Assembly: GCA_902780525.1 (NCBI GenBank)
Contig: CACZFL010000005.1
Coordinates: forward strand, 1 to 64,000
Source of the DNA: an uncultured bacterium
Lineage (GTDB): Bacteria > Cyanobacteriota > Vampirovibrionia > Gastranaerophilales > Gastranaerophilaceae
Length of the DNA: 64,000 nt
Direction of reading: 5' to 3'
Shown here: in pieces, positions 1 through 64,000 of the stretch
Numbering within the stretch: position 1 is the stretch's first letter
How the letters are laid out: every line of letters starts with the position of its first letter
The notes under the pieces: model-generated
Database searches by the model: none
The model's input: the letters and a program-made list of their open reading frames with translations, nothing else
What the model was told of the DNA's origin: nothing
Program-made: the position numbers and the translations under genes

Positions 1-81
1 AAGTTGGCTGACTTAGACGGGTATAAAAATATTCGTTGGTTTGAGCCGTACATGAACAAATTTAACAAGAAAGGAGTGTAA
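1..81 (+). CDS. 3' end of an unidentified protein (partial)
   Basis: The first frame is open from the window edge to a TAA at 79-81, giving 26 C-terminal residues that end in FNKKGV. It stops one base before the ATG of the next gene, so the two are probably co-transcribed. The fragment is too short to assign a family; from the neighbours it may be a phage or mobile-element protein. Confidence 0.6.
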   Translation, partial: KLADLDGYKNIRWFEPYMNKFNKKGV

Positions 82-82
82 C

Positions 83-733
83 ATGGGTGGTCGTGGTTCT
101 GGCGGAAGTCGTGGCGGTGGCGGTGGTGCTGCCAAAACTCCAATTAGAGATGGAATGAACAAAGAAGAATTAGTAAATCTTTATAACAGTATCTCAGGAA
201 ATCCTGCTTATACTGTTGAGCAACGTGTAAAAACAATGCACGATATTGAAGAAAGAATAAAGGATCTCGATGCCAAAAATGCAGAAGATACAAAACAAAA
301 AAGACTTGATGCTCTTGCTAAAGCACGTGCAAAACGTGCCGAGAATCTTAAAAATGGAATAAAACCCGAAAAGAAAGAAAAGAAACCGAGACAGAAAAAA
401 GCGAAGATGTCTATGGATAGCACAGTCTCAGACCTTAAATATAATTTAAGGCGAGGTGTTGAATCAGACGGATATATTTCAAGTTCGGATTTCAGGGTTG
501 AAGATTACGGAAATTCCGTCAGTGTTCAAATTAGATATTTAGGTAAATGGAAAAATCCATCTAATGCACGTTATGAGGAAGATTACGATTGGCAAGAACT
601 TCGTTCCTCAAGTCGAAAACAAATAGACAAAGTAGTTAAGAAATTATCAAAACAATCCGGCAGAAAAATCTCTTGGGGTGCAAGCGAAAAGAATTGGATT
701 GATATTGATATCCCTAAAATGAAAGGAGACTAA
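83..733 (+). CDS. glycine-leader mobile-element protein, unknown function
   Basis: 216 residues. The start is set by AAGGAG seven bases before the ATG. It opens with a low-complexity leader MGGRGSGG followed by Gly/Ser/Ala, has a lysine/arginine-rich charged region around residues 66-108, and ends in a more ordered Tyr/Trp-containing part (about 115-216). I do not recognise a catalytic motif. MGGRG leaders recur in phage and conjugative-element proteins of gut bacteria, which is the only clue to origin. The next gene repeats the leader, although the rest of the two proteins is unrelated. A DNA-binding or virion-associated role is possible but unproven. Confidence 0.8.
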   Translation: MGGRGSGGSRGGGGGAAKTPIRDGMNKEELVNLYNSISGNPAYTVEQRVKTMHDIEERIKDLDAKNAEDTKQKRLDALAKARAKRAENLKNGIKPEKKEKKPRQKKAKMSMDSTVSDLKYNLRRGVESDGYISSSDFRVEDYGNSVSVQIRYLGKWKNPSNARYEEDYDWQELRSSSRKQIDKVVKKLSKQSGRKISWGASEKNWIDIDIPKMKGD

Positions 734-736
734 TAA

Positions 737-1339
737 ATGGGCGGTCGTGGTTCAGGCGGTGGCAAATCTGGCGGAGGCGGTGGTGCTTCCATAAAAAATA
801 ATGAAGTTAGACTTCGCAGCATAAATGATATCTATCAGGAAAAATATTCTAAAATGACTGATGAAGAATTAAATCGGGCATTAATTAGTGCTAAAAATCA
901 ATTAAATAAAGAACAAGCAAAAGTTTTGTATGAACAACAAAAACTTTCAAAAATGGTGGATGAATTTAAAGCAATGAAAGATACGGATCCCAAAGTTAAT
1001 GAAAAATGGGAAGCTATTGATAAGCAAACTGCTGTTCTGAATGATGCACGTTCTCGATTGGATATCAGGTCTCAAGCATATTATCTAGGAATTAATGAAA
1101 AGCATAATGTCAGAGGCAAACAAACAACAAAAGACATAAAAAGTATGACTGACGGACAATTAAACAGTTTTTATAATCGTTCCTACAATGAATTACACAA
1201 AGCACAAAGACAAATTGAAAAAACAAAAAATCCTAAAACAAGAGAAAAATATCTCAAATTATTTAAAGAACACGATAATAATTTTTTAAGTGCAAATGAA
1301 GAACGATATAAACGTGGACTTGATGGCAAGGGCTGGTAA
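737..1339 (+). CDS. second glycine-leader protein, coiled-coil, unknown function
   Basis: 200 residues, starting three bases after the previous stop with AAAGGAG in the end of that gene, so the two form one transcription unit. It again starts MGGRGSGG plus a Gly run. The remainder is highly charged and predicted helical (many K, E, N and Q), with two similar stretches: 'MTDEELNRALISAKNQLNKEQ' near residue 40 and 'MTDGQLNSFYNRSYNEL' near residue 137. This suggests an internal duplication of a helical hairpin. No enzyme motif is visible. Probably a mobile-element structural or accessory protein. Confidence 0.75.
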   Translation: MGGRGSGGGKSGGGGGASIKNNEVRLRSINDIYQEKYSKMTDEELNRALISAKNQLNKEQAKVLYEQQKLSKMVDEFKAMKDTDPKVNEKWEAIDKQTAVLNDARSRLDIRSQAYYLGINEKHNVRGKQTTKDIKSMTDGQLNSFYNRSYNELHKAQRQIEKTKNPKTREKYLKLFKEHDNNFLSANEERYKRGLDGKGW

Positions 1340-1432
1340 TTGTGTCCGAATGATACGAAATAACAAAAAAGACTTTATTTTGCTTCGCTTCCATTCGATG
1401 AATGTGACTGTAACAAAATAAAGGAGGTCTTT
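1340..1432 (+). promoter_or_regulatory. structured leader with bulged Shine-Dalgarno
   Basis: Bases 1368-1382 are the exact reverse complement of 1414-1423 joined to 1428-1432. The only unpaired bases in the right arm are GAGG at 1424-1427, the core of the ribosome-binding site of the next gene (ATG 1433). Inside the loop, CATTC (1392-1396) and GAATG (1400-1404) form a small hairpin. The leader begins with a motif, TGTCCGAATGATAC (1342-1355), that recurs at 2589-2602. Seen directly; a translation-control role is inferred. Confidence 0.55.
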
Positions 1433-2233
1433 ATGACAGAAAAAATTACATTAGAAGAAGCTGTTAAATCAAAAGACAACTTCACCAAATTTATTGAAGA
1501 GAATAATGAAGAGTGTATAAAAGCAGCACTCAAAGGCTATTCTCAACGTGAACTACACATCATTATTCCACAGATGACACCAACAGCTGATGGATTATGT
1601 AACGGACTCGGTGCTTTTAATGATAATCAAAAGTGCTATGTATTTTGGTTTATTAACAATGAAAAAGTTGAAATTCTAAAATTAGCAGAAAGTTTAAATA
1701 CAAGATTTTCAAAAATCTGCGGAATTTTTATTTTTAAGCCCTGTTTAAATGATGGTAAAACAGAGTTTAAATGCCTTTTAAAACCTGAACTTTCAAAACG
1801 CCCTCCGGTAAATACAAGAACAAAAACAAAAATGCTCCAATATCAACTGTGGGAGTTATATCAGGAAGTCTGTGACGGAAGCGAATATCCTGATATGCAA
1901 ATAAAAGAGGCACAATATCAACATTATCAGTATATAACAATTCAGGTAAGTGGAATGCAAATGATTCAAACAATAAATACTCAGAATGGATATGTCGCAT
2001 CAGAATTAAGTATGCGTAATAGAGAAATATTTGCAAAGCTAAAAGAACATAAAGATGAAATTGAAAAAGAAGTAGGCGAATTGATCTGGGATGATAACGA
2101 AAGAAATGCGACTGTAAAAATTAGAAAAGTTTATTCAATAGATGTATTTAATTCAAAAAATCATAAAAAAGCAGTTACAAAATTAATTGAACTCGGTGCA
2201 GAACTCAAAAATATTGCACATAAATACCTATAA
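1433..2233 (+). CDS. DUF4268-domain protein
   Basis: 266 residues with an AGGAGG site that sits in a leader hairpin. The C-terminal half (about 135-266) resembles DUF4268: a 'YQLWELYQEV' helix, a 'YQHYQYITIQVSGMQMIQTIN' strand pair, then 'IFAKLKEHKDEIEKEVGE-LIWDD' and a final helix. DUF4268 domains are often at the C-terminus of nuclease-like or restriction-associated proteins, but I see no PD-(D/E)xK motif in the N-terminal half here, so no activity is claimed. Its neighbours are mobile-element genes. An antiviral or DNA-metabolic role is conjecture. Confidence 0.75.
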   Translation: MTEKITLEEAVKSKDNFTKFIEENNEECIKAALKGYSQRELHIIIPQMTPTADGLCNGLGAFNDNQKCYVFWFINNEKVEILKLAESLNTRFSKICGIFIFKPCLNDGKTEFKCLLKPELSKRPPVNTRTKTKMLQYQLWELYQEVCDGSEYPDMQIKEAQYQHYQYITIQVSGMQMIQTINTQNGYVASELSMRNREIFAKLKEHKDEIEKEVGELIWDDNERNATVKIRKVYSIDVFNSKNHKKAVTKLIELGAELKNIAHKYL

Positions 2234-2289
2234 ATTAATTCATAAAAATTGTGAAGTATTTAAATATTATTTTTTGATAGGATAAAAAA

Positions 2290-2544
2290 ATGAAGATAAT
2301 TGTAAAAAACAGACGAAATAATAATGAAAAGTATGAATTAACATTAGAGGAATTTAAAGCAAAGTTCAGGAACGAACTTACAACAGCAATTAATTCATAC
2401 ACGCATCAGCAGGAACAAAAGGATTTATTAAAACCTCCGTTTATGCGCCTAAACACCGATTATACACACGACTTTTATCAAGACTTGCGGTGGAACTTTA
2501 ACAATCACGCACCGACAAATTATTACATAGAAAAACAAATATAA
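2290..2544 (+). CDS. small unknown protein (84 aa)
   Basis: 84 residues, with GATAGGAT as a weak ribosome-binding site upstream. The N-terminus is a beta-hairpin-like 'IIVKNRRNNNEKYELTLEEFKAKFRNEL', followed by a hydrophilic tail rich in H, Y and N. No family is recognised. It stands alone between two leader-like gaps in the mobile-element segment. Confidence 0.55.
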   Translation: MKIIVKNRRNNNEKYELTLEEFKAKFRNELTTAINSYTHQQEQKDLLKPPFMRLNTDYTHDFYQDLRWNFNNHAPTNYYIEKQI

Positions 2545-2586
2545 ATATTATGAGGGTTTGAGGTAAGTCTCAAATCCTCTTTCACA

Positions 2587-2676
2587 TTGTGTCTGAATGA
2601 TACAAAACTATCAAAACAACTTGAGATATATGACATTCAGAGACATTAATGTGTATGTAAACGAAAGGCGGTAAAA
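2587..2676 (+). promoter_or_regulatory. second copy of the leader motif with inverted repeat
   Basis: TTGTGTCTGAATGATACAAAA (2587-2607, one base beyond a 20-mer) matches 1340-1360 with three differences. TCTGAATG (2592-2599) is the exact inverse of CATTCAGA (2631-2638), so the motif can base-pair with DNA or RNA about 30 bases downstream. The gene that follows (ATG 2677) has GGCGG as its ribosome-binding site. Function unknown; a shared operator or an RNA leader would both fit. Confidence 0.4.
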
Positions 2677-2904
2677 ATGAGTACAGAAGCAGAATTATTA
2701 AAAAACAAAGCAGCATTATTATTAAATTGTTTTGGATATGTAAACGCAAAACCTGAAGATATTACTCCACTAGAATGCGGTTCAGCATACGGAGTTTACG
2801 ATTACATATTAGTAAAATTCAATGAATATGAATATCAATTTAGATTTGATAATGATGGCGAAACAAAAAGTTGGAAATTAATTGTATTAGATAACGAAAA
2901 ATAG
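2677..2904 (+). CDS. small unknown protein (75 aa)
   Basis: 75 residues preceded by AAAGGCGG. It has a helical N-terminus ('ELLKNKAALLLNCFGYV') and a beta-rich C-terminus with alternating aromatic and acidic residues ('YEYQFRFDNDGETKSWKLIV'). It is the first of three short genes spaced 11 and 2 bases apart, so they are probably one operon. No homologous family is recognised. Confidence 0.6.
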   Translation: MSTEAELLKNKAALLLNCFGYVNAKPEDITPLECGSAYGVYDYILVKFNEYEYQFRFDNDGETKSWKLIVLDNEK

Positions 2905-2915
2905 AAAGGGTAGCA

Positions 2916-3140
2916 ATGATTGAATTAAATGGTATTTATAAACTCAAACTTATAAGAAACATAAAATGTAATGACACAAGTGACTATCAGGTAATTGGAT
3001 TTTCTGAAAAGGATACTGTTATTTGTAAAAAACTAAATGGTGAAGATGCCGGAATACTATACCTTTTTATGAAAGATTTTTTAATCGATCCTGAAAAACC
3101 TGATGATATTTACTCAAATTTAATTGTAGAAAGGGGTTAA
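2916..3140 (+). CDS. small unknown protein (74 aa)
   Basis: 74 residues, GAAAGGG before the ATG. The pattern 'GIYKLKLIRNIKCNDTSDYQVIGFSEKDTVICKKLNGEDAGILYLF' looks like a small all-beta barrel (SH3/OB-like), but I cannot name a family. Middle gene of the three-gene small-protein operon. Confidence 0.6.
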   Translation: MIELNGIYKLKLIRNIKCNDTSDYQVIGFSEKDTVICKKLNGEDAGILYLFMKDFLIDPEKPDDIYSNLIVERG

Positions 3141-3142
3141 TT

Positions 3143-3337
3143 ATGGCACTAAAAGACAAAGACACAACAATGTTTGGAACGAAAATTTATAATTACAAAA
3201 CAGATAAAACAGGGATTTTGCTTTATACTTGGACAAATACATATGCCGATGGAGATGTTCCATTTGCTAAATGTGTTGATATTGATGGTAAAGTTTATAA
3301 CACACCAATGGATGATATATCTCCAATTGATGATTAA
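3143..3337 (+). CDS. small unknown protein (64 aa)
   Basis: 64 residues with AAAGGGG upstream. Beta-rich; 'TGILLYTWTNTYADGDVPFAKCVDIDGKVYNTPMDDISPID' suggests a small barrel like the previous gene product. It ends one base before the convergent hddA stop (3339), so there is no room for a conventional intergenic terminator between the two units. Confidence 0.6.
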   Translation: MALKDKDTTMFGTKIYNYKTDKTGILLYTWTNTYADGDVPFAKCVDIDGKVYNTPMDDISPIDD

Positions 3338-3338
3338 A

Positions 3339-4361
3339 CTATTTAACAACCCAACTTTCAGCACCAAGATTTGTAAATCTAAATCTTCTGAACTCGCCAC
3401 CAAGCTTTAATAATTCTTGAGTTACTGTGTATCTTGTGTTATCTGGACAATAGAACATAAAGAAACCGCCACCACCAGCACCTGATATTTTGCCACCCGA
3501 TGCTCCTGCTTTTATTGCGGTTTCATAAATATTATCTATAACAGGATTAGAGATAGATGATGACATTTGCTTTTTGTATTTCCAGCCGTCATTCAATAAG
3601 TCACCCATTCTGTATAAATTGCCTGTAAGAAGTGCTTCTTTCATATCATAAGAATACTGTTTAATCTTATGCATTGCTTCTATTGCTTTTTCATTTTTAT
3701 TTTTAGCATTTTCTGCCTGTGATTTAATAATCTCGGCTGATAATCGGCTTGTTCCTGTGTAGTAAAGCAGCATATTTAGTTCTAACTCATTGGTATATTC
3801 TTTTCTTATTCTCAAAGGATTAACAAGAACTTTATCTCCTTTAAATTCCATAAAATTAAAACCACCAAAAGCAGCTGCATATTGGTCTTGTCTACCACCT
3901 GCCATTTTTAAATCTTCTCTTTCAATACTCCAAGCAAGATGAGCTAAATCATAATCTCCAAGAGGTAAATTAAGCCACTCTTGAAATGCTTTAACTATTG
4001 CAACAACAAGAGTTGAAGATGAACCCAAACCACTTCCTGCCGGTGCATCAACGTAAGTTGTTAAAGTAAAACCAAGAGGTTTTTTAATAAAGTCTTTTAC
4101 GAGTCTGTTATAAACACCTTTTAAAAGGTCAAACTTACCATCTATCTCAAGATATTCTTTTGAGTCAAAAACTCCTCTTTCATTTCTATCAGCACAATGA
4201 AATTCAATTTTACCATCGTCACGAGGTTCAATTGTTGCATAGGCATACATTGTTATACAAGCATTTAGAATGCAACCGCCATATAAATCACAATATGGAC
4301 TTACATCTGTTCCGCCACCTGCCAAACCAATTCTTAAGGGTGCTTTTGCTCTTATTATCAT
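3339..4361 (-). CDS. hddA: D-glycero-alpha-D-manno-heptose-7-phosphate kinase
   Basis: 340 residues, GHMP-kinase family. Visible motifs are the N-terminal strand 'IIRAKAPLRIGLAGGGTDV' (split in the family style), the ATP-binding 'PAGSGLGSSS' motif, and the C-terminal 'GGKISGAGGGGFFMF' motif. HddA phosphorylates the C1 position of heptose-7-phosphate to give the 1,7-bisphosphate in the GDP-heptose branch. The ATG lies one base downstream of the gmhA stop, with AGGAG inside the end of gmhA. It closes a three-gene operon holding all four activities needed for GDP-heptose, a precursor of surface polysaccharide or S-layer glycan. Naming HddA rather than another sugar kinase rests on motif and context. 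Confidence 0.9.
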   Translation of the reverse strand: MIIRAKAPLRIGLAGGGTDVSPYCDLYGGCILNACITMYAYATIEPRDDGKIEFHCADRNERGVFDSKEYLEIDGKFDLLKGVYNRLVKDFIKKPLGFTLTTYVDAPAGSGLGSSSTLVVAIVKAFQEWLNLPLGDYDLAHLAWSIEREDLKMAGGRQDQYAAAFGGFNFMEFKGDKVLVNPLRIRKEYTNELELNMLLYYTGTSRLSAEIIKSQAENAKNKNEKAIEAMHKIKQYSYDMKEALLTGNLYRMGDLLNDGWKYKKQMSSSISNPVIDNIYETAIKAGASGGKISGAGGGGFFMFYCPDNTRYTVTQELLKLGGEFRRFRFTNLGAESWVVK

Positions 4362-4362
4362 C

Positions 4363-4944
4363 TTAAACTCCTACTTTACTAAAAATTGCTTCTTCTACTA
4401 ATGCACAAATTATATGACCTATCATTATGTGAGACTCTTGAATTGTTGGTGTAGAAGCTGATGGTACATGGATTATATAGTCACACCATTTATCCATTTC
4501 GCATTCCTTTTGTCCGACAAAACCAACTGTTACAACTCCTTTTTTCTTTGCTTCTTCTAAAGCTAAAACAATGTTTTTTGAGTTACCCGAAGTTGAAATT
4601 CCAATGAAAACGTCACCCTCTTTTGCATTAGCTTGAATCTGTCTTGAAAAAGACTTTTCATAACCATAGTCGTTACCGATAGCCGTCAAAATTGAGGTGT
4701 CTGTCGCAAGCGAGAAGGCTGTCAATCCTGGTCTGTCAAAAAAGAACCTAGAAACCAGCTCTCCTGCTATGTGTTGAGCATCTCCAGCTGAACCACCATT
4801 ACCAGCAGTCAGAACTTTTTTATCGAGTCTGTATGCTTCGACAATTCTATCTGCTATTTTTTTTATTGTTTCTAAAATGTTCTCGTTATCTAATATACTT
4901 TGTTTTGTTGTTATAGAATCTTGAATGTATTGTCTTATATCCAT
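4363..4944 (-). CDS. gmhA: sedoheptulose-7-phosphate isomerase
   Basis: 193 residues, SIS-domain isomerase. 'LTAGNGGSAGDAQHIAGELVSRF' and 'GISTSGNSKNIVLALEEAKKKG' are the phosphosugar-binding signatures of GmhA. It converts sedoheptulose-7-phosphate to D-glycero-D-manno-heptose-7-phosphate, the first committed step of the pathway. It overlaps the upstream hddC-gmhB stop by 10 bases and abuts hddA, so translation is probably coupled. Length is normal for the family. Confidence 0.93.
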   Translation of the reverse strand: MDIRQYIQDSITTKQSILDNENILETIKKIADRIVEAYRLDKKVLTAGNGGSAGDAQHIAGELVSRFFFDRPGLTAFSLATDTSILTAIGNDYGYEKSFSRQIQANAKEGDVFIGISTSGNSKNIVLALEEAKKKGVVTVGFVGQKECEMDKWCDYIIHVPSASTPTIQESHIMIGHIICALVEEAIFSKVGV

Positions 4945-6122
4945 TGATGTTCTCCTTCTTTTATTATTTTACAGTTCAAGTAAGGTAATCGTATCTTGTC
5001 TATATCTGGATTATCACCCACCATAATAGAACGTTTAAGATCTATTTTTAATTTTTCACAAGCCTTTAATATCATACCGGGATTCGGTTTCCTTAATAGT
5101 GTATCGTAGGCATACTCTTTTATTATAGAGTCTTTATGGTAAGGACAATATTCTATGTCGTGAAAGTCAACATCGACTTTTTTGTAATACTCTCTTATTC
5201 CGTCAAATCCTTCTTGCATTTCCTCTTTTGTGAATTTCCCTTTTCCGATTCCTGCTTGATTAGTTATCATAACTATATGATAGTCTAGTGCAGCATATTG
5301 TTTTACTATATCAACAGTGTCCTCTATAATTTTAAAGTCTTTGCCATGTGGATATTCTGTATTTTCAATTAATGTTCCATCTTTATCTACAAATAAAGCC
5401 GGTTTCATTTCTTTAGCAATCCAATTAGGAACTAAATCTTGTGCTCTGTAATAATCCTCCGGTATTCCTATATCAATAAAACACCCTCCAAGTGGTAGTC
5501 CGTTCAATTCGTCATTTGCTAGAAGTTTAGGGAATATCTCTGTTTCAAGAGAGATAAACTCTCCGTTAAACTTTTTGGCATAAGGTTTTAAAGCTGATTT
5601 ATGAATATAATAAATGCCACCATTTATGTAACCATCAATCCTATTCTCAGGCAAGCTACCCTTTTCTACAAACGACTTAATTACATATTTATCATCTATT
5701 TCAACAAATCCATATCTCTCAATATTGTTTGTGTATCTTAAGGCTAGTGTAATTGGTTTGTCTTTCCCAAATCTCTCAAGTATATTGTAATCAATATCAA
5801 AGAACGTATCTCCATTGATTACAAAGAACTCATCTTGTAATTTATCAAAGGCATTAAGAATTGCACCACCAGTCCCAAGTGCTGTCTCTTCTTTGATAAA
5901 TGTTGTATTTTTTAATCGTTTAAATTGCTTTTCTATCTGCTCCGCTTTGTATCCCGTCAAGAAAACAAAATTATCAAAACCTTGTTTCTTCAAAGTTTTA
6001 ATAACAAACTCCAAGAAAGGCTTTTGTTCTCTACCTATTGGTGCAAGAGGTTTTGGAACATCAGAAACAATATGTGATAGTCTTGTCCCGAAGCCACCTG
6101 CTAATATAACAGCTTGTCTCAT
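4935..6122 (-). CDS. hddC-gmhB: heptose-1-phosphate guanylyltransferase fused to heptose-bisphosphate phosphatase
   Basis: 395 residues from the ATG at 6122, chosen because AGGAG lies eight bases upstream; an in-frame extension to 6158 lacks such a site. The first ~235 residues are a nucleotidyltransferase ('AVILAGGFGTRL...DVPKPLAPIG', 'FVINGDTFFDID'). The last ~155 are a HAD phosphatase ('FVDKDGTLI', 'ITNQAGIGKG', 'RKPNPGMI', 'MVGDNPDID'). The GmhB half keeps 'CPYH', but the usual Cys-x-Cys just before RKP is replaced by DTLL, so the zinc site looks incomplete. The fusion supplies steps 3 and 4 of GDP-heptose synthesis. It is the first gene of the operon. Confidence 0.9.
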   Translation of the reverse strand: MRQAVILAGGFGTRLSHIVSDVPKPLAPIGREQKPFLEFVIKTLKKQGFDNFVFLTGYKAEQIEKQFKRLKNTTFIKEETALGTGGAILNAFDKLQDEFFVINGDTFFDIDYNILERFGKDKPITLALRYTNNIERYGFVEIDDKYVIKSFVEKGSLPENRIDGYINGGIYYIHKSALKPYAKKFNGEFISLETEIFPKLLANDELNGLPLGGCFIDIGIPEDYYRAQDLVPNWIAKEMKPALFVDKDGTLIENTEYPHGKDFKIIEDTVDIVKQYAALDYHIVMITNQAGIGKGKFTKEEMQEGFDGIREYYKKVDVDFHDIEYCPYHKDSIIKEYAYDTLLRKPNPGMILKACEKLKIDLKRSIMVGDNPDIDKIRLPYLNCKIIKEGEHQWI

Positions 6123-6229
6123 TAAATACTCCTGTGTCGATAATTCTAATGTTATCATGAAAGCAACTAAAGTTTTGCAAAAATTTTTTCACGCATATAT
6201 CATGTAAGAAATCGTTTTGGGAGAGAACA

Positions 6230-6442
6230 ATGATTAAATATTCAAAGTTAAAGGAATCAATGGAAGTTCCTTGTATGGTATGTGGCAATGAGTCAAATAT
6301 TGTCTTTGTAAAAAAGATGCAACACTCAGATAAAAATACATTTTACGTTTGTGAGAAATGCTTTAAAAGTTTTAAGTCAGATATGCAAAGTGGTAAATTT
6401 AAAGAATATAAAGGTGAGGATTTAAGTCTACTTTTTAAATAA
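6230..6442 (+). CDS. small zinc-ribbon protein
   Basis: 70 residues, GGGAGAG before the ATG. Two Cys pairs, 'PCMVCGN' and 'YVCEKCFKSF', are separated by about 24 residues, a typical zinc-ribbon arrangement. The last eight bases overlap the convergent end of the leftward transposition operon. It could be a small DNA- or RNA-binding accessory protein of the element. Specific function unknown. Confidence 0.7.
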   Translation: MIKYSKLKESMEVPCMVCGNESNIVFVKKMQHSDKNTFYVCEKCFKSFKSDMQSGKFKEYKGEDLSLLFK

Positions 6443-7979
6443 AACCGAGAGGTTTAAATAGATCAAAATCGTTCTCTAAATTTTGAGGGAATAAGTGGTG
6501 GAATTGAACATAAAAAGTGTGGATACTACTATACCCCATTTCCTTTGCAATAAGGTTCATTGGCACGTGTTGGCTTTGTAAGAGCATAATATGTGCGTAT
6601 AAACAGCTCTCAAAGTTAGGCATTTTTATTTGTCCAAATATAAAGCCTGTCTTGTTTCTATCGACTTTATTTAGTAGATATTGAGGCATCTTTACTACTT
6701 TAACTTGCTTACGTTTAAAATATGCCAACTTGCCATGCATATATCGTCTGTTTATTGAAATTGTTGATTGTTCAAAATCAATATCTTCATACTGTATAGC
6801 TTGTAGTTCAGTTAATTTTAATCCTAATGCTATAACCCAAACTTCAGGACCATCTTTTTTTATTAACTCTTTAACCTCTTTTAAAGTGTAAATTGTAGCC
6901 GAATTAGTTAAGTTTTCATATATGTCATATTGTAATTGAAAACCGCACACCCTAAGTATTATTATTAATAACCCGACAAGTGCTTTAACTGTAGCAAAGC
7001 ACACACCCTTTGTCATAAGGTACTTTCTAAATTTAACTATTTCCTCTTGGATTATTTCACCTAATTTATATCCTTTAAAATACTCTTTCAGCTTTTCAAT
7101 GTTTCGCTTTTTATTATTTGCTACTGTATAACTTATATCATTGTCGACTATCATTTTCCAATATTTGTTCGCAGCATCTTCAAATAATATATTCTGAGGT
7201 TTTTGTTTGCGTTTGCGAGTTGTTGTTTCAGATGACGCCTCCTGTGTTATAGGTGTTCTGAATTTTTTAATAGCCTCTTTTGAATATTCGTGTTTTAACC
7301 TATGTATAAAAGTTGGAAGTGTCGGAATAGAATCACTCTCGTAACCTTTCAGTTTTAATAATTCATAGGCTTGCTCTTGAGTATATTGTTTTGGTGATAA
7401 ATAAATCTTTTTGAAATCTTCATAGACTTTATTATCAATTGTACAGAGTTTACTTTGATATAAACCAGGAAGACCTTCTTCAATGTATCGTTTGTATTTT
7501 ATTTTATACCATTGAGCATTCATTTTATATTCAGGGAAATCTTTTGCAATTCTGCCGAGAAATATTTTTGCTTCGGCGTGTGACATATCTCCTGCGAGGT
7601 TGAATAAAACAACGTGTTTAATTAATAATTGTTTCATTCTTTCATCACATTTATTGTAATAATCCAAGTCCCTCTTTTTAGTGAAAACTTGCTCGGCAGG
7701 GAATTCTCTAAAATTATCTAAGTTGAATAACTGATTTTCGGATAAAGTAAAATTGGTTTCTACTTTTACTTTTTGAGTGTTTAGTTTTCTTTTTAGTTTG
7801 TTGCTGTTTGTTTTTTCGTACAAATACTCATCTTTTGATATCTTATGAACAACTTGCTCATCTACAAATTTTTCAACATACGGAATAAGCTCTGATGTGT
7901 CACATTCCATATAAGTTGATAAATCTTCTAGTGAAAATCTTTTCAAGATGTTCATAATTTTTAAAATTTTTTGTTCCAT
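6435..7979 (-). CDS. MuA-like DNA-binding arm plus inactive tyrosine-recombinase-like protein, copy 2
   Basis: 514 residues, a clear tandem paralogue of the next gene upstream. Layout: a small winged-helix-like N-terminus (1-55). Residues ~115-242 include 'IYLSPKQYTQEQAYELLKLKGYESDSIPTLPTFIHRL', which parallels the end-binding helices of MuA. An integrase core-binding-like helical region follows (~265-345), then a tyrosine-recombinase catalytic fold (~363-498). The catalytic signature is degraded: the first Arg is K388 ('GLKLTE'), the HxxR box is absent ('ESCL'), and the position of the nucleophilic Tyr is F493 ('TFYVQFHHLFP'). It is therefore likely a DNA-binding, not a strand-cutting, protein. 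Its ATG directly follows the TAA of copy 1. Last gene of the operon. Confidence 0.75.
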   Translation of the reverse strand: MEQKILKIMNILKRFSLEDLSTYMECDTSELIPYVEKFVDEQVVHKISKDEYLYEKTNSNKLKRKLNTQKVKVETNFTLSENQLFNLDNFREFPAEQVFTKKRDLDYYNKCDERMKQLLIKHVVLFNLAGDMSHAEAKIFLGRIAKDFPEYKMNAQWYKIKYKRYIEEGLPGLYQSKLCTIDNKVYEDFKKIYLSPKQYTQEQAYELLKLKGYESDSIPTLPTFIHRLKHEYSKEAIKKFRTPITQEASSETTTRKRKQKPQNILFEDAANKYWKMIVDNDISYTVANNKKRNIEKLKEYFKGYKLGEIIQEEIVKFRKYLMTKGVCFATVKALVGLLIIILRVCGFQLQYDIYENLTNSATIYTLKEVKELIKKDGPEVWVIALGLKLTELQAIQYEDIDFEQSTISINRRYMHGKLAYFKRKQVKVVKMPQYLLNKVDRNKTGFIFGQIKMPNFESCLYAHIMLLQSQHVPMNLIAKEMGYSSIHTFYVQFHHLFPQNLENDFDLFKPLGFI

Positions 7980-9563
7980 TTAAATATTCCTTTCTTTTGT
8001 TTTAGTTGGTTTTTCAACAATGCCAAGAGGTTTAAAAATATCAAAATTATCATCCATCTCTTTAGGAAAAAGTTGATGGAATTGAGAATAAAATGTTTTT
8101 AAGTCCTTATACCTCATTTCCTTTGCAATTAGATGGAATGGTACATTTTGGTCTTGCAATAATTTTATATGGGTACATAGGCAACTTTCGTATGTAGGCA
8201 TTTCTACTTGCCCAAATATAAGTCCTGTTTTGTTCTTATCAATATTGTTTAGTAATAGATTGGGGATTTTAATTGATTTAACAGACTTAACATTGTATTT
8301 TATTATTCTTCCCCTTTGGTAGCGTTTATTGATTAAAACTACCTTTTTTTCGTGGTCTATATCTTCATACTGTAATACCTGAAGTTCTGTTAGTTTTAAT
8401 CCGAGAGCTATTATCCAAGCTTCTGGACCACATTGTTTAACTATATCTTTTATTTCCTCATACGAATAAATTTTATAAGATGTTAGAACAATATCAAAAA
8501 TACTTGCATCAAGATTAACTCTATTTATTTTAAGAATCTCTAGTAATAAAAGAATGATTCCTCTTACTGTACTAATACACCATCCCTCTGCAATAAGTTT
8601 CTTTCTGTATTCTACAATTTCCTCTATCGATATATCTCTTAGTTCATATTTCCCGAAATATTTATTCAGATTTGAGATATTTCGTTTTTTCTCTGGTCTA
8701 ATTTGTATTTTATTTAGAGCAATTATATGTAAATACTCTTTTACAGCATTTTTAAATAACGTATCTTTAGCACATTCTACATACTTAAGAGTCACTACAT
8801 CATCAGAATATTCCTCTTTTTTGATTTCGGATCTAAATCTTTCAATAGCTTCCTTAGAAAATTCACTATTAAGACGATGCATAAATGCCATAAGACTCGG
8901 CAGTAAATCACTGTCAAAACCTTTCATTTTTAATAATTCATAAACTACAGTAGCGGAATATCGTTTAGGAGTTAAATACATTTTTTTAAATTCTTCGTAT
9001 GCTGCATTATCAACACTACAGAGTCTGTTTTGATACAAACTACACAAACCACCTTCACGATATCGTTTATATTTTTCCATGTACCATTTATCGTTAATTT
9101 TATATTCAGGATGTTCCTCTGCAATTTTATTAAGATACAATTTAGTTTCCGCCTCAGACCTGCGACCAACCAAGCTGAATAGAACCACATTTTTAATCAA
9201 ATACTTTTTCATTCTCTCATCGGAGTTGTTATAATACTCCAAATCTTCCTTCTGAAGAAAAACTTGCTCGGCAGGAAAATTCCTGAAATTTTCAAGATTA
9301 AATAACTGATTTCCTAATACTGAATAATTAAAATATTTTTTTTCGTTATCTTCTTTTTTTCTTCTTATTCTTCTTCGGGGTTTTACTCGATTGACATTCT
9401 CATATAAATAATTATTGTTAGGCAATTTAGTTATAGCAGCATTCTCCTCAAGGTCTTTAAGATAAGGAGTAATTTCACTTGCATCGCACTCCATATATGT
9501 TGATAAATCATCTATAGAGAAATTTTTTAAAATGCTTGCTATTTTTAAAATTTTCTTTTCCAC
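7980..9563 (-). CDS. MuA-like DNA-binding arm plus inactive tyrosine-recombinase-like protein, copy 1
   Basis: 527 residues, starting at a GTG (9561-9563) immediately after the TAA of the ATPase gene; GGAG lies inside that gene's end. Domains match copy 2: winged-helix-like 1-55, MuA-like helices ~118-245 ('MYLTPKRYSATVVYELLKMKG...LPSLMAFMHRL'), core-binding-like ~268-348, recombinase-like ~366-500. Catalytic residues are replaced: K390 for the first Arg, 'ESCL' for HxxR, F495 for Tyr. The central Lys hairpin ('NVKSVKSIKIP') survives. Because this gene and copy 2 follow a transposase and its ATPase, a role in target choice, end recognition or immunity is the most natural inference. I know of no described family with this architecture. 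Confidence 0.75.
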   Translation of the reverse strand: MEKKILKIASILKNFSIDDLSTYMECDASEITPYLKDLEENAAITKLPNNNYLYENVNRVKPRRRIRRKKEDNEKKYFNYSVLGNQLFNLENFRNFPAEQVFLQKEDLEYYNNSDERMKKYLIKNVVLFSLVGRRSEAETKLYLNKIAEEHPEYKINDKWYMEKYKRYREGGLCSLYQNRLCSVDNAAYEEFKKMYLTPKRYSATVVYELLKMKGFDSDLLPSLMAFMHRLNSEFSKEAIERFRSEIKKEEYSDDVVTLKYVECAKDTLFKNAVKEYLHIIALNKIQIRPEKKRNISNLNKYFGKYELRDISIEEIVEYRKKLIAEGWCISTVRGIILLLLEILKINRVNLDASIFDIVLTSYKIYSYEEIKDIVKQCGPEAWIIALGLKLTELQVLQYEDIDHEKKVVLINKRYQRGRIIKYNVKSVKSIKIPNLLLNNIDKNKTGLIFGQVEMPTYESCLCTHIKLLQDQNVPFHLIAKEMRYKDLKTFYSQFHQLFPKEMDDNFDIFKPLGIVEKPTKTKERNI

Positions 9564-10295
9564 TTAAATATTTTTCTCCTTTGTCTGATTCGGTTCTGTT
9601 AAATCCTTTTCTACAGCTATAATTTCTTTTAGAGTTGTTTCATCTATTGAATTTAATCCGTTTGATTTTGCAAAGTTTTCTGCCTTATTAATTATTTTTA
9701 CAAGCTGCCTGAATCGGTTTACACTCTTGTAAAGACATTGCATTGCACAGTCGGTAAACTCTATTTCTGATAGTTCTCCAACAATAGTTTTAATATCCCC
9801 TTTACTAAATGGTTCAAACCGCACAATTTCAGAAATTCTGTCATAAAGGTGTTTGTATTTTTTGAGTTTAGAGTTTGCACTATTCATACCAACCAAAATA
9901 ATAGGGACATTCGTTCTATCGTGAATGTCCCTTATTGTTTCGACTGCCTTTGCATCCATCATCAGGTAATCAATTTCGTCTACAATTATCGGTTTTGGAT
10001 CCATCATCAAATTTTTAATTATTATATTAAAGCAATCGAAAATTCTTCTTGGTGCATATTCGCCCATTGCCTCTAATATTTCTGAAAGCAGCCATTTTGT
10101 AGACATCAGGTTGTTACACCTTACAAGATAAATATCATTTTTAAAAGCCCACCAGTTAATTGTTTGTGTTTTACCTAATCCCGGCTCCCCATAGACTAAA
10201 CCTAGCCCTGGCACTCCCTCTGCTCGTTCAAGCAGATTATTATACATACTTATAAATCGCTTGACGTTATTTGTTTTTACGAATACTTTTTTCAT
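9564..10295 (-). CDS. MuB-like transposition ATPase
   Basis: 243 residues, AAA+ ATPase of the MuB/TniB/TnsC type. Walker A is 'GEPGLGKT' (36-43), Walker B 'PIIVDEID' with D106 and E107, and a sensor-like 'ILVGMNSANSKLKK' follows. MuB-type proteins bind target DNA and activate the transposase in an ATP-dependent way. The transposase stop codon (10307) lies in the ribosome-binding site of this gene (GATAGAAAGGAG), so the two are translationally coupled. It lacks the long N-terminal HTH of phage Mu MuB and is shorter, closer to TniB-size proteins. Confidence 0.9.
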   Translation of the reverse strand: MKKVFVKTNNVKRFISMYNNLLERAEGVPGLGLVYGEPGLGKTQTINWWAFKNDIYLVRCNNLMSTKWLLSEILEAMGEYAPRRIFDCFNIIIKNLMMDPKPIIVDEIDYLMMDAKAVETIRDIHDRTNVPIILVGMNSANSKLKKYKHLYDRISEIVRFEPFSKGDIKTIVGELSEIEFTDCAMQCLYKSVNRFRQLVKIINKAENFAKSNGLNSIDETTLKEIIAVEKDLTEPNQTKEKNI

Positions 10296-10306
10296 GTTAC
10301 TCCTTT

Positions 10307-12400
10307 CTATCCGTATATTGTCTTGTATTCACTTGATTGAATGTAATTTTTCAGCCACTCACGATCATCATTATTTATGCAGCCATTCTGCATATGCCAT
10401 TCGTATCGTTCGTAGTTATTAGCAAATGTTGGTCGATTTACGATTGAAGTTTTGATTTTCGGTCTGAATAATTGTTCTTTTTCTTCCTGTGGTTTAACAG
10501 TTACTTCATTTGTTTCAATAATTTCATCGTTTTTATTCGGTAATTCGACCTCAATTAATTCTCTTTCTATTAAATCTATGTCATTTAAATTGAAGTGCTG
10601 CTTAACAGCTTTTATTGTTTTTCTTCTTAACCGAGCTTGTTTTTCAATTTTGTGCTTGTAGTCTTCTATATCTTTAATATCTCCCATTTGAACGGCAAGC
10701 GGATGAGTTGGGGTAACTCTGTCTGCTCGGCATAAAAACTCACCTTTCATTGTGTAAACCTTGATATAGGTTAAATCGAATAAATTGTATTTAATGATGG
10801 CTTTTTCTTTTAATCCGTATAAAGCTTCGTCAAAATAGTCAGCTTTCAGGAAGTGGATTCCGTTTCTTCCTATTGTTTTTACTTCCTGTGCCATCATCAG
10901 GTCATCGAGTTCATTTTCATCAATTTTTTGTCTTGATGTTTCATTAATTACTTCTTGAATTGTTTTACCTTCATCATTGGGACAGGGTTGTGCGTGTTTG
11001 TATTCAAGCCATTTATTAATTAATGTTATTGCTTGTTCTATTGTTGGGGTAAATTCGTATTTTTCGTGGATTTGAGAATGTAGTTTTTCATTTCGTTTCA
11101 TCCATGCCGGCTTTTTCTCTATACTTGTACCGATATAGCTTGGCATTAGTTTTTCAAATCCCTCTTGAAAATCTAAAAAGAAACGCTCGATGACTTTAGC
11201 ACGAGCGTTATAAGGAGTCGCATAAACTGGTCTTATACCCAGTTTCTCGTAGATACCGGTAAAGCCAAGTTCTTCAAACTTTTTATCTCCGTTAAAGAAC
11301 TTACTTTTGAAAGCTCTGCCGTTATCTTGGTAAATGTAATCTGGAATGTGGTCTAGATTTAAAATTGCGTTACGAAGAGCTGATGCAATATTTTGCGTAC
11401 ATTCTTCGAGCATAATATCATATCCGACAAGTCCGCCTGATTTCCAATCTAAAAAACCGAGCAATGTAGCTCGGCAGGGTTTACCAGTGAACGGATTAAT
11501 TACTTGAAAGTTTAGTGTATGACCATCTGCGATTAATACTTGCCCAGGTTCTAAAAGTGATGCGTTTCTTACAATAAATGGTTCGACTTTATCCTTTAAT
11601 GCTTTTTGACCTTCTCTGGCAAGAGTCCATTTATCAAAATTCGTATCCCTGAACCAATAAGCATATCTTCTGAATGTGACATCTTTGGGGAGAATGTCAT
11701 ATCCTCTTTCTTTTAATATATGTTTTGTTAAACTAATTGCTTTTCCGACCGAGAAGTTATTCGGGGATAAAAGTATGTTTAAAAAGATTTTAATCTGTTC
11801 TTCATTTAGCGAAGTGCTATATTCTTTTCTTGTTGTGTATTTATACTGCGGAACAAGGGCAGTCCAATCACGATTGTATCCGAGTAGTCTTTTCCATCGG
11901 TATAAGGATCCTTCACAAACTTTTCCAATTACATTAAAAATGTTTTCATACAACATTCCCGAATTATACATTTCAACAAATTTCTGATTTATTGTTTGAC
12001 CTGATTCATCAAACTTGTTCTTTTTGCATTCTCTTCTAAAATCGAGCCAGAAGTTAACTAAATCATATTTGGCGAGTGCTTGCTCTTTCTGACTTTCTGA
12101 TATCAGCTTGTCTTGTTTGATTTTTAAATTACTTAATTCAATTACCTCGGAATCTGATGCGTTTATCTCTTCCAGATATTCTTCAATATATTTCTTTTGT
12201 AGCTCTACCTCTAACGTGCTTAATCTTATTTTATAACTGTATCCGCCTCTGCACTTTTCAGTTTTACATTCGTACTTATCATTGTTTAATGACATTCTAA
12301 CTGCTCTTTTAGATACGTTTTTTAAACGTGCAACAGTTTCAACATCCACCCATATTTCTTCCGTCTTAATGTCATTTAGGTCTATTTTTGCCTTGCTCAT
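10307..12400 (-). CDS. MuA-like DDE transposase
   Basis: 697 residues from the ATG at 12400, chosen for AGGAG nine bases upstream; the longer frame would use a TTG at 12427. N-terminal winged helix 'IWVDVETVARLKNVSKRAVRMSL' with the Mu-type 'RGGYSYKIRLSTLEVELQ' follow-up; Mu end-binding helices around 185-255; RNase H-fold core with D292 ('IADGH'), D359 ('YQDNGRAF') and E405 ('KVIERFF'); Mu C-terminal beta-barrel ('IGRNGIHFLKADYF...IIKYNLFDLTYIKVYTMKGEFLC'). All three catalytic residues are present, so it should be active in strand transfer. First gene of the A-B-like operon; upstream DNA holds motif repeats that may be its binding sites. Confidence 0.93.
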   Translation of the reverse strand: MSKAKIDLNDIKTEEIWVDVETVARLKNVSKRAVRMSLNNDKYECKTEKCRGGYSYKIRLSTLEVELQKKYIEEYLEEINASDSEVIELSNLKIKQDKLISESQKEQALAKYDLVNFWLDFRRECKKNKFDESGQTINQKFVEMYNSGMLYENIFNVIGKVCEGSLYRWKRLLGYNRDWTALVPQYKYTTRKEYSTSLNEEQIKIFLNILLSPNNFSVGKAISLTKHILKERGYDILPKDVTFRRYAYWFRDTNFDKWTLAREGQKALKDKVEPFIVRNASLLEPGQVLIADGHTLNFQVINPFTGKPCRATLLGFLDWKSGGLVGYDIMLEECTQNIASALRNAILNLDHIPDYIYQDNGRAFKSKFFNGDKKFEELGFTGIYEKLGIRPVYATPYNARAKVIERFFLDFQEGFEKLMPSYIGTSIEKKPAWMKRNEKLHSQIHEKYEFTPTIEQAITLINKWLEYKHAQPCPNDEGKTIQEVINETSRQKIDENELDDLMMAQEVKTIGRNGIHFLKADYFDEALYGLKEKAIIKYNLFDLTYIKVYTMKGEFLCRADRVTPTHPLAVQMGDIKDIEDYKHKIEKQARLRRKTIKAVKQHFNLNDIDLIERELIEVELPNKNDEIIETNEVTVKPQEEKEQLFRPKIKTSIVNRPTFANNYERYEWHMQNGCINNDDREWLKNYIQSSEYKTIYG

Positions 12401-12448
12401 TGCCAATTCTCCTATGTCGCTACTCAATGTTAACTCGTATTTTTAAAA

Positions 12449-12617
12449 AGTGTCGCTTTTTAGGAGGAAGTGTGTCGTTTTGTGTCTGAAGAAGTAATTG
12501 AAAATAAAAAATTTATTACTTTCAATTACCTCAAAAATGAATTTTCAATTACCTCGACACACAACTTTACAGAAAAAGGCAATAAGAAAACAAAGATATT
12601 AAAAAGAGCTTCCTCCT
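12449..12617. repeat. transposase-operon upstream region: inverted repeats and TTTCAATTACCTC motifs
   Basis: The 270-base gap between the transposase and the next gene contains three copies of a 13-base motif: inverted at 12491-12503, direct at 12520-12532 and 12543-12555. They are enclosed by TGTGTCG (12471-12477) and its inverse CGACACA (12555-12561). A wider inverted pair is AGGAGGAAG (12462-12470) with CTTCCTCCT (12609-12617). GTGTC occurs three times (12450, 12472, 12482). This could be a transposon terminus, an operator for the operon, or both. A frame running rightward through it (12470-12661) is not judged a gene. Confidence 0.6.
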
Positions 12618-12696
12618 ACCCTATTTTTATACAAACAGATATCATTAACAGACAAAATTAAAAAAGTGTAGAGTAGTTTTAAAAAAAGGAATATAA

Positions 12697-13224
12697 TTAG
12701 AAATTCAAACCTTGTTGGAAACGAGAACTTATAGGTTCGTTAATTTCAATAAAGTCCATAGTTTGTTCAACTGTATTTTGGTTGAAATACCATTGTAAAA
12801 ATAATAAATCTTTATATTTCATATAGTGGTGATAACCAAATGTTCTTCTCCATGATTCTACTGAAATACTGTAAAGACCTAGTTCTGCTGCTACATCTTT
12901 AAAGTTTACATAAAAATAATATCTTGATGTTTTTCCTTTGTTCTTTCTTGAGAAAGCTAGGTCAGTTGGTTCTTTATCTTTGGTTACTATTGAGATTAAA
13001 TCAATCATCTCATCTGACAGTAAGTATGTAATGCCTTTTGCTACTTGAATATATTTTTTATTTTTTACTTGTGAAACTTTCATCTCAAATAAAGTTGTCA
13101 TCTTTAAACCTGTGTTGATAACAAGTAAAAACATTAAAAGGTCAAGATAAAGCTCTTTCTCTCTGTATTTTTGCTTTATTCTTTCTATATCTTCTACACT
13201 TTTTATCGGTGATGTTTTTATCAT
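12697..13224 (-). CDS. catalytically degraded tyrosine-recombinase-like protein
   Basis: 175 residues, length of an isolated integrase catalytic domain. 'INTGLKMTTLFEMKVSQV' matches the first-Arg box with K41 for Arg; 'SVESWRRTFGYHHY' matches the HxLRxT box with R126 kept but Glu for the first His; 'FNQN' has Gln where His or Trp is expected; 'TMDFIEI' has F158 where the Tyr nucleophile belongs. So three to four of the active-site residues are lost, as in the two downstream chimeras. No good Shine-Dalgarno is visible. A 16-base palindrome lies upstream (13258-13273). Repeat motifs flank the gene on both sides, which suggests the protein binds DNA there. Unlikely to be an active integrase. Confidence 0.75.
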   Translation of the reverse strand: MIKTSPIKSVEDIERIKQKYREKELYLDLLMFLLVINTGLKMTTLFEMKVSQVKNKKYIQVAKGITYLLSDEMIDLISIVTKDKEPTDLAFSRKNKGKTSRYYFYVNFKDVAAELGLYSISVESWRRTFGYHHYMKYKDLLFLQWYFNQNTVEQTMDFIEINEPISSRFQQGLNF

Positions 13225-13257
13225 AATAAAAGTATTTTAACACGAAATATATAAATT

Positions 13258-13273
13258 TTGTGAAACTTCACAA
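13258..13273. promoter_or_regulatory. palindromic operator candidate
   Basis: TTGTGAA-AC-TTCACAA is a perfect inverted repeat with a two-base centre, 34 bases upstream of the start of the recombinase-like gene. Between them lies an AT-rich stretch suited to a promoter. A dimeric repressor site is inferred. Confidence 0.4.
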
Positions 13274-13278
13274 CTTTT

Positions 13279-13591
13279 TTTCAATTACCTCATTTTTCCG
13301 GAACCATTTTAATCGGAAATAAGGCGGAAAATATCGTTATTTTTGAAAGATAAACACTTCCGAGAAATAGGCGGAAGTAACTTTTGAGGTAATTGAAAAG
13401 TCCGTTTCGCATCCGCAGGTATAATCCGCACTATATTTGAGTTTGAGGGAAAATCCGGCGGATTTATAGCGGACTTTCAGGTAATCGAAAACGGAAAAAA
13501 CGGCTTCAATTACACGTCTTAAAACAAAATGGGGGAAGTGCCTCTCTTTTAGTAAACATCGGGGTTACACACACAAATTTTCAATTACCTA
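13279..13591. repeat. noncoding array of TTTCAATTACCTC motifs
   Basis: This 360-base gap has no gene. Motif copies are 13279-13291 (direct), 13386-13398 (inverted), 13478-13490 (inverted, two changes), 13505-13513 (direct, shortened) and 13579-13591 (direct, one change). A second motif pairs 13313-13332 with 13360-13379 (both contain AAATA-(A)-GGCGGAA). The stretch 13300-13520 is richer in CG dinucleotides than its surroundings. With the three copies at 12491-12555 this makes eight sites around one gene. Iterons, transposase ends or regulator sites are all possible. Confidence 0.65.
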
Positions 13592-13923
13592 AGTTTTAAT
13601 TTGTCCTGTCTAGTTATATCAGGTTCGTCAGGTATAATTTCATAAGTCATACAATTAATATTACTAAGTTCATTTTGCTTTTCGTTTAGTTTTTTAATTT
13701 CTTGTTTTATATTAGATAGTTCATCATCTTTTTGCGTAATTTCTTTAGATTTTTTATTATTTGAAATTTTCAATTTATATGCAAGATTTGCTAAATATAT
13801 TATAAATAAAAATAAAGCAAGTCCTATTGCTAATCCAATTCTATATTCTAAAGGAAACTCCACTAAAGCTAAACAAGATAGAGTTTCTGTTATTAATAAT
13901 CCTATAAACCATCCTAAATTCAT
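13585..13923 (-). CDS. small membrane protein with coiled-coil tail
   Basis: 112 residues, AAAGGAG upstream of the ATG. Two hydrophobic segments (about 5-22 and 28-50) are followed by a Lys/Glu-rich coiled-coil ('SKEITQKDDELSNIKQEIKKLNEKQNELSN') and a short polar tail. The topology would leave the coiled coil on one face of the membrane. Resembles small spanin- or toxin-like accessory proteins of mobile elements only in general layout. Function unknown. Its stop overlaps the last repeat motif. Confidence 0.65.
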   Translation of the reverse strand: MNLGWFIGLLITETLSCLALVEFPLEYRIGLAIGLALFLFIIYLANLAYKLKISNNKKSKEITQKDDELSNIKQEIKKLNEKQNELSNINCMTYEIIPDEPDITRQDKLKLR

Positions 13924-14063
13924 AGATCTACTCCTTTATAGTGTTTTTTGTTAGTTTTTATATATTTTAGATGATAACATAAATCTTTTGTATCTTTATG
14001 TAAACTTTTCAATGCTATTTGTCTATTTTGAAGTTAATGTATTTCCTGATGTAAGGAGGAAAT

Positions 14064-14288
14064 ATGAAAGAAGTAGACGGATACAACATTAGCAATCGAG
14101 AATTTAAGCAATTAAGCAAATGGGCAGAAGATATTTATAACATAGTAATTGTTGTTGATTACTTTGTTAGCAATCAGCCGGAGATTGAAGAATGCTACAA
14201 TCTTGCTCCGGTCATTAAAAATTTGAGAAACAACGCAGATTTACTAAATGCTTTTTTTATTGATAACGAACACCATACTCTAAACTAA
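14064..14288 (+). CDS. small helical unknown protein
   Basis: 74 residues with a strong AAGGAGG site. Mostly helical and acidic ('REFKQLSKWAEDIYNIVIVVDYFVSNQPEIEECYNLAPVIKNLRNNADLLNAFFIDNE'). No motif recognised. It converges on the methylase gene with a 17-base gap. An antitoxin or phage accessory role cannot be excluded. Confidence 0.6.
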   Translation: MKEVDGYNISNREFKQLSKWAEDIYNIVIVVDYFVSNQPEIEECYNLAPVIKNLRNNADLLNAFFIDNEHHTLN

Positions 14289-14305
14289 ATTGGATTTAAC
14301 TGCTA

Positions 14306-15148
14306 TTAACATACGGCGCAATTAGGGATAATAGATTTATTTGAAATAAACATTATTTCTTTACCCTTTTTATTTTTTCCGGCAGAGTAACTAATGTTGA
14401 ATTCTATAGGGTTTTCAACAAAATTATACAGGTTGATAATCTCTGGTACATTATCATAACTCACAATCCACTGACCTTTTAATTTTTTTACTATATCTGC
14501 TATTTTCGCATGATCATCTTTTTTATAATGATTATTATACAATTGATAACCCTTATTAAAGTATGGAGGATCAAGATATAGTAAGCATTTTTCAAAATAT
14601 TTACTATGTTTCTTTAATAATAACAATGTATCTTCATTATAAAGTTTTATAGAATTTTTATATTCTGCAATTTTCAAAATTCTTTCTATGAGTTCTACCT
14701 TATTAAATCTTGCATCTATTTTCCAATTTCCTAATTGTTGCTTACCACCAATAGGACCACCTTTAATAATGCCTGAATAATTACATCTATTAAGAAAAAA
14801 TGTTGCAAACCCAATATCAATTATAGAATGATTTTGCATATTATTATAAATATTTTTCTGAAGTTCCCAAGAATCGATAGTTATGGGCATTTGTTCTATA
14901 TATTCAATAAAATCATTAGTACATTCTAATATGGATTTCCAAAAACAATAAATACCGTAATCATTATCATTTATATATATTTTTTTAGCGTAACCATCAA
15001 TTAACAAAGAAAGTGCTACAGATGCCCCTCCTGCATATGGCTCGACATATACGGGAGGCTCATTATAGTTCAATTCTATAAATTTTTTCATAAAATTGAT
15101 AATTTTAGCTTTTCCGCCTGGATATCTTAATGGTGAATAATGTTTCAT
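14306..15148 (-). CDS. D12-class DNA N6-adenine methyltransferase
   Basis: 280 residues. 'SPLRYPGGKAKI' (5-16) is the family N-terminus, 'VEPYAGGASV' (35-44) the SAM-binding motif and 'LDPPY' (192-196) the catalytic motif IV. The Dam/DpnM group methylates adenine, often in GATC; specificity cannot be read here. It lies 40 bases downstream of the ATPase/Toprim gene on the same strand, so the pair is probably one operon. It may protect host DNA from a partner nuclease or be a solitary phage-type methylase. Confidence 0.9.
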   Translation of the reverse strand: MKHYSPLRYPGGKAKIINFMKKFIELNYNEPPVYVEPYAGGASVALSLLIDGYAKKIYINDNDYGIYCFWKSILECTNDFIEYIEQMPITIDSWELQKNIYNNMQNHSIIDIGFATFFLNRCNYSGIIKGGPIGGKQQLGNWKIDARFNKVELIERILKIAEYKNSIKLYNEDTLLLLKKHSKYFEKCLLYLDPPYFNKGYQLYNNHYKKDDHAKIADIVKKLKGQWIVSYDNVPEIINLYNFVENPIEFNISYSAGKNKKGKEIMFISNKSIIPNCAVC

Positions 15149-15188
15149 AATTGCACTATAACATAGAATATGATGTTTTTCCAGATTA

Positions 15189-16763
15189 TTAAGGGAGTTC
15201 TTCTATACCTTTTCTTTTCGCAATATGATTATAGGCTTTTTTAAAATCCTGCAAAAATTTTTCTACTAAATCAGTATTTTCAGCTTTCCAATATTTGTAT
15301 ATATTACTATCTTCAAATAATTCTTTATGAGTTTTAAACCACTCTTTGTATTTATCTCTTTCCTTTATAGAACCGTCATTTGATAAATCATGTTCTCTAA
15401 AATATTCAATTTTTACTTTTGCATTCTTTTTGTTTTCTTCTTCAAAATAAAGCTTTGACTTATCTGAATGTATAAAGTCATATAATAATTTTTCTGGAGA
15501 ACATAGAGCGCCTGAGTATGTTGGTAATTTGATATAGTTACTTTTACAATTTTTTATTCTCTTTTCATCTGTTGTTTTTAAGTCTCCATCAAAAACTACA
15601 AGATACTCTTTAAATATTGGCTCAGAATTCATTAAATCAATTATACACTGGCAACCAATGGAAACATTTCTATATTCCAATTTTCTAACATTGCCCTCTA
15701 TTAATTTTTTTAGTAACCACCTATTTTCTTCATCTTCTGTATACACAACAATTTTGTTACTAGTGTTGTTTCGGTGATACAAAGAAACCAATAAGTCTTC
15801 TTCAATATTTTTAAAATCATAATTTTCATAAACCATCAACTCATTATTAACATTTGTAAAATAATAATGTTTTAAATTTTGATTATTTACACTATTTTTT
15901 TCGCAAAATTTTCTAATTATAGTTAAACTGTGAGTTGTAAATAGAATCTGTATATTAGAACTACGAGCTTCTTTTATAAATAAATCAAGTAATTTTTCTT
16001 GAGCTTTAGGGTGCAATGAAGCTTCCAATTCATCTATTATTAATAATCCTCCCTTATAAACTTCTCCCATATCTCTCTTTAATTTTTTAAAAGAAAGCAA
16101 AGAAAGTAGTATTTGTCCCAAATTATCTTGACCGGAGGAATTTGTTTTCCAATCATACTTTTCAGTGTTTACTCCCGACATTTTTTTACTTGTTGACTTT
16201 AAACTAACATCTGATACCTCGGTAATGATGTCATTATTTGACAATATTTCCATATGGTTACTAGTAAACCATTCTTTATCTTGGTCATTCTCAAAATTTA
16301 AACTTTCATCTGAAATAAATTTGTCATCAATTTCACCAATTGGATATAAGCGAGATAATCCTAAATATATAACAGGAAACTCAAATTTTGCTTCTGTTAT
16401 ACCCCCAGCTTCAAGTTTTTCTTTTGGTATTACTCTATATCTTGTATTTCCTTCTTGCCAAGCAGTTCTGAATGTTTTTATTCTTGTCTTATTATTATCA
16501 ACATGAGTAATTTGTAGTTTATCACTTTCTGATGGATCAAATTGCAAACTACCTTTTAATATTTCACTAAACTCTGCTTTGAACCGCTTACCATTATATG
16601 TAAGACCTTGATCTTTCTTCAATTCTGTAGAGTTTGCCATTAGTGCTAAAATTGTTGATTTACCTGTAGCATTCCAGCCGGCAAACATCGTAACGTACTG
16701 TCCTAAATTAAAAGTTTGATTTTCAATAGCTCTAAATCTATTAATCTTTATTTGTGTAAACAT
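15189..16763 (-). CDS. OLD-like ATPase with Toprim-type C-terminus
   Basis: 524 residues. An ABC-type ATPase domain has Walker A 'GWNATGKST' (29-37), an 'SSGQDNLGQILLSLL' signature, Walker B 'GGLLIIDELEASLHP' and the 'FTTHS' switch His. The C-terminal part carries 'IVVYTEDEENRWLLKKLI' and 'YLVVFDGDL', the Glu and DxD positions of a Toprim nuclease, though the usual Gly after the Glu is missing. OLD-family nucleases (Gabija GajA, retron-linked and P2 Old proteins) act in phage defence. Coupled with an adenine methylase it may form a two-gene defence module. Nuclease activity is inferred. Confidence 0.75.
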   Translation of the reverse strand: MFTQIKINRFRAIENQTFNLGQYVTMFAGWNATGKSTILALMANSTELKKDQGLTYNGKRFKAEFSEILKGSLQFDPSESDKLQITHVDNNKTRIKTFRTAWQEGNTRYRVIPKEKLEAGGITEAKFEFPVIYLGLSRLYPIGEIDDKFISDESLNFENDQDKEWFTSNHMEILSNNDIITEVSDVSLKSTSKKMSGVNTEKYDWKTNSSGQDNLGQILLSLLSFKKLKRDMGEVYKGGLLIIDELEASLHPKAQEKLLDLFIKEARSSNIQILFTTHSLTIIRKFCEKNSVNNQNLKHYYFTNVNNELMVYENYDFKNIEEDLLVSLYHRNNTSNKIVVYTEDEENRWLLKKLIEGNVRKLEYRNVSIGCQCIIDLMNSEPIFKEYLVVFDGDLKTTDEKRIKNCKSNYIKLPTYSGALCSPEKLLYDFIHSDKSKLYFEEENKKNAKVKIEYFREHDLSNDGSIKERDKYKEWFKTHKELFEDSNIYKYWKAENTDLVEKFLQDFKKAYNHIAKRKGIEELP

Positions 16764-16943
16764 ATCCTTCCTCGCTAAAAGTTTAGTGAAACTTGTGTCT
16801 TTATTATATCTTAAAATTTAAAAACTTGCTTTTTGTTAATAAGGGTAACAAATTAATTACATAATATAGGTAAAATAAAATTAATTATGCTCCATTTTGG
16901 ACTAGGTAAAGCTCAAGTAGAGAATTTGGGAGATTTTTTGTAT

Positions 16944-16983
16944 TAAAAAACAGAGAATTATCATAATTTTAATTCTCTGTTTT
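16944..16983. terminator. bidirectional terminator
   Basis: AAAAAACAGAGAATTA and TAATTCTCTGTTTT form a stem with AT-rich loop and A/T tails on both sides. On the minus strand it lies 80 bases after the tmRNA end and could end that transcript. Confidence 0.65.
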
Positions 16984-17001
16984 AATTATATCTGTGTATT
17001 G

Positions 17002-17023
17002 CCCCGTGTTTGCGGGTTTTTTT
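17002..17023 (+). terminator. rightward terminator
   Basis: CCCCG-TGTTTG-CGGG followed by seven T residues is a rho-independent shape for plus-strand transcripts. No rightward gene precedes it closely, so its source transcript is unknown. Confidence 0.5.
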
Positions 17024-17062
17024 GTTAGAGAGTTTGGTCTTATCTCTCTATTTAAGACTAAA

Positions 17063-17459
17063 TGGTGGAGATGGCGGGAGTCGAACCCGCGTCCGATGCG
17101 GATACAAACTGACATCTACGAGTGTAGTAACTTATTCGCTCAATCTGAAAAGGAAAGTTACAAAACCTGATTCAGACCAAAGACTTTTTAACGGAAGCCT
17201 AACCTCCAATGGTAAACTTGATACGCATACCATCATTTGCGTACTGCGTCTTGCATGCGGTCGTTCAATTCTTAACGGCAAGCTGGTTAAGATGAACGGG
17301 CTGAACTGCTTAATTAAGCAGCGAGTCTTCTAGCTCTGAAATCAGCCATAGAAACAACGTTGTTGTCATCTAATTTGTTTTGCCCGTTGATAACCGAGAA
17401 CAGCTCTCGGACTCGCAATCCGGATATACCAATCACAACGTCAAAGCCGGTGCATCCCC
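17063..17459 (-). ncRNA. ssrA: transfer-messenger RNA
   Basis: A 397-nt one-piece tmRNA. The 5' end GGGGATGCACCGG (17459 leftward) pairs with the 3' acceptor arm; the 3' end reads CGGGTTCGACTCCCGCC..., then CACCA encoded in DNA (17063). The tag frame covers 17370-17314 and encodes DDNNVVSMADFRARRLAA then TAA; two to five residues may precede, as I cannot fix the resume codon. The 'ARRLAA' end is a typical ClpXP degron, and clpX and clpP lie just upstream on the same strand. It marks the right boundary of the accessory region. Part of its 5' end is duplicated at 17601-17621. Confidence 0.93.
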
Positions 17460-17621
17460 ATATTATTTTATAGCTTGGGAAATGGAGACGGCTCCTCTCG
17501 GAAACCTGCTCGTATCACTCGCGTGACACGACACCGTTTCCTCGACTCCACCTTCTTCGCTTTCGCTCAGAAGGCTTGCCCATTGCACTCGCCGTGCGGG
17601 CGTCAAAGCCGGTGCATCCCC
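17460..17621 (-). repeat. structured insertion ending in a second copy of the tmRNA 5' end
   Basis: Bases 17601-17621 repeat 17439-17459 exactly (21 bp), so the tmRNA 5' end occurs twice, 162 bases apart. The 141 bases between are GC-rich and can fold: on the minus strand CCTTCT-GAGCGAAAGCG-AAGAAGG with a GCGAAAGC core, and TCGT-G-TCAC-GCGA-GTGA-T-ACGA inside a GGAAAC/GTTTCC stem. TATAAT (minus strand, 17629-17634) lies just upstream of the outer copy, and an AT-rich box (TATAAAATAATAT) just upstream of the inner one. A precursor with a decoy 5' end is possible. Confidence 0.6.
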
Positions 17622-17720
17622 TTGCAATTATAATTGTTATGATGAGAGTTTTTATTTTTACTCCTACCCTGTCAAAGTGCGTACTATCAGTATAACGCAT
17701 AGAATAAATTTTTCAAGAGA

Positions 17721-19160
17721 CTACGGAAGTTCAGGCCCCTTATATTTCCTGTATAATTGTATAACGTCGTCAGGAAGATTTTTGCCTGCTATCATATCCT
17801 TGTACGTTTCTGCTATAAACTCACCGATACCGGATTGTGCATACGAAGATACTTTGCCTGCGCTTTGTTGTGTTTTCTGATTAGTAATAAACTCATATAA
17901 ATCAGGATAGAATTTTTTAAATTCCTTAGGCTTTTCATCTAACAGTTTTTTATAATATTCTTTACTTATTGCTCCCCACCTGTTATCAACTTCTTCAACA
18001 TGTACTCTGCTGAGATCTTCTCCTGTTTTTGTTTTGTGCCAGGAATCTTTCCATATCTGTTTCAGGTTTATGTACCACTGTTTAACATCAAGTTCTTTTA
18101 AATTTCTTGCAAAATCCTGCAAATGTCCCATTTCGTGATAAATCGTTGTTTCAGGAAGCTCTATGTTATATTTAAATTCCCAAAAAGAACCGCTATCTTC
18201 TAATTTTTGAACCATATTTTTTAATATTTCTGCCTGTTTTTCATTTGAAAGTTTTGAAACTTCATCTATATTAACAGTTCCATTAAACAGATGTCGTTTT
18301 GCCCAGGCCAAATTTTTAATATGCTCCAGAGGACTTCTCAAAACACCTAGTGCGTTATCTGTTCCGTATTGCAAACTGTAAAATAATTTTTGTTTGTCAT
18401 ATATGCTGAGTTTAGAAGAGTCCTTATAAAACTCTTCTACCAACATCATTAAATCTTTTGACGGGAACGGTCTGACACAGCCGACTATTAGAACTGTTGC
18501 AATATCTCCTGTTTTCTCATTTAGTGTGAAATATCTTTTGCCTTTTTCTGTATATAAAAAATCTTTTATTTCTTTATCTAAAATTTTTTCATCAAAATAA
18601 TTTTTATTTATAACCATATTTCCAAAATTCGGTGAATTTATATCTTTAATGACATAAGCCAGATAATCATCATCTTTGCTTTTTGGAGCCTGAAATCCCA
18701 GCTTTGTCGGAATAAATAATTTTCCTTTATTAGCATTAGATACATCAACCAAACCTCTGTTTGCGGTATTTATTGCTTCCAACGTAAAATTTTTATCAAC
18801 TTCTTTTATACCAAGTATTTCTTTTGCAAATTTAATTCCTTCTTCTATGGTTTTTGCTTCTTTAAACTCAAGCTTTTCCGGAAGATTGCTGATAATCAGT
18901 TTGTTTTCGTAAAGCTTGGCAATTTTATTTCCCTGATAGCGGGCAAGAAGAATAATTGTGCCAACTGCTGCCGTTAGGACTGTACCTGTGCCTATAACAA
19001 AATTTTTCAGTTTTGATTTTTTCTCTGTTTTATTTTCCTGCTTGTCGGATAACTCAACAGAATCATTCGGATAAGGTTTTGTTTTTGGATAAACATTTAC
19101 CGTTTCATTTGCTGATATTTCATTAATTGTTTTTATCTGATTTACTGATTCTACAGACAT
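17721..19160 (-). CDS. membrane-anchored HExxH metallopeptidase-like protein
   Basis: 479 residues. A polar N-terminus of about 50 residues ending in Lys-rich sequence precedes one membrane segment (about 52-74). The C-terminal third has 'TTIYHEMGHLQDFARNL', a zincin HExxH motif, and downstream 'GIGEFIAETYKDMIAG', which could give the third ligand Glu. No signal peptidase motif is seen, so the bulk may stay on one side of the membrane. The overall family is unknown to me; similar lineage-type proteins occur elsewhere in this window. It is convergent with no partner and is followed by the tmRNA region. Confidence 0.75.
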   Translation of the reverse strand: MSVESVNQIKTINEISANETVNVYPKTKPYPNDSVELSDKQENKTEKKSKLKNFVIGTGTVLTAAVGTIILLARYQGNKIAKLYENKLIISNLPEKLEFKEAKTIEEGIKFAKEILGIKEVDKNFTLEAINTANRGLVDVSNANKGKLFIPTKLGFQAPKSKDDDYLAYVIKDINSPNFGNMVINKNYFDEKILDKEIKDFLYTEKGKRYFTLNEKTGDIATVLIVGCVRPFPSKDLMMLVEEFYKDSSKLSIYDKQKLFYSLQYGTDNALGVLRSPLEHIKNLAWAKRHLFNGTVNIDEVSKLSNEKQAEILKNMVQKLEDSGSFWEFKYNIELPETTIYHEMGHLQDFARNLKELDVKQWYINLKQIWKDSWHKTKTGEDLSRVHVEEVDNRWGAISKEYYKKLLDEKPKEFKKFYPDLYEFITNQKTQQSAGKVSSYAQSGIGEFIAETYKDMIAGKNLPDDVIQLYRKYKGPELP

Positions 19161-19208
19161 AATAAACCCTTACCTTACTTATATTAATAAAGTATTTTAA
19201 GCAAAAAA

Positions 19209-19232
19209 AATTGCCTTATTTTAAGGCAATTT
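19209..19232. terminator. bidirectional terminator before clpX end
   Basis: AATTGCCTTA-TTT-TAAGGCAATT flanked by A8 on the left and T5 on the right. It lies 30 bases after the clpX stop on the minus strand. Confidence 0.75.
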
Positions 19233-19261
19233 TTTGTTTTGTTACATTATATAATGCTGTT

Positions 19262-20602
19262 TTATGCACTTTCTTTTGATTTACTGTTCGGGAGTTGTAT
19301 CAGTTCTGCGTCGTGTTCGCTCTTATCTTCTGCATTTTCCCTGTCATCTTCTGCTTCAACCATTTCTTTTGTTATGGTGAATTTTTTGATGTCATGTTTT
19401 GAAGGAATATCATACATAATATCAAGCATAAGCTCTTCTACGATTGAGCGCAATGCTCTTGCACCGGTTTTTCGCTTGATAGCTTTCTTGGCAATCAAAT
19501 CAACTGCTTCCGGTTCAAAATCAAGCTCAACATTATCCATTTCCAGAAGTTTTTTATACTGTTTAAGAACAGCATTCTTAGGTTCTGTAAGAATCATCTT
19601 TAAGGTTTCTTCATCTAATGCATCAAGGACTGCAAAAACAGGAACTCGGCCGATAAATTCCGGAATCAAACCGAATTTTAAAAGGTCTTCCGGTTGAAGT
19701 TTCTTCAATAATTTTGAAGAAGCCTGTTCTTTTTCAGCCTGAGTTTGTGCAACATTGCCAAATCCGATAGAGTTACCGTCTTTAACTCGGTGTTCAATAA
19801 TTTTATCCAAATCAACAAACGCACCGCCTACGATAAACAGAATGTTCTTTGTATCAATCTGAATAACTTCCTGCTGCGGATGTTTTCTTCCGCCCTGCGG
19901 AGGAACATTTGATATTGTTCCTTCAATAAGCTTTAATAATGCCTGCTGAACACCTTCACCTGATACGTCACGGGTGATTGATGTATTTTCTGACTTTCTT
20001 GCAATCTTGTCGATTTCGTCAATATAGATAATACCCTTTTCAGCTTTCTTTGCATCAAAGTCAGCATTCTGATAAAGTCTGAGAAGGATGTTTTCAACGT
20101 CATCACCGACATAACCTGCTTCCGTAAGTGTTGTTGCATCAGCGACCGCAAAAGGTACATCAAGTAACTTTGCTAATGTTTGAGCAAGTAATGTTTTACC
20201 TGAACCTGTCGGACCAACAAGAAGAATATTTGATTTTTGAATTTCAACATCTTCTTTATCACTGTTAATATTGTGTTTAAGACGTTTGTAATGGTTATAT
20301 ACCGCAACCGATAAAACCTTCTTAGCATCATCCTGACCCACGATATGTTGGTCTAAGTATGCTTTAATCTCATGCGGTTTCGGTATAGGTTTATCTTCTA
20401 TATCGTCTTTTTTCTTGTCTTTTTCTTTACCGTCGAGTTCTTTATCTTTGTCTTTTTGTTCAAAGAACTCTTCATCAAGAATCTCATTACAAAGCTCGAC
20501 ACATTCATCGCAGATATATACATCAGGTCCTGCAATAAGCTTTTTAACCTGATCTTGCGTTTTTCCGCAGAATGAACATTTTAGTCTTTCGTTTGCCGGC
20601 AT
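19262..20602 (-). CDS. clpX: ClpX unfoldase subunit of ClpXP
   Basis: 446 residues, normal size plus an acidic/lysine insertion after the zinc finger. The N-terminal zinc-binding domain (C10, C13, C32, C35 in 'CSFCGK...CDECVELC') recognises adaptors. The AAA+ module follows with Walker A 'GPTGSGKT', Walker B '[12 protein letters not shown]', and the ClpP-docking loop region near '[10 protein letters not shown]' toward the C-terminus. It unfolds tagged proteins, including those tagged by the nearby tmRNA, and feeds them to ClpP. GAGGAGG sets the start. clpP is 73 bases upstream, so the two are likely co-transcribed. Confidence 0.97.
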
Positions 20603-20657
20603 AGTGCCTCCTCTATTTCTATGTCAATTGAGGGTGGCTGACATAAAGCCATTATAT

Positions 20658-20676
20658 ATTTACCCCTATTTACCCC
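20658..20676 (-). repeat. tandem GGGGTAAAT words between clpP and clpX
   Basis: Two copies of the 9-mer (20658-20666 and 20668-20676, minus strand) touch the clpP stop. Part of a dispersed family described in the findings. Confidence 0.7.
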
Positions 20677-21266
20677 TATTCCTTTGTAATAACTTTATCA
20701 ATCATACCGTATTCAAGAGCTTCCTGAGGAGTCATGATATAGTCACGGTCTGTATCTTTTTCAATTTTCTTGATTGATTGACCTGTGTTTGATGCCATAA
20801 TTTCATTCAATGTCTTTTTGATTCTCAGGATTTCCTGTGCCTGAATTTCGATATCTGTTGCCTGGCCCTGAGCACCGCCTAAAGGCTGGTGAATAAGAAC
20901 TCTTGAATGAGGAAGAGCCATTCTTTTGCCTTTTGTACCAGAGCAAAGTAAGAATGCGCCCATTGATGCAGCCTGGCCTAAACAGATTGTCTGAACGTCA
21001 GCTCTGATGTGCTGCATTGTATCATATATTGCTAAACCTGCAGTTACGCTTCCTCCGGGAGAGTTGATATAAAGCATAATATCTTTTTCCGGGTTTTCAC
21101 TGTCTAACAATAACATTTGTGCAACAATTAAGTTTGCAACCATATCATCAATAGCAGTTCCCAAGAATATGATTCTTTCTCTTAACAGTCTTGAAAATAT
21201 GTCAAAAGCTCTTTCGCCTCTTGAAGATTGTTCAATGACTGTTGGTACATAACTTGCAAAGCTCAT
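20676..21266 (-). CDS. clpP: ClpP protease subunit
   Basis: 196 residues, serine peptidase S14. The catalytic triad is visible as S101 ('QAASMGAF'), H126 ('VLIHQP') and D175 ('[11 protein letters not shown]'). It forms the proteolytic chamber used by ClpX. There is no trigger-factor gene next to it within the window. The stop codon sits at the start of two tandem ATTTACCCC words (20658-20676) that fill part of the clpP-clpX gap. Confidence 0.97.
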
Positions 21267-21411
21267 TTTATAATTCCTTTCTCTTATTTATCTCAAACCA
21301 TATAGCTACATTATACCTTAATCGGTTTATTTCACAAATAATTAATTTGTATGAGATTTGATTCCTTTTTTTATTTCTTGTTTTTAGGGACATTTGCATT
21401 ATAGCATAAAG

Positions 21412-21444
21412 GGGTAAAGGGGTAAATATCTTTGGGGGTAAATG
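21412..21444 (+). repeat. GGGGTAAAT word cluster upstream of clpP
   Basis: One GGGGTAAAG (21412-21420) and two GGGGTAAAT copies (21420-21428, 21436-21444) lie in the gap between the rubredoxin gene and clpP; a fourth copy on the other strand overlaps the rubredoxin stop (21514-21522). The gap also has a weak hairpin pair (ATGGCGAC at 21472 and GTCGCCAT at 21489) that could terminate transcription after rubredoxin. Confidence 0.65.
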
Positions 21445-21521
21445 TCTTTTGAGTAAATATAATAACAAAAGATGGCGACAATATAAAAGTCGCCATCTTA
21501 CCTAAGCATTTTTATTTACCC

Positions 21522-21680
21522 CTATCCCTCATTGAACATGTCTTTGCCAACTGAGCAAAGCGGGCAAGCCCAATCATCAGGTAAATCTTCGAATTTTGTC
21601 CCTGCTGCGATTCCGTTATCAGGATCACCTACTGCTGGATCATAAACATAACCACACACTGAACATACATACTTTTGCAT
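21522..21680 (-). CDS. rubredoxin
   Basis: 52 residues. Translated from the minus strand it reads [18 protein letters not shown]..., ending ...[16 protein letters not shown]. The two CxxCG-type knuckles (CSVCGY and CPLCSV) bind one iron. Rubredoxin donates electrons to flavodiiron proteins, and its gene starts 13 bases after the flavodiiron stop, so this is a functional pair for oxygen or NO reduction in an anaerobe. AGGAG precedes the ATG. The second knuckle has Ser in place of the usual Gly after CPLC. Confidence 0.95.
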
Positions 21681-21693
21681 AATTTTTCTCCTT

Positions 21694-22896
21694 TTAATTT
21701 AAACTACTAACCATTTTATCTGCAACAGAATCAAGTTCTGAGAGTTGTTCTTCTTTTAATGCTGATTTGATGCAAACAGATTCATCAATAATTTCCGTAC
21801 CTTTAAGATTTTCTAAAATTGTTTTCATAGCGTTTCCGCAAGTCGGTGCCCAGGAACCGTTTTGAATAAGAACAACTTTTCTGTTTTGAAGGTTGTGAGC
21901 TGATACAATGTGTAAAAACTCTTCCATTGTTTCAAAAATACCGTTATTATAAGTCGTTGTCGCAAAAACGATATGCGAATATTTAAATGCATCAGATAAA
22001 ACATATGAGGAATGCGTATGAGATACGTCATACATTTTTATTCCCTTTACCCCTCTGTCTGCAAGTTTACCTGCCAAAATATTTGCTGCATTTTCCGTTC
22101 CTCCGTAAACAGAAGAGTATGCGATTAAAACGGATTTTTCTTCAGCCTCATATCTTGACCACCTGTCATATTTTTCAACAAACTTTGAAATATTGTCTTT
22201 TATAATCAAGCCATGAAGAGGGTAAATCGTTTGAATATCAAGAGCAGAAGCTTTCTTTAAAAGCATTTGAACCTGAGGGCCGTATTTACCGACAATGTTT
22301 GTATAATATCTTCTTGCTTCATCAAGGTAATCTTTTTCAAAATCAACTTCCGAATCAAAAAGGTTTCCGTTAATTGCTCCAAATGAACCGAACGCATCAG
22401 CTGAATATAGAGCTTTATCAGTTTTATCATAAGTTACCATAACTTCCGGCCAATGAACCATTGGAGCCGGGGTAAATATAAAATTATGTTTTCCGGTGTT
22501 TAACTCATCACCATCCTTAACTGTCATTACTCTCGAATCTATATCAAAATCAAAGAATTGTTTGATTAAAGCGACAGATTTTGCTGTTGTAACGATTTTA
22601 ACTTCGGGATACAGAGCAATAACATCTTCCAATAATGCGCAGTGGTCGGGTTCCATGTGGTGAACGAACAAATAATCCAAATCTCTTCCGTCCAAAGCTG
22701 CTTCAAGATTTTGGAAAAATTGTCCTGAACAAGCTTTATCAACGGTATCCATCAATACGGTTTTTTCATCGAGTATTAAATATGAGTTGTATGAAACACC
22801 GTTTGGTATCGGATAAGCACTTTCAAACAAAGCCAGTCTTCTGTCAGAGCAGCCTATATATAAAATATCTTCACTGATTTTTCTTATATCGTACAT
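21694..22896 (-). CDS. flavodiiron protein (A-type flavoprotein)
   Basis: 400 residues. A metallo-beta-lactamase domain carries the diiron ligands H80-x-E82-x-D84-H85 ('HHMEPDH'), 'HWPEVMV' and 'PLHGLI'. The C-terminal flavodoxin domain starts at about residue 250 ('[16 protein letters not shown]'). The enzyme reduces O2 to water or NO to N2O with electrons from the adjacent rubredoxin. Length is standard for the two-domain class; no rubredoxin fusion. It follows hpt with a 30-base gap containing one ATTTACCCC word. Confidence 0.95.
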
Positions 22897-22926
22897 TTTT
22901 ACTCCTTTCCCCTTTTATATTTACCC

Positions 22927-23457
22927 CTAAACTTCTATATATCCTATATAAGTCAGGTTACGGTAATTCCCATCAATATCAAGTCCGTAGCCGACCAAAA
23001 ACTTATCGTCAACTTCAAAGCAATAATAATCTGCTTCTATGTTTGCTACACGTTTGCATTTTTTATCTAAAAGAGCACAGAATTTTAAGTCTTTAAACTT
23101 AAAGTTGTGGCGTAAAAAGTCCATAAGGAATTTTGCCGTATGTCCCGTGTCAATTATATCTTCAACTACTAATACGTTTTTGTCATTAAGGTCAGGGAGT
23201 TTTATATCAACGGCGTTAACTTTTCCGCTTGAAGTTGTCCCCGAACCGTAGCTGGATAGTCTTATAAACTCCATTTTTACAGGCATGGTTAAGTGTTTTG
23301 CAAGGTCAACCATAAACATTACGGAGCCTTTTAATACGCAAACGAGATAAACTTCTTCGTCTTTATATTTTTCATTAAGTTTATCAGCAAGAGTTCTGAT
23401 CCCTTCCTGAATTCTATCTTCGTTTAATAAAGGTTTTATATCGTTTTCTTTAATCAT
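22927..23457 (-). CDS. hpt: hypoxanthine phosphoribosyltransferase
   Basis: 176 residues, type I PRTase. The PRPP-binding motif 'VLVVEDIIDTGHTAKFL' and the substrate loop 'FLVGYGLDIDGNYRNL' fit Hpt. It salvages hypoxanthine (and guanine) to nucleotides in the cytoplasm. tilS-hpt is a widely conserved neighbourhood, usually followed by ftsH. Here ftsH is absent and the flavodiiron gene follows instead. Confidence 0.95.
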   Translation of the reverse strand: MIKENDIKPLLNEDRIQEGIRTLADKLNEKYKDEEVYLVCVLKGSVMFMVDLAKHLTMPVKMEFIRLSSYGSGTTSSGKVNAVDIKLPDLNDKNVLVVEDIIDTGHTAKFLMDFLRHNFKFKDLKFCALLDKKCKRVANIEADYYCFEVDDKFLVGYGLDIDGNYRNLTYIGYIEV

Positions 23458-23481
23458 ATAATATAATTTACCCCTTTACTC

Positions 23482-24834
23482 CTATTCTTCAACTTCAACT
23501 TCAATTACGTGTGACGGTTTGATTTTAACTCCGATTTTGTCGCTCAAACCGACGCCTGTTACCCACAGGACTTCTTTATCATTGCAAAGAAGCGGAATAT
23601 CATCCCTGCGGTGCTTTGAAACCCCTTTTCCGTTCATATATTTTTTGAGTTTCATTGAACCTTTCATTCCAAAAGGAGTGATTATATCTCCGTCTTTTCT
23701 GGTTCTTAGTGTCAGCGGAAAACCTGTATCAGACAAATCCACATAAGCAAATTTTGCCGTTGATTCAGGGAATATAAACAGTTTTTCTTCATCGTATTTT
23801 TTTATTGTGAAGACGTTGCTTCCAAACTTATAAACTCCTTCTTTTTTTATTGTAAGTGGTGTAAGCTTGTCTGACAAAACCTGTTTTTTGTGCGGAATTG
23901 TTTCAATAATTTTGTTATCCGTATAAAGCCATGATGACGAAGTAAGCGAAAGAGTTGAACCGTTTCTTTTATCGATGTTGGCTTCAATAAAATCGAAAAC
24001 TTCGTTAACTTTTTTTGAATCATAATCCAAACCCAAAATCTGAATATATTCATATACAAATCTCTTCTTGATAGGTTTTGATAATTTTCTGTATTCATCA
24101 ACATTAATTTTATCAACATCAAACACTCTGGGTCTTATTGTTGAAAGATATTCTTCTATAATTTTGTTATCACTTGTCGCATTTTCAGCTAATATATTGA
24201 GTGCATCTTTAACTTCAGGATTGATTTTTTCCAAAAAAGGAAAAACATCGTGCCGTAAATAATTTCTCTGATATACGGTGTTGTTATTTGAAGAATCCTC
24301 GTTAGGTGTAAGATTATTTTCTTTGCAGTATTCCAAAATCTCACTTCTGTATGTTCTTAGAAGCGGTCTGTAAAAATATTTTCTCTTTTCGGATATTCCT
24401 CTGAGTCCGATAACCCCAGTTCCTTTAATTATTCGGTATAAAACGGTTTCGGCATTATCGTCTTTGTTATGTGCGGTGAATACTGCATCTGCATCATATT
24501 CTTCATACGCTTCTTCAAAAAATTCGTATCTGGCGATTCTTGCATCATTTTCAGTTTTTCTCAATGTTGAGGGTGCTGTTTTAGTATAAAACTCAATCCC
24601 CCTTGATGCAGCAAAAAGCCGGCATATTTCCTGCTCTTTTAAGGACTCTTCTCCGCGCCAGTTATGATTAAAGTGAGCAGCAATAATTTCAAAATCAAAA
24701 AACTCAGGCAAATCCTTGACTTTAGATAAAATATCCAACAGGCACATTGAGTCAAAACCGCCCGAAAATCCAACAATAACGGTTTTGTCCTGTAAGTTAT
24801 ATTCTTTTAAAAATTCGACGATTCTATTTATCAT
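23482..24834 (-). CDS. tilS: tRNA(Ile)-lysidine synthase
   Basis: 450 residues, N-type ATP pyrophosphatase. The P-loop 'SGGFDS' (24-29) and 'AAHFNHNWRGEES' identify TilS; the C-terminal substrate-binding domains extend to the end. It converts the C34 of tRNA-Ile(CAU) to lysidine so it reads AUA. Canonical P-loop is SGGxDS, so Phe is acceptable. The ATG overlaps the stop of the Clp_N protein by 11 bases, indicating coupling. The CAU tRNA at 60640 might be a substrate. Confidence 0.95.
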   Translation of the reverse strand: MINRIVEFLKEYNLQDKTVIVGFSGGFDSMCLLDILSKVKDLPEFFDFEIIAAHFNHNWRGEESLKEQEICRLFAASRGIEFYTKTAPSTLRKTENDARIARYEFFEEAYEEYDADAVFTAHNKDDNAETVLYRIIKGTGVIGLRGISEKRKYFYRPLLRTYRSEILEYCKENNLTPNEDSSNNNTVYQRNYLRHDVFPFLEKINPEVKDALNILAENATSDNKIIEEYLSTIRPRVFDVDKINVDEYRKLSKPIKKRFVYEYIQILGLDYDSKKVNEVFDFIEANIDKRNGSTLSLTSSSWLYTDNKIIETIPHKKQVLSDKLTPLTIKKEGVYKFGSNVFTIKKYDEEKLFIFPESTAKFAYVDLSDTGFPLTLRTRKDGDIITPFGMKGSMKLKKYMNGKGVSKHRRDDIPLLCNDKEVLWVTGVGLSDKIGVKIKPSHVIEVEVEE

Positions 24835-26158
24835 TTTTTATCCCGTGTCTAATTTCTACGGCATCGGCACCCAGTTGATCAAGAGCTTTCATTGCAACAG
24901 AGTTCGGCTCATCCAAGATGGCAAGCAGTAAGTCTGATGCTTCGATTTTTTGTCTGTTTGATTTTTTTGCAGAAAGCCATGCTCTTTCCAGAACTCGTTT
25001 CGCTCTGGATGTGAAGGTGATTTCCTTATCAAAGTACTCATCACCATATCCAACAAGATTTTCTACCACAAGCCTTGCGTCCTTCATGGTTATCTCAAGT
25101 TCGTTAAGCACTTCAAAAGCATTGCTTGTCCCTTCCGCAATAATACCGAGCAGGAACATTTCTGTTCCGACAACATTTCTGCCAATTCTTCGAGCTTCTT
25201 CTTTTGCATATTTCATAATGGATAACGTTTCCGGCATTTGTTTTTCAATCGGTTTTAATATTTCCTCAGAAAGCTTGTCATCATTTACGCCGAGAGATTT
25301 GAAAACATCGTATGCCAAACCTCTTTTGTTTTTTAGAACGCTTAAAACAATGTGCTCTGGTGTAATTACCGAAGAACCTAGCTCTTTCGCAGTTTGTAGC
25401 GCTGTGTTCATCATAGCAAAAGCATTTGGTGTAAATATAATCTTCTTACCTTCGTATTCAGCCTGGCGGGACTGCTGTTCTGCAAGTTTTGATTCAAAGC
25501 TCTCGCTGTTAACTCCGTATTTACTAAATGTATTAATTAAATCGGAATCTGAATCTTCAAGCAGTGATGCAATTATTTGTTCTGTACCTAGGATTTCGTA
25601 CCCTTTTGCCGAAAGTTTGGAAACAGCTCTGTCAAAAATCTTTGATAATGTTTCGTCTTCGTATATTGATTCAAAGCTGTTTTTCTCAACAACATCTTCC
25701 TCTTCGGGATGTTCAAGTCTTTTCATTTTTCTTTGAACAAGTTTTGTTAAAATGTCTTTTGCTGCATAAATGTCAAAATTAAATTTGTTTAAGATTTCCT
25801 GAATGTCAGAGTTTTTATCGGTTATTACGGATAAAAAAAGGTGTTCAAAAAGAATATTGTTATTTCCTGATTTGCTTGCCAAATCAAGAGTACGTTTAAG
25901 AATTTCTTTTGATTCGTAGCTGAAAGTGATATTTTCATATCTTTTACTGCTTGTTTTGACGTGTTTGGCAACATCAGGCTGAAGCTTTTCCGTTGTCATT
26001 CCAAACATTCTGAATAATTTTAAAGAAACACCGCGCGCTTCATTAACAAGAGCAAGCAACAAGTGCTCAGGAGATACTTCACGACAACCCATAACCTGTG
26101 CTAACCTTTGGCTTTCAGACACTACATTAACTGCTTTTTCCGTAAATCGTTCAAACAA
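24824..26158 (-). CDS. protein made only of Clp_N repeats (no ATPase)
   Basis: 444 residues that divide into six half-repeats of the ClpA/B/C N-domain, at about 1-66, 77-143, 163-228, 239-304, 311-373 and 380-442. Each has the pattern F-T...A...A...G...I-x-x-E-H-x-L-L...L. There is no Walker A or B, so it is not an unfoldase. Three complete N-domains in one chain could act as an adaptor or decoy binding the same partners as ClpC/ClpB N-domains. The start is a TTG (26156-26158), two bases after the DUF1292 stop. Close relatives with a single pair of repeats are known; three pairs are unusual. Confidence 0.85.
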   Translation of the reverse strand: MFERFTEKAVNVVSESQRLAQVMGCREVSPEHLLLALVNEARGVSLKLFRMFGMTTEKLQPDVAKHVKTSSKRYENITFSYESKEILKRTLDLASKSGNNNILFEHLFLSVITDKNSDIQEILNKFNFDIYAAKDILTKLVQRKMKRLEHPEEEDVVEKNSFESIYEDETLSKIFDRAVSKLSAKGYEILGTEQIIASLLEDSDSDLINTFSKYGVNSESFESKLAEQQSRQAEYEGKKIIFTPNAFAMMNTALQTAKELGSSVITPEHIVLSVLKNKRGLAYDVFKSLGVNDDKLSEEILKPIEKQMPETLSIMKYAKEEARRIGRNVVGTEMFLLGIIAEGTSNAFEVLNELEITMKDARLVVENLVGYGDEYFDKEITFTSRAKRVLERAWLSAKKSNRQKIEASDLLLAILDEPNSVAMKALDQLGADAVEIRHGIKNDK

Positions 26159-26160
26159 AA

Positions 26161-26448
26161 CTATTCTTCCTCGTCGTCTTCTTCATCTTCAAAAGATTGT
26201 ACGTATTCGCAGACTCTGTTGAATTCGTCCTCGTCTTCTATTGTCTGGAAGTGAGCATTATCTTCATCGTCTTCAACATATTCCATAACGATTACTTCAG
26301 TGTCTTCGTCATCTTCACCCAGTGGGATTAACAGTGCATAAGTTTTGTTTTCAAAATCAATAACGTCATAGATTTCGCATTTTATAACGCTTCCGTCTTC
26401 CCAAAGTACTTCAACATACTGAATGTCATCATTCTGTTCTTCGCTCAT
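26161..26448 (-). CDS. DUF1292 acidic protein
   Basis: 95 residues, very acidic, with the 'VEVLWEDGSVIKCEIYDVIDFENKTYALLIPL' core of DUF1292 and a Glu/Asp tail. In Firmicutes DUF1292 genes lie with yqgF (ruvX), as here: the yqgF stop is three bases upstream. Function unknown; the conserved pairing suggests a link to rRNA or Holliday-junction processing. Confidence 0.9.
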   Translation of the reverse strand: MSEEQNDDIQYVEVLWEDGSVIKCEIYDVIDFENKTYALLIPLGEDDEDTEVIVMEYVEDDEDNAHFQTIEDEDEFNRVCEYVQSFEDEEDDEEE

Positions 26449-26451
26449 AAT

Positions 26452-26850
26452 TTACCGTCCTAAATATTGTTCAAGTATCACACAGGCACTTTCTATATCC
26501 ACAAGTCCCTTATTTTTTCTGAAATCTATCTTCTTTGTGCGAAGCCGTTCTTCCGCTTCTTCTGAAGTTAGCCGTTCATCTTCTAATATTATATCAAAAC
26601 CAACAATTTTTTGTGAAAAATCTATACAATCCTGTCCCTGAAAACCGACTGAACCGTCCATATTTTTGGGAAGTCCTACAACAATTTTTTCTACATGGTT
26701 TTCTTTTGCAATTTTTTGTATTTCTTCTAATGCTTTATCTTCGGGCTGCCTTTGTATGCATGAATGCGGAGTTGCGATAACATGCAGAAAGTCGCTTAAA
26801 GCTACTCCAATACGTTTTGTTCCGACATCAAGCGCCATTATTTTATACAT
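26452..26850 (-). CDS. yqgF: YqgF/RuvX RNase H-fold nuclease
   Basis: 132 residues from the ATG at 26850, preceded by AGGTGGG; a longer frame from 26871 overlaps the upstream gene. 'MALDVGTKRIGVALSD', 'IVVGLPKNMDGSVG' and the catalytic 'EDERLTSEEAEERL' identify YqgF. The family cleaves or processes the 16S rRNA 5' end and resembles RuvC. It overlaps the upstream HEAT-like gene's stop (26843) by eight bases. Confidence 0.93.
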   Translation of the reverse strand: MYKIMALDVGTKRIGVALSDFLHVIATPHSCIQRQPEDKALEEIQKIAKENHVEKIVVGLPKNMDGSVGFQGQDCIDFSQKIVGFDIILEDERLTSEEAEERLRTKKIDFRKNKGLVDIESACVILEQYLGR

Positions 26851-28438
26851 GTTCAACCCACCTTGCTTCAATGCTTGAGATTATCAAATCAAGCTGAAGT
26901 AATTGGAATTGCTCATCTTCTCGGGATTGTTTCTGCTGAAATGCGCTTTTGGTTTTTTGTTTGTTTTTCAAAATATATCTTAAGCCAACATAATACTCAT
27001 AAATACTTTTACGTACAATATTGGTTAAAAACTGGTAGTTTGTACCCAATGAATAAAATACCTGTGCAAGCTCAATATCGCCTTTGGTGTATCTCAAATA
27101 GGCTGCCAAACTGAATGTTACAAGTTTATATGCAAGCTCGGGTGCAGTGTAAATTTCATCAAAATGGTCTGCAATAAATTTATCCGCATCAACGTTAAAA
27201 TTGTTTTTTTTGTACTCATCTGACAGTTTGTTAATAAATACGCTGAAAGAATCGGAGGTTATTTCGTCGAAGAACCAATTCTGAACGTAATCGCTCATGC
27301 ATAATTTATCAATTTCTTTTTGATTGAGTTCTCTTTTTTCAAGATTAATTTCCGGCTTTTCCGGATTAATATCAAGCATAATACTCTGCCAGCAGATATA
27401 TTCATACGGAATTGATTCTCCGTTAACATGCGAATTTTCTTCTGCCTGGTTTAAGATATATTTCACAATCTCAGGTTTTACTTCGTATCTTTCCTGATAA
27501 TTGTAAAACTTATCTATGATGCGGTAGAAATCCTGCTCTGACATTGAATGGAAACCAAACGCATCAAGTATTCCGTATCTGGGATTAACGACTATTGCAA
27601 GAAACTGAAGCGAACCGTTTTCTCTTTTTCTTGAAAATATAATTGCCATGTTTCCGTGTCCGTCAGGGAAAGAAACATAAGTTTTATATGGTTTGGATTC
27701 TTTTAATATCTCTGCATAAAACTCATCTGTCTTATCAACTCTTATGCCTGACATTTTGAGCTCTGATAAAGCTTTGTTTATTCTGCTGTGCAGATTTTGC
27801 GGAGCATATGATTTTGCATTTTCAAGCGCATGATATGCAAGCTGGGATTTTGTTCTTCCCAGAATCTCAAGAGCAGTAAATCCGACTTCTGTATTCATAT
27901 AATACAAAAATACAGGTATAAGGATATTTGCAAGACTGTCATAGTCATAGTCTTCTTCAAGAGATTTTATTAAAATGATTTTATCGCTATCTGACAGAGC
28001 GTTCAAAAAATCCATAAAATCAATTTGTGCTTCGGGGTTCATAATAGCGGTTTCAAGCAGTTGCTTTGTTTCTTCATTTATAAGCTCATTAAACTGTTCA
28101 AAATATCCGCTTATTACATCATAATCAACCTTGTTACCCAAATCTTTCAGCATGTTAAAAGCAATCATTTTTACATGATCATTGTATTCAGGAGCCTTAA
28201 TAACGTTCCATAGCTCGTCGCTCAGCATATCTTTGTCAATTAACTCCGTTAAAAGCCAGCATATCAGCATAGCTTTCTGCTCATTCGCAGTAATAAGTTC
28301 ACGTATTAAAATATCAAGGACTGTTTTTTTATCCTCTATTTTACGCAAATCCGTTATCAGTGCTGAATCCGGTTTTGAAGCTGTTGATAAAGCCGTTAGT
28401 GTGGCTAAAACTTCCGCTTTTATTTGAATTTTGTTCAT
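26843..28438 (-). CDS. HEAT-like helical repeat protein
   Basis: 531 residues, almost wholly helical. The first ~240 residues look like HEAT-type repeats ('TVLDILIRELITANEQKAMLICWLLTELIDKDMLSDELWNVI', 'FLYYMNTEVGFTALEILGRTKSQLAYHALENA'). The middle part (about 240-330) is beta-rich ('TYVSFPDGHGNMAIIFSRKRENGSLQFLAIVVNPRYGILDAFGF'), and a helical C-terminus follows. No catalytic motif. First gene of the leftward eight-gene operon; a scaffold role is inferred. Confidence 0.8.
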   Translation of the reverse strand: MNKIQIKAEVLATLTALSTASKPDSALITDLRKIEDKKTVLDILIRELITANEQKAMLICWLLTELIDKDMLSDELWNVIKAPEYNDHVKMIAFNMLKDLGNKVDYDVISGYFEQFNELINEETKQLLETAIMNPEAQIDFMDFLNALSDSDKIILIKSLEEDYDYDSLANILIPVFLYYMNTEVGFTALEILGRTKSQLAYHALENAKSYAPQNLHSRINKALSELKMSGIRVDKTDEFYAEILKESKPYKTYVSFPDGHGNMAIIFSRKRENGSLQFLAIVVNPRYGILDAFGFHSMSEQDFYRIIDKFYNYQERYEVKPEIVKYILNQAEENSHVNGESIPYEYICWQSIMLDINPEKPEINLEKRELNQKEIDKLCMSDYVQNWFFDEITSDSFSVFINKLSDEYKKNNFNVDADKFIADHFDEIYTAPELAYKLVTFSLAAYLRYTKGDIELAQVFYSLGTNYQFLTNIVRKSIYEYYVGLRYILKNKQKTKSAFQQKQSREDEQFQLLQLDLIISSIEARWVEHV

Positions 28439-28600
28439 AAAACTCCTTACCTAAACTTATCCTGATTTTAGCCCAAAATTTTAGCGATGTAAAGAAGAGT
28501 TTAAGACGATATTAAGATTATGCAAAGAAATCTAAATTTTTGAAAAAATTGGTCTATAATAAAATTGCAAATGAGAAATAACATATATAAGGAGAAAGAA

Positions 28601-28882
28601 ATGTCAACAGTTGCAGAGATTCTTAACAAGTTAGAAACAGCAGATAACACAACTAAAAATCAGATTGAAAACATTCTTGTAGGCAAGGGTTCTGATGTTG
28701 TTCCCGAACTTGTTAGCCAGCTCCAGACAACAAAAGGTGTAAAAAGAGGCGTTGCTTCTATGGCACTTATCAGAATAGGTGAAGCATCTGTTGAATATCT
28801 TAAAAAAGCTGCAAGCTGCAACAAAGATTTTGAATGGGTTGCTAAATACCTTATTTCTGAAATCCAGGGTGTTGCTGCATAA
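28601..28882 (+). CDS. small HEAT-like repeat protein
   Basis: 93 residues from the ATG at 28601, set by AAGGAGAAA; the upstream frame from 28565 is not needed. Helical pairs 'VVPELVSQLQTTKGVKRGVASMALIRIGEASVEYLKKAA' resemble one to two HEAT repeats. It is divergent from the large HEAT-like gene across a 160-base gap that probably holds both promoters. A terminator follows at 28907-28936. Confidence 0.8.
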   Translation: MSTVAEILNKLETADNTTKNQIENILVGKGSDVVPELVSQLQTTKGVKRGVASMALIRIGEASVEYLKKAASCNKDFEWVAKYLISEIQGVAA

Positions 28883-28906
28883 GCTTAAATATATTTGATG
28901 AACTAA

Positions 28907-28936
28907 AATACCCTCTTATGTACAAGGGGGTATTTT
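28907..28936 (+). terminator. rho-independent terminator
   Basis: AAAATACCCTC and GGGGGTATTTTT form a stem with a ten-base loop after the small HEAT gene. Confidence 0.75.
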
Positions 28937-28953
28937 TATGTCTTAATTGAAGT

Positions 28954-29412
28954 ATGGATAAAGCTAAAGTAACACTATATACAGACGGAGCTTGCAGCGG
29001 TAATCCCGGGCCGGGAGGATATGGTGCAATTCTCGTTTATATTGATTCAAACGGGGTTAAGCATGAAAAAGAATTTTCTGCCGGATACAAGCACGTTACC
29101 AACAATCAAATGGAATTATTAGCAGTAATTGTCGGCTTTGAAGCACTTAAAAGACCTGCTGATGTTACTGTTGTCTCTGACAGCAAATATGTCTGTGATG
29201 CGTTTAATCAAAAATGGATTGAGAGTTGGGCTAAAAAAAATTGGAAAAATGTCAAAAACATTGAACTTTGGAAAAGACTTTTAACAGCAATGAAACCGCA
29301 TGAGTACAAATTTGAATGGGTAAAAGGTCATGCAGGACATCCATACAATGAGCGTTGTGATCGCCTAGGAGTGGAAGCATATAAACAGGATAATTTATTA
29401 GATAAAATCTGA
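28954..29412 (+). CDS. rnhA: ribonuclease HI
   Basis: 152 residues. Catalytic acids are visible in 'YTDGACSGNPGPGGYG' (Asp), 'NNQMELLAV' (Glu), 'VVSDSKYV' (Asp), and the C-terminal 'KGHAGHPYNERCDRLG' with His and Asp. It removes RNA from RNA-DNA hybrids during replication. Length normal. It starts 17 bases after a terminator and has no clear Shine-Dalgarno, so it may use a weak or leaderless start. Confidence 0.97.
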   Translation: MDKAKVTLYTDGACSGNPGPGGYGAILVYIDSNGVKHEKEFSAGYKHVTNNQMELLAVIVGFEALKRPADVTVVSDSKYVCDAFNQKWIESWAKKNWKNVKNIELWKRLLTAMKPHEYKFEWVKGHAGHPYNERCDRLGVEAYKQDNLLDKI

Positions 29413-29460
29413 TTTTTCTTATCAATTATGTTATAATACCAGCATTAAGGAGGGAAGTGT

Positions 29461-30045
29461 ATGAAAAAATTATTAGCTATTGTTTTTATGTCAGCATTTA
29501 TGCTGGGAACTGTTGCAGCAACTACAGATGCTGATCTTACCCCAAAAGAACAAATTATAAAACAAATTCTTAAAAAGAAATATAACTATGATGCAACGGG
29601 TGTTCTGAAAGCTGTTAAAAACGGTGACAAAGATGCAATAAGCTTGTTTATAGCATCAGGATATGATCCTAATGTAACAATTATGAAAATGCCTGCAATA
29701 TACTGGGCGATTAAACTGAATAAGCCTGAAATCGTTGATAAACTCCTTGGTGCAGGTGTTGATCCGAACCAGGTGATTAACGGGAAGTCTTTAATGGCAC
29801 ATGCTATATCAACCCAGAATCTTGATACCGTAAAAGTTTTGATTAAACATGGTGCCTCAGTTAATGACGTAACAGCAGGAAAAAGTCTGCTTGCTCTTGC
29901 TTTGACAAAAAAGAGTTCTGAAATCTCAACTCTGTTAGTAAAATCAGGAGCAAAAATCGATGAAGCAGCTATGGAAAAGACTCTTAAGCTTAATGACAGT
30001 GTTCTTAAAGATTTGATTATAACAAACTATAAGAAACAGGGGTAA
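29461..30045 (+). CDS. secreted ankyrin-repeat protein
   Basis: 194 residues. A signal peptide (about 1-20, 'MKKLLAIVFMSAFMLGTVAA') is followed by four to five ankyrin repeats ('AVKNGDKDAISLFIASGYDPN', 'AIKLNKPEIVDKLLGAGVDPN', 'AISTQNLDTVKVLIKHGASVN', 'ALTKKSSEISTLLVKSGAKID'). Likely periplasmic or secreted and protein-binding. AAGGAGGG sets the start. A TATAAT-like box (29431-29436) lies 25 bases upstream. Confidence 0.9.
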   Translation: MKKLLAIVFMSAFMLGTVAATTDADLTPKEQIIKQILKKKYNYDATGVLKAVKNGDKDAISLFIASGYDPNVTIMKMPAIYWAIKLNKPEIVDKLLGAGVDPNQVINGKSLMAHAISTQNLDTVKVLIKHGASVNDVTAGKSLLALALTKKSSEISTLLVKSGAKIDEAAMEKTLKLNDSVLKDLIITNYKKQG

Positions 30046-30067
30046 AGGGATAAAGGGGTAAATATTA

Positions 30068-30388
30068 ATGAGTGATTGCATATTTTGTAAGATAATAAAC
30101 GGTAATTTTAATACAGAGTTTGTTTACGAAAACGAAAACGCTGTTGTATTCAAAGACATTAATCCAAAAGCTGATATTCATCTTCTTGTTGTTCCGAGAG
30201 TCCATGTTGAATCTCTGAACGAACTTGATGATGAAACGCTGTTAGGCAAATTAATGATGACAGTAAAAGAAACAACAAAAAAACTCGGTATTAAGTCGTA
30301 CCGTACGGTTATCAATACAGGAAAAGAAGCAGGACAGGAAGTTTTTCACCTGCACATACATATACTAAGCGGAAATATGAAGGGATAA
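30068..30388 (+). CDS. HIT family nucleotide-binding protein
   Basis: 106 residues with the histidine triad 'HLHIHILSG' near the C-terminus and 'CIFCKIING' at the N-terminus, as in HinT-type purine nucleoside phosphoramidases. The Cys-x-x-Cys keeps a zinc-type knuckle. The gap before it (30046-30067) contains GGGGTAAAG and GGGGTAAAT words, the second ending four bases before the ATG. It is six bases upstream of speE. Confidence 0.95.
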   Translation: MSDCIFCKIINGNFNTEFVYENENAVVFKDINPKADIHLLVVPRVHVESLNELDDETLLGKLMMTVKETTKKLGIKSYRTVINTGKEAGQEVFHLHIHILSGNMKG

Positions 30389-30394
30389 GTAAAA

Positions 30395-31267
30395 ATGACA
30401 CAAACAGTAGTTTTACAAGGCGTAGATAAAGAACAAAATATCTATAAAGAAATAACTCCCGGAGGATACGGGATTGCAATAAAAACAAAGGATATTCTTT
30501 TTTCTGAACAATCAAAGTTCCAAAAAGTAGAAATATTTGATACGGACTCTAAACTCGGAAGAGTTCTAACTCTTGATGAGCTTATGATGACAACCGAGGG
30601 CGATGAGTTTCATTATCACGAAATGATAGCTCATATACCGATGATGCAGCACCCATGCCCAAAAACAGTTCTTGTTATCGGCGGCGGTGACGGAGGAACA
30701 GTAAGAGAAGTTCTTAAACATGATACTGTTGAAAAGGTTGTTCTTTGCGAAATTGACGGCATGGTTATTGAAGCATGCAAGAAATATCTTCCGACTATTT
30801 CATGCGAACTGGATAATCCTAAGTGCGAAATTCTTGTTGAAGATGCTATTGAATATATTAAAGACAAAGAAAATATGTTTGATATAGTTTTAATCGATTC
30901 TACTGACCCTATGGGACCCGGTGAAGGCCTGTTCACGGATGAGTTTTATAACAATGTAAAACGCTCTATGAAAAAAGGCGGAATAATGGTTGCTCAGTCG
31001 GAATCACCTTTTACAAACAAGGAAGAAATCAAAAAAATGTACACGCAGCTTAAACGCGTGTTCCCAATAGTTTCAACATACACTTCAAATATACCGACAT
31101 ACCCTGGTGGGTACTGGGCTTGGGCATTTTGCTCGGAAGAAGTTAAACCGCTTTCATATTATGATGAAAGACGTGGTGAAGCAATCACAAAAACCTGCAA
31201 AATTTATAACAAAGAGTATCATAATGCAAGGTTTGCTCTGCCTAACTACTTAAAAGAACTTTTATAA
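30395..31267 (+). CDS. speE: spermidine synthase
   Basis: 290 residues. 'VLVIGGGDGGTVREVLKH' binds decarboxylated SAM; 'DSTDPMGPGEGLFTDEFY' is the putrescine-binding signature with the catalytic Asp. It transfers an aminopropyl group to putrescine to give spermidine. Followed directly by a strong terminator (31288-31316). No speD is seen in the window. Confidence 0.95.
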   Translation: MTQTVVLQGVDKEQNIYKEITPGGYGIAIKTKDILFSEQSKFQKVEIFDTDSKLGRVLTLDELMMTTEGDEFHYHEMIAHIPMMQHPCPKTVLVIGGGDGGTVREVLKHDTVEKVVLCEIDGMVIEACKKYLPTISCELDNPKCEILVEDAIEYIKDKENMFDIVLIDSTDPMGPGEGLFTDEFYNNVKRSMKKGGIMVAQSESPFTNKEEIKKMYTQLKRVFPIVSTYTSNIPTYPGGYWAWAFCSEEVKPLSYYDERRGEAITKTCKIYNKEYHNARFALPNYLKELL

Positions 31268-31287
31268 TGAAAATAAAAAATATAAAA

Positions 31288-31316
31288 ACGGGTTCAATTA
31301 AGAACCCGTTTTTTTT
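31288..31316 (+). terminator. rho-independent terminator of speE
   Basis: AACGGGTTC-AATTA-AGAACCCGTT plus a run of T. Preceded by an A run, so it might work both ways. Confidence 0.85.
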
Positions 31317-31615
31317 GCCCAAACAAAAAGAAAAGTTGCTAATTTTGGTTAGCAACATTAAATAAACACGAGGATATTAAGAGAGAGTATAAAAAGTCTG
31401 TCTTACAAAGGTTCTGGCTTATCTGCTTTGACCTTTGATTTTTATTTTATTTTTACCATCTTCCTTCGGGGTTCCCTTTTTGCTTGCCCCTGCCTTACAT
31501 ATATATAAAGTATTTTTCTCTTAAGAAATTGCCTTTTTGGTGTAAATATTTTTTTAGATTGTTACACAACTTAAAACATTATTTACGGTACATGCATGGG
31601 GTATATACTGATTAT
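31317..31615. other. convergent intergenic region, no gene seen
   Basis: About 300 bases between speE and the leftward AAA gene. A hairpin GTTGCTAA-TTTTGG-TTAGCAAC (about 31336-31357) and a loose AAAGGT/ACCTTT pair (about 31408-31437) are present, and T-rich tracts follow. I see no reading frame with a ribosome-binding site and no recognised RNA. Confidence 0.4.
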
Positions 31616-32881
31616 TTATTTTCCTGAAAACCAGCCTGACCAAAAATGTTTTTTCGGTATTTTGTTTTTCGGAACATTAAGTTCTATATCATCAATAAAA
31701 GGATTTGTCTTTACGGTATCCCAGTTTTCATTATCGGCATGTTGTTTTACGGCTTGTTCCAAATCTGCAAAAGTTATTGGCGAACCCGGTTTACGATCTT
31801 TTGCTTCTGATATAATTCTAGCTTTTTCAAGAATGTAGTTATAATCTCTGAATGAAGCGTGGTGGTTTTCTCTGGTGATATATTTGCATAAATCATTTAA
31901 TTTTGAGTTCTTTGCATCAGTAAGGCTTTTATCAACCAATTCTGCCGGAAGTTTTGAATAATGTCCAACAATAGCTTGTACCATCTGCTCTTTTGTCGGC
32001 AGAGGAACATTAATTTTTGTCGGGAATCTGTTTAAGATAGCATCATCAAGCAATTGGTTAAGCGGCAGGTCTTTTGATGCTTTGTTTGTTGCGGCAACAA
32101 CCTGAATGTTTTCGACGCTTGTTAAATCCAGAAGTTTTGTTTTAAATGCGTTCTGGAAACTTTCTGTCATTGACGCATTGCTGCTTGTATCTTTTCTTGC
32201 GATTGAATCAAACTCATCAAGGAAAACAACAAACTTTTTGTTCGGATTTTCTTTGGCTTCTTTTATAACATTTTCGACAAAACCTATAATATTATTTTCT
32301 GTCTGACCGTTAAACATGCCTTTAAACTTAAGAACATCCATCATAACAAGTTCTGAACCGGGGAAGAGTGTTTGTAAATATTTGGTTAAGGCATAAACGT
32401 AAGCATTCTTGCCGCCTCCGGGTTCACCGTAAAGCATTATTCCGCTTCCGCCTTCGCCGCCTTTTTTCTTAATCCATTCGGCACGTTCAATTGTTGTTTT
32501 TAAATCATCAACGACTTTTTTCATCTCGTCGCTAAGGAATAACTCATCAAAAGTCTTTTCTTTTGTTACATCTTTAAAGTTTATATTTTGTACTGTTTTT
32601 GATAATTTATCTAAAGCTACTCCGCCTTTGAAAAAAGTAATGATGCTGAGCAACAGAGAACCAAGCAAGCCGACTGCGATTCCGACGCTGCTGTATGCAA
32701 GTAATTTGTTCAGCTTCTCTTGTTTATTTTGTTTTTTCTGCAGATTTTTTTGCAGTGATAAAAGCTCAAGGGAATCATCACCGTAATCCATTGGAGCAGG
32801 AGGAATGTTATTTTTTTGATTAAACATTGAGCTTGATTGGGTATAATCAGCTTTAAAATTTGTTGGTGATATTGTTAACAT
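31616..32881 (-). CDS. membrane-anchored AAA ATPase with GKN P-loop (copy B)
   Basis: 421 residues. The N-terminus has the lineage motif 'TNFKADYT' (7-14), a coiled-coil region, and one membrane segment near 66-88. The AAA module has Walker A 'GEPGGGKNAY', where Asn replaces the usual Ser/Thr; Walker B 'VVFLDEFDSIARK'; and an arginine-finger region 'DDAILNRFPTKINVPLP'. Overall the module is of the FtsH/katanin group without a protease domain. It is a paralogue of the upstream gene (15 bases away) and probably forms a hetero-oligomer with it. Reduced ATP-linked Mg coordination is inferred from the P-loop change. Confidence 0.85.
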   Translation of the reverse strand: MLTISPTNFKADYTQSSSMFNQKNNIPPAPMDYGDDSLELLSLQKNLQKKQNKQEKLNKLLAYSSVGIAVGLLGSLLLSIITFFKGGVALDKLSKTVQNINFKDVTKEKTFDELFLSDEMKKVVDDLKTTIERAEWIKKKGGEGGSGIMLYGEPGGGKNAYVYALTKYLQTLFPGSELVMMDVLKFKGMFNGQTENNIIGFVENVIKEAKENPNKKFVVFLDEFDSIARKDTSSNASMTESFQNAFKTKLLDLTSVENIQVVAATNKASKDLPLNQLLDDAILNRFPTKINVPLPTKEQMVQAIVGHYSKLPAELVDKSLTDAKNSKLNDLCKYITRENHHASFRDYNYILEKARIISEAKDRKPGSPITFADLEQAVKQHADNENWDTVKTNPFIDDIELNVPKNKIPKKHFWSGWFSGK

Positions 32882-32896
32882 AAATTTTCCTTTTTG

Positions 32897-34063
32897 TTAT
32901 GCTAATGCAGCCTTAAATGCTTCAATTTCGCTTGGCGGCCAGTTTAACTGGTTTGCCTTATCTAAAACAGCTTCTTTTAAATTATCTATTGTTATTTTGT
33001 TACCTTCTTTATAAGATTTTGCAAATTCCAATTTTGTCTTTTTGAAAATTGATATAGCATCTCTGAATGATACGTGATGTCCGTCTTGAGAGATATAGTT
33101 ACAAAGTTTTTTCAGTGTTTCATTATTAGGGTCAAGTAATTCTTTGCTTACGTATTTGTCAGGTAATTTTTTAAAGTTATCAATAAAGTTCTTGATATGC
33201 TGCTCTGCTGTCGGAAGTGGAACAAAAACTTTCTTTGCAAATCTGTTCATAATTGCATCATCAAGTAATGTTGTTATTGCAGATTCTTTACTTGCTTTGT
33301 TTGTTGCTGCAGTAATTATTATATTCGGTGTTTCAAGGACATCATTAAATGCTGTTTTAAATGCGTTCTGTATTTTTTCGGAAATCTCAGCGTTACTGCC
33401 TGTTGCTTTTCTTGCAACAGAATCAATTTCATCTAAAAATAATATTATCTTTTTGTCGGGATTTGCTTTTGCTTCTTTGACAACGTTTTCCATATATTTT
33501 AAAACGTTATTTTCTGAACCGCCCCAATATTTGTCATTAAATTTCAAAACATTAGCTTCAAATAATTTTGAGCCGGGAAATTTTGACTGAATATATTTTG
33601 TCAGTGCATAAATATATGCGTTTTTGCCGCCACCGGGTTCACCGTAGAATAATACGCCGGGGATTTGTTCTTCTCCGAGCTCTTTTAATAAACCTTCTTT
33701 TTCTACGAAAGTTTTAATATCTTCAACTTCTTTCATCATTTCTTTACTTAAAGCAAGTTCTTCAAAAGTTTTTTCCTTGCTGACATCTTTGGCAATAGCT
33801 TTTTGAACTTTTTTTGCAAATAAATCACTTTGTTTTATTGTTACATAACCAATAACGCCAAAAACTGCAGCTATAAATATTGATAGAGCTGTTTGCAGAT
33901 TTTTTTCTCTTTTTGCCTGCTTTTGTGCTTTTTCATAGTCTTTTACAAAAGCGTCAATTTCTGCGCTCTTAACCGGAGGTCTTTCGGTATTCTTATCTGC
34001 ACGAAAATTAATAATGTTATTCTTTTTTACGGGGTAAACTGCTAAATTGCTGATTTCATTCAT
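32897..34063 (-). CDS. membrane-anchored AAA ATPase with GKN P-loop (copy A)
   Basis: 388 residues from the ATG at 34063, with AAGGAAT upstream; a longer frame from 34084 lacks support. Its N-terminus carries 'IINFRADKN', then a Lys-rich coiled coil and a single membrane segment ('TALSIFIAAVFGVIGYVTI'). The AAA module has 'GEPGGGKNAY', 'IILFLDEIDSVARK' and 'DDAIMNRFAKKVFVPLP'. Both paralogues share Asn after the P-loop Lys, so this is a conserved feature and not an error. Upstream gene of a two-gene unit, divergent from the next rightward gene. Confidence 0.85.
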   Translation of the reverse strand: MNEISNLAVYPVKKNNIINFRADKNTERPPVKSAEIDAFVKDYEKAQKQAKREKNLQTALSIFIAAVFGVIGYVTIKQSDLFAKKVQKAIAKDVSKEKTFEELALSKEMMKEVEDIKTFVEKEGLLKELGEEQIPGVLFYGEPGGGKNAYIYALTKYIQSKFPGSKLFEANVLKFNDKYWGGSENNVLKYMENVVKEAKANPDKKIILFLDEIDSVARKATGSNAEISEKIQNAFKTAFNDVLETPNIIITAATNKASKESAITTLLDDAIMNRFAKKVFVPLPTAEQHIKNFIDNFKKLPDKYVSKELLDPNNETLKKLCNYISQDGHHVSFRDAISIFKKTKLEFAKSYKEGNKITIDNLKEAVLDKANQLNWPPSEIEAFKAALA

Positions 34064-34236
34064 ACACAATATTCCTTTACACACTTCTATCTATCATGTT
34101 TAAAACAGAATGTATTGCGAAATTGCCCTTTATGTAACGAAATGTAACAATTTTTATAAAACAAGAATAAAATACTAAAGTTTTCAAAAAATTTGCCGAT
34201 AAATCTATTACAAAGGGACTGATAAAGGAAAGAAAA

Positions 34237-35226
34237 ATGGGTTTATCTATCGATAACATACGATTATTAACTCTTACAAGGCGCAAGGCTGACCTTGAGT
34301 ATAATATTTCCATTGATTCAATGGAAAAGATGGCTCTTACGCGTGAACAGTCAGAACTTTCCCGTCAGTATTATACAAAATTAAAATCCAAGAATATAGC
34401 TTATTATGCAAACGGTCAATATAATCAAATGGATTACGGATATTTAATGGGATATACATGTAATACGTTAAATATGTTGGTTAATAATCCTGCAATGCTC
34501 AAAAAAGATAACTCTATGATTTTAACAGATGCAAGCGGGCTTGTTGTACTCGGAAGCAGTTATGTCAGTACAATGACAAAAGTCCTTGGTTCAACGTGTA
34601 TAGACAGTAAAGGCAGAGGCGGCACTTTTTCAGATGATAAAATCCCTGAATTGATTGCAACCATTGCAGGAGAACCGTTTACTGCAGATGATATTAAAAA
34701 AGTTCAAAAGGGTGAAAAGATAGAAAGCAGTTATACTGCTGATTCATTAAACACTCTTTCTTTAGAAGAAACCGGAACAACAACTGTTGATAATACAAAT
34801 ACATTAACTGATATGTATCAGAAAATAATTGATTTTTATGAACCGATATTTAAGGCAGCTGCAGCAAATGGCTGGACAACAGAATATAATAATGATATGG
34901 AACACAATACCAACTATGTCAGTGATGCTCTTGTTTCAGGGATTTTCCAATTGGCTCAGGTTGATGAATTCGGCGGATATGAGCCGGATACTTCGTTAAC
35001 ATATTTTATTACTTCAGGACTTGTTCTTGAAAAAACAGATTCAAGCGTAAGAGAAGAAATTACGGCCTGGTACAATGCAGAAAAAGAAAGAATAAATGAA
35101 AAAGAAAGCTGGCTGGATTTAGAAATACAGGATTACTCAACAGAGCTTGAAGCAGCAAATACAGAAATCGAATCAATAAAATCAATGTTGGAAGATGACA
35201 TGAAACCTTTCGAATGGTGCACATAA
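34237..35226 (+). CDS. unknown helical protein with C-terminal coiled coil
   Basis: 329 residues with AAAGGAAAG before the ATG. The N-terminal ~60 residues are helical ('ISIDSMEKMALTREQSELSRQYYTKLKSKN'), the middle is Ser/Thr/Gly-rich, and the last ~60 form an acidic coiled coil ('EKESWLDLEIQDYSTELEAANTEIESIKSMLEDDM'). That tail layout resembles secretion-apparatus or filament proteins, but I cannot assign it. A terminator follows directly (35245-35274). Divergent from the AAA pair. Confidence 0.7.
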   Translation: MGLSIDNIRLLTLTRRKADLEYNISIDSMEKMALTREQSELSRQYYTKLKSKNIAYYANGQYNQMDYGYLMGYTCNTLNMLVNNPAMLKKDNSMILTDASGLVVLGSSYVSTMTKVLGSTCIDSKGRGGTFSDDKIPELIATIAGEPFTADDIKKVQKGEKIESSYTADSLNTLSLEETGTTTVDNTNTLTDMYQKIIDFYEPIFKAAAANGWTTEYNNDMEHNTNYVSDALVSGIFQLAQVDEFGGYEPDTSLTYFITSGLVLEKTDSSVREEITAWYNAEKERINEKESWLDLEIQDYSTELEAANTEIESIKSMLEDDMKPFEWCT

Positions 35227-35244
35227 ATAAATATATAGGATATT

Positions 35245-35274
35245 AAAAAAGCCTGCTAACAAGCAGGCTTTTTT
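35245..35274. terminator. bidirectional terminator
   Basis: AAAAAAGCCTGCT-AACA-AGCAGGCTTTTTT lies between converging genes and fits both directions. Confidence 0.9.
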
Positions 35275-35291
35275 AATGTTTATTAGTAGTG

Positions 35292-37067
35292 TTACTGTTT
35301 TTGTACTGTACTCTTTATGTGGAGTTCTCTCATTTGCTGAAGAGAAGCTTCGCCAGGAGCGTCTGACATCAAGCATTTTGCACTTGCATTTTTTGGGAAT
35401 GCGATAACATCACGGATAGATTCCGTTCTGCAAAGAAGTGCAACAAGTCTATCCAAACCGATTGCAAGACCGGCATGCGGAGGAGTACCGTATTGAAGAG
35501 CATTAACCATAAATCCGAATTTTTCTGTTGCTTCTTCTTCGGTTAAGCCTAATGCTTTAAAGATTTTCTTCTGAACTTCTGATGAGTGGATTCTTACAGA
35601 ACCGCCGCCTAACTCTGTTCCGTTGTAAACGATATCATATGCGATTGATTTAACATTGCCCAAATCACCGTTGTCCAGCTTATCCAAATCATCTAAGTTT
35701 GGAGAAGTGAATGGGTGGTGCATTGCCATATATCTGCCTTCTTCTTCAGAATATTCAAACATCGGGAAGTCAACAACCCACAATAAATTGTGTTTACTTT
35801 CGTCTATCAGGTTCAAAGATTTACCAAAGTGGAGTCTTAATCTGCCCATAACATCATAAACAAGTTTCGGCTTGTCTGCTACGAAGAAGATTATATCGCC
35901 TGCTTTAGCACCTGCTCTGTCTTGAATTGCCTTAGCCTGTTCTTCTGTAACAAACTTCAATACAGGAGATTTAGCAGTTCCGTCTTCAAGGTAAATAATA
36001 TTAGCTAATGCTTTAGCACCGAATGATACCGCAAGTTTTGTAATATCATCAATATCTTTTCTTGAGTATTTAGCACCGCCTTCAATCTTGATACCGCGAA
36101 CGATACCGCCGTTAAGCAGAGTATTTTTAACGATATCAAAATTAGATTCTAAAATGATATCGCCTATATCAAACAGTTCTAAACCAAATCTCGTATCAGG
36201 TTTATCAGAACCGTATCTGTCCATTGCTTCTTGCCAAGGCATTTGGATAAACGGAGGTTTAATGTCAACTCCGGCTGCTTTGAATGCATCAACAAGCAAA
36301 CCTTCAACAGTTTCAATAACGTCTTGCTGCTGAACAAAAGAAAGCTCCATATCAATCTGAGTAAACTCAGGCTGTCTGTCAGCACGTAAGTCTTCGTCAC
36401 GGAAGCATTTTGCGATTTGGTAATATCTTTCAATACCGCCAACCATCAAAAGTTGTTTAAAGATTTGCGGAGATTGAGGAAGTGCAAAGAATTTACCCGG
36501 TTGAACACGAGAAGGAACGAGATAATCTCTTGCACCTTCTGGAGTTGTTTTAATCAAAATTGGTGTCTCAACTTCCAAAAATTCTTTGTTATTTAAATAA
36601 TTTCTTACTGCCTGAACAATATTGTGTCTTACTTTCAGGTTGTTAAGCATTTTTTCATTTCTTATATCAAGATATCTGTATTTAAGTCTTACATCTTCTG
36701 ATACATTTTCATCACCAAGAACAAACGGAAGAACTTTAGATTCTGAAAGTATATTTACCCCCTCAGGATACATTTCAACTTGTCCTGTAGGGTATTTTTC
36801 GTTATAAGTTTCTTCAGGTCTTTTTGAAATTTTACCGTGAACCTGAATTACGTATTCGCTTCTGAGTTTTGAGAATATTTCGTGAACCTGCGGGTTAATT
36901 TGTGGGTTAGCTACAAGCTGGAAAAATCCGCTTCTGTCACGAAGTTCTATAAATAAAATACCGCCTAAGTCACGAACGGTGGAAACCCAACCGCAGAGAG
37001 TGACTTCTTCATTTAGGTTATTGAGGTTAAGTTCGCCGCAATTAACCGATTTCATACTAGTTTTCAA
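35292..37067 (-). CDS. aspS: aspartyl-tRNA synthetase
   Basis: 591 residues, bacterial type. An OB-fold anticodon-binding domain (1-110; 'VTLCGWVSTVRDLGGILFIELRDRSGFFQ'), class II motif 2 ('FRDEDLRADRQPEFTQID'), a GAD insertion domain in the middle, and motif 3 ('GLAIGLDRLVALL') are visible. An inner Met at position 5 (MKSVNCGELN) could also be the start. A GGGGTAAAT word occurs inside the coding sequence (36753-36761). Confidence 0.97.
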   Translation of the reverse strand: MKTSMKSVNCGELNLNNLNEEVTLCGWVSTVRDLGGILFIELRDRSGFFQLVANPQINPQVHEIFSKLRSEYVIQVHGKISKRPEETYNEKYPTGQVEMYPEGVNILSESKVLPFVLGDENVSEDVRLKYRYLDIRNEKMLNNLKVRHNIVQAVRNYLNNKEFLEVETPILIKTTPEGARDYLVPSRVQPGKFFALPQSPQIFKQLLMVGGIERYYQIAKCFRDEDLRADRQPEFTQIDMELSFVQQQDVIETVEGLLVDAFKAAGVDIKPPFIQMPWQEAMDRYGSDKPDTRFGLELFDIGDIILESNFDIVKNTLLNGGIVRGIKIEGGAKYSRKDIDDITKLAVSFGAKALANIIYLEDGTAKSPVLKFVTEEQAKAIQDRAGAKAGDIIFFVADKPKLVYDVMGRLRLHFGKSLNLIDESKHNLLWVVDFPMFEYSEEEGRYMAMHHPFTSPNLDDLDKLDNGDLGNVKSIAYDIVYNGTELGGGSVRIHSSEVQKKIFKALGLTEEEATEKFGFMVNALQYGTPPHAGLAIGLDRLVALLCRTESIRDVIAFPKNASAKCLMSDAPGEASLQQMRELHIKSTVQKQ

Positions 37068-37195
37068 TTTATTATCTCCCTATTTATATTTTCGTATTTA
37101 TATTACATGTTTACCCCAAACAGGGGTAAATGTAAAGGTGGGTGTGGGTAAATATATATTATTCGAAACTTGTTTGTCTTCAAACAATTAAAATC

Positions 37196-37223
37196 TTGAT
37201 TTAACGTAAAAAATTGTTAGAAT
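37196..37223 (+). promoter_or_regulatory. promoter candidate, near-leaderless
   Basis: TTGATT (37196-37201), 16 bases, TAGAAT (37218-37223), then ATG at 37231 only seven bases later. If used, the transcript would have almost no 5' leader, in keeping with the absence of a Shine-Dalgarno. Confidence 0.45.
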
Positions 37224-37230
37224 ATTAATT

Positions 37231-37986
37231 ATGAAAAAGTTTTTATTAATCTTGGTATTATTAATATTTTCATTACCCCTGATGGCTGAACCAAAAAATC
37301 AGGGCGGACATGCGGGAACGCCGCCTGGATTTTATGATGATATTGATCCAAATGCCGCAGATGGTGACAATGACCAAATTATAGAGCAGTCTCACACAAA
37401 TCCGTCATATAACAAAAGGCAGACAATCCATGAATATTCTGATGACGATGAAATAATGGTAGCGCCAACAGAACAGGCAAAATCCACAAAAAATTATGCT
37501 CAGATATATAATAATCTTGAACCGGCAGATTTTTCTTATCTTCATGGGATTGACCCGGATGAGTTTTATGATGTAAAAGATGCAACCTGGTCAATATACC
37601 CTCTTTTAAGGTTAAATTCTGCAATATTCTTTAAAAATATTGCGATAGAGCCGGGGTATTATTTGCTTACTCCAAGAGAACATGAAGGGAAATGGTATAT
37701 CCTGTTTAAACAAAACGGGAAAGTTGTTCACATTATTCCGGTGTACGAAAGAGGATATACCCCTCCGCGCTTTTATGACGAGCATATTCCAAAACCAAAG
37801 TTAAAGCCTTCACAGAAGGTCCATATGGGTATATTGAAAAGTGTAGGCAAAGTTAAAAGTTCAAAAAGAAAAGAACCTGTAAAGAATTATCTTGAGGTAA
37901 ATGACCTTGATAATTATTTTATAAGTGTAATTATTTATTACGGCGGACATAAATATTCAACAATATTCCGTACAATAAGATTATAA
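37231..37986 (+). CDS. exported protein of unknown function
   Basis: 251 residues. Signal peptide 'MKKFLLILVLLIFSLPLMA' with cleavage likely after residue 19. The next ~80 residues are polar and probably disordered (GHAGTPPGFYDDIDPN...). The C-terminal part is beta-rich with 'YPLLRLNSAIFFKNIAIEPGYYLLTPREHEGKWYILFKQNGKVVHIIPVYERGYTPPRFYDEH'. No lipobox Cys. A periplasmic or envelope role is inferred. Confidence 0.8.
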   Translation: MKKFLLILVLLIFSLPLMAEPKNQGGHAGTPPGFYDDIDPNAADGDNDQIIEQSHTNPSYNKRQTIHEYSDDDEIMVAPTEQAKSTKNYAQIYNNLEPADFSYLHGIDPDEFYDVKDATWSIYPLLRLNSAIFFKNIAIEPGYYLLTPREHEGKWYILFKQNGKVVHIIPVYERGYTPPRFYDEHIPKPKLKPSQKVHMGILKSVGKVKSSKRKEPVKNYLEVNDLDNYFISVIIYYGGHKYSTIFRTIRL

Positions 37987-38112
37987 AAATTTTTATTCCT
38001 GTATATTTGCCCCTTGTATTATTTCAAAAATTCTTATAAAATAAGTTTGGTCTTTTTTGAGGTAAATTTTGTTTACCTCTGTGAATTTATTTCGGAAAGA
38101 AGGAGAGAAAAA

Positions 38113-38748
38113 ATGAAAGACAATTTTAAAAAGTACCTTGTAGAGTTTATCGGAACATTTTTCCTGGTATTCACAGTAGCATCTGCAGTATTGTTTGGCG
38201 GAGCAAACGGTGTAATTGCACCTTTATCAATCGGTTTTGCTCTTATGATTATGGTTTATGCCGGCGGGCATATTTCAGGCGGTCACTATAACCCTGCTGT
38301 ATCATTGGCAGCAGCAATCCGCGGCGCATTAAACTGGTCCCAGCTGCTTCCTTACTGGTTCTTCCAGATAGCAGGTGCAGCATGTGCAGCATTTTTAGCA
38401 GGTAAATTTGCAATATTACCTGAAGTTGTAGGGTGTCCATTCCCGTTAGTTCCTTTGATAATCGGTGAATTTTTGTTTACTTTTGCACTGTGCTATGTAG
38501 TGCTTCTAGTTGCAACATCACCGAAAACGGAAGGAAATTCTTATTATGGCTTGGCAATAGGTTCAACTGTTTTGGTTGGTGCTTTTGCTGTCGGCGGAAT
38601 CTTTTGTCTGGGTGCATTCAACCCGGCGGTCGCAACAGGCTTGTTCCTGATAAAAGGTGTATGCTGGTTAGGAGCATTGATTACTGCAATTGTAAACCTT
38701 ATTGCAGGTGCCTGTGCCGCTCTTGTTTATAAATTTGTAGAAGAATAA
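38113..38748 (+). CDS. aquaporin (MIP family channel)
   Basis: 211 residues from the ATG at 38113, set by AAGGAGAG; the frame extends upstream to 38014 without a site. Six membrane helices and the two NPA half-helices are present ('SGGHYNPAVSLA' and 'GAFNPAVATG'). Water or small polyol transport across the inner membrane is expected. The Arg that usually follows the second NPA ('NPARS') is Ala-Thr here, so the selectivity filter is atypical. A strong terminator follows. Confidence 0.93.
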   Translation: MKDNFKKYLVEFIGTFFLVFTVASAVLFGGANGVIAPLSIGFALMIMVYAGGHISGGHYNPAVSLAAAIRGALNWSQLLPYWFFQIAGAACAAFLAGKFAILPEVVGCPFPLVPLIIGEFLFTFALCYVVLLVATSPKTEGNSYYGLAIGSTVLVGAFAVGGIFCLGAFNPAVATGLFLIKGVCWLGALITAIVNLIAGACAALVYKFVEE

Positions 38749-38762
38749 TATTTTTTACATAG

Positions 38763-38793
38763 AAAAACGGCAGATATTTTATCTGCCGTTTTT
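38763..38793. terminator. bidirectional terminator
   Basis: AAAAACGGCAGAT-ATTTT-ATCTGCCGTTTTT, placed between the aquaporin gene and the converging small gene. Confidence 0.9.
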
Positions 38794-39270
38794 CTATTTT
38801 AGAATACTTTCAAAATTTTTAATATTTTCTATTGCTTTTGCCATTTTTTGTTCAGCTGTTTCAAGCGGTGGCCTGAATAAGTGATGTTCATTCGGTTTCG
38901 GGATTGAGCCTGCCTGACGTCTGAGCCCCTCTTGTTCTGTTGATAATTGAACAGTTTTTATTACACCGTCGCTCTTGGTAAATCTGAAAATCAGAAAACT
39001 GATTTTTGAAAAAGGATCTTTTTTTATTGCTCCGGAAGAATCTTTTGCAACAGTTTCAAGATACTCAACATCTAATATTTCACTTTTCTTGAAAAAATCA
39101 ATGAATTTATCCCAGAATGTTTTTGGTTTTCCTTCTTTTAAAAACACATCAATTGAATCGCTTTTGTATATGGCATCAGATATTTCCTTAGGTAATTGTT
39201 CTACTTTATGTGTATTTAAATATCTTGAGTTAAAAGACGTATTGTTATTAATTGGATTAATTGTATTCAT
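38794..39270 (-). CDS. lineage-type protein with N-terminal TSFNS motif
   Basis: 158 residues. The N-terminus 'MNTINPINNNTSFNSRYLN' matches the recurrent M-x-I...[NS]-F pattern. The central part ('PKTFWDKFIDFFKKSEILDVEYLETV') and an all-beta 'ISFLIFRFTKSDGVIKTVQL' segment follow. A Pro/His stretch ends the protein. No enzyme motif. The 30-base gap to the transporter gene suggests a shared leftward transcript. Confidence 0.75.
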   Translation of the reverse strand: MNTINPINNNTSFNSRYLNTHKVEQLPKEISDAIYKSDSIDVFLKEGKPKTFWDKFIDFFKKSEILDVEYLETVAKDSSGAIKKDPFSKISFLIFRFTKSDGVIKTVQLSTEQEGLRRQAGSIPKPNEHHLFRPPLETAEQKMAKAIENIKNFESILK

Positions 39271-39301
39271 TTTCGGCCTTTCTGATTATTTTGCGGGAAT
39301 G

Positions 39302-41080
39302 CTATATTTTAACTTCCTCTGTATTTTTATGAGAAACAGAATAACGGGATTTGTAATCCTGATATTTGCTAACAAATTCTATATCTTCATCTTTATTTCT
39401 GTGATTATATTCGTGTTTATCGAGCGAGCTGTCATATAACTGAATAACACTTGTCGCAATGTTTCCGCAGTGAGCGGCTACACGTCTGAAATCGTTTAAT
39501 AAATCAGAGAACATAAAACTCAGTTCAGCTGTGCATAAGCCGTCTTTGAGTCGTTGTATGTGGTGATTTTTAACTTTACGTACAATCTTTTTAATAACGG
39601 CTTCAAGAGGTTCTACTTCTCTTGCAAGCTGAACGTTATCCGTTCTGTATGCTTCAAAAGACATGGTAAATATTTCAGTAACGGCATTAACAATAACTTT
39701 TAGCTCTTCAACGGCTTCCGGTGATAATTTTGCTTCGTTTTCTTTTAATCTTTCAGCAATTTTCAGAATGTTCGTTGCGTGGTCACCGGTTCTTTCATAA
39801 TCACCTATCACAAGCAAAAGCTGAGAGATTCTGTTATTATCTTCTTCAGAAAGCTCTTTCCCGGAAAGTTTAAGCAGGAAAGCATCCAACTTGTCTTCGT
39901 AAGTATCAATTTTAATTTCGTTTTCTCTTATTTGTTCTGCTTTCTTTTGGTGATAGCTTTTTAGCAATTTAGATGCGTAAACGAAGTTGTATTCAACAAG
40001 TTCTGCCATTTTAACGGATTGTCTGTATGCTTCTGATACAGCAAAGGTTGGTGCAAGAATAAGTCTTTCATCCAATAATACCTGTCTTTGCTGCTCATTT
40101 TTATTTTCGGGAATAAATTTAATAGAAAGCTTTTCAATAACCCTTGAGAACGGTAATAACATAAATGCTGTGAAAATATTATATACAGTATGGAATGCGG
40201 CAATACCGAACGGGTTAATGTTTGTGTGCATCAGCGGAATATCAATTAAAGAATTTATTATAATAAACGCAGGGAAGCATACGCCTACGCTCAAAATGTT
40301 ATAAATAACATGAATACCGGCAACCCTTTTTGCATTAGTGTTTACACCAATACTTGCTAATACTGCGGAAATACAAGTTCCTAAATTCTGTCCTAAAATG
40401 ATAGGAATTGCAACTTCCCAGGACACGCATGTTGCCAGTGTTAATGCCTGCAATATACCGATTGAAGCTGAGGAACTCTGTATAATCATTGTTATTATCA
40501 TACCTATTGCAAATCCAAAAAGAGGATTTGTGAAGGCAACCATTGCATTTCTAAAACTAGGCATATCGCCAAGAGGTGCCATTGCTCCTGACATTAACCC
40601 CATGCCATACATCAATATTGCAAAACCTAAAAATATAGTTCCGACATTTTTTCTTTTGTTTGTCTTTGACGCCATCAGCATAATAATGCCGATAAAAGCC
40701 AGAACGGGAGAGAATGTTTCAGGTTTTAATAACTTGAACAGGAATCCCGCACTCTCTTGTATTGCCGTTAAACTCAGCATCCAGGCAGTAATCGTAGTAC
40801 CTAAATTAGCACCAATAATAACCGTTACTGTTCTTGATAAAGTCATAATTCCTGAGTTTACCAGCCCTATTAACATTACCGTTACGGCTGAAGATGACTG
40901 AATTACCGCTGTAATAAATGCACCAAGAGCAAAGCTCTTAACGGGATTAGATGTCATTTTTTTTAGCAGTTGCTCTAATCTTCCGCCTGCAACTTTCTCC
41001 AGTCCGGATGACATAATGGAAATTCCGTAAAGAAAAAACGCCAGTCCGCCCAAAAGAGTAAATATTGAAAATATATCCAT
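39302..41080 (-). CDS. Na+/phosphate cotransporter with PhoU-like tail
   Basis: 592 residues. Two Na/Pi-cotransporter repeats in the N-terminal ~330 residues each hold a 'QSSSA' motif ('AVIQSSSAVTVML' and 'TMIIQSSSASIGIL') in about nine membrane helices. The C-terminal ~230 residues are a PhoU-type helical domain ('LLLVIGDYERTGDHATNILKIAERL'). It imports phosphate or a related anion with sodium. Length matches the NptA/YjbB family with PhoU fusion. Confidence 0.93.
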   Translation of the reverse strand: MDIFSIFTLLGGLAFFLYGISIMSSGLEKVAGGRLEQLLKKMTSNPVKSFALGAFITAVIQSSSAVTVMLIGLVNSGIMTLSRTVTVIIGANLGTTITAWMLSLTAIQESAGFLFKLLKPETFSPVLAFIGIIMLMASKTNKRKNVGTIFLGFAILMYGMGLMSGAMAPLGDMPSFRNAMVAFTNPLFGFAIGMIITMIIQSSSASIGILQALTLATCVSWEVAIPIILGQNLGTCISAVLASIGVNTNAKRVAGIHVIYNILSVGVCFPAFIIINSLIDIPLMHTNINPFGIAAFHTVYNIFTAFMLLPFSRVIEKLSIKFIPENKNEQQRQVLLDERLILAPTFAVSEAYRQSVKMAELVEYNFVYASKLLKSYHQKKAEQIRENEIKIDTYEDKLDAFLLKLSGKELSEEDNNRISQLLLVIGDYERTGDHATNILKIAERLKENEAKLSPEAVEELKVIVNAVTEIFTMSFEAYRTDNVQLAREVEPLEAVIKKIVRKVKNHHIQRLKDGLCTAELSFMFSDLLNDFRRVAAHCGNIATSVIQLYDSSLDKHEYNHRNKDEDIEFVSKYQDYKSRYSVSHKNTEEVKI

Positions 41081-41330
41081 AAATGCTATTCCTTGTTTTT
41101 TAAAGTTGGTTATATGAGGGAAATCCCCATATAGTTTCAGTGTACCATAAGGAAAAAAAATCTTCCCGTATAGTGCGTAATTGTTGCGAAATATTTACAA
41201 ATTGAATTTTTAATAAATTTAATGTTACAATTCTTAACAAATAAAACAAAAATAGTCAATTTTTGAAATATTAAATACTTTATATATACATAAGAGGTAT
41301 ATAACAGTATAAGAGAGAGAATGAATATTT
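41081..41330. other. divergent promoter region
   Basis: A 250-base AT-rich gap between the leftward transporter and a rightward small gene. TATATA- and TATAAG-like boxes near 41280-41312 could serve the rightward gene. No reading frame or structured RNA recognised. Confidence 0.4.
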
Positions 41331-41534
41331 ATGACAGACGAAAACAGAAAACAACGATTTACTGTAATCAGTAATGAAAATGCAACAAATGATTATTTTA
41401 AAAAGGCACGAACAAGGAGCTATCAGACTAATCCGCTTAATGTTCGGGGACAATCTCTTAAAGAACAGTTTATGCGGTTTACAAACGGTGAAGGCGGCAG
41501 ACGGTTTACGGTCGAAGACCTGCTCCGATCATAA
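41331..41534 (+). CDS. small basic unknown protein (67 aa)
   Basis: 67 residues, basic and polar ('KKARTRSYQTNPLNVRGQSLKEQFMRFTNGEGGRRFTVEDLLRS'). The AGAGAGAATG stretch upstream is a weak ribosome-binding site. A well-formed terminator follows at 41595-41625, which supports a real transcript. Function unknown. Confidence 0.6.
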   Translation: MTDENRKQRFTVISNENATNDYFKKARTRSYQTNPLNVRGQSLKEQFMRFTNGEGGRRFTVEDLLRS

Positions 41535-41594
41535 GGCGAAAAAGAGGGGTAAAAGAATATTTATCCCGAAGGAAAAGAGAAATAAAAAAGGAAT

Positions 41595-41625
41595 AAAAAA
41601 CGAGGTTTATGCCTCGTTTTTTTTG
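41595..41625 (+). terminator. rho-independent terminator
   Basis: AAAAAACGAGG-TTTAT-GCCTCGTTTTTTTT after the small basic gene. Confidence 0.85.
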
Positions 41626-41651
41626 TTTGTATTTGCTTGTATAATATTGTT

Positions 41652-42167
41652 ATGTATCAAATTAAAAACCGTATATATTTGGATTTTGACAAAACACAAA
41701 AATCTGCTATATGTAACTATTTGAGAGCTCTTGTTAAACAAGGGGTAAATTCAGGTGAATATTCAGCAGACGGTATTTTAGACAAATTTATTGAGGATGA
41801 AAAATATTATCTTGAACTTAATGCATCGAGATTTCCATTTCTTGCAACTGTAATAGATGACGCTCAATTTTTATCCGATACAAAAGATTACATAAAAGAA
41901 TGCATTAAATACTACGAATACAAAGAAAAACAAAAACCGATAATCGAGGCTCAAAAAGAGTTTGAAAAAAAGAAACGAAAATTTTTGCAGGAGGTAAAAA
42001 TGTCAAAAGAAGCTCCTACAAAAAAACAGCTTTACTATTATGACAGATTATGTAAAAAATATTGTATAGAAAAAAAGAACGTGGAAGAACTTTCAAAACT
42101 CGATTTGAGAGATGAAATAGAAAGAATATTAAATGAACATTCAGACGATTATAAAAATGTTGACTGA
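41652..42167 (+). CDS. unknown protein, possible translation-linked
   Basis: 171 residues from the ATG at 41652, which has no strong ribosome-binding site. A mixed N-terminal domain (to ~95) is followed by a Lys-rich helix and 'MSKEAPTKKQLYYYDRLCKKYCIE', a short module resembling the 'PTEKQ...Y' helical hairpin of some DUF3072-like proteins. It overlaps the prmC frame by 35 bases, so the two are coupled. A GGGGTAAAT word is inside the gene (41742-41750). Confidence 0.7.
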   Translation: MYQIKNRIYLDFDKTQKSAICNYLRALVKQGVNSGEYSADGILDKFIEDEKYYLELNASRFPFLATVIDDAQFLSDTKDYIKECIKYYEYKEKQKPIIEAQKEFEKKKRKFLQEVKMSKEAPTKKQLYYYDRLCKKYCIEKKNVEELSKLDLRDEIERILNEHSDDYKNVD

Positions 42168-42957
42168 TGCGGGAATAGAAGAAAGAGAAGCAAAACGTGA
42201 AATAAAAATGCTTCTTGAACATTTCTGCAACTATACAGAAAAAGACGAAATACTTGGTCATCCGCTTACCGAAGAGCATTTGAACGTTGTTAAAAGCAAA
42301 GTTGAAGCAAGACTTGCCGACAGAACGCCTCTTCAGTATATAATCGGCGAATCTTATTTTATGGGAGAGTTTTTTAAGGTTAGTCCCGACGTTCTGATTC
42401 CGCGTCCTGAAACAGAACTTCTTGTAACAAAAGGGATAGAAATCATTAAAGAAAATAATTTAAAACAGGTTCTGGATATAGGTACAGGCTCCGGTTGTAT
42501 TGCCTGCACGATTGCAAAGCGTACAAACTCGACTGTTTTGGGAGTTGATATATCTTCAGATGCATTAAGAATTGCGTTAGATAATGTAACAAGATTGGGA
42601 ATAAACAACAGGGCTGTTTTCAGAAAATCGGATTTGTTTTCAAAAATAAGAGCAGAAGAACGATTCGATATGATAATCTCAAATCCTCCATACATTCCAA
42701 TCGGAACTGAACTTGAACCTGAACTCAAACACGAACCTTCAATTGCACTTTTTGCAGAAGAAAACGGTTTGCAGCTATACAGAAAAATTGTTTCCGAAGC
42801 ACCAAATTATTTAAAAGAAGGCGGTTGGCTGATTTTTGAACTCGGAATCGGCGAAGCCGATAAGGTCAAATCCTTTATGGATGAATACTTTGATGGGGTA
42901 ACGATTGAAAAAGATCTTGAAGGAATAGACAGAATAATTTACGGAAAGATAATATAA
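42133..42957 (+). CDS. prmC: release-factor glutamine methyltransferase
   Basis: 274 residues. Helical N-terminal domain, 'DIGTGSGCIACTIA' SAM-binding motif, and the catalytic 'ISNPPYIP'. PrmC methylates the GGQ glutamine of RF1/RF2. The start is uncertain: an ATG at 42133 overlaps the previous gene by 35 bases, and another Met at 42157 (MLTDAGIEE) is possible. prfA, its usual partner, is not in the window. Confidence 0.94.
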   Translation: MNIQTIIKMLTDAGIEEREAKREIKMLLEHFCNYTEKDEILGHPLTEEHLNVVKSKVEARLADRTPLQYIIGESYFMGEFFKVSPDVLIPRPETELLVTKGIEIIKENNLKQVLDIGTGSGCIACTIAKRTNSTVLGVDISSDALRIALDNVTRLGINNRAVFRKSDLFSKIRAEERFDMIISNPPYIPIGTELEPELKHEPSIALFAEENGLQLYRKIVSEAPNYLKEGGWLIFELGIGEADKVKSFMDEYFDGVTIEKDLEGIDRIIYGKII

Positions 42958-42985
42958 AACAGTGTCAAATCAGTAATATTATTTG

Positions 42986-43014
42986 TTGACAAATTACAAA
43001 AAGAATTGTAAACT
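42986..43014 (+). promoter_or_regulatory. sigma70-type promoter candidate
   Basis: TTGACA (42986-42991), 17 bases, TAAACT (43009-43014), about 33 bases before the ATG of the HD-domain gene. Confidence 0.6.
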
Positions 43015-43046
43015 TATGTTAAGTTACTATCCCAATATTATAGATT

Positions 43047-43811
43047 ATGCTGCTTAAGAACCCCGAGAGAGAAGAAAAAAATTTGAGCCTTATAGGTGCT
43101 GTGCAAATTAGTCACAGTAGTTTTTTGGTGTATGAGGATAAGAACGGAAGAAGGTTTTTAAAAACAGGTGAGGATGAAAAGCTGCATAAATCTATTGTGC
43201 AGAAGATGATTGATTTAAATCCTCATATTGCACGGATTTTAAGAAGATTCCACATAAAACCGCTCATTGATACAAAAACTCTTAATGAACTTACAAGCGG
43301 TCATATGAACGATACCTGCAATATTGCAGACGGAGTGTATTCTCTTCTGTCAGGAGAAATTAAGGAAAAAGTTGATAAAGAGGCACTCAAAGAAGCATCT
43401 ATGCTTCACGATTTAGGAAAAGTGCTTATTCCCTCAAAAATATTGAATAAGCCGGCAAAATTAAGCAACAAAGAACGAAAAATAATGAATATACATTCGA
43501 CCCTGGGGTATGAACTTTTAAAAACACAAAACCTGTCGGATGAAACTTTGGCATTGATTAAATATCACCATCAGAATCTGCAGCATTCGGGATATCCTGT
43601 TTTACCTGCTGAAAATACAGCGTCTGATATAGGCGTTCAGATAATATCAATAGCAGATAAGTATAGTGCACTAAGAGAAGCTCGGGTGTACAGACGCAGG
43701 TTGTCCCGTACAGAAGCTCTATTGATTTTATACAGAGAAGTTCGTGAAGGCAAGATTATGCCGGCGGTTTATAATGCGTTATTTAAGTATGCTGAAATGT
43801 ATGATTGTTAA
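43047..43811 (+). CDS. HD-GYP-like phosphohydrolase with altered GYP box
   Basis: 254 residues. The HD motif is 'MLHDLGKVLIPSKIL' with flanking His residues ('IHSTLGYELL', 'IKYHHQNLQHSGYP'). In HD-GYP c-di-GMP phosphodiesterases the last box reads HHExxDGxGYP; here it is HHQNLQHSGYP, so the Glu and Asp-Gly are lost and only GYP remains. Activity on c-di-GMP is therefore doubtful; another nucleotide substrate or a regulatory role is possible. It overlaps the converging gene by four bases. Confidence 0.8.
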   Translation: MLLKNPEREEKNLSLIGAVQISHSSFLVYEDKNGRRFLKTGEDEKLHKSIVQKMIDLNPHIARILRRFHIKPLIDTKTLNELTSGHMNDTCNIADGVYSLLSGEIKEKVDKEALKEASMLHDLGKVLIPSKILNKPAKLSNKERKIMNIHSTLGYELLKTQNLSDETLALIKYHHQNLQHSGYPVLPAENTASDIGVQIISIADKYSALREARVYRRRLSRTEALLILYREVREGKIMPAVYNALFKYAEMYDC

Positions 43812-45034
43812 TAATCATACTCACGAGCCCAGGTAAGTACACCGTTTTTGTCATAATTATAAATTTTGGTGTATTCTTCTTCGTCGTTGTCTTTTATACG
43901 TCCCTCTTCATAAGAATATATCTTTCCATTATCATGAAAATACACTTCTTTGTATAATCCTTTGCTGACAAGTTTGCACCATTCTAATTTAGAATTGTTA
44001 TAATAAGTTGTTTTTATGTCTTCTCCAATAGTTTCTTTTATTGTTTGAGTATTTTTATAAAAAGTTATTTCCTTATTTTCAAAGGATATTTTGTCACAAA
44101 TTCCGCCGGGGAGGAAATAAGCTGTTACTTTTCCTTTTTTAGAGTCAAAACAGTTTGTTTCGATATCACCGTTTGAGTAATATGTTTTTTCTCCTTTAAT
44201 ATCTTTTAAATTTTTCGGCCTTGTAATGTATTCAGCCGGTTTGAGTTCTTCGTCATTTGAAAAATCTATATTTATCGTGTTAGGAATATTGATTGTTTGG
44301 TTTTTTACTATCTGATAAGGAGTTCCGTTGTAAAAATAAATGCATGAACTGTTGGAAGTGTTGCCTTTTTCGATATCTGAAGATATTTCTCGAATTTGCT
44401 TGTTTTTGTTCATCACAATGTACATATGTGATTTATCTTTTGGGGAATCAACAGATATATGATAAGAATTGTCAGCATAACAATATTCTGCATATCTTGT
44501 TCTACCGTCTTTTTCGTATATTGTTGTCATTGTGTTATAAGGTTTTGAATCAACATATAGTGTATATCGTAATTCTTTCCCCGTCTCAGCATCAAATTCT
44601 CTGAGAACTGATTCCTTTTTCCCGTCCATAATATAACTTGTTTGGGTTTTTATTAAACGGTTAGATTTATCATAAACTTCTATAGCTGGAAAATTATTTT
44701 CATCTTTACTATCCGGAGTAAATATCGTAATCGTGCTTTCATCACGTTTTATAATAGAATGAAGTTTTCCGTCTGATGTATATATTTTTTCCCCGCCGAT
44801 TTTGTTTATATCATCAGCAGAAGATAAAATCAGGCTTATTGGTTTGATTTCAAAATTATCTTTTTTTGCATAATTTTCTGTCATTGCAAAGTTAGACAAA
44901 ATTAATGTATCAACACCTTTATTTTCTGAATTGTATTTTGGCTGTGTATATTCAGACTGTTGGTTTTTTATAATTTCAGCTTTAAAATTTACGGGTATTA
45001 AACTTATATAACCAATTTTGTTAATCATACACAC
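43808..45034 (-). CDS. lineage-type protein with YD/MORN-like beta repeats
   Basis: 408 residues. The N-terminus 'MINKIGYISLIPVNFKAEI' carries the recurrent NFKA segment. The body is repetitive beta sequence rich in Y, D and K ('VYDKSNRLIKTQTSYIMDGKKESVLREFDAETGKELRYTLYVD', 'TYYSNGDIETNCFD', 'YFHDNGKIYSYEEG'). This resembles the toxin-antidote/MORN_2 type of 'YxNGxI' repeats. No signal peptide. A surface, scaffold or effector role is conceivable; nothing catalytic is seen. Confidence 0.75.
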   Translation of the reverse strand: MCMINKIGYISLIPVNFKAEIIKNQQSEYTQPKYNSENKGVDTLILSNFAMTENYAKKDNFEIKPISLILSSADDINKIGGEKIYTSDGKLHSIIKRDESTITIFTPDSKDENNFPAIEVYDKSNRLIKTQTSYIMDGKKESVLREFDAETGKELRYTLYVDSKPYNTMTTIYEKDGRTRYAEYCYADNSYHISVDSPKDKSHMYIVMNKNKQIREISSDIEKGNTSNSSCIYFYNGTPYQIVKNQTINIPNTINIDFSNDEELKPAEYITRPKNLKDIKGEKTYYSNGDIETNCFDSKKGKVTAYFLPGGICDKISFENKEITFYKNTQTIKETIGEDIKTTYYNNSKLEWCKLVSKGLYKEVYFHDNGKIYSYEEGRIKDNDEEEYTKIYNYDKNGVLTWAREYDY

Positions 45035-45131
45035 ATCTCCTTTTGAAGCTTTTTATTTATATTAAAACAAAAAAAATATTTTTTTGTCACGTATTCGCTT
45101 AATTTTAAGCAACTTTATTATAAAAGTTTTG

Positions 45132-45164
45132 TTGATTTTACTTTCCGTTCCTTTGTAATATAAT
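45132..45164 (+). promoter_or_regulatory. promoter candidate of pheT
   Basis: TTGATT (45132-45137), then TAATAT (45156-45161, spacer 18) overlapping TATAAT (45159-45164). A GGGGTAAAT word (45174-45182) follows at the expected transcript start. Confidence 0.5.
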
Positions 45165-45246
45165 CAAAAGGAAGGGGTAAATGTACTTGAAAGTATGTTT
45201 AACCTGTAAATATGACAAAGATTTTACAATAACGGAAGGATATAAT

Positions 45247-47724
45247 ATGCAAGTTTCATTAAACTGGTTGAACGAATTAGTCGATTTACAAGATATTGGC
45301 GTTGAACAAATTGCTCACGAGCTTACTATGAGCGGTTTGGAAGTAGAAGAAATTGAAGAGGTTAAACCTCAGTTTACAAATATTATTACCGGCAGAATAG
45401 AAAAAATCGATGCTCATCCAAACTCAGACAGACTGCATCTTGTAACCGTAAATATCGGCAGTGCTTTGAAAACCGTTGTATGTGGCGGACAAAACATAGA
45501 AGTAGGTCAGATTATTCCTTATGCATCCGTCGGAAGTAAAGTATTGGACAGAAAAACAGGTGAACAGTTTGAGCTTACGCCGGCCGTAATCAGGGGTGTT
45601 GAATCTCAGGGTATGCTTTGTTCTGATGATGAACTCGGTGTTGCTGACAGAAATTATCAGGAAGAAGACGGAATATTAATTTTAAACAGAATATATCCGA
45701 ATGTTGGTATAGGTGTCGATGTTGAAAATGTTTTGGGATTTGAAAAAGACTTTATTCTTCATACAGCACCAACCGCAAACAGGGGTGATCAGATGTCTGT
45801 TATAGGTATTGCCAGAGAATTGAGCGCATTATTTGACAGACCGATGAAAGTAGAAGATATTAAGGTTGAAGATACAAAAACAAATGGTTTTAAAGTAGAA
45901 ATTAAAGACAATGATGTCTGCAAATATTACTCAATCGGTATTTTAAAGGGTATTAATATTTACCCCTCACCTGATTGGATGCAAAAAAGACTAATTGCAT
46001 CAGGAATAAGAGCAATCAACAATGTAGTTGACATTACAAACTATGTAATGCTTGAATACGGAACTCCGCTTCATGCTTTTGATATGGATAAATTAAACGG
46101 GTATTTATGTGTAAGAAGAGCGGAAGAAGGAGAGAAAATTATTACTTTGGATGAAGTTGAAAGAACTATGACACGAGATACGGTAGTAATTGCAACTGAA
46201 AAGGAACCTGTTTGTCTGGGTGGTGTTTTTGGCGGACATAACTCAGAAATAGATGATAATTCTAAAAATCTTGCCCTTGAAGCTGCATACTTTACTGCAC
46301 CTTCTAACAGAAAAAGTTCAAGAAGTATTGGATATAAATCTGATGCGTGCTCAAGATTTGAAAGAGGAATTGATATAAAAGCCGTACACAAAGGTCTGAT
46401 GAGAGCAGTTGAGTTGCTTGTCAAATATGCAGATGCAAGATTTGAAGGATATGTTGAAACCGGAAATGATGAACCGGAACCGATTACTATTACACTTCGT
46501 TTTCAGCAGATAAAAAGAATTTTAGGATGCGATATAGACAGTGAAAAAGCATTAACTATTCTCGAAAGACTTGGGTTTACCGTGCTTGGTAAAAATGAGA
46601 TGGCATGCAGAATAGAAGTTCCGTCTTTCAGAGCGGATGACGTTACACGTGAAATTGACTTAATCGAAGAAATTGCTCGTATTAACGGATATGATAAGAT
46701 TACTCCGACACTTCCGAGCAGAGCAGGTACAGCAGAAATATCTCCTGCAGAAAAAGTTATGGCAAAAGTTCACAGTTTGATGAGAAGCGCAGGTTTGAAC
46801 GAACTTCAGACATCTTCGCTAATCGGAGACCCGTTGCTTAAACAGTTCAATATGACTTATGATAGAGAAAAAGCAATTTTTGTTGAAAATCCTGCTTCAG
46901 AAGATTGTACAATGTTAAGACAAACACTGATGGCAAGTCTCCTTAACTGTATGAAATATAACTATGATAACGGTCAGAAAAATTTCTGGGGTTATGAAAT
47001 AGGAAGAAGTTACCTGAAAACAGGTGAGACTGATGAAAAGAACTCCGGCGTAAAAGAAACGTTGACTCTTGCCGGCGTTATAACAGGAAATGTTCAGAAC
47101 TCACTGTGGCAGCAAACCGGGGATGTTGATTTCTATACCGTAAAAGGTATTGTTGACAAACTTCTTGAAGAACTGGGGTTATCCAGAAGAATTAAATTTT
47201 CTTTGCTGGCAGATTCACCGCTTGCTGAATCGCACGGTTGTCTGCACCCGTATAAAACGGCAGTACTTACACTGTTAGGAAAACAGCCGGCAATTGTTGG
47301 CTATTATGGTGAAGTACATCCTGAAGTAAGAGGTAAATTAAAATTAAATCAAAACGCATTCTTATTTAAGTTAGATTTGAATATGGTAACAGAAGCTTAC
47401 AATGAAACGATTACAAGATTTAAAAAACTTCCTCAGTTCCCTGAGGTTCAGAGAGATTTGGCAGTTATCGTTCCAGATAAAGTTACTTGGGATGAGTTAG
47501 AAAAAATTATTAAAAAAGGTGTTGCAAATAACATCTTTAACGGTTGTGAAGTGTTTGACGTTTACCAGGGCGAACATGTACAGGAAGGATTTAAATCCAT
47601 TGCATTCAGAATCAGAATGCAGGATGCAAATAATACAATGACTGATGATGTTATTGCTTCACAAATTGCTAATTTAAGAGCAGTTCTTAAAAAAGCATTA
47701 CCGGACTTGAGTTTTAGAGAATAA
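45247..47724 (+). CDS. pheT: phenylalanyl-tRNA synthetase beta subunit
   Basis: 825 residues from the ATG at 45247 ('MQVSLNWLNELVD'), preceded by GGAAGGAT; the frame upstream to 45181 is a leader without support. Domains in order: OB-fold tRNA-binding (about 40-150), B3/4 editing, B5, the catalytic-like core and the C-terminal ferredoxin-fold anticodon-binding domain ('FKKLPQFPEVQRDLAVIVPD'). It pairs with PheS, whose gene is not adjacent; pheS and pheT are normally consecutive, so the split is unusual but not unique. Confidence 0.97.
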   Translation: MQVSLNWLNELVDLQDIGVEQIAHELTMSGLEVEEIEEVKPQFTNIITGRIEKIDAHPNSDRLHLVTVNIGSALKTVVCGGQNIEVGQIIPYASVGSKVLDRKTGEQFELTPAVIRGVESQGMLCSDDELGVADRNYQEEDGILILNRIYPNVGIGVDVENVLGFEKDFILHTAPTANRGDQMSVIGIARELSALFDRPMKVEDIKVEDTKTNGFKVEIKDNDVCKYYSIGILKGINIYPSPDWMQKRLIASGIRAINNVVDITNYVMLEYGTPLHAFDMDKLNGYLCVRRAEEGEKIITLDEVERTMTRDTVVIATEKEPVCLGGVFGGHNSEIDDNSKNLALEAAYFTAPSNRKSSRSIGYKSDACSRFERGIDIKAVHKGLMRAVELLVKYADARFEGYVETGNDEPEPITITLRFQQIKRILGCDIDSEKALTILERLGFTVLGKNEMACRIEVPSFRADDVTREIDLIEEIARINGYDKITPTLPSRAGTAEISPAEKVMAKVHSLMRSAGLNELQTSSLIGDPLLKQFNMTYDREKAIFVENPASEDCTMLRQTLMASLLNCMKYNYDNGQKNFWGYEIGRSYLKTGETDEKNSGVKETLTLAGVITGNVQNSLWQQTGDVDFYTVKGIVDKLLEELGLSRRIKFSLLADSPLAESHGCLHPYKTAVLTLLGKQPAIVGYYGEVHPEVRGKLKLNQNAFLFKLDLNMVTEAYNETITRFKKLPQFPEVQRDLAVIVPDKVTWDELEKIIKKGVANNIFNGCEVFDVYQGEHVQEGFKSIAFRIRMQDANNTMTDDVIASQIANLRAVLKKALPDLSFRE

Positions 47725-47751
47725 TATAAATAGTACAGAAAGGTTTACACT

Positions 47752-48198
47752 ATGCAAATTAACCCAATTCACTCCGCGGAAGCGCGTGTTGTTGTCGATG
47801 CGTTAAAAAAATCGGCAAGCACAAAATTTGATTATGGAGTTTCTTTTGGTGTTCCAAAAGAATTTCTTGAAAAAAGAGAATATATGCAAAGCAGAAAGTT
47901 TATCGAGGATATAGATAACGATAAAATGTTTGGTATTATTGATGAGATGATGAAATATCGTGACAATATTAAAAGTGAGATTGATTCTATAAATGACGTT
48001 ATAAGAGATAAATTTGCTCAGGCAATAAACGGCTTTGCAAGAATAAAAGTTGAATTAGATAATGATTACAGTCTTAATTTTTCAGAAAAAGAGACATTAA
48101 AGACACCTTCTCAAATACAATACAGGTTGCTTAAACAAAGGTTGTTACCAATAATTTCAAAACATGTGAAAGAAGCCTCTAATATACAGTCGAAGTAA
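47752..48198 (+). CDS. lineage-type protein with VSFG segment
   Basis: 148 residues, 27 bases after pheT. It starts 'MQINPIHS...' and carries 'YGVSFGVPKEF' near residue 28, then helical charged sequence ('MFGIIDEMMKYRDNIKSEIDSINDVIRDKFAQAI'). No membrane segment or enzyme motif. It probably shares the pheT transcript and ends at a terminator (48221-48255). Confidence 0.75.
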   Translation: MQINPIHSAEARVVVDALKKSASTKFDYGVSFGVPKEFLEKREYMQSRKFIEDIDNDKMFGIIDEMMKYRDNIKSEIDSINDVIRDKFAQAINGFARIKVELDNDYSLNFSEKETLKTPSQIQYRLLKQRLLPIISKHVKEASNIQSK

Positions 48199-48220
48199 TT
48201 ACAAATTAATAAAAAACATT

Positions 48221-48255
48221 AAACCAATTCTTTGTATAAAGGGATTGGTTTTTTG
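48221..48255 (+). terminator. rho-independent terminator
   Basis: AAACCAATTC ... GGGATTGGTTTTTTG gives a stem with a short loop and T run. Confidence 0.75.
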
Positions 48256-48286
48256 TTGAATCAGATATATTTTCGCAAAAAATAAA

Positions 48287-48302
48287 GGGTGCAAAAGCAC
48301 CC
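48287..48302 (-). terminator. sepF transcript terminator
   Basis: On the minus strand, CAGGGTGC-TTTT-GCACCC followed by TTTATTTTTT, 125 bases after the sepF stop. The 125 bases between hold a GGGGTAGGGATAAAT sequence reminiscent of the dispersed 9-mer. Confidence 0.7.
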
Positions 48303-48427
48303 TGAAAATCCAACTATCACAAATCAATATATTAAATAAATTATTTTCATACTTCGGGGTAGGGATAAATATATCTCTCCTCTATATTGGTGTATTAACA
48401 CCGGATATATCACCTACCAAAACCTTA

Positions 48428-48958
48428 TTATAGCGGCTTCCAAAGTGATTCTGTAAATTTGTTTTGAGTTACAGCGTTCTCAACAGAAACGGCAACAGTA
48501 TGAGGAGCGAAAATAACAACTGATTCGCTGATTTTTTGTACTGAGCCTTCAAGTGCGTGAGTAGCACCGCAAACAAAATCTATTGTTCTTTGAGATTGTT
48601 CTTTGTCTAAAAGATCCAAATGTAAAATAACAGTTTTCTTATCAAGTAATTTTTTAACTATCTGAGCAGATTCAGAGAATGAACGTGGTTCAATAACGGT
48701 AAGTTCGTTTGAAATATATCCTCCCGGTAACGGTGCTACCTTAGAGCCTCTGTTCTTTTTGCGATCTGTAAATGATGATGGAGTAGATGTTGTAGGATAA
48801 ATATCTTCAAGCGGTTGACGAGCTAAATTATCTTCAATCGGATAATCATCTCCGCCAAAATTAAATGCTCCGTTTTCATCAATAGTCTCTTCGTCAGGGC
48901 TAACAAATGTACCTTTTAACATGTCAACAAACCCTCTAAATCCTTCTGATAATGCCAT
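48428..48958 (-). CDS. sepF: cell-division protein SepF
   Basis: 176 residues. A short N-terminal amphipathic helix ('ALSEGFRGFVDMLKGTF'), a disordered acidic linker, and the SepF domain ('LTVIEPRSFSESAQIVKKLLDKKTVILHLDLLDKEQSQRTIDFVCGATHALEGSVQKI'). SepF tethers FtsZ to the membrane. It follows yggS by 17 bases, a neighbourhood shared by Cyanobacteria, Firmicutes and Actinobacteria, which supports the lineage guess. Strong TTGGAGGA site. Confidence 0.95.
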   Translation of the reverse strand: MALSEGFRGFVDMLKGTFVSPDEETIDENGAFNFGGDDYPIEDNLARQPLEDIYPTTSTPSSFTDRKKNRGSKVAPLPGGYISNELTVIEPRSFSESAQIVKKLLDKKTVILHLDLLDKEQSQRTIDFVCGATHALEGSVQKISESVVIFAPHTVAVSVENAVTQNKFTESLWKPL

Positions 48959-48975
48959 TTTTCCTCCAATTATTT

Positions 48976-49680
48976 TTATGTAAATAGTTTTCTTCCAATT
49001 CTAATCATTGTTGCGCCGTTTTCAACGGCAAACAAATAATCATCACTCATTCCCATTGATAGTTCAGGGAGCGAGACGCTATAACTTTTTTCTAAATCGT
49101 TTCTGAATGTACACACATCTTTAAACAATCTGTTAAGTTCTTCAGGGCTTGCATTAAGCGGTGCCATATTCATTAATCCAATGACATCTAACCCTTTAAG
49201 TGACAGTATGCTTTTCAGATCTTCTCTCAACTGATCTTTTGTATATCCGGATTTCTGCTCTTCGCCTGCGTTATTAATTTGTAATAAAACTTTCTCTCTC
49301 TTATTTAATGAACAGGCAGCTTTTGATATAGCAGATGCAATTTTCAGCGAATCAACAGAATGAATAACATCAAAATGTTTAACAACCTTTTCTGCCTTAT
49401 TGGATTGCAAATGTCCAATAAAATGGAATGTTGAGTTTTGACGTACTTCCAGTGGCAGTTGTTCTATTTTTTTAATAGCTTCAATTGCTCTTGATTCCGC
49501 AAAATCTCTTATCCCTGCTTCGTATCCCGCTATAATTGCTTTTAGTCCGAAATATTTTGTTACTGCGATTATTTTAACGTTATAATGTGCGATTTTTTGT
49601 TTTATTGTGTCCAGGTTGGATTTTACAAAAGAAGAATCGATTGCTATATCTTCCCCCCAACACTCTGAAGGTATCAACAT
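48976..49680 (-). CDS. yggS: PLP-homeostasis protein YggS/PLPBP
   Basis: 234 residues, alanine-racemase N-terminal fold. The PLP-binding Lys is in 'IIAVTKYFG'; 'FHFIGHLQSNKAEKVVKHFDVIHSVDS' and 'LSMGMSDDYLFAVENGATMIRIGRKLF' are family signatures. It buffers pyridoxal phosphate and has no racemase activity. First gene of the yggS-sepF unit, with a promoter at 49701-49730. Confidence 0.95.
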   Translation of the reverse strand: MLIPSECWGEDIAIDSSFVKSNLDTIKQKIAHYNVKIIAVTKYFGLKAIIAGYEAGIRDFAESRAIEAIKKIEQLPLEVRQNSTFHFIGHLQSNKAEKVVKHFDVIHSVDSLKIASAISKAACSLNKREKVLLQINNAGEEQKSGYTKDQLREDLKSILSLKGLDVIGLMNMAPLNASPEELNRLFKDVCTFRNDLEKSYSVSLPELSMGMSDDYLFAVENGATMIRIGRKLFT

Positions 49681-49700
49681 TTCCCCTCAACCTCTATTTT

Positions 49701-49730
49701 ATTATATACCACTCATCATGAGTCTTACAA
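49701..49730 (-). promoter_or_regulatory. yggS promoter with palindromic operator in the spacer
   Basis: On the minus strand TTGTAA (49730-49725), 18 bases, TATAAT (49706-49701). ACTCAT-C-ATGAGT (49711-49723) is a perfect 13-base palindrome inside the spacer, a place where a repressor would block or an activator would reshape the promoter. Confidence 0.55.
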
Positions 49731-49810
49731 ATATTAGTTTGTAACAACTTTTGCCCTCACATTCAATCTGCTAAAACCCATGATTAACATGCATTTTGCC
49801 CTTGTTGTAT

Positions 49811-49905
49811 TTGTTAAGTTTTGTTAAGTTTAACTGTTTTTGTTAAGAACTTGACAAACTTTTTATTCGTTTTGGCATCCCTTTTGGCATCCCTTTTGGC
49901 ATCCC
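49811..49905. repeat. short tandem repeats between flgE and yggS
   Basis: TTGTTAAGTT occurs at 49811-49820 and 49821-49830, with a third TTGTTAAG around 49840. TTTTGGCATCCC occurs three times in perfect tandem (49870-49881, 49882-49893, 49894-49905). The 300-base gap has no gene; slippage-prone DNA or stacked binding sites are both possible. Confidence 0.7.
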
Positions 49906-49919
49906 TTTTGCTGATTGCT

Positions 49920-49965
49920 TAAAGCAGAAAGATTAAACATTTTTTATGGGCTTTCTGCTTTAATT
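49920..49965. terminator. hairpin after flgE
   Basis: AAAGCAGAAAG and CTTTCTGCTTT enclose an AT-rich loop. It lies about 20 bases past the flgE stop, a plausible end of the flagellar operon transcript. Confidence 0.55.
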
Positions 49966-49981
49966 TTCAGCATTTATTTTA

Positions 49982-51307
49982 TTATTGTCCTAAGTATGCA
50001 AGAGTTTGCATTACTTCACTTGCGGTGTTAAATACACGAGAGTTCATCTGAATCATTCTCTGAGCCATAATCATATTAGAAAGCTCTGTTGCAATATCTA
50101 CGTTTGATTCTTCATAACCGCCTGATTCAATAGAGCCGAATGCCATTTCTCCCGCTATACCGTAATAGATTTCACCAACATCAGGTCCCCATTCCCAAAG
50201 GTTATTGTTTAAAGAAATAAGCCCTTCCTGGTTAACCATTGTTGCAAGTTCAAGCGCAAAATTTGAATTTACGATTGATGAACCTGTTGCTGTAACGTCA
50301 CTACCCTGAATAGTTACACCCTCGGGTGTTGTATATTTCCATTGTAAAGACTGTGCATCATCTATGTATTGTGTTAAAACAGAACCATCATTGTATGTTG
50401 CAACGATTATACCGTTTTCATCAATTGCAGTGCTTTTTAGTGAAATTGCATTGACATCGTTATAGTTAATCATATCTTCAAGTGTTACAACCTCATTCAA
50501 TAATTCAGATGTTGTGCTGTTTCCGAGTCCTGTTTCAGCGAGGAAGTTACTTGTTGTACCTTTTGAAGAGAAACTCATATCGTAGCTTCCTGAGTTTGTA
50601 TATGAAATTGTACCGTTACTTGCAGTGAAAGTAATGCCATATGAACTCAATGCATTGTTAAAATTATTAACGATCGCAGAGACGGGTTGGTCGCCGCTCG
50701 GAATATCAACAGTAACAGTGGTTAATATTCCGCCTTGTACTAAATCAACAGCAACTTGCCCTGCTGTGATACTTGCATTGTTCAATTCTTCTATTTTTAC
50801 ACTGCTAATGTTTGGGTCACCTTCAATTATTGCAAGCATATTTTTAGGTATTTTAACCGTTTTATCGGAGCCTGAGTTTGAATAAACTGATTTTGCGCCT
50901 ACAACCTTCATGCCGTTTTGTGTAACAAGGTTGCCTGCCGAATCAACATTAAATACGCCATCTCTTGTAAAGTATTGATGTCCACCGGCATCTTTTACTA
51001 CATAAAAACCTGTTCCTGAAATCATTGTATCAAGGTCACGACCTGTGTTAACAAATGTTCCGGCGTTAAAGTTTCTTGTAATACCTGATATTTTAACACC
51101 AAGTCCGATTTGCTTCGGGTTTGTACCTCCGCCGTCTTTTGTTGCCGCGCTTCCGTATGACAAGTTGTTTGAATGTAATGTTTCAAAGGTCATATTTGCT
51201 GTTTTGTAAGCAACTGTGTTTACGTTTGCAACGTTATGTGCAATAACGTTAATTTGTGATTGTCCGACATTTATGCCGGTGCTTGATGTGTGTAATGCTT
51301 GTGACAT
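49982..51307 (-). CDS. flgE: flagellar hook protein FlgE
   Basis: 441 residues. The N-terminal rod/hook signature is 'SSTGINVGQSQINVIAHNVANVNTVAYKT' and the C-terminal D0 helix 'VDIATELSNMIMAQRMIQMNSRVFNTASEVMQTLAYLGQ'. The middle is the exposed hook domain. It polymerises into the hook outside the cell after export by the flagellar type III apparatus. Last gene of the fliJ-fliK-flgD-flgE unit. FlgE rather than FlgF/G is chosen from size and position behind flgD. Confidence 0.92.
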   Translation of the reverse strand: MSQALHTSSTGINVGQSQINVIAHNVANVNTVAYKTANMTFETLHSNNLSYGSAATKDGGGTNPKQIGLGVKISGITRNFNAGTFVNTGRDLDTMISGTGFYVVKDAGGHQYFTRDGVFNVDSAGNLVTQNGMKVVGAKSVYSNSGSDKTVKIPKNMLAIIEGDPNISSVKIEELNNASITAGQVAVDLVQGGILTTVTVDIPSGDQPVSAIVNNFNNALSSYGITFTASNGTISYTNSGSYDMSFSSKGTTSNFLAETGLGNSTTSELLNEVVTLEDMINYNDVNAISLKSTAIDENGIIVATYNDGSVLTQYIDDAQSLQWKYTTPEGVTIQGSDVTATGSSIVNSNFALELATMVNQEGLISLNNNLWEWGPDVGEIYYGIAGEMAFGSIESGGYEESNVDIATELSNMIMAQRMIQMNSRVFNTASEVMQTLAYLGQ

Positions 51308-51350
51308 CTTTTTTATTCCTCTCTCAATCAGTCTGTTTTTTTTGTAATTT

Positions 51351-51827
51351 TTATTTTTCTCTTATAGAAATAACATTTTCTATTGAGTAGTATTCTCCGT
51401 TAACTTTAATTTTTCCTGTTCCGTCTTCAAAACTTGCTTCCGTAACATTTCCTGAAATCGTTGTCGGATGTTTCGGATCACTTTCGTTCGGTATTTGCAG
51501 TGTTACATCTTTACCTATCATTGACAATGTCTGGTTGATCTCTGAGTTCAACATCATGTCATCATACATTGCATTTATGTACTTAGCGCAATTTTCCAAA
51601 CCGCTGTTCATTTGAGTCATTTGTTCAAGTGATGAATACTGAGCTAATTGCGACAGCCATTGGGTGTTATCCATCGGCTCTGTTGGGTCTTGACTTTCTA
51701 ATTGTTTTAACATCAAAGTCAAGAACATATTGCTATTGTTTTGCATACCGGTTGTACGTGCCTGTTGTGACTGTATCTGTGTTGTTTCGTTTTTTATTGC
51801 TGTTAACTGGCTTGTTATTGTTGACAT
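51351..51827 (-). CDS. flgD: flagellar hook-capping protein FlgD
   Basis: 158 residues. 'SNMFLTLMLKQLESQDPTEPMDNTQWLSQLAQYSSLEQMTQMNSGLE' is the FlgD N-terminal signature. It is short: the C-terminal FlgD Ig/Tudor part is reduced to one strand-rich segment (about 105-158). FlgD caps the growing hook and is replaced by FlgK. Between fliK and flgE, as in many flagellar operons. Confidence 0.93.
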   Translation of the reverse strand: MSTITSQLTAIKNETTQIQSQQARTTGMQNNSNMFLTLMLKQLESQDPTEPMDNTQWLSQLAQYSSLEQMTQMNSGLENCAKYINAMYDDMMLNSEINQTLSMIGKDVTLQIPNESDPKHPTTISGNVTEASFEDGTGKIKVNGEYYSIENVISIREK

Positions 51828-51845
51828 AACCTTCTCTCCAAATTT

Positions 51846-53261
51846 TTATACATTACCTTCGTTTTCTAAACTGAACATCATTTCTTCGAAATTCTTACCG
51901 TCTTCTTTTTGTCTTTTTTCTCCCTGACGTTTGTATCCGCCTCTTGAACCTTCCTGTTCAGTATAATCATTTTCTGTGTCGCCTTCGCTGTTTTCAAGTT
52001 TTACGGATACATTATCAATATTTACTCCGTTTGCCAGCAGGCTTTCTTTTAACCCGCTCAACCCTTTCATTAAAGCATCCCTTGCTTCCTGTGTAGTTAC
52101 TGTAAATTGTGCAAGTATGCCGTCTTTTGTATTAACTAACTGTAAATTTAATTTACCGAGAGAGCCCGGATTTAATACCATGTTGAGTTTTGAGTTATTA
52201 AACATAGTCTCAAGCTGTTTGGTTATTTGTTCAATTATTCTTCCCGGAGCTATGGTTGTTGTTTTTACAGGTGTTATATTTTTTGATACTTCAGATGCAA
52301 CGGATTCATATTTTATGTCACCCTGAATCATTACTCTTGCTGCCTGTTCTTGTGGTGACTGATTCTGCATTAAGTCCCCCATAGAACTTTCTGTTTCTGC
52401 AGACTGCGAACTGAGAACTTCAACGTTCAGTTCTTTTACAATACTTTCGTTCACTACATTAGAAGGTTTATTTAATCCGATTTTTGAATGGGTTGTTTCT
52501 GCCGGTGTTTTGTTAATGATTTCTGCACCTTTTTTGATTTGTGCATCAAATTGTTTTAAAACTTCAGTATCTTTATTTGTTGTTGTATCTGTTGAGTTCA
52601 GATCTTGACGTAATACCGTATTTTTTGTGTTTGTACTGTTCTCATCGGTGGTAGTTTGTTCGTTTTCCGTACTTACGGCTACTGTTTTTTGAATTTGTGA
52701 CTGGAACATTAATAATGCCGCAGTATCATCCAGGGTAATAAGTTCGTTGTACATAGTTGGTTCCTCTTCTGTGACAGTTATTTCTTCTTCAGAATCCGAG
52801 TCTTCTTCTGTTACGGTATTATTCGTATCTTCTTCGTCAGTTGTAACAGCTTCTTTTTCATCGGTATTATCTGAAGTCTTTGATTTGTTTTCTTCTGTTT
52901 CTGTTGCGTCTTGTGTTTGCTGAGTGTTGTTACCAGTTGTTTCTGTTATATTTGATTCATTTGTCTCTGTCGAATCGTTACTGATTGTTTTGTCAGTAGT
53001 ATTATCTGTATTTGTATTATCTGTAGTATTCTTTTCGTTAACGGGTTGTTCTTGCGAATTTGTATCTACCGGCTTAGTGTCGGTATTCTTATTGTTTTGT
53101 TCTGCTTTTATTGATTTGGTGTCAGTATTATTTTTGTTAATTTCGCCGGTTTTGTTTTCAAAAATTTTTCCAAAGTCCATACCTGAAGACTTTGACATTT
53201 TATTTGTCAAATTTACTTTTTCTGAAACAATATTTAAGCTGTTAATTAATGCCTGTGTCAT
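51846..53261 (-). CDS. fliK: flagellar hook-length control protein FliK
   Basis: 471 residues. A long low-complexity Thr/Asn/Glu/Asp region (about 25-200) is typical of the molecular-ruler segment. The FliK C-terminal domain follows at about 350-440 ('LNMVLNPGSLGKLNLQLVNTKDGILAQFTVTTQEARDALMKGLSGLKESLLANGVN'). It sets hook length and switches export specificity. It overlaps fliJ by 20 bases. The ruler region is strongly acidic, more so than usual. Confidence 0.92.
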   Translation of the reverse strand: MTQALINSLNIVSEKVNLTNKMSKSSGMDFGKIFENKTGEINKNNTDTKSIKAEQNNKNTDTKPVDTNSQEQPVNEKNTTDNTNTDNTTDKTISNDSTETNESNITETTGNNTQQTQDATETEENKSKTSDNTDEKEAVTTDEEDTNNTVTEEDSDSEEEITVTEEEPTMYNELITLDDTAALLMFQSQIQKTVAVSTENEQTTTDENSTNTKNTVLRQDLNSTDTTTNKDTEVLKQFDAQIKKGAEIINKTPAETTHSKIGLNKPSNVVNESIVKELNVEVLSSQSAETESSMGDLMQNQSPQEQAARVMIQGDIKYESVASEVSKNITPVKTTTIAPGRIIEQITKQLETMFNNSKLNMVLNPGSLGKLNLQLVNTKDGILAQFTVTTQEARDALMKGLSGLKESLLANGVNIDNVSVKLENSEGDTENDYTEQEGSRGGYKRQGEKRQKEDGKNFEEMMFSLENEGNV

Positions 53262-53700
53262 TAAATCTGAACCTTGCTGATGTTATATCATCGATTTCTT
53301 TTGTTTCGGATTGCAAAAACTCTTTGTAGTATTCTTTTTCCTGTTTTTCTTTGAGTTTTTTCAAAACCTCAACTTTTTTATGAGCTTCAAGAACTTCCTT
53401 TTGCTTTATCTTCAGGATGTTTTGTGTGTTAGCAATAATTCTTTCCTGGTTTACCGCATCATTATTCAGTTTCACTACGTAGTTTTGACGCATTTGTACC
53501 TGAACAATATCAAGTTCTTCTTGAGTACTAAGTGCTTCCAAATCTGATTTGTTTTCCTCCTGAGCTTGTATAATCAATTGAAGTTTTTCTTTTTGCGAAT
53601 TGAGTGCCGTTACAATTTTAGCTAATTCCATTTGCCTGGCTTCTAATTCGTTTTCACGCATGTTTAAAACCGTTTGCATGCGGAATTTAAACTTTTTCAA
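53242..53700 (-). CDS. fliJ: flagellar export chaperone-like protein FliJ
   Basis: 152 residues. I set the start at a TTG (53700-53698) giving MKKFKFRMQTVLNMRE, since GAGGTAGG lies just before it and the family starts this way; the frame extends to a TTG at 53718. The whole protein is a coiled coil. FliJ links the FliI ATPase to the export gate. No fliI is next to it within the window; an intergenic gap lies upstream. Confidence 0.85.
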   Translation of the reverse strand: MKKFKFRMQTVLNMRENELEARQMELAKIVTALNSQKEKLQLIIQAQEENKSDLEALSTQEELDIVQVQMRQNYVVKLNNDAVNQERIIANTQNILKIKQKEVLEAHKKVEVLKKLKEKQEKEYYKEFLQSETKEIDDITSARFRFNDTGIN

Positions 53701-53920
53701 TTTACCTACCTCGTCCAAGAGTACAAATAGTACCTTTATTACTTTACCTCATGTTTTTTATATTCACCTCATATAAACGTAGGAGATTTTTGATTTTATT
53801 TTGATAATTTTGCCTTCTTATCCTATTGCAAGAAATTTGGGTGTATGATAAAATTATTTTGCAGGGGAGTTATGCGGAGGACAAAATTCTCGTTTCGCGC
53901 ACATTAATAAAGAGGTGATA

Positions 53921-54157
53921 ATGCAAGTTTCTGCTATAAATACTCAGGGTGACAACGGATACATTATGACAAATAATATGGTTGTATATAATACCCGATT
54001 TTATGACAGAGAGACTTCTTTTAATTCTTTAACCCCCTATTCAACAAAAAAGACTGCTTCGGAAGAAAAACTTCCTTATGTTTTTGACAGCGTAAATCAA
54101 TGGAAAAATTTCTGCCACAGAAGAATTCTTGGCGGGAAACTTAATGTTATTGCATAA
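53921..54157 (+). CDS. small lineage-type protein (78 aa)
   Basis: 78 residues from the ATG at 53921 (AGAGGTGATA upstream). It starts 'MQVSAINTQ' and contains 'RETSFNSLTPY', the recurrent F-N-S segment; the C-terminus 'WKNFCHRRILGGKLNVIA' is basic. It precedes ribF by three bases. Unknown function. Confidence 0.7.
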   Translation: MQVSAINTQGDNGYIMTNNMVVYNTRFYDRETSFNSLTPYSTKKTASEEKLPYVFDSVNQWKNFCHRRILGGKLNVIA

Positions 54158-54160
54158 TTT

Positions 54161-55003
54161 ATGGGTAAAAGTTTAATTTTAGGTTTTTTTGACGGAGTAC
54201 ACAAAGCACACAGGGCTGTTATTGAGTCTGCTTTAAATTGTTCGGAAGATGTTACATTGATTACATTTAAAGAGTCACCCGCTGTTTATTTTTGTCATAA
54301 AGCAGAATATATCCTTTCAAGGGAGGAATCAGTAAACAAGATGAAATTACTTGGGGTTAAGGAAGTTGTTGAACTCGATTTTCCGGATATTGCAGATATA
54401 ACTGCTGAAAAATATCTTGAACATATCGTTGACACTTATAAACCAAACTATATTTCCACAGGGTATAACCATACGTTTGGATTAAATAAAGCAGGTAATT
54501 CAACCTTTTTGGAACAAAACGAATCCAAATACGGATATAAATATATTTGTACTCTGCCTGTTGAGGAAAATTGTGAAATAATCAGTTCAACTCTTATAAA
54601 AGAATATATTAAAAAAGGTAATGTAGAATATGCAAATTACCTTTTGGAAAGTAGTTTTATTCTGGAAGGAACTGTTATTCATGGTGCAAAAATCGGCAGA
54701 ACGATAGGATTTCCGACTGCTAATATTAATTATTCAAAAGATATTGTTAAACTGCCTTTCGGCGTGTATAGTGCGCTTATAAACGGCAAAAAAACCGTTA
54801 TGAATTGGGGGATGAAGCCAACCGTTAATAATACGCAAGAACCGGTTGTTGAAGCGCATATTCTTGATTTTGACGGAGATTTGTACGGAAAGAAAATTAA
54901 AATTGAAGTCCTAAAACAAATCAGAGGCGAGAAAAAATTTGCAAGCTTAGATGAACTAAAAACTCAAATTAGTGAGGATGTTAAACAATGCTTAGAGTTG
55001 TAA
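54161..55003 (+). CDS. ribF: bifunctional riboflavin kinase/FAD synthetase
   Basis: 280 residues. N-terminal adenylyltransferase ('LILGFFDGVHKAHRAVI', 'YNHTFGLNKAG') and C-terminal flavokinase ('GRTIGFPTANINYSKDIVKLPFGVYSALI'). It makes FMN and FAD, the cofactors used among others by the flavodiiron protein. It overlaps the next gene by 16 bases. The N-terminus is slightly short of the usual 'VxxGxFDGVHxGH'. Confidence 0.95.
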   Translation: MGKSLILGFFDGVHKAHRAVIESALNCSEDVTLITFKESPAVYFCHKAEYILSREESVNKMKLLGVKEVVELDFPDIADITAEKYLEHIVDTYKPNYISTGYNHTFGLNKAGNSTFLEQNESKYGYKYICTLPVEENCEIISSTLIKEYIKKGNVEYANYLLESSFILEGTVIHGAKIGRTIGFPTANINYSKDIVKLPFGVYSALINGKKTVMNWGMKPTVNNTQEPVVEAHILDFDGDLYGKKIKIEVLKQIRGEKKFASLDELKTQISEDVKQCLEL

Positions 55004-55941
55004 TAATCGGATACGGCGAAATGTTCACAAACCTGATTGCGGGAACGCTTGACGCAAACTGCGAGATAGTAGGTGTTTTGAGAAAAGAAATGGCTAAATA
55101 TAGCCCGATTATCAGAAAGTTTAAAGATGTTATTTACCCCTCGCTTGATTACAATTACATAAAAAGCTACAATTTGCCTGAGATTCATGCGTGCGGGGTA
55201 AATACGGAAAAGTTCAAAAAGGAGCTTCTAAAATTAAACCCTGATATTATTCTTGTTGGCTCTTGGGGAGAACTTATTAAAAAAGAGATTTATGACATCC
55301 CTAAAATTGCAACTATTAATGCGCATCCGTCTTTGCTTCCAAAATACAGAGGACCAAACCCTTATTTTTGGGTTATAAGAAATCAGGAACAAACAACGGG
55401 TGTATCATTTCATCTTTTGGATAGCGACTACGATACAGGAGCTATCCTTGCGCAGGAAGAAATAAAAATTTACCCATCCGATACGGGAAAAACTCTCAAA
55501 GAACGAACCGTTTTAACAGCCCGTGGTGTTGTTTGTGAGCTTCTTAAAGATTTAAGCGAAGATATCATTATTCCTCTTACTCAGGCTGAAGAAAAATCTA
55601 CATACTATTCTCATCCGTGCGGATATGAACTTGATTTTTCAAAAAGTGCGGAAGAAAATTATGCTATAATCCGTTCTATTTACCCTTGGGATAATGCATA
55701 TTTTTATCATGATATAATTTGCCTTTCGGCTTTACCGCTGGGCAGTGAAATATTAGAAAATACAACTAAATACACAGAATACGGAACAATAACCGACGTA
55801 AACATTGATAATAAAACAATAGATATTTTATGCGGTGACGGAAAAGTTTTGAGAATAAGATGTGAACACCTAAAAAAATACGACAGACCTTTTACAAGAA
55901 ATTATTTGAAAAGAGAAATAAAAATAGGGTGCATTGTTTAA
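54988..55941 (+). CDS. formyltransferase family protein (Fmt-like)
   Basis: 317 residues. The formyltransferase catalytic signature is 'ATINAHPSLLPKYRGPNPYFWVIRNQEQTTGVSFHLLDSDYDTGAIL' with Asn, His and Asp in the expected spacing, and a C-terminal OB-like domain follows. It fits methionyl-tRNA formyltransferase, but the N-terminal motif is weak ('VVIIGYGEMFTNLIAGTL'), so a sugar or other formyltransferase is possible. Coupled to ribF by overlap. Two GGGGTAAAT words lie within the gene (55132-55140, 55195-55203). Confidence 0.8.
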   Translation: MLRVVIIGYGEMFTNLIAGTLDANCEIVGVLRKEMAKYSPIIRKFKDVIYPSLDYNYIKSYNLPEIHACGVNTEKFKKELLKLNPDIILVGSWGELIKKEIYDIPKIATINAHPSLLPKYRGPNPYFWVIRNQEQTTGVSFHLLDSDYDTGAILAQEEIKIYPSDTGKTLKERTVLTARGVVCELLKDLSEDIIIPLTQAEEKSTYYSHPCGYELDFSKSAEENYAIIRSIYPWDNAYFYHDIICLSALPLGSEILENTTKYTEYGTITDVNIDNKTIDILCGDGKVLRIRCEHLKKYDRPFTRNYLKREIKIGCIV

Positions 55942-55994
55942 TAATGACCCTTTTCTATATAATATCGGCCGTGTAAAACACTAACCTGCTTGTT

Positions 55995-57521
55995 CTATTT
56001 TCCAAAACCTATTGACGGTCTTGTTGCATTTGTTTTATAGAGTTCTTCTTTAATTTTCTTATTTTGGCTTTCAGGTTTTGATATTACTTCTTCATAGTCC
56101 TGAAGAGTTATATCACGAATACCGTTTATGAATGCCATTTTTCTTGTTTCTGTTGCAAAATCTTCCAACGCTCTTATCGGGAAATTTTCAGTGAGTTCTG
56201 CTATTTTATCCAGAGCCTGTTCGTCTTTTGCCAGGTTTTGTCCGTTATCTGTTTCTTCAAGTTTAAGTTTTATTATTGATTTTCTTGCATCTTTATCAGG
56301 AAGTCCGGTATAAATCTGCTGTCTTAGTCTTGAAGTAAACGCTTTATCTATACCGTCATAGTTGTTTGTTGCTGCCATAACTATAATATTATTTTTCGGT
56401 GCATCCTGTACACGTTTTAGGAAAACACTGAGTTCACTCTTTTTATGGTCATGCATAAATCCATTTCTGTTTCCTACAATTCCGTCAACATCGTCTATAA
56501 ACAAAATTACCGGTTTTTCTTCCGTTGCAATTGAAGCTGCGTAATCAAAAACTGCACCTAAATTAATCTCACTGCCGTTTATGTATTCTGAACCGAAAGA
56601 ATCTGTTGTAAGCTCCAAAAGCGGCAAACCTGTTTCCACAGAAAGTCTTTCTACAATGGTTGTTTTACCGCATCCCGGAGGTCCGTAGAACAAAATACCA
56701 TTCGGCATTTTTATACCGTAGTGTTTTTCGTTATATTTTGCTTTGGAAGGATCCTTCAGAGGAATAATAATATCTTCGGTAAGCTGTTGCTTAAGTTCTT
56801 CCATACCGCCTAACGATGCAAAACCTTTCAATTCGTTTTCATCTTTAGGTTCGTAGTGTAAAACTTTGCTCTTGCCAAGTTCTATTCTTGCTTTTAAATC
56901 TTTGCTGCTTTTGTCTGCAACGCCGATGTCTTCTAAATCTGCTTCTGTGTTGCTGTCGATTTCTTCTTCTTCCTGATAATTTTCATCCTCCTCAAGATAT
57001 TTTTGTTTATATGCATTTGTTAAACCGGAGAAGTCAAAATTGAGATCAGGAAATTGTTCTTTCATAACGTTTTGTAAAACATAAGTCGCAGTTTCTGCCT
57101 GATTTTGAACTTCTTGCTCATATAAAATATCAGCAAGTGTGTTCATCCAGTGAGCAGGTTGTTCCTCTTCAAGGTTTCTGCTTACGATTTCTTCCTGGTA
57201 GCTCTCGAGTTCTTTCTTTCTGTAATCAAAATTTGGGAAGAATCTGTTTATCAAATCCGTTATCTGAACTTTCAAAGGTATAAAAGAAGCAGTAAGTAAT
57301 GTCAATTCAATACCCCTTTTGGTGTTTTTCTTTTCTGCCAGTCTTAAATCTTTTTCTGCTTCATTTGTTGTCATTACAAGATTTTTTAAATATTTATAAA
57401 ACCCTTTATTTTGTTTTTGTTTTTCAAAATGGTGTATTAGTGATGCATTAACCTCCGGATTATAACCAAACGAAGTATTAAATCTGCCGGTTTCTGCTGT
57501 TTGAATTTTCTGAATTTGCAT
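55995..57521 (-). CDS. AAA ATPase with N-terminal TSFGY segment
   Basis: 508 residues. The N-terminus 'MQIQKIQTAETGRFNTSFGYNPEV' carries the recurrent segment; a hydrophobic stretch lies near 72-90; a long acidic region follows. The AAA module (about 240-470) has the canonical Walker A 'GPPGCGKTT', Walker B 'VILFIDDVDGI' and the arginine-finger 'FTSRLRQQI'. It differs from the GKN pair at 31.6-34.1 kb in having a normal P-loop. Substrate unknown; the module is of the CDC48/FtsH-like type without a protease. Confidence 0.85.
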   Translation of the reverse strand: MQIQKIQTAETGRFNTSFGYNPEVNASLIHHFEKQKQNKGFYKYLKNLVMTTNEAEKDLRLAEKKNTKRGIELTLLTASFIPLKVQITDLINRFFPNFDYRKKELESYQEEIVSRNLEEEQPAHWMNTLADILYEQEVQNQAETATYVLQNVMKEQFPDLNFDFSGLTNAYKQKYLEEDENYQEEEEIDSNTEADLEDIGVADKSSKDLKARIELGKSKVLHYEPKDENELKGFASLGGMEELKQQLTEDIIIPLKDPSKAKYNEKHYGIKMPNGILFYGPPGCGKTTIVERLSVETGLPLLELTTDSFGSEYINGSEINLGAVFDYAASIATEEKPVILFIDDVDGIVGNRNGFMHDHKKSELSVFLKRVQDAPKNNIIVMAATNNYDGIDKAFTSRLRQQIYTGLPDKDARKSIIKLKLEETDNGQNLAKDEQALDKIAELTENFPIRALEDFATETRKMAFINGIRDITLQDYEEVISKPESQNKKIKEELYKTNATRPSIGFGK

Positions 57522-57722
57522 TTATCTTTTCCTCTGAAATAACGTACGGATTAATATTCTATGTATGTTAATAAACATCTGAAAAATTTTTTTGCCATTT
57601 ATATTTACAAAATTTTACATTAACTATAAAAATCCTATTAATAGAGGATTGAGGATTTGTACATAAGGTGGCATACTTAGTTTATAAGGAATTATTGTGT
57701 TCCAAACTTGGGGAAAATGATT

Positions 57723-58304
57723 ATGGCACTTAATGCACTTGAGCAAAATTTAATGAGTTCAAAGTTTAATTCTCTGATGACGACTCTGTTAGGAGGAAAA
57801 GCGGCAGAGAAAAATACCAATAACTCATACTATGCCAAAAAAGGCGAACCAATGTATCAGGAAGATATGGATTCTGACAGAGATGGTATAGTTTCCTTTG
57901 ACGAGTTTAAGGAATACTGTAAATCAAATAATATATCTTCAAAGGATGTATCGGATATGATTGACATGAGGATGGCATACAGAATGTCACAATATGCCGC
58001 CGATACATTAATGAAAGCAGATTTAAAAAAACTGGAAACCGGCAATCTGGATTTGATATATGCAAATGACGGTGACGGAAATTACGATGCAGATATAGAT
58101 TTAGATAAAGATTCAAAAATTTCATATACTGAATACTTAAGATATTGTGAACAAAATGCGAAAATGGAAGCAAAGAATTCAGATACGAAAATTGTGGGAG
58201 ATGACAAGAGAAAATTTATGACCATAAGTTTTGGTCATGCTTCCAATGCTTATAACAGAGTGCAGTCTGAAGCACCAGAAGGCAAGGTTGAAAGTAAGGC
58301 CTGA
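57723..58304 (+). CDS. EF-hand calcium-binding protein
   Basis: 193 residues from the ATG at 57723 (GGGGA eight bases upstream; an ATG at 57717 and a TTG at 57708 are also in frame). Two canonical loops are seen: 'DSDRDGIVSFDE' and 'DLDKDSKISYTE', each with acidic residues at loop positions 1, 3, 5 and 12. A further, less complete acidic stretch ('NDGDGNYDAD') lies before the second. Bacterial EF-hand proteins bind calcium as sensors or buffers; no signal peptide here, so cytoplasmic. Confidence 0.85.
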   Translation: MALNALEQNLMSSKFNSLMTTLLGGKAAEKNTNNSYYAKKGEPMYQEDMDSDRDGIVSFDEFKEYCKSNNISSKDVSDMIDMRMAYRMSQYAADTLMKADLKKLETGNLDLIYANDGDGNYDADIDLDKDSKISYTEYLRYCEQNAKMEAKNSDTKIVGDDKRKFMTISFGHASNAYNRVQSEAPEGKVESKA

Positions 58305-58425
58305 AAAATTATCCGCAAAGATTATCTTTTGTACCAATTAATATTTTATTCAGCTGGCATAATATGATAAAGTAATTTTTAAGGGTGGTTGAATAATTAT
58401 ATATTTACCCCCGGAAAGGATTTTT

Positions 58426-58818
58426 ATGAACAAAAATATTATTTGGATTTTACTTATTTTTATTGTTCCTATGGCTGTATATTTCGGTCTGACAAAAAAT
58501 AATCCGGTTTCAAATCAGGCTGTTGCAATTACCGGTGATGAAATTATTAAGTTCTCTTCTCCGATGTGTTACGAATGCAGTGAATTGGAAAAAGTTATGG
58601 ATGGAATATTTCCAAAATATGAGGATAAAATTACACTTCATAAAGTTGACGTTACAAAAAGAGATAAAGATACAAGTGCATTAATAAAAGAATACAAGGT
58701 TACTCTTGTACCTACGACAGTTTTTAAAAATCAGGACGGAAAGATTACAAAACGGGTTGAAGGTTCTATGAAACCTGAAGTTTTGGAAGAATATATGGTA
58801 GAGCTTATCAATGACTAA
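58426..58818 (+). CDS. membrane-anchored thioredoxin-like protein
   Basis: 130 residues. One N-terminal membrane segment ('IIWILLIFIVPMAVYFGL') and a thioredoxin fold with 'FSSPMCYECSELEKVM'; the CYEC pair is the redox site. The usual cis-Pro loop is 'LVPTTVFKN'. The domain faces the periplasm and probably gets electrons from the CcdA-type protein encoded by the next gene, which overlaps by eight bases. Confidence 0.9.
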   Translation: MNKNIIWILLIFIVPMAVYFGLTKNNPVSNQAVAITGDEIIKFSSPMCYECSELEKVMDGIFPKYEDKITLHKVDVTKRDKDTSALIKEYKVTLVPTTVFKNQDGKITKRVEGSMKPEVLEEYMVELIND

Positions 58819-59521
58819 TTTTGTGCAAATACTAATGAATGCTGATACCGGTGGTATAACTTGGCTGCTTTTGTTTGGTGCCTCTTTTTTAGGTGGAGTG
58901 TTAGCATCGGTTTCACCGTGTTCACTTGCCATGCTTCCATTAATGATAGGATATGTCGGCGGATGCTCTAAGGAAACACCACTTAGAACACTTGTTCAGC
59001 TATCCTGCTTTATTCTCGGTACGGCAGTTGTTTTTACAATAATAGGGATAATCTGTGCCGTAACGGGAAGTGTTTTTGCATCAGCTCTTGGCGGATATTT
59101 TACACTTATTATGGCATCGCTTTTACTTGTTATAGGACTTAAAATTACGGATATTCTTGATTTTGAGGTTCCGGTTATTATCAAATCCATGCCGCAGAAT
59201 AATACAAACTCGCTTGTATTATATCCGGTTCTTTTAGGTATAGCTTTTGCTCTTGCAGGAACTCCGTGTTCAACACCAATCTTGGCCGGAATAATGGTTT
59301 TTGCCGCTATGGGCAAAAATCTTGCTGCAGCCATAGTAATGCTGTTTCTGTTCGCTATTGGTCAGGGCTTGATACTTATTTTAGCGGGTATTTTTACTTC
59401 TACCGTAAAAAACATTAAAAAATTCTCAAATATTACGGACAAACTTGTAAAAATAAGCGGTTGGCTGATTATTTTTGTAAGTATTTATTTGTACTGCAGA
59501 GTGTTTTTGCCGTTAATTTAG
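58811..59521 (+). CDS. CcdA/DsbD-type transmembrane thiol-electron carrier
   Basis: 236 residues, six membrane helices. The two redox Cys lie in 'VSPCSLAMLPLMIGY' and 'AGTPCSTPILAGIM', the two halves of the CcdA pseudo-repeat. It moves reducing power from cytoplasmic thioredoxin to the periplasmic thioredoxin-like partner. Convergent overlap of nine bases with the next gene. Confidence 0.92.
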   Translation: MTNFVQILMNADTGGITWLLLFGASFLGGVLASVSPCSLAMLPLMIGYVGGCSKETPLRTLVQLSCFILGTAVVFTIIGIICAVTGSVFASALGGYFTLIMASLLLVIGLKITDILDFEVPVIIKSMPQNNTNSLVLYPVLLGIAFALAGTPCSTPILAGIMVFAAMGKNLAAAIVMLFLFAIGQGLILILAGIFTSTVKNIKKFSNITDKLVKISGWLIIFVSIYLYCRVFLPLI

Positions 59522-59956
59522 AAGCTCTTGTTCAATAATCTCTGCTGCAGTGCGTACAAAATTTTCACACGGTCTTGAGGCATAGTATTCAGATGTGCGG
59601 GCAGAAGGTATCGGATTATCATCAATATCCAAGCCGAGTAACTCTCTGCAGATAATAGTTCCATGTTCTTTTTTAAACTTTTTAGAAAGCTCTTGAATGA
59701 GCTGATATTGGCGGGTTTTTCCTATATCATCACCGGGAATTTCGTATCCTTTAAGCATGCCTGCTATCATAAACATGGCACTTACGGCACCGCAAACTTC
59801 ACGCATCCTTCCCATGCCGCCACCAAAAGAAGAAGCAAGCTTCATAGCTGTTTTGTTATCAAGTCCGATTATGTCAGCAAAAGCACATAAAACTGATTGT
59901 GAACAGTTGCAGCCGTTTGTAAAATTTTTTTCTGCTTTGTCAGAATATTCCCCCAT
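59513..59956 (-). CDS. C_GCAxxG_C_C family protein
   Basis: 147 residues. The family Cys pattern is visible: 'NGCNCSQSVLCAFADIIG', 'ASSFGGGMGRMREVCGAVSAMFMI', and Cys near the C-terminus ('IICRELLG', 'RPCENFV'). The family is thought to bind metal or undergo redox change; function is unproven. The gene has no leader of note and is divergent from the next rightward gene. Confidence 0.88.
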   Translation of the reverse strand: MGEYSDKAEKNFTNGCNCSQSVLCAFADIIGLDNKTAMKLASSFGGGMGRMREVCGAVSAMFMIAGMLKGYEIPGDDIGKTRQYQLIQELSKKFKKEHGTIICRELLGLDIDDNPIPSARTSEYYASRPCENFVRTAAEIIEQELLN

Positions 59957-60114
59957 AAAAACATATTACCACGAATTTCTGTAACAGGTCAAATGCTTGT
60001 AAAATATAGCTTTTTAAAGTTTTTCGTACAAAAAATGAACAAATTTATTTTCATTTTCGTTTACATTATGTAGGCACTGGAAAAGGAACTTTTAATCATA
60101 AAAGGAGAGTAAAA

Positions 60115-60423
60115 ATGTCAGAAGAAGAAAAATGTGAAACAAAATGTTTTTGTCAAAACAAAACATTCAGAAAATTTTTAGTAATAGCTTTGGGAACATT
60201 TGTAGGCGTGTATGCAGCATTAAGCTTGTTCGCAGCAACGCACCGTCCGCCGATGATGCGTCCCTGCCCGATGGGTTTCAGAGGCCCGGCTCCTGTAATG
60301 GCTCCGTGTCCGTTCCATAAACATCATCACCATTTTATTAAAGAATTTAAAGGTGACAAAGGCGAGTTCCAGAAAGCTATAAATGTTCAGCCAACTTCCG
60401 CACCTTTTGAGGGGAAGAGATAA
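60115..60423 (+). CDS. small membrane protein with Met/Pro/His-rich tail
   Basis: 102 residues, AAAGGAGAG upstream. A cytoplasmic Cys-rich N-terminus ('EKCETKCFCQNK') is followed by one membrane helix ('FLVIALGTFVGVYAALSLFAA'). The tail holds 'PPMMRPCPMGF' and 'APCPFHKHHHHF', with clustered Met, Cys and His that could bind a metal such as Cu or Ni. Function is inferred only from composition. Confidence 0.75.
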   Translation: MSEEEKCETKCFCQNKTFRKFLVIALGTFVGVYAALSLFAATHRPPMMRPCPMGFRGPAPVMAPCPFHKHHHHFIKEFKGDKGEFQKAINVQPTSAPFEGKR

Positions 60424-60483
60424 GATGTTTAAAACTAATCAACTAAAACTAATCAACTACAACCTGAATACTATTATTGGGAT

Positions 60484-60513
60484 GGGGTAAATCTTTGATT
60501 TACCCTTTTTTTT
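60484..60513 (+). terminator. terminator built from inverted GGGTAAAT words
   Basis: GGGTAAATC (60485-60493) and GATTTACCC (60497-60505) form a nine-base stem with a three-base loop and eight T residues. Two inverted copies of the dispersed word serve as the stem. Confidence 0.8.
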
Positions 60514-60533
60514 CTGTGAGTAAATGAAGAAGA

Positions 60534-60583
60534 GGGGTAAATATTAGGGGTAAATGTATGGGGGTAAATGTATGGGGGTAAAT
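60534..60583 (+). repeat. four clustered GGGGTAAAT words
   Basis: Exact copies at 60534-60542, 60547-60555, 60561-60569 and 60575-60583, the last two separated by GTATG. This is the densest cluster of the dispersed word. It fills the gap between the terminator and the tRNA. Confidence 0.85.
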
Positions 60584-60639
60584 ATTGCTTGATATTTAAA
60601 AATGTTTGTGTGAAAATGGTTTTATAACTTAAAAAATTT

Positions 60640-60713
60640 GGCTGAGTAGCTCAGTTGGTGAGAGCGTGCGGCTCATACCCGCAAGGTCGACGGTTCGAAT
60701 CCATCCTCAGCTA
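60640..60713 (+). tRNA. tRNA with CAU anticodon (Met elongator or Ile2)
   Basis: 74-base cloverleaf. Acceptor GGCTGAG/CTCAGCT, D-stem GCTC/GAGC, anticodon stem TGCGG/CCGCA with loop CTCATAC (CAT at 60674-60676), T-loop TTCGAAT. The T stem has one C-A mismatch and the first acceptor pair is G-U. CCA is not encoded. It lacks the three consecutive G-C pairs of initiator tRNA, so it is an elongator Met or a TilS-modified Ile tRNA. Confidence 0.9.
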
Positions 60714-60715
60714 AT

Positions 60716-60751
60716 AAAAAGAGGATACAACATATGTTGTGTCCTCTTTTT
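60716..60751 (+). terminator. tRNA transcript terminator
   Basis: AAAAAGAGGA-TACAAC...GTTGTG-TCCTCTTTTT is a long stem right after the tRNA. Confidence 0.85.
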
Positions 60752-60899
60752 ATTGCAATGGATATTGAAGAGAACCGTTTTTACGGTTCGAGCGCGAGTG
60801 AGCGGAGGCTGGAGTGTATTTGCGATGTGATGTAATCACAGGAGCAAATCACGGAACTGCCGTTCAACGCGAACGAGCAAGACAATCCATCCTCAGCTA
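60752..60899 (+). repeat. structured segment ending in a second copy of the tRNA 3' end
   Basis: Bases 60884-60899 repeat the tRNA 3' end (60698-60713) exactly over 16 bases. Between the two copies, after the terminator, lie three hairpins: GAACCG/CGGTTC (60772-60789), a longer ATTTGC-GA-TGTGAT...ATCACA-GGA-GCAAAT, and ACGG-AACTG-CCGT. A T8 run follows the second copy. No reading frame is credible. It resembles an att-bounded remnant or a small noncoding insertion. Confidence 0.6.
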
Positions 60900-61429
60900 T
60901 TTTTTTTGTTCTTGCGGGTTATTCGCCGAACGCGGTTCTAACGAACACAATCGAGTTGCATTCGTTACACTCATTTTCTCTCTTGTGGCGTGCGGCTCCC
61001 TCTCAGTGTAACTGTCCACCTGTATTTTTTTCGTTTTGCTCGAAAGAAAATAAGCAAGCTGTCATGCTGAACTTGTTTCAGCATCATACCAACTTAGCTT
61101 GTTTACTATGTTCCGGTAAGACCCTGAAATAAATTCAGTTGGACATGATGGTAGGAAATATGTTGGCTCAAACTGCTTCAGGAGTAATTTGTTTTGCACT
61201 TAGTTGCGCCATTGTTGTACAAATTTGCACTCAAATTTTTGGTTGACTTTAGTCAACCAAAATATGTCAATAGACCTTGTTTTTGGTACGTATAAAAGCA
61301 TTCTGCACGCTAAAACTTTTAGGTTTTTTAACCAAATTATTATCAATAAGTGTGTTCTTTCTACTTAGACCGAAGGTTATTTTACATTTTTACCTTCTTA
61401 CCTCTTGACGGGTATGATATAATAGAATT
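60900..61429. other. long intergenic region with a dispersed palindrome
   Basis: No gene seen. GCGTGCGGCTC (60988-60998) repeats 11 bases of the tRNA anticodon arm (60664-60674). A palindromic unit GCTGAACTTGTTTCAGC (61066-61082) is followed by CCTGAAATAAATTCAG (61122-61137), the CTGAA-ACAAG-TTCAG type of dispersed repeat seen in many genomes. TTGGTTGAC-TTTA-GTCAACCAA (61240-61261) is a perfect hairpin. TATAAT at 61418-61423 lies six bases before the tolC ATG. Confidence 0.5.
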
Positions 61430-62923
61430 ATGAAGAAAAGAACACTGGCTGCCCTGCTGATAAGCGTTGCTTTATTAGGCGTCATAAACACGAAAACAAT
61501 AGCACACTCTGTTCATGATGAACACGCAGAATTGTTTAAGACCGTTATTGTAAAAGATGGTACGGATTTAGACATAGTAAAGTGTGTTGCACTTGCGTTC
61601 AAGAACAGTCCTAATATAAGACGAAAAAAATATGAGCTTGATTTGGCAAAAAGTAATGTTGGAAGGGCAAAATCTGTTTTCTTCCCCGTAATAGGAGCCG
61701 GCGTAGGTTTCCATAATGAAAATAACTCAAATACAGATGTCTTTTCTCGTCATTACAGAGAGCTTCCAAATGTTGCGGTTGCAGTTAATCAGCTTGTTTT
61801 TGATTTTGGTAAATCTATTGCCAATATTAAAATGGAAGAGTTTTATAAAATCGGTGCTGAGTATGAATTTATGGACAGTTTGTGTTCAACTCTGTTTGCA
61901 GTAAAAGAACGTTATTATGATGTACTAAAGGCTCAGGCTCTTGTAACAATAGCAGAAGATAACGTTGCTATCTGTAAAAAATATCTTAAAATAGCAAAAG
62001 GTGCACCGGATAAGACGACCGCCCAATTCCAGTTAAGCAGGGCGTTGTTTGAGTTGGCATATGCAAAAACAAATTTGAAGAATGCAAAAGTTGATTTGAG
62101 TAATGCAATGTTTATTGACAATACACCCGGCTATAATATCGTAAACACAAAAACATTCAACTATAATCATGACTACGGTTATTTATCTCAAAAAAATCCG
62201 CCTGCATTTGAACCGCAAAAATTTGATTTCAAAAGGGAAAATGCTGTTGATATAGCTTATGCAAGCAGTCCTGATTTGAGAGTTCTTGAATCAACAAAGA
62301 GTGCTATGGAGCAGGCTTTAAAATATGTTAAACGTACTTATTTACCTGAACTGTCAGCAAATGTCGGGTACGGATATAATAACTCTAACGAATTTTCAAA
62401 TAACAGTTTACAGGTCGGTGTAAATTTGTCAACGAGTATTAATCTTATGGAGCTTAAACACTCTATAAAAGGTGCGGATGCACAATTAAAACTTGCAGAT
62501 AATGAAATTACTTTGTTTAAAAAAGATTTGTATTTTGAAGTTCAACGGGCTTTTAACAATGTTGAATTTGCGACAGATGATGTTCCATATGCTCAGGCAA
62601 CTGCTGTTAAGGCATTAGAAAACATAAATACTGTTGAAAAACTATATAACAGCGGCGAATTAAATTATGTTGCTCTGCAGGATGCAAGAAAAGATTATAT
62701 TACTGCTATGCAGAGCTATATCACAAGTTTATACTTCTATAACAAATCTCTTATTCAGTTAGAAGAAGCAATGCACTATCATCTTGTTGATATTCACCAC
62801 AAAACACAGCACGCGATGATAAATCATTCTGACGATTTGATAGAGCATCTGAATGAAGCACTTGACTGCGATGAAAATAACCACAAAAACAAAAAACACA
62901 AAAGAAATAAAGATAGTGTATAA
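61430..62923 (+). CDS. outer-membrane efflux protein (TolC family)
   Basis: 497 residues. A signal peptide (about 1-26) precedes two long helical-hairpin repeats typical of TolC: 'NIRRKKYELDLAKSNVGRAKSVFFPVIGAGVGF' with 'VKERYYDVLKAQALVTIAEDNVAICKKYLKIAK', and 'PDLRVLESTKSAMEQALKYVKRTYLPELSANVGYGY' with the matching last helix. It forms an outer-membrane channel for efflux or type I secretion. The C-terminus is His/Lys-rich. No inner-membrane partner lies in the window. Its presence argues for an outer membrane. Confidence 0.92.
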   Translation: MKKRTLAALLISVALLGVINTKTIAHSVHDEHAELFKTVIVKDGTDLDIVKCVALAFKNSPNIRRKKYELDLAKSNVGRAKSVFFPVIGAGVGFHNENNSNTDVFSRHYRELPNVAVAVNQLVFDFGKSIANIKMEEFYKIGAEYEFMDSLCSTLFAVKERYYDVLKAQALVTIAEDNVAICKKYLKIAKGAPDKTTAQFQLSRALFELAYAKTNLKNAKVDLSNAMFIDNTPGYNIVNTKTFNYNHDYGYLSQKNPPAFEPQKFDFKRENAVDIAYASSPDLRVLESTKSAMEQALKYVKRTYLPELSANVGYGYNNSNEFSNNSLQVGVNLSTSINLMELKHSIKGADAQLKLADNEITLFKKDLYFEVQRAFNNVEFATDDVPYAQATAVKALENINTVEKLYNSGELNYVALQDARKDYITAMQSYITSLYFYNKSLIQLEEAMHYHLVDIHHKTQHAMINHSDDLIEHLNEALDCDENNHKNKKHKRNKDSV

Positions 62924-62942
62924 TAAATAAAAACGGGGCGGT

Positions 62943-63665
62943 ATGTTAAAAGATTTAATAGGTGAATCGTGGTATAACATTTTTTCGGAAGAAGAAAGAA
63001 ATCTTTTCTATGAAAAGTTTTCTGCAATTGAAGAAAAAAGAAAAACACAGGAGATTCTGCCTTATGAGGCAGAAAACGGCGGTATTTATCACGCCTTAAA
63101 AATTACTCCGTTTGATAAAGTTAAAGTTTTGATAATGGGTCAGGATCCGTATCCAAACAAAGAAGATGCTCATGGACTTGCTTTTTCAAAATTGTCGGGA
63201 AAGATTCCGGCAAGTTTAAAAAATATTTTTGAAAAAATTAATGAGGATACAGGAGTAAATAATGTTTCAGGGAATTTAACTCCCTGGGCAGAACAGGGCG
63301 TATTGCTTTTAAACAGAGCATTGTCTTTTTCAAAAGAAGAATCGCTTGCTTCAAGGAATAAATTTTGGCTGCCAGTAATCGATGTCATTATAAACAAACT
63401 TCTTGAACGGAAAAAACCGCTGGTTATAATTCTTTGGGGAAATCCTGCAAACGATATAGAGCAATTTTCTTTTGAAAAAGAAAAACAATATAAGAAAAAT
63501 AATATTTATATTCTTCGCTCATCTCACCCTTCAAATATGGGTAATGCAAAAAATTCCGTATTAAAAGACGGTAAAATCGGGGCATTTACTTCAACTCCGA
63601 ATTTTAAGAAAACAAATGAAATCCTGAAACATCTCGGAGAAAAAGAGATTAACTGGCAGACGTAA
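62943..63665 (+). CDS. ung: uracil-DNA glycosylase, family 1
   Basis: 240 residues. The water-activating motif is 'MGQDPYP' with D68, with Pro where the last residue of GQDPYH is usually His; 'GVLLLNRALSF' and the C-terminal 'RSSHPSNMG' loop complete the active site. It removes uracil from DNA. It starts 19 bases after tolC. Length fits family 1. Confidence 0.95.
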   Translation: MLKDLIGESWYNIFSEEERNLFYEKFSAIEEKRKTQEILPYEAENGGIYHALKITPFDKVKVLIMGQDPYPNKEDAHGLAFSKLSGKIPASLKNIFEKINEDTGVNNVSGNLTPWAEQGVLLLNRALSFSKEESLASRNKFWLPVIDVIINKLLERKKPLVIILWGNPANDIEQFSFEKEKQYKKNNIYILRSSHPSNMGNAKNSVLKDGKIGAFTSTPNFKKTNEILKHLGEKEINWQT

Positions 63666-64000
63666 TTATTTTATAAATTTTTTCGCAAAATTCAAGGATT
63701 TCTTTTTAAGTAATTCGGAAGTCCTGTTAATTGCCTCAAATAATTTTTCCGCAACTTCTTCTCTTGTAGCATTTTTGCTTATCGTGGTTGCATCCTGTTC
63801 ATAAACATATTGTTTTGTAATGCCGTGCCTTCTGGCAAGGATATGATATACATCATAGTCCGGAACGTGTTTGATATTAGATTTTTTTTCAATCAAAATA
63901 TCACAATGATTACGTCTGGCAAGCAATTGGATGTTGTCATAGTTGGATAAATCATTTTCATTTATATTGCTAAGCTCTATTTTTCCAGCTTTAAAGCTTG
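63666..64000 (-). CDS. lineage-type unknown protein, cut by the right edge
   Basis: The minus-strand frame is open from the window edge to a stop at 63666, giving at least 111 residues. The visible start is partial: near the edge it reads '...SFKAGKIELSN', the recurrent F-K-A-G segment, so only a few N-terminal residues should be missing. The body is charged and helical ('PDYDVYHILARRHGITKQYVYEQD', 'REEVAEKLFEAINRTSELLKKKSLNFAKKF'). No family recognised. Converges on ung: its stop starts right after the ung stop. Confidence 0.7.
   Translation of the reverse strand, partial: SFKAGKIELSNINENDLSNYDNIQLLARRNHCDILIEKKSNIKHVPDYDVYHILARRHGITKQYVYEQDATTISKNATREEVAEKLFEAINRTSELLKKKSLNFAKKFIK

Follow-up and report, generated by a model that had tools for sequence, protein, structure and literature searches.

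What is the function of two neighbouring proteins that join the DNA-binding domain of a Mu-type transposase to a tyrosine recombinase stripped of its active-site residues? Both are encoded in the window, the 64,000-nucleotide stretch of DNA that was analysed, where, as the earlier note had claimed, two tandem ORFs occupy positions 6435-9563. C1 (7980..9563, minus strand) encodes 527 amino acids from a GTG start and, judging by its ORF, family membership, gene order and structure model, is the first copy of the third protein of a Mu-type operon. C2 (6435..7979, minus strand) is a second tandem copy of 514 amino acids that is 51% identical to C1 and has the same domain order. Both are intact ORFs in line with the genes for a 243-amino-acid TniB/MuB-like AAA+ ATPase (9564..10295, minus strand; Pfam TniB 2.6e-5, AAA_22 2.6e-16; phrog_296 DNA transposition protein 2e-48) and a 706-amino-acid MuA-like DDE transposase (10307..12427, minus strand; phrog_310 2e-95; Mu-transpos_C 1.6e-13). 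C1 and C2 would be a duplicated third core protein in a Mu-type transposon whose gene order is MuA, TniB, third protein.

Sequences, profiles and structures all point to one domain order. Residues 1-60 of C1 (9384..9563, minus strand) form a MarR-like winged helix, which gives a VIA Z of about 10 over residues 1-66 and matches a phage winged helix by hhalign (E 4e-10). The corresponding part of C2 is located at 7800-7979 (minus strand). This domain, which is the most widely shared part of the third-protein family and is common to most third-gene types, had been missed in the earlier note. A MuA-type Ibeta/Igamma DNA-binding domain follows at residues 101-244 (8832..9263, minus strand; C2, about 7257-7688, minus strand), close to the predicted residues 115-245, and is supported by hhalign, BLASTP and Foldseek. 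The family profile aligns over C1 101-244 with Mu2, another Mu transposase family that the same genomes carry (Pfam DDE_2), at E 9e-27 and 149 columns, and the best PDB match to the N-terminal half of the AlphaFold model is the Mu transpososome 4fcy (Foldseek E 2.3e-3, prob 1.00, 149 columns). Thus, the domain resembles the Mu transposase DNA-binding domain in both sequence and structure. Pfam HTH_Tnp_Mu_2 reaches only E 0.04 on C2 176-236, and other family members score above the Pfam cut-off for the MuA-type domain (L016, 2e-5).

The C-terminal half belongs to the tyrosine-recombinase fold superfamily, with both a core-binding domain and a catalytic fold. The core-binding (SAM-like) domain, at about residues 265-350 of C1 (8514..8771, minus strand; C2, about 6930-7184, minus strand), is matched by Pfam Phage_int_SAM_3 (3e-5 on C2, 0.14 on C1) and by integrase SAM-like domains (VIA, Z about 9). 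The catalytic fold, at about residues 360-515 (8019..8486, minus strand; C2, about 6450-6893, minus strand), was expected at about 365-500, and the C1 model (mean pLDDT 79) matches the Tn1549 integrase over residues 267-515 (Z 13.2, 230 residues, rmsd 9.0) and, in the catalytic fold, the HP1 integrase (Z 13.0, 145 residues, rmsd 4.8). The recombinase part also matches the phrog_1 integrase (8.7e-11), and the family profile matches PDB integrases (1.5e-11). As previously noticed, both C1 and C2 carry K in place of the first Arg, F in place of the Tyr and no HxxR box, where they read ExxL. Pfam finds no DDE catalytic domain (rve, DDE_2, Mu-transpos_C), TniQ domain (PF06527) or zinc-finger family in either protein, and a tblastn search of phage records with C1 found no match. 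The anatomy described in the earlier note is thus confirmed, with the winged helix in addition, and is general; its interpretation is supported in part.

The family was delimited by scanning genome contigs with a TniB alignment, which yielded 80 loci, nearly all in Gastranaerophilales MAGs. The earlier note had proposed a search beside MuA/MuB-like genes as a test of conservation; a family member directly follows MuA and TniB in every one of the 80 loci with enough sequence, and the family is widespread among gut bacteria. Five architectures occur. Type A, as in the window, consists of winged helix, Ibeta/gamma, core-binding domain and catalytic fold. In type B (414 amino acids), the winged helix is joined to a complete Ialpha-beta-gamma domain of MuA type and an unassigned C-terminus; type C has a winged helix and Ibeta/gamma; type D has a winged helix and core-binding domain only, and a terminase-small/DUF1804-like gene then follows; and type E has a winged helix and recombinase. 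At this gene position, diverse Mu-like viral contigs have a winged helix of roughly 100 amino acids, phrog_2030, which is homologous to the C1 N-terminus (hhalign 4e-10). Because the architectures vary around the winged helix and Mu-like phages carry a homologue at this position, it looks ancestral, with the other domains added later.

Among 292 genomes sampled from the phylum, near full-length matches to type A come from the window's family and one in the same order. A full-length structural match in BFVD (543 amino acids, E 3e-19) is A0A8S5LZ18 of Siphoviridae sp. ctCsv15, so a member of the family is already public, annotated only as an integrase. The earlier note regarded C1 and C2 as a pair that is kept. 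The pair is present, but tandem pairs are a minority, with a single third gene at most loci, and they occur in three separate places of the tree (the window/L024 clade, L033 and L019). Pairing is a recurrent local duplication and not the family's basic unit.

TniB and its third-gene neighbour are swapped jointly, against a left end and a MuA that hardly vary. When pairs of loci have MuA proteins more than 93% identical, their TniB proteins are 96% identical if the third type is the same (n=133) and 60% identical if it differs (n=109). The partial rank correlation between TniB and the third protein given MuA is 0.40 (0.61 for types A and B only), and 0/999 permutations gave a value as high, whereas that between MuA and the third protein given TniB is 0.04. 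For example, L040 (type A) and L053 (type B) share 90-96% nucleotide identity in the 800 bp upstream of MuA and 80-91% through MuA, but identity drops to 55-66% over TniB and to about 40% over the third gene. Because TniB identity tracks the third gene at constant MuA, the third protein groups with the target-side ATPase rather than with the ends, promoter or transposase. One caveat is that the TniB gene and the third gene are neighbours, and mere linkage could be partly responsible for this pattern.

These observations suggest that the third protein is probably an insertion-site (target-selection) factor that partners the MuB-like ATPase TniB. The protein may bind DNA through up to three modules, namely the winged helix, the MuA-type Ibeta/Igamma domain and the inactivated tyrosine-recombinase domain. 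It would itself bind the target and contact TniB, and the two together would choose the insertion site, the job of TniQ, TnsD or TnsF in Tn7-like elements. The C1 and C2 pair might form a heteromer or serve as two related selectors. No TniQ was found in the window's genome, family and class by a search in which 11/48 other members of the phylum exceeded the cut-off as a control; a further search found TniQ in 0/54 relatives, with a control that was silent.

The main rival is that the third protein represses or otherwise regulates the transposon operon, with a dead recombinase fold as the regulator and the winged helix as an ancestral Mu-phage regulator. MrpR/YopR of the Bacillus phage SPbeta is a master repressor with a tyrosine-recombinase fold (PMC10516654) and without recombinase activity, and the structure comparison picked up both MrpR/YopR and SroF (Z about 9.6). 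Moreover, the gene at the same position in Mu-like phages, which holds only the winged helix of roughly 100 amino acids, is called a transcriptional regulator in PHROGs, and this also counts against target selection. However, the region upstream of MuA is constant while the third gene changes, as in L040 and L053, the third gene co-varies with TniB and not with MuA, and it is located at the end of the operon. A regulatory role is therefore disfavoured, and we consider it unlikely.

The MuA-type domain had been said to share its pattern with the transposase next door. That origin was rejected: similarity of the C1 and C2 segments to the adjacent MuA is weak (BLASTP E 2.5 and 0.46), and Mu2 matches instead (8e-9 and 6e-11). 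Across third proteins, BLASTP values against Mu2 go down to 1.5e-26. Mu2 is found in many genomes that carry the third-gene family, and at several loci (G061:C8, G071:C1, G062:C3, G066:C10, L016, L021 and L106) a Mu2 operon shares the strand of a Mu1-like operon and is located just downstream of it. Plausibly, the third protein arose when a small winged-helix gene fused with the part of a neighbouring Mu2 gene that encodes the DNA-binding domain.

The closeness to Mu2, and its presence in many of the same genomes, would also be expected if the third protein blocked a competitor by occupying Mu2 ends and preventing Mu2 transposition. This is improbable, because the winged helix, the recombinase domain and the joint exchange with TniB would be left unexplained, and the same-strand Mu2 operons directly downstream suggest partnership or common origin, not conflict.

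The left end of the window's element, TATAACTAGACAGGACAAATTAAAA (13594..13618, minus strand), has 2 mismatches to the left-end consensus (nhmmer E 5.5e-12) and is located inside the 3' end of a gene at 13585-13923. The left end region contains seven clustered copies of the motif TTTTCAATTACCTC (12491..13591, unstranded), at 12491, 12519, 12542, 13278, 13386, 13478 and 13578, which are candidate transposase-binding repeats. The window as a whole has 34 matches to this motif against 19.9 expected, a number reached in 0/100 shuffles. Between the left end and MuA is also a gene for a small stand-alone recombinase-domain protein of 175 amino acids (12697..13224, minus strand; Pfam Phage_integrase 1.1e-7; phrog_216 4e-20), whose active site, read by eye, is missing. 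It was not seen between the left end and MuA in relatives; relatives of the protein are found elsewhere, at L061 3634-4218 and L091 11269-11814. Because the contig begins at window position 1, no right end was found for the window's element.

Other features lie near this element and its relatives. Heptose biosynthesis genes (3339-6158), possible cargo, come after the C1 and C2 pair and are also found in L009/L025. Next to the left end, 14306-16763 encodes a Dam-type methyltransferase (PADLOC PD-Lambda-5_B, 2.5e-112) and an OLD-like ATPase, and is probably a neighbouring defence island beside the tmRNA (17063-17459). In two element groups, direct repeats TTTCCTGTAAAAAAGTGTAA, possibly protein-binding sites, occur right after the third gene (L028 12209-12300 and L040 12215-12310).

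The earlier note proposed a target or end factor. The target-side role fits best, and the end role is disfavoured, because near-identical left ends and MuA proteins occur with very different third proteins. A MuA-type end-binding fold joined to an integrase fold could belong to an accessory end-binding or synapsis factor, or to a degenerate cointegrate resolvase, that acts at the element's own ends. Yet third proteins diverge to 24-36% identity while ends and MuA are nearly constant, and no member has resolvase chemistry, which leaves such a role with little likelihood.

A complete R-H-R-Y set occurs in 0/45 recombinase-bearing family members, and none of the observations that the earlier note named as refuting its reading was found. 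The third genes tested have group dN/dS values of 0.04-0.15, which correspond to purifying selection; together with the absence of a complete catalytic set, these values indicate that the proteins are functional but lack recombinase chemistry. That they are divergent yet active tyrosine recombinases or integrases is highly improbable: most of the 45 members keep the Tyr, and type E members (L023, L087) keep R2, H2 and Y, but the first Arg is replaced in 43 and kept in 2, the HxxR His is kept in 0/45, and both window copies have F for Tyr.

Left ends were located from similarity breakpoints, and 10/33 either have another family end no more than 400 bp away or abut a (partial) one (binomial p 9e-12 versus random positions in the same loci). 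In the six L-L or partial-L cases with readable orientation, the orientation is the same in 6/6. L057 lies inside a resident right end with a 5-bp target duplication, TAAAA, and L056 lies next to one with the 5-bp duplication GTCTA; at L053 and L061, target duplications did not match. The clustering of left ends and the positions of L057 and L056 make insertion clearly non-random. The resident family ends, or something beside them, may be what the third protein recognises, and that this protein causes the non-random insertion is our inference. End-directed insertion does not require the recombinase domain, since elements of type B show it as well as those of type A; the same observation counts against a target selector, since MuA and TniB alone might cause it.

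A further point against target selection comes from L055, a fully mapped insertion whose site is an integrase gene rather than a family end. Its element, about 19.8 kb long, interrupts a tyrosine-integrase gene, with both ends present and a 5-bp duplication, CTGTA. A simple target-duplication search with TATA-type right ends had given only chance hits, and the interrupted integrase of L055 gave the solution. Right ends read TGTAGATTATCAGAGAG inward. A fixed attachment site was rejected, as the left flanks have no common sequence: the mapped flanks differ mutually, with resident family ends as well as an integrase gene among them.

Right ends are serial, with up to five in 4.4 kb. A repeat of ~178 bp (CTATATACACAAACTCTTAAAACTGCC...), which is not an Rfam family, occurs up to about five times per genome (L187/L228, L194, L030, L062, L189 and L190), and in about 17/28 copies a right end is located 26-189 bp upstream, always in the same orientation. 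Some copies are split after base 34 by about 90-130 bp. A tRNA target, at first suggested by the repeat's likeness to the 3' end of a tRNA, was rejected because neither ARAGORN nor Rfam detects a tRNA there; tRNA-Asn is near right ends in three genomes only. L228 2085-6370 contains serial small units of repeat, one or two genes and right end, which resemble a cassette array.

The third proteins may be a previously undescribed family of target selectors, serving Mu-type transposons free of TniQ, that is exchanged as a TniB-plus-selector cassette, is composed of a Mu-phage winged helix, a Mu2 DNA-binding domain and a dead integrase, and steers insertions into or beside the resident ends of relatives, resulting in same-orientation arrays. 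We hold this fuller proposal tentatively, as slightly short of an even chance. If it is true, inactivated tyrosine recombinases have been recruited for target choice outside Tn7-like, TniQ-dependent elements. Also, nearly constant transposases and ends with different TniB-selector cassettes would be a natural set in which modular retargeting of Mu-type elements is directly testable, and such insertion could explain the build-up of defence and surface-sugar islands in Gastranaerophilales genomes.

Several known systems share part of this arrangement. The phrog_2030 protein is likewise a third gene product after MuA and MuB with a homologous winged helix, but it has only about 100 amino acids and neither a MuA-type nor a recombinase domain. 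MrpR/YopR (SPbeta) and SroF (phi3T) have, like C1 and C2, a catalytically dead tyrosine-recombinase fold, which in their case is used as a sequence-specific DNA-binding protein. In contrast to C1 and C2, MrpR/YopR has no MuA-type domain and no transposase neighbours. TniQ and TnsD (Tn7, Tn5053/Tn402) are, like the third protein, third components beside a TniA/TnsB-type transposase and a TniB/TnsC ATPase, and have modular DNA-binding parts, whereas C1 and C2 have no TniQ domain match and TniQ was not found in these genomes.

The earlier note knew of no such described family, which is too strong a statement, because TnsF is a described target selector derived from an inactivated tyrosine recombinase (PMC10293859). 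Experiments identified comM as the site that TnsF of Tn6022 selects in concert with TniQ (Faure et al. 2023, PMC10293859); the protein combines zinc fingers with two core-binding domains and part of a catalytic domain, and it binds TniQ (PMC10293859). Like C1 and C2, it is transposon-encoded, has about 500 amino acids and an inactivated tyrosine-recombinase domain, and is located beside TnsB/TnsC-type genes. Unlike TnsF, C1 and C2 have a winged helix, which the model places at the N-terminus, and a MuA-type domain in place of zinc fingers, as well as one core-binding domain and, in the model, a complete catalytic fold. They also belong to MuA/TniB-type machinery, in a clade where TniQ was not found and with no fixed site found. 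The principle of a dead tyrosine-recombinase selector is thus already known, whereas the architecture, the Mu-type setting and the absence of TniQ appear to be new.
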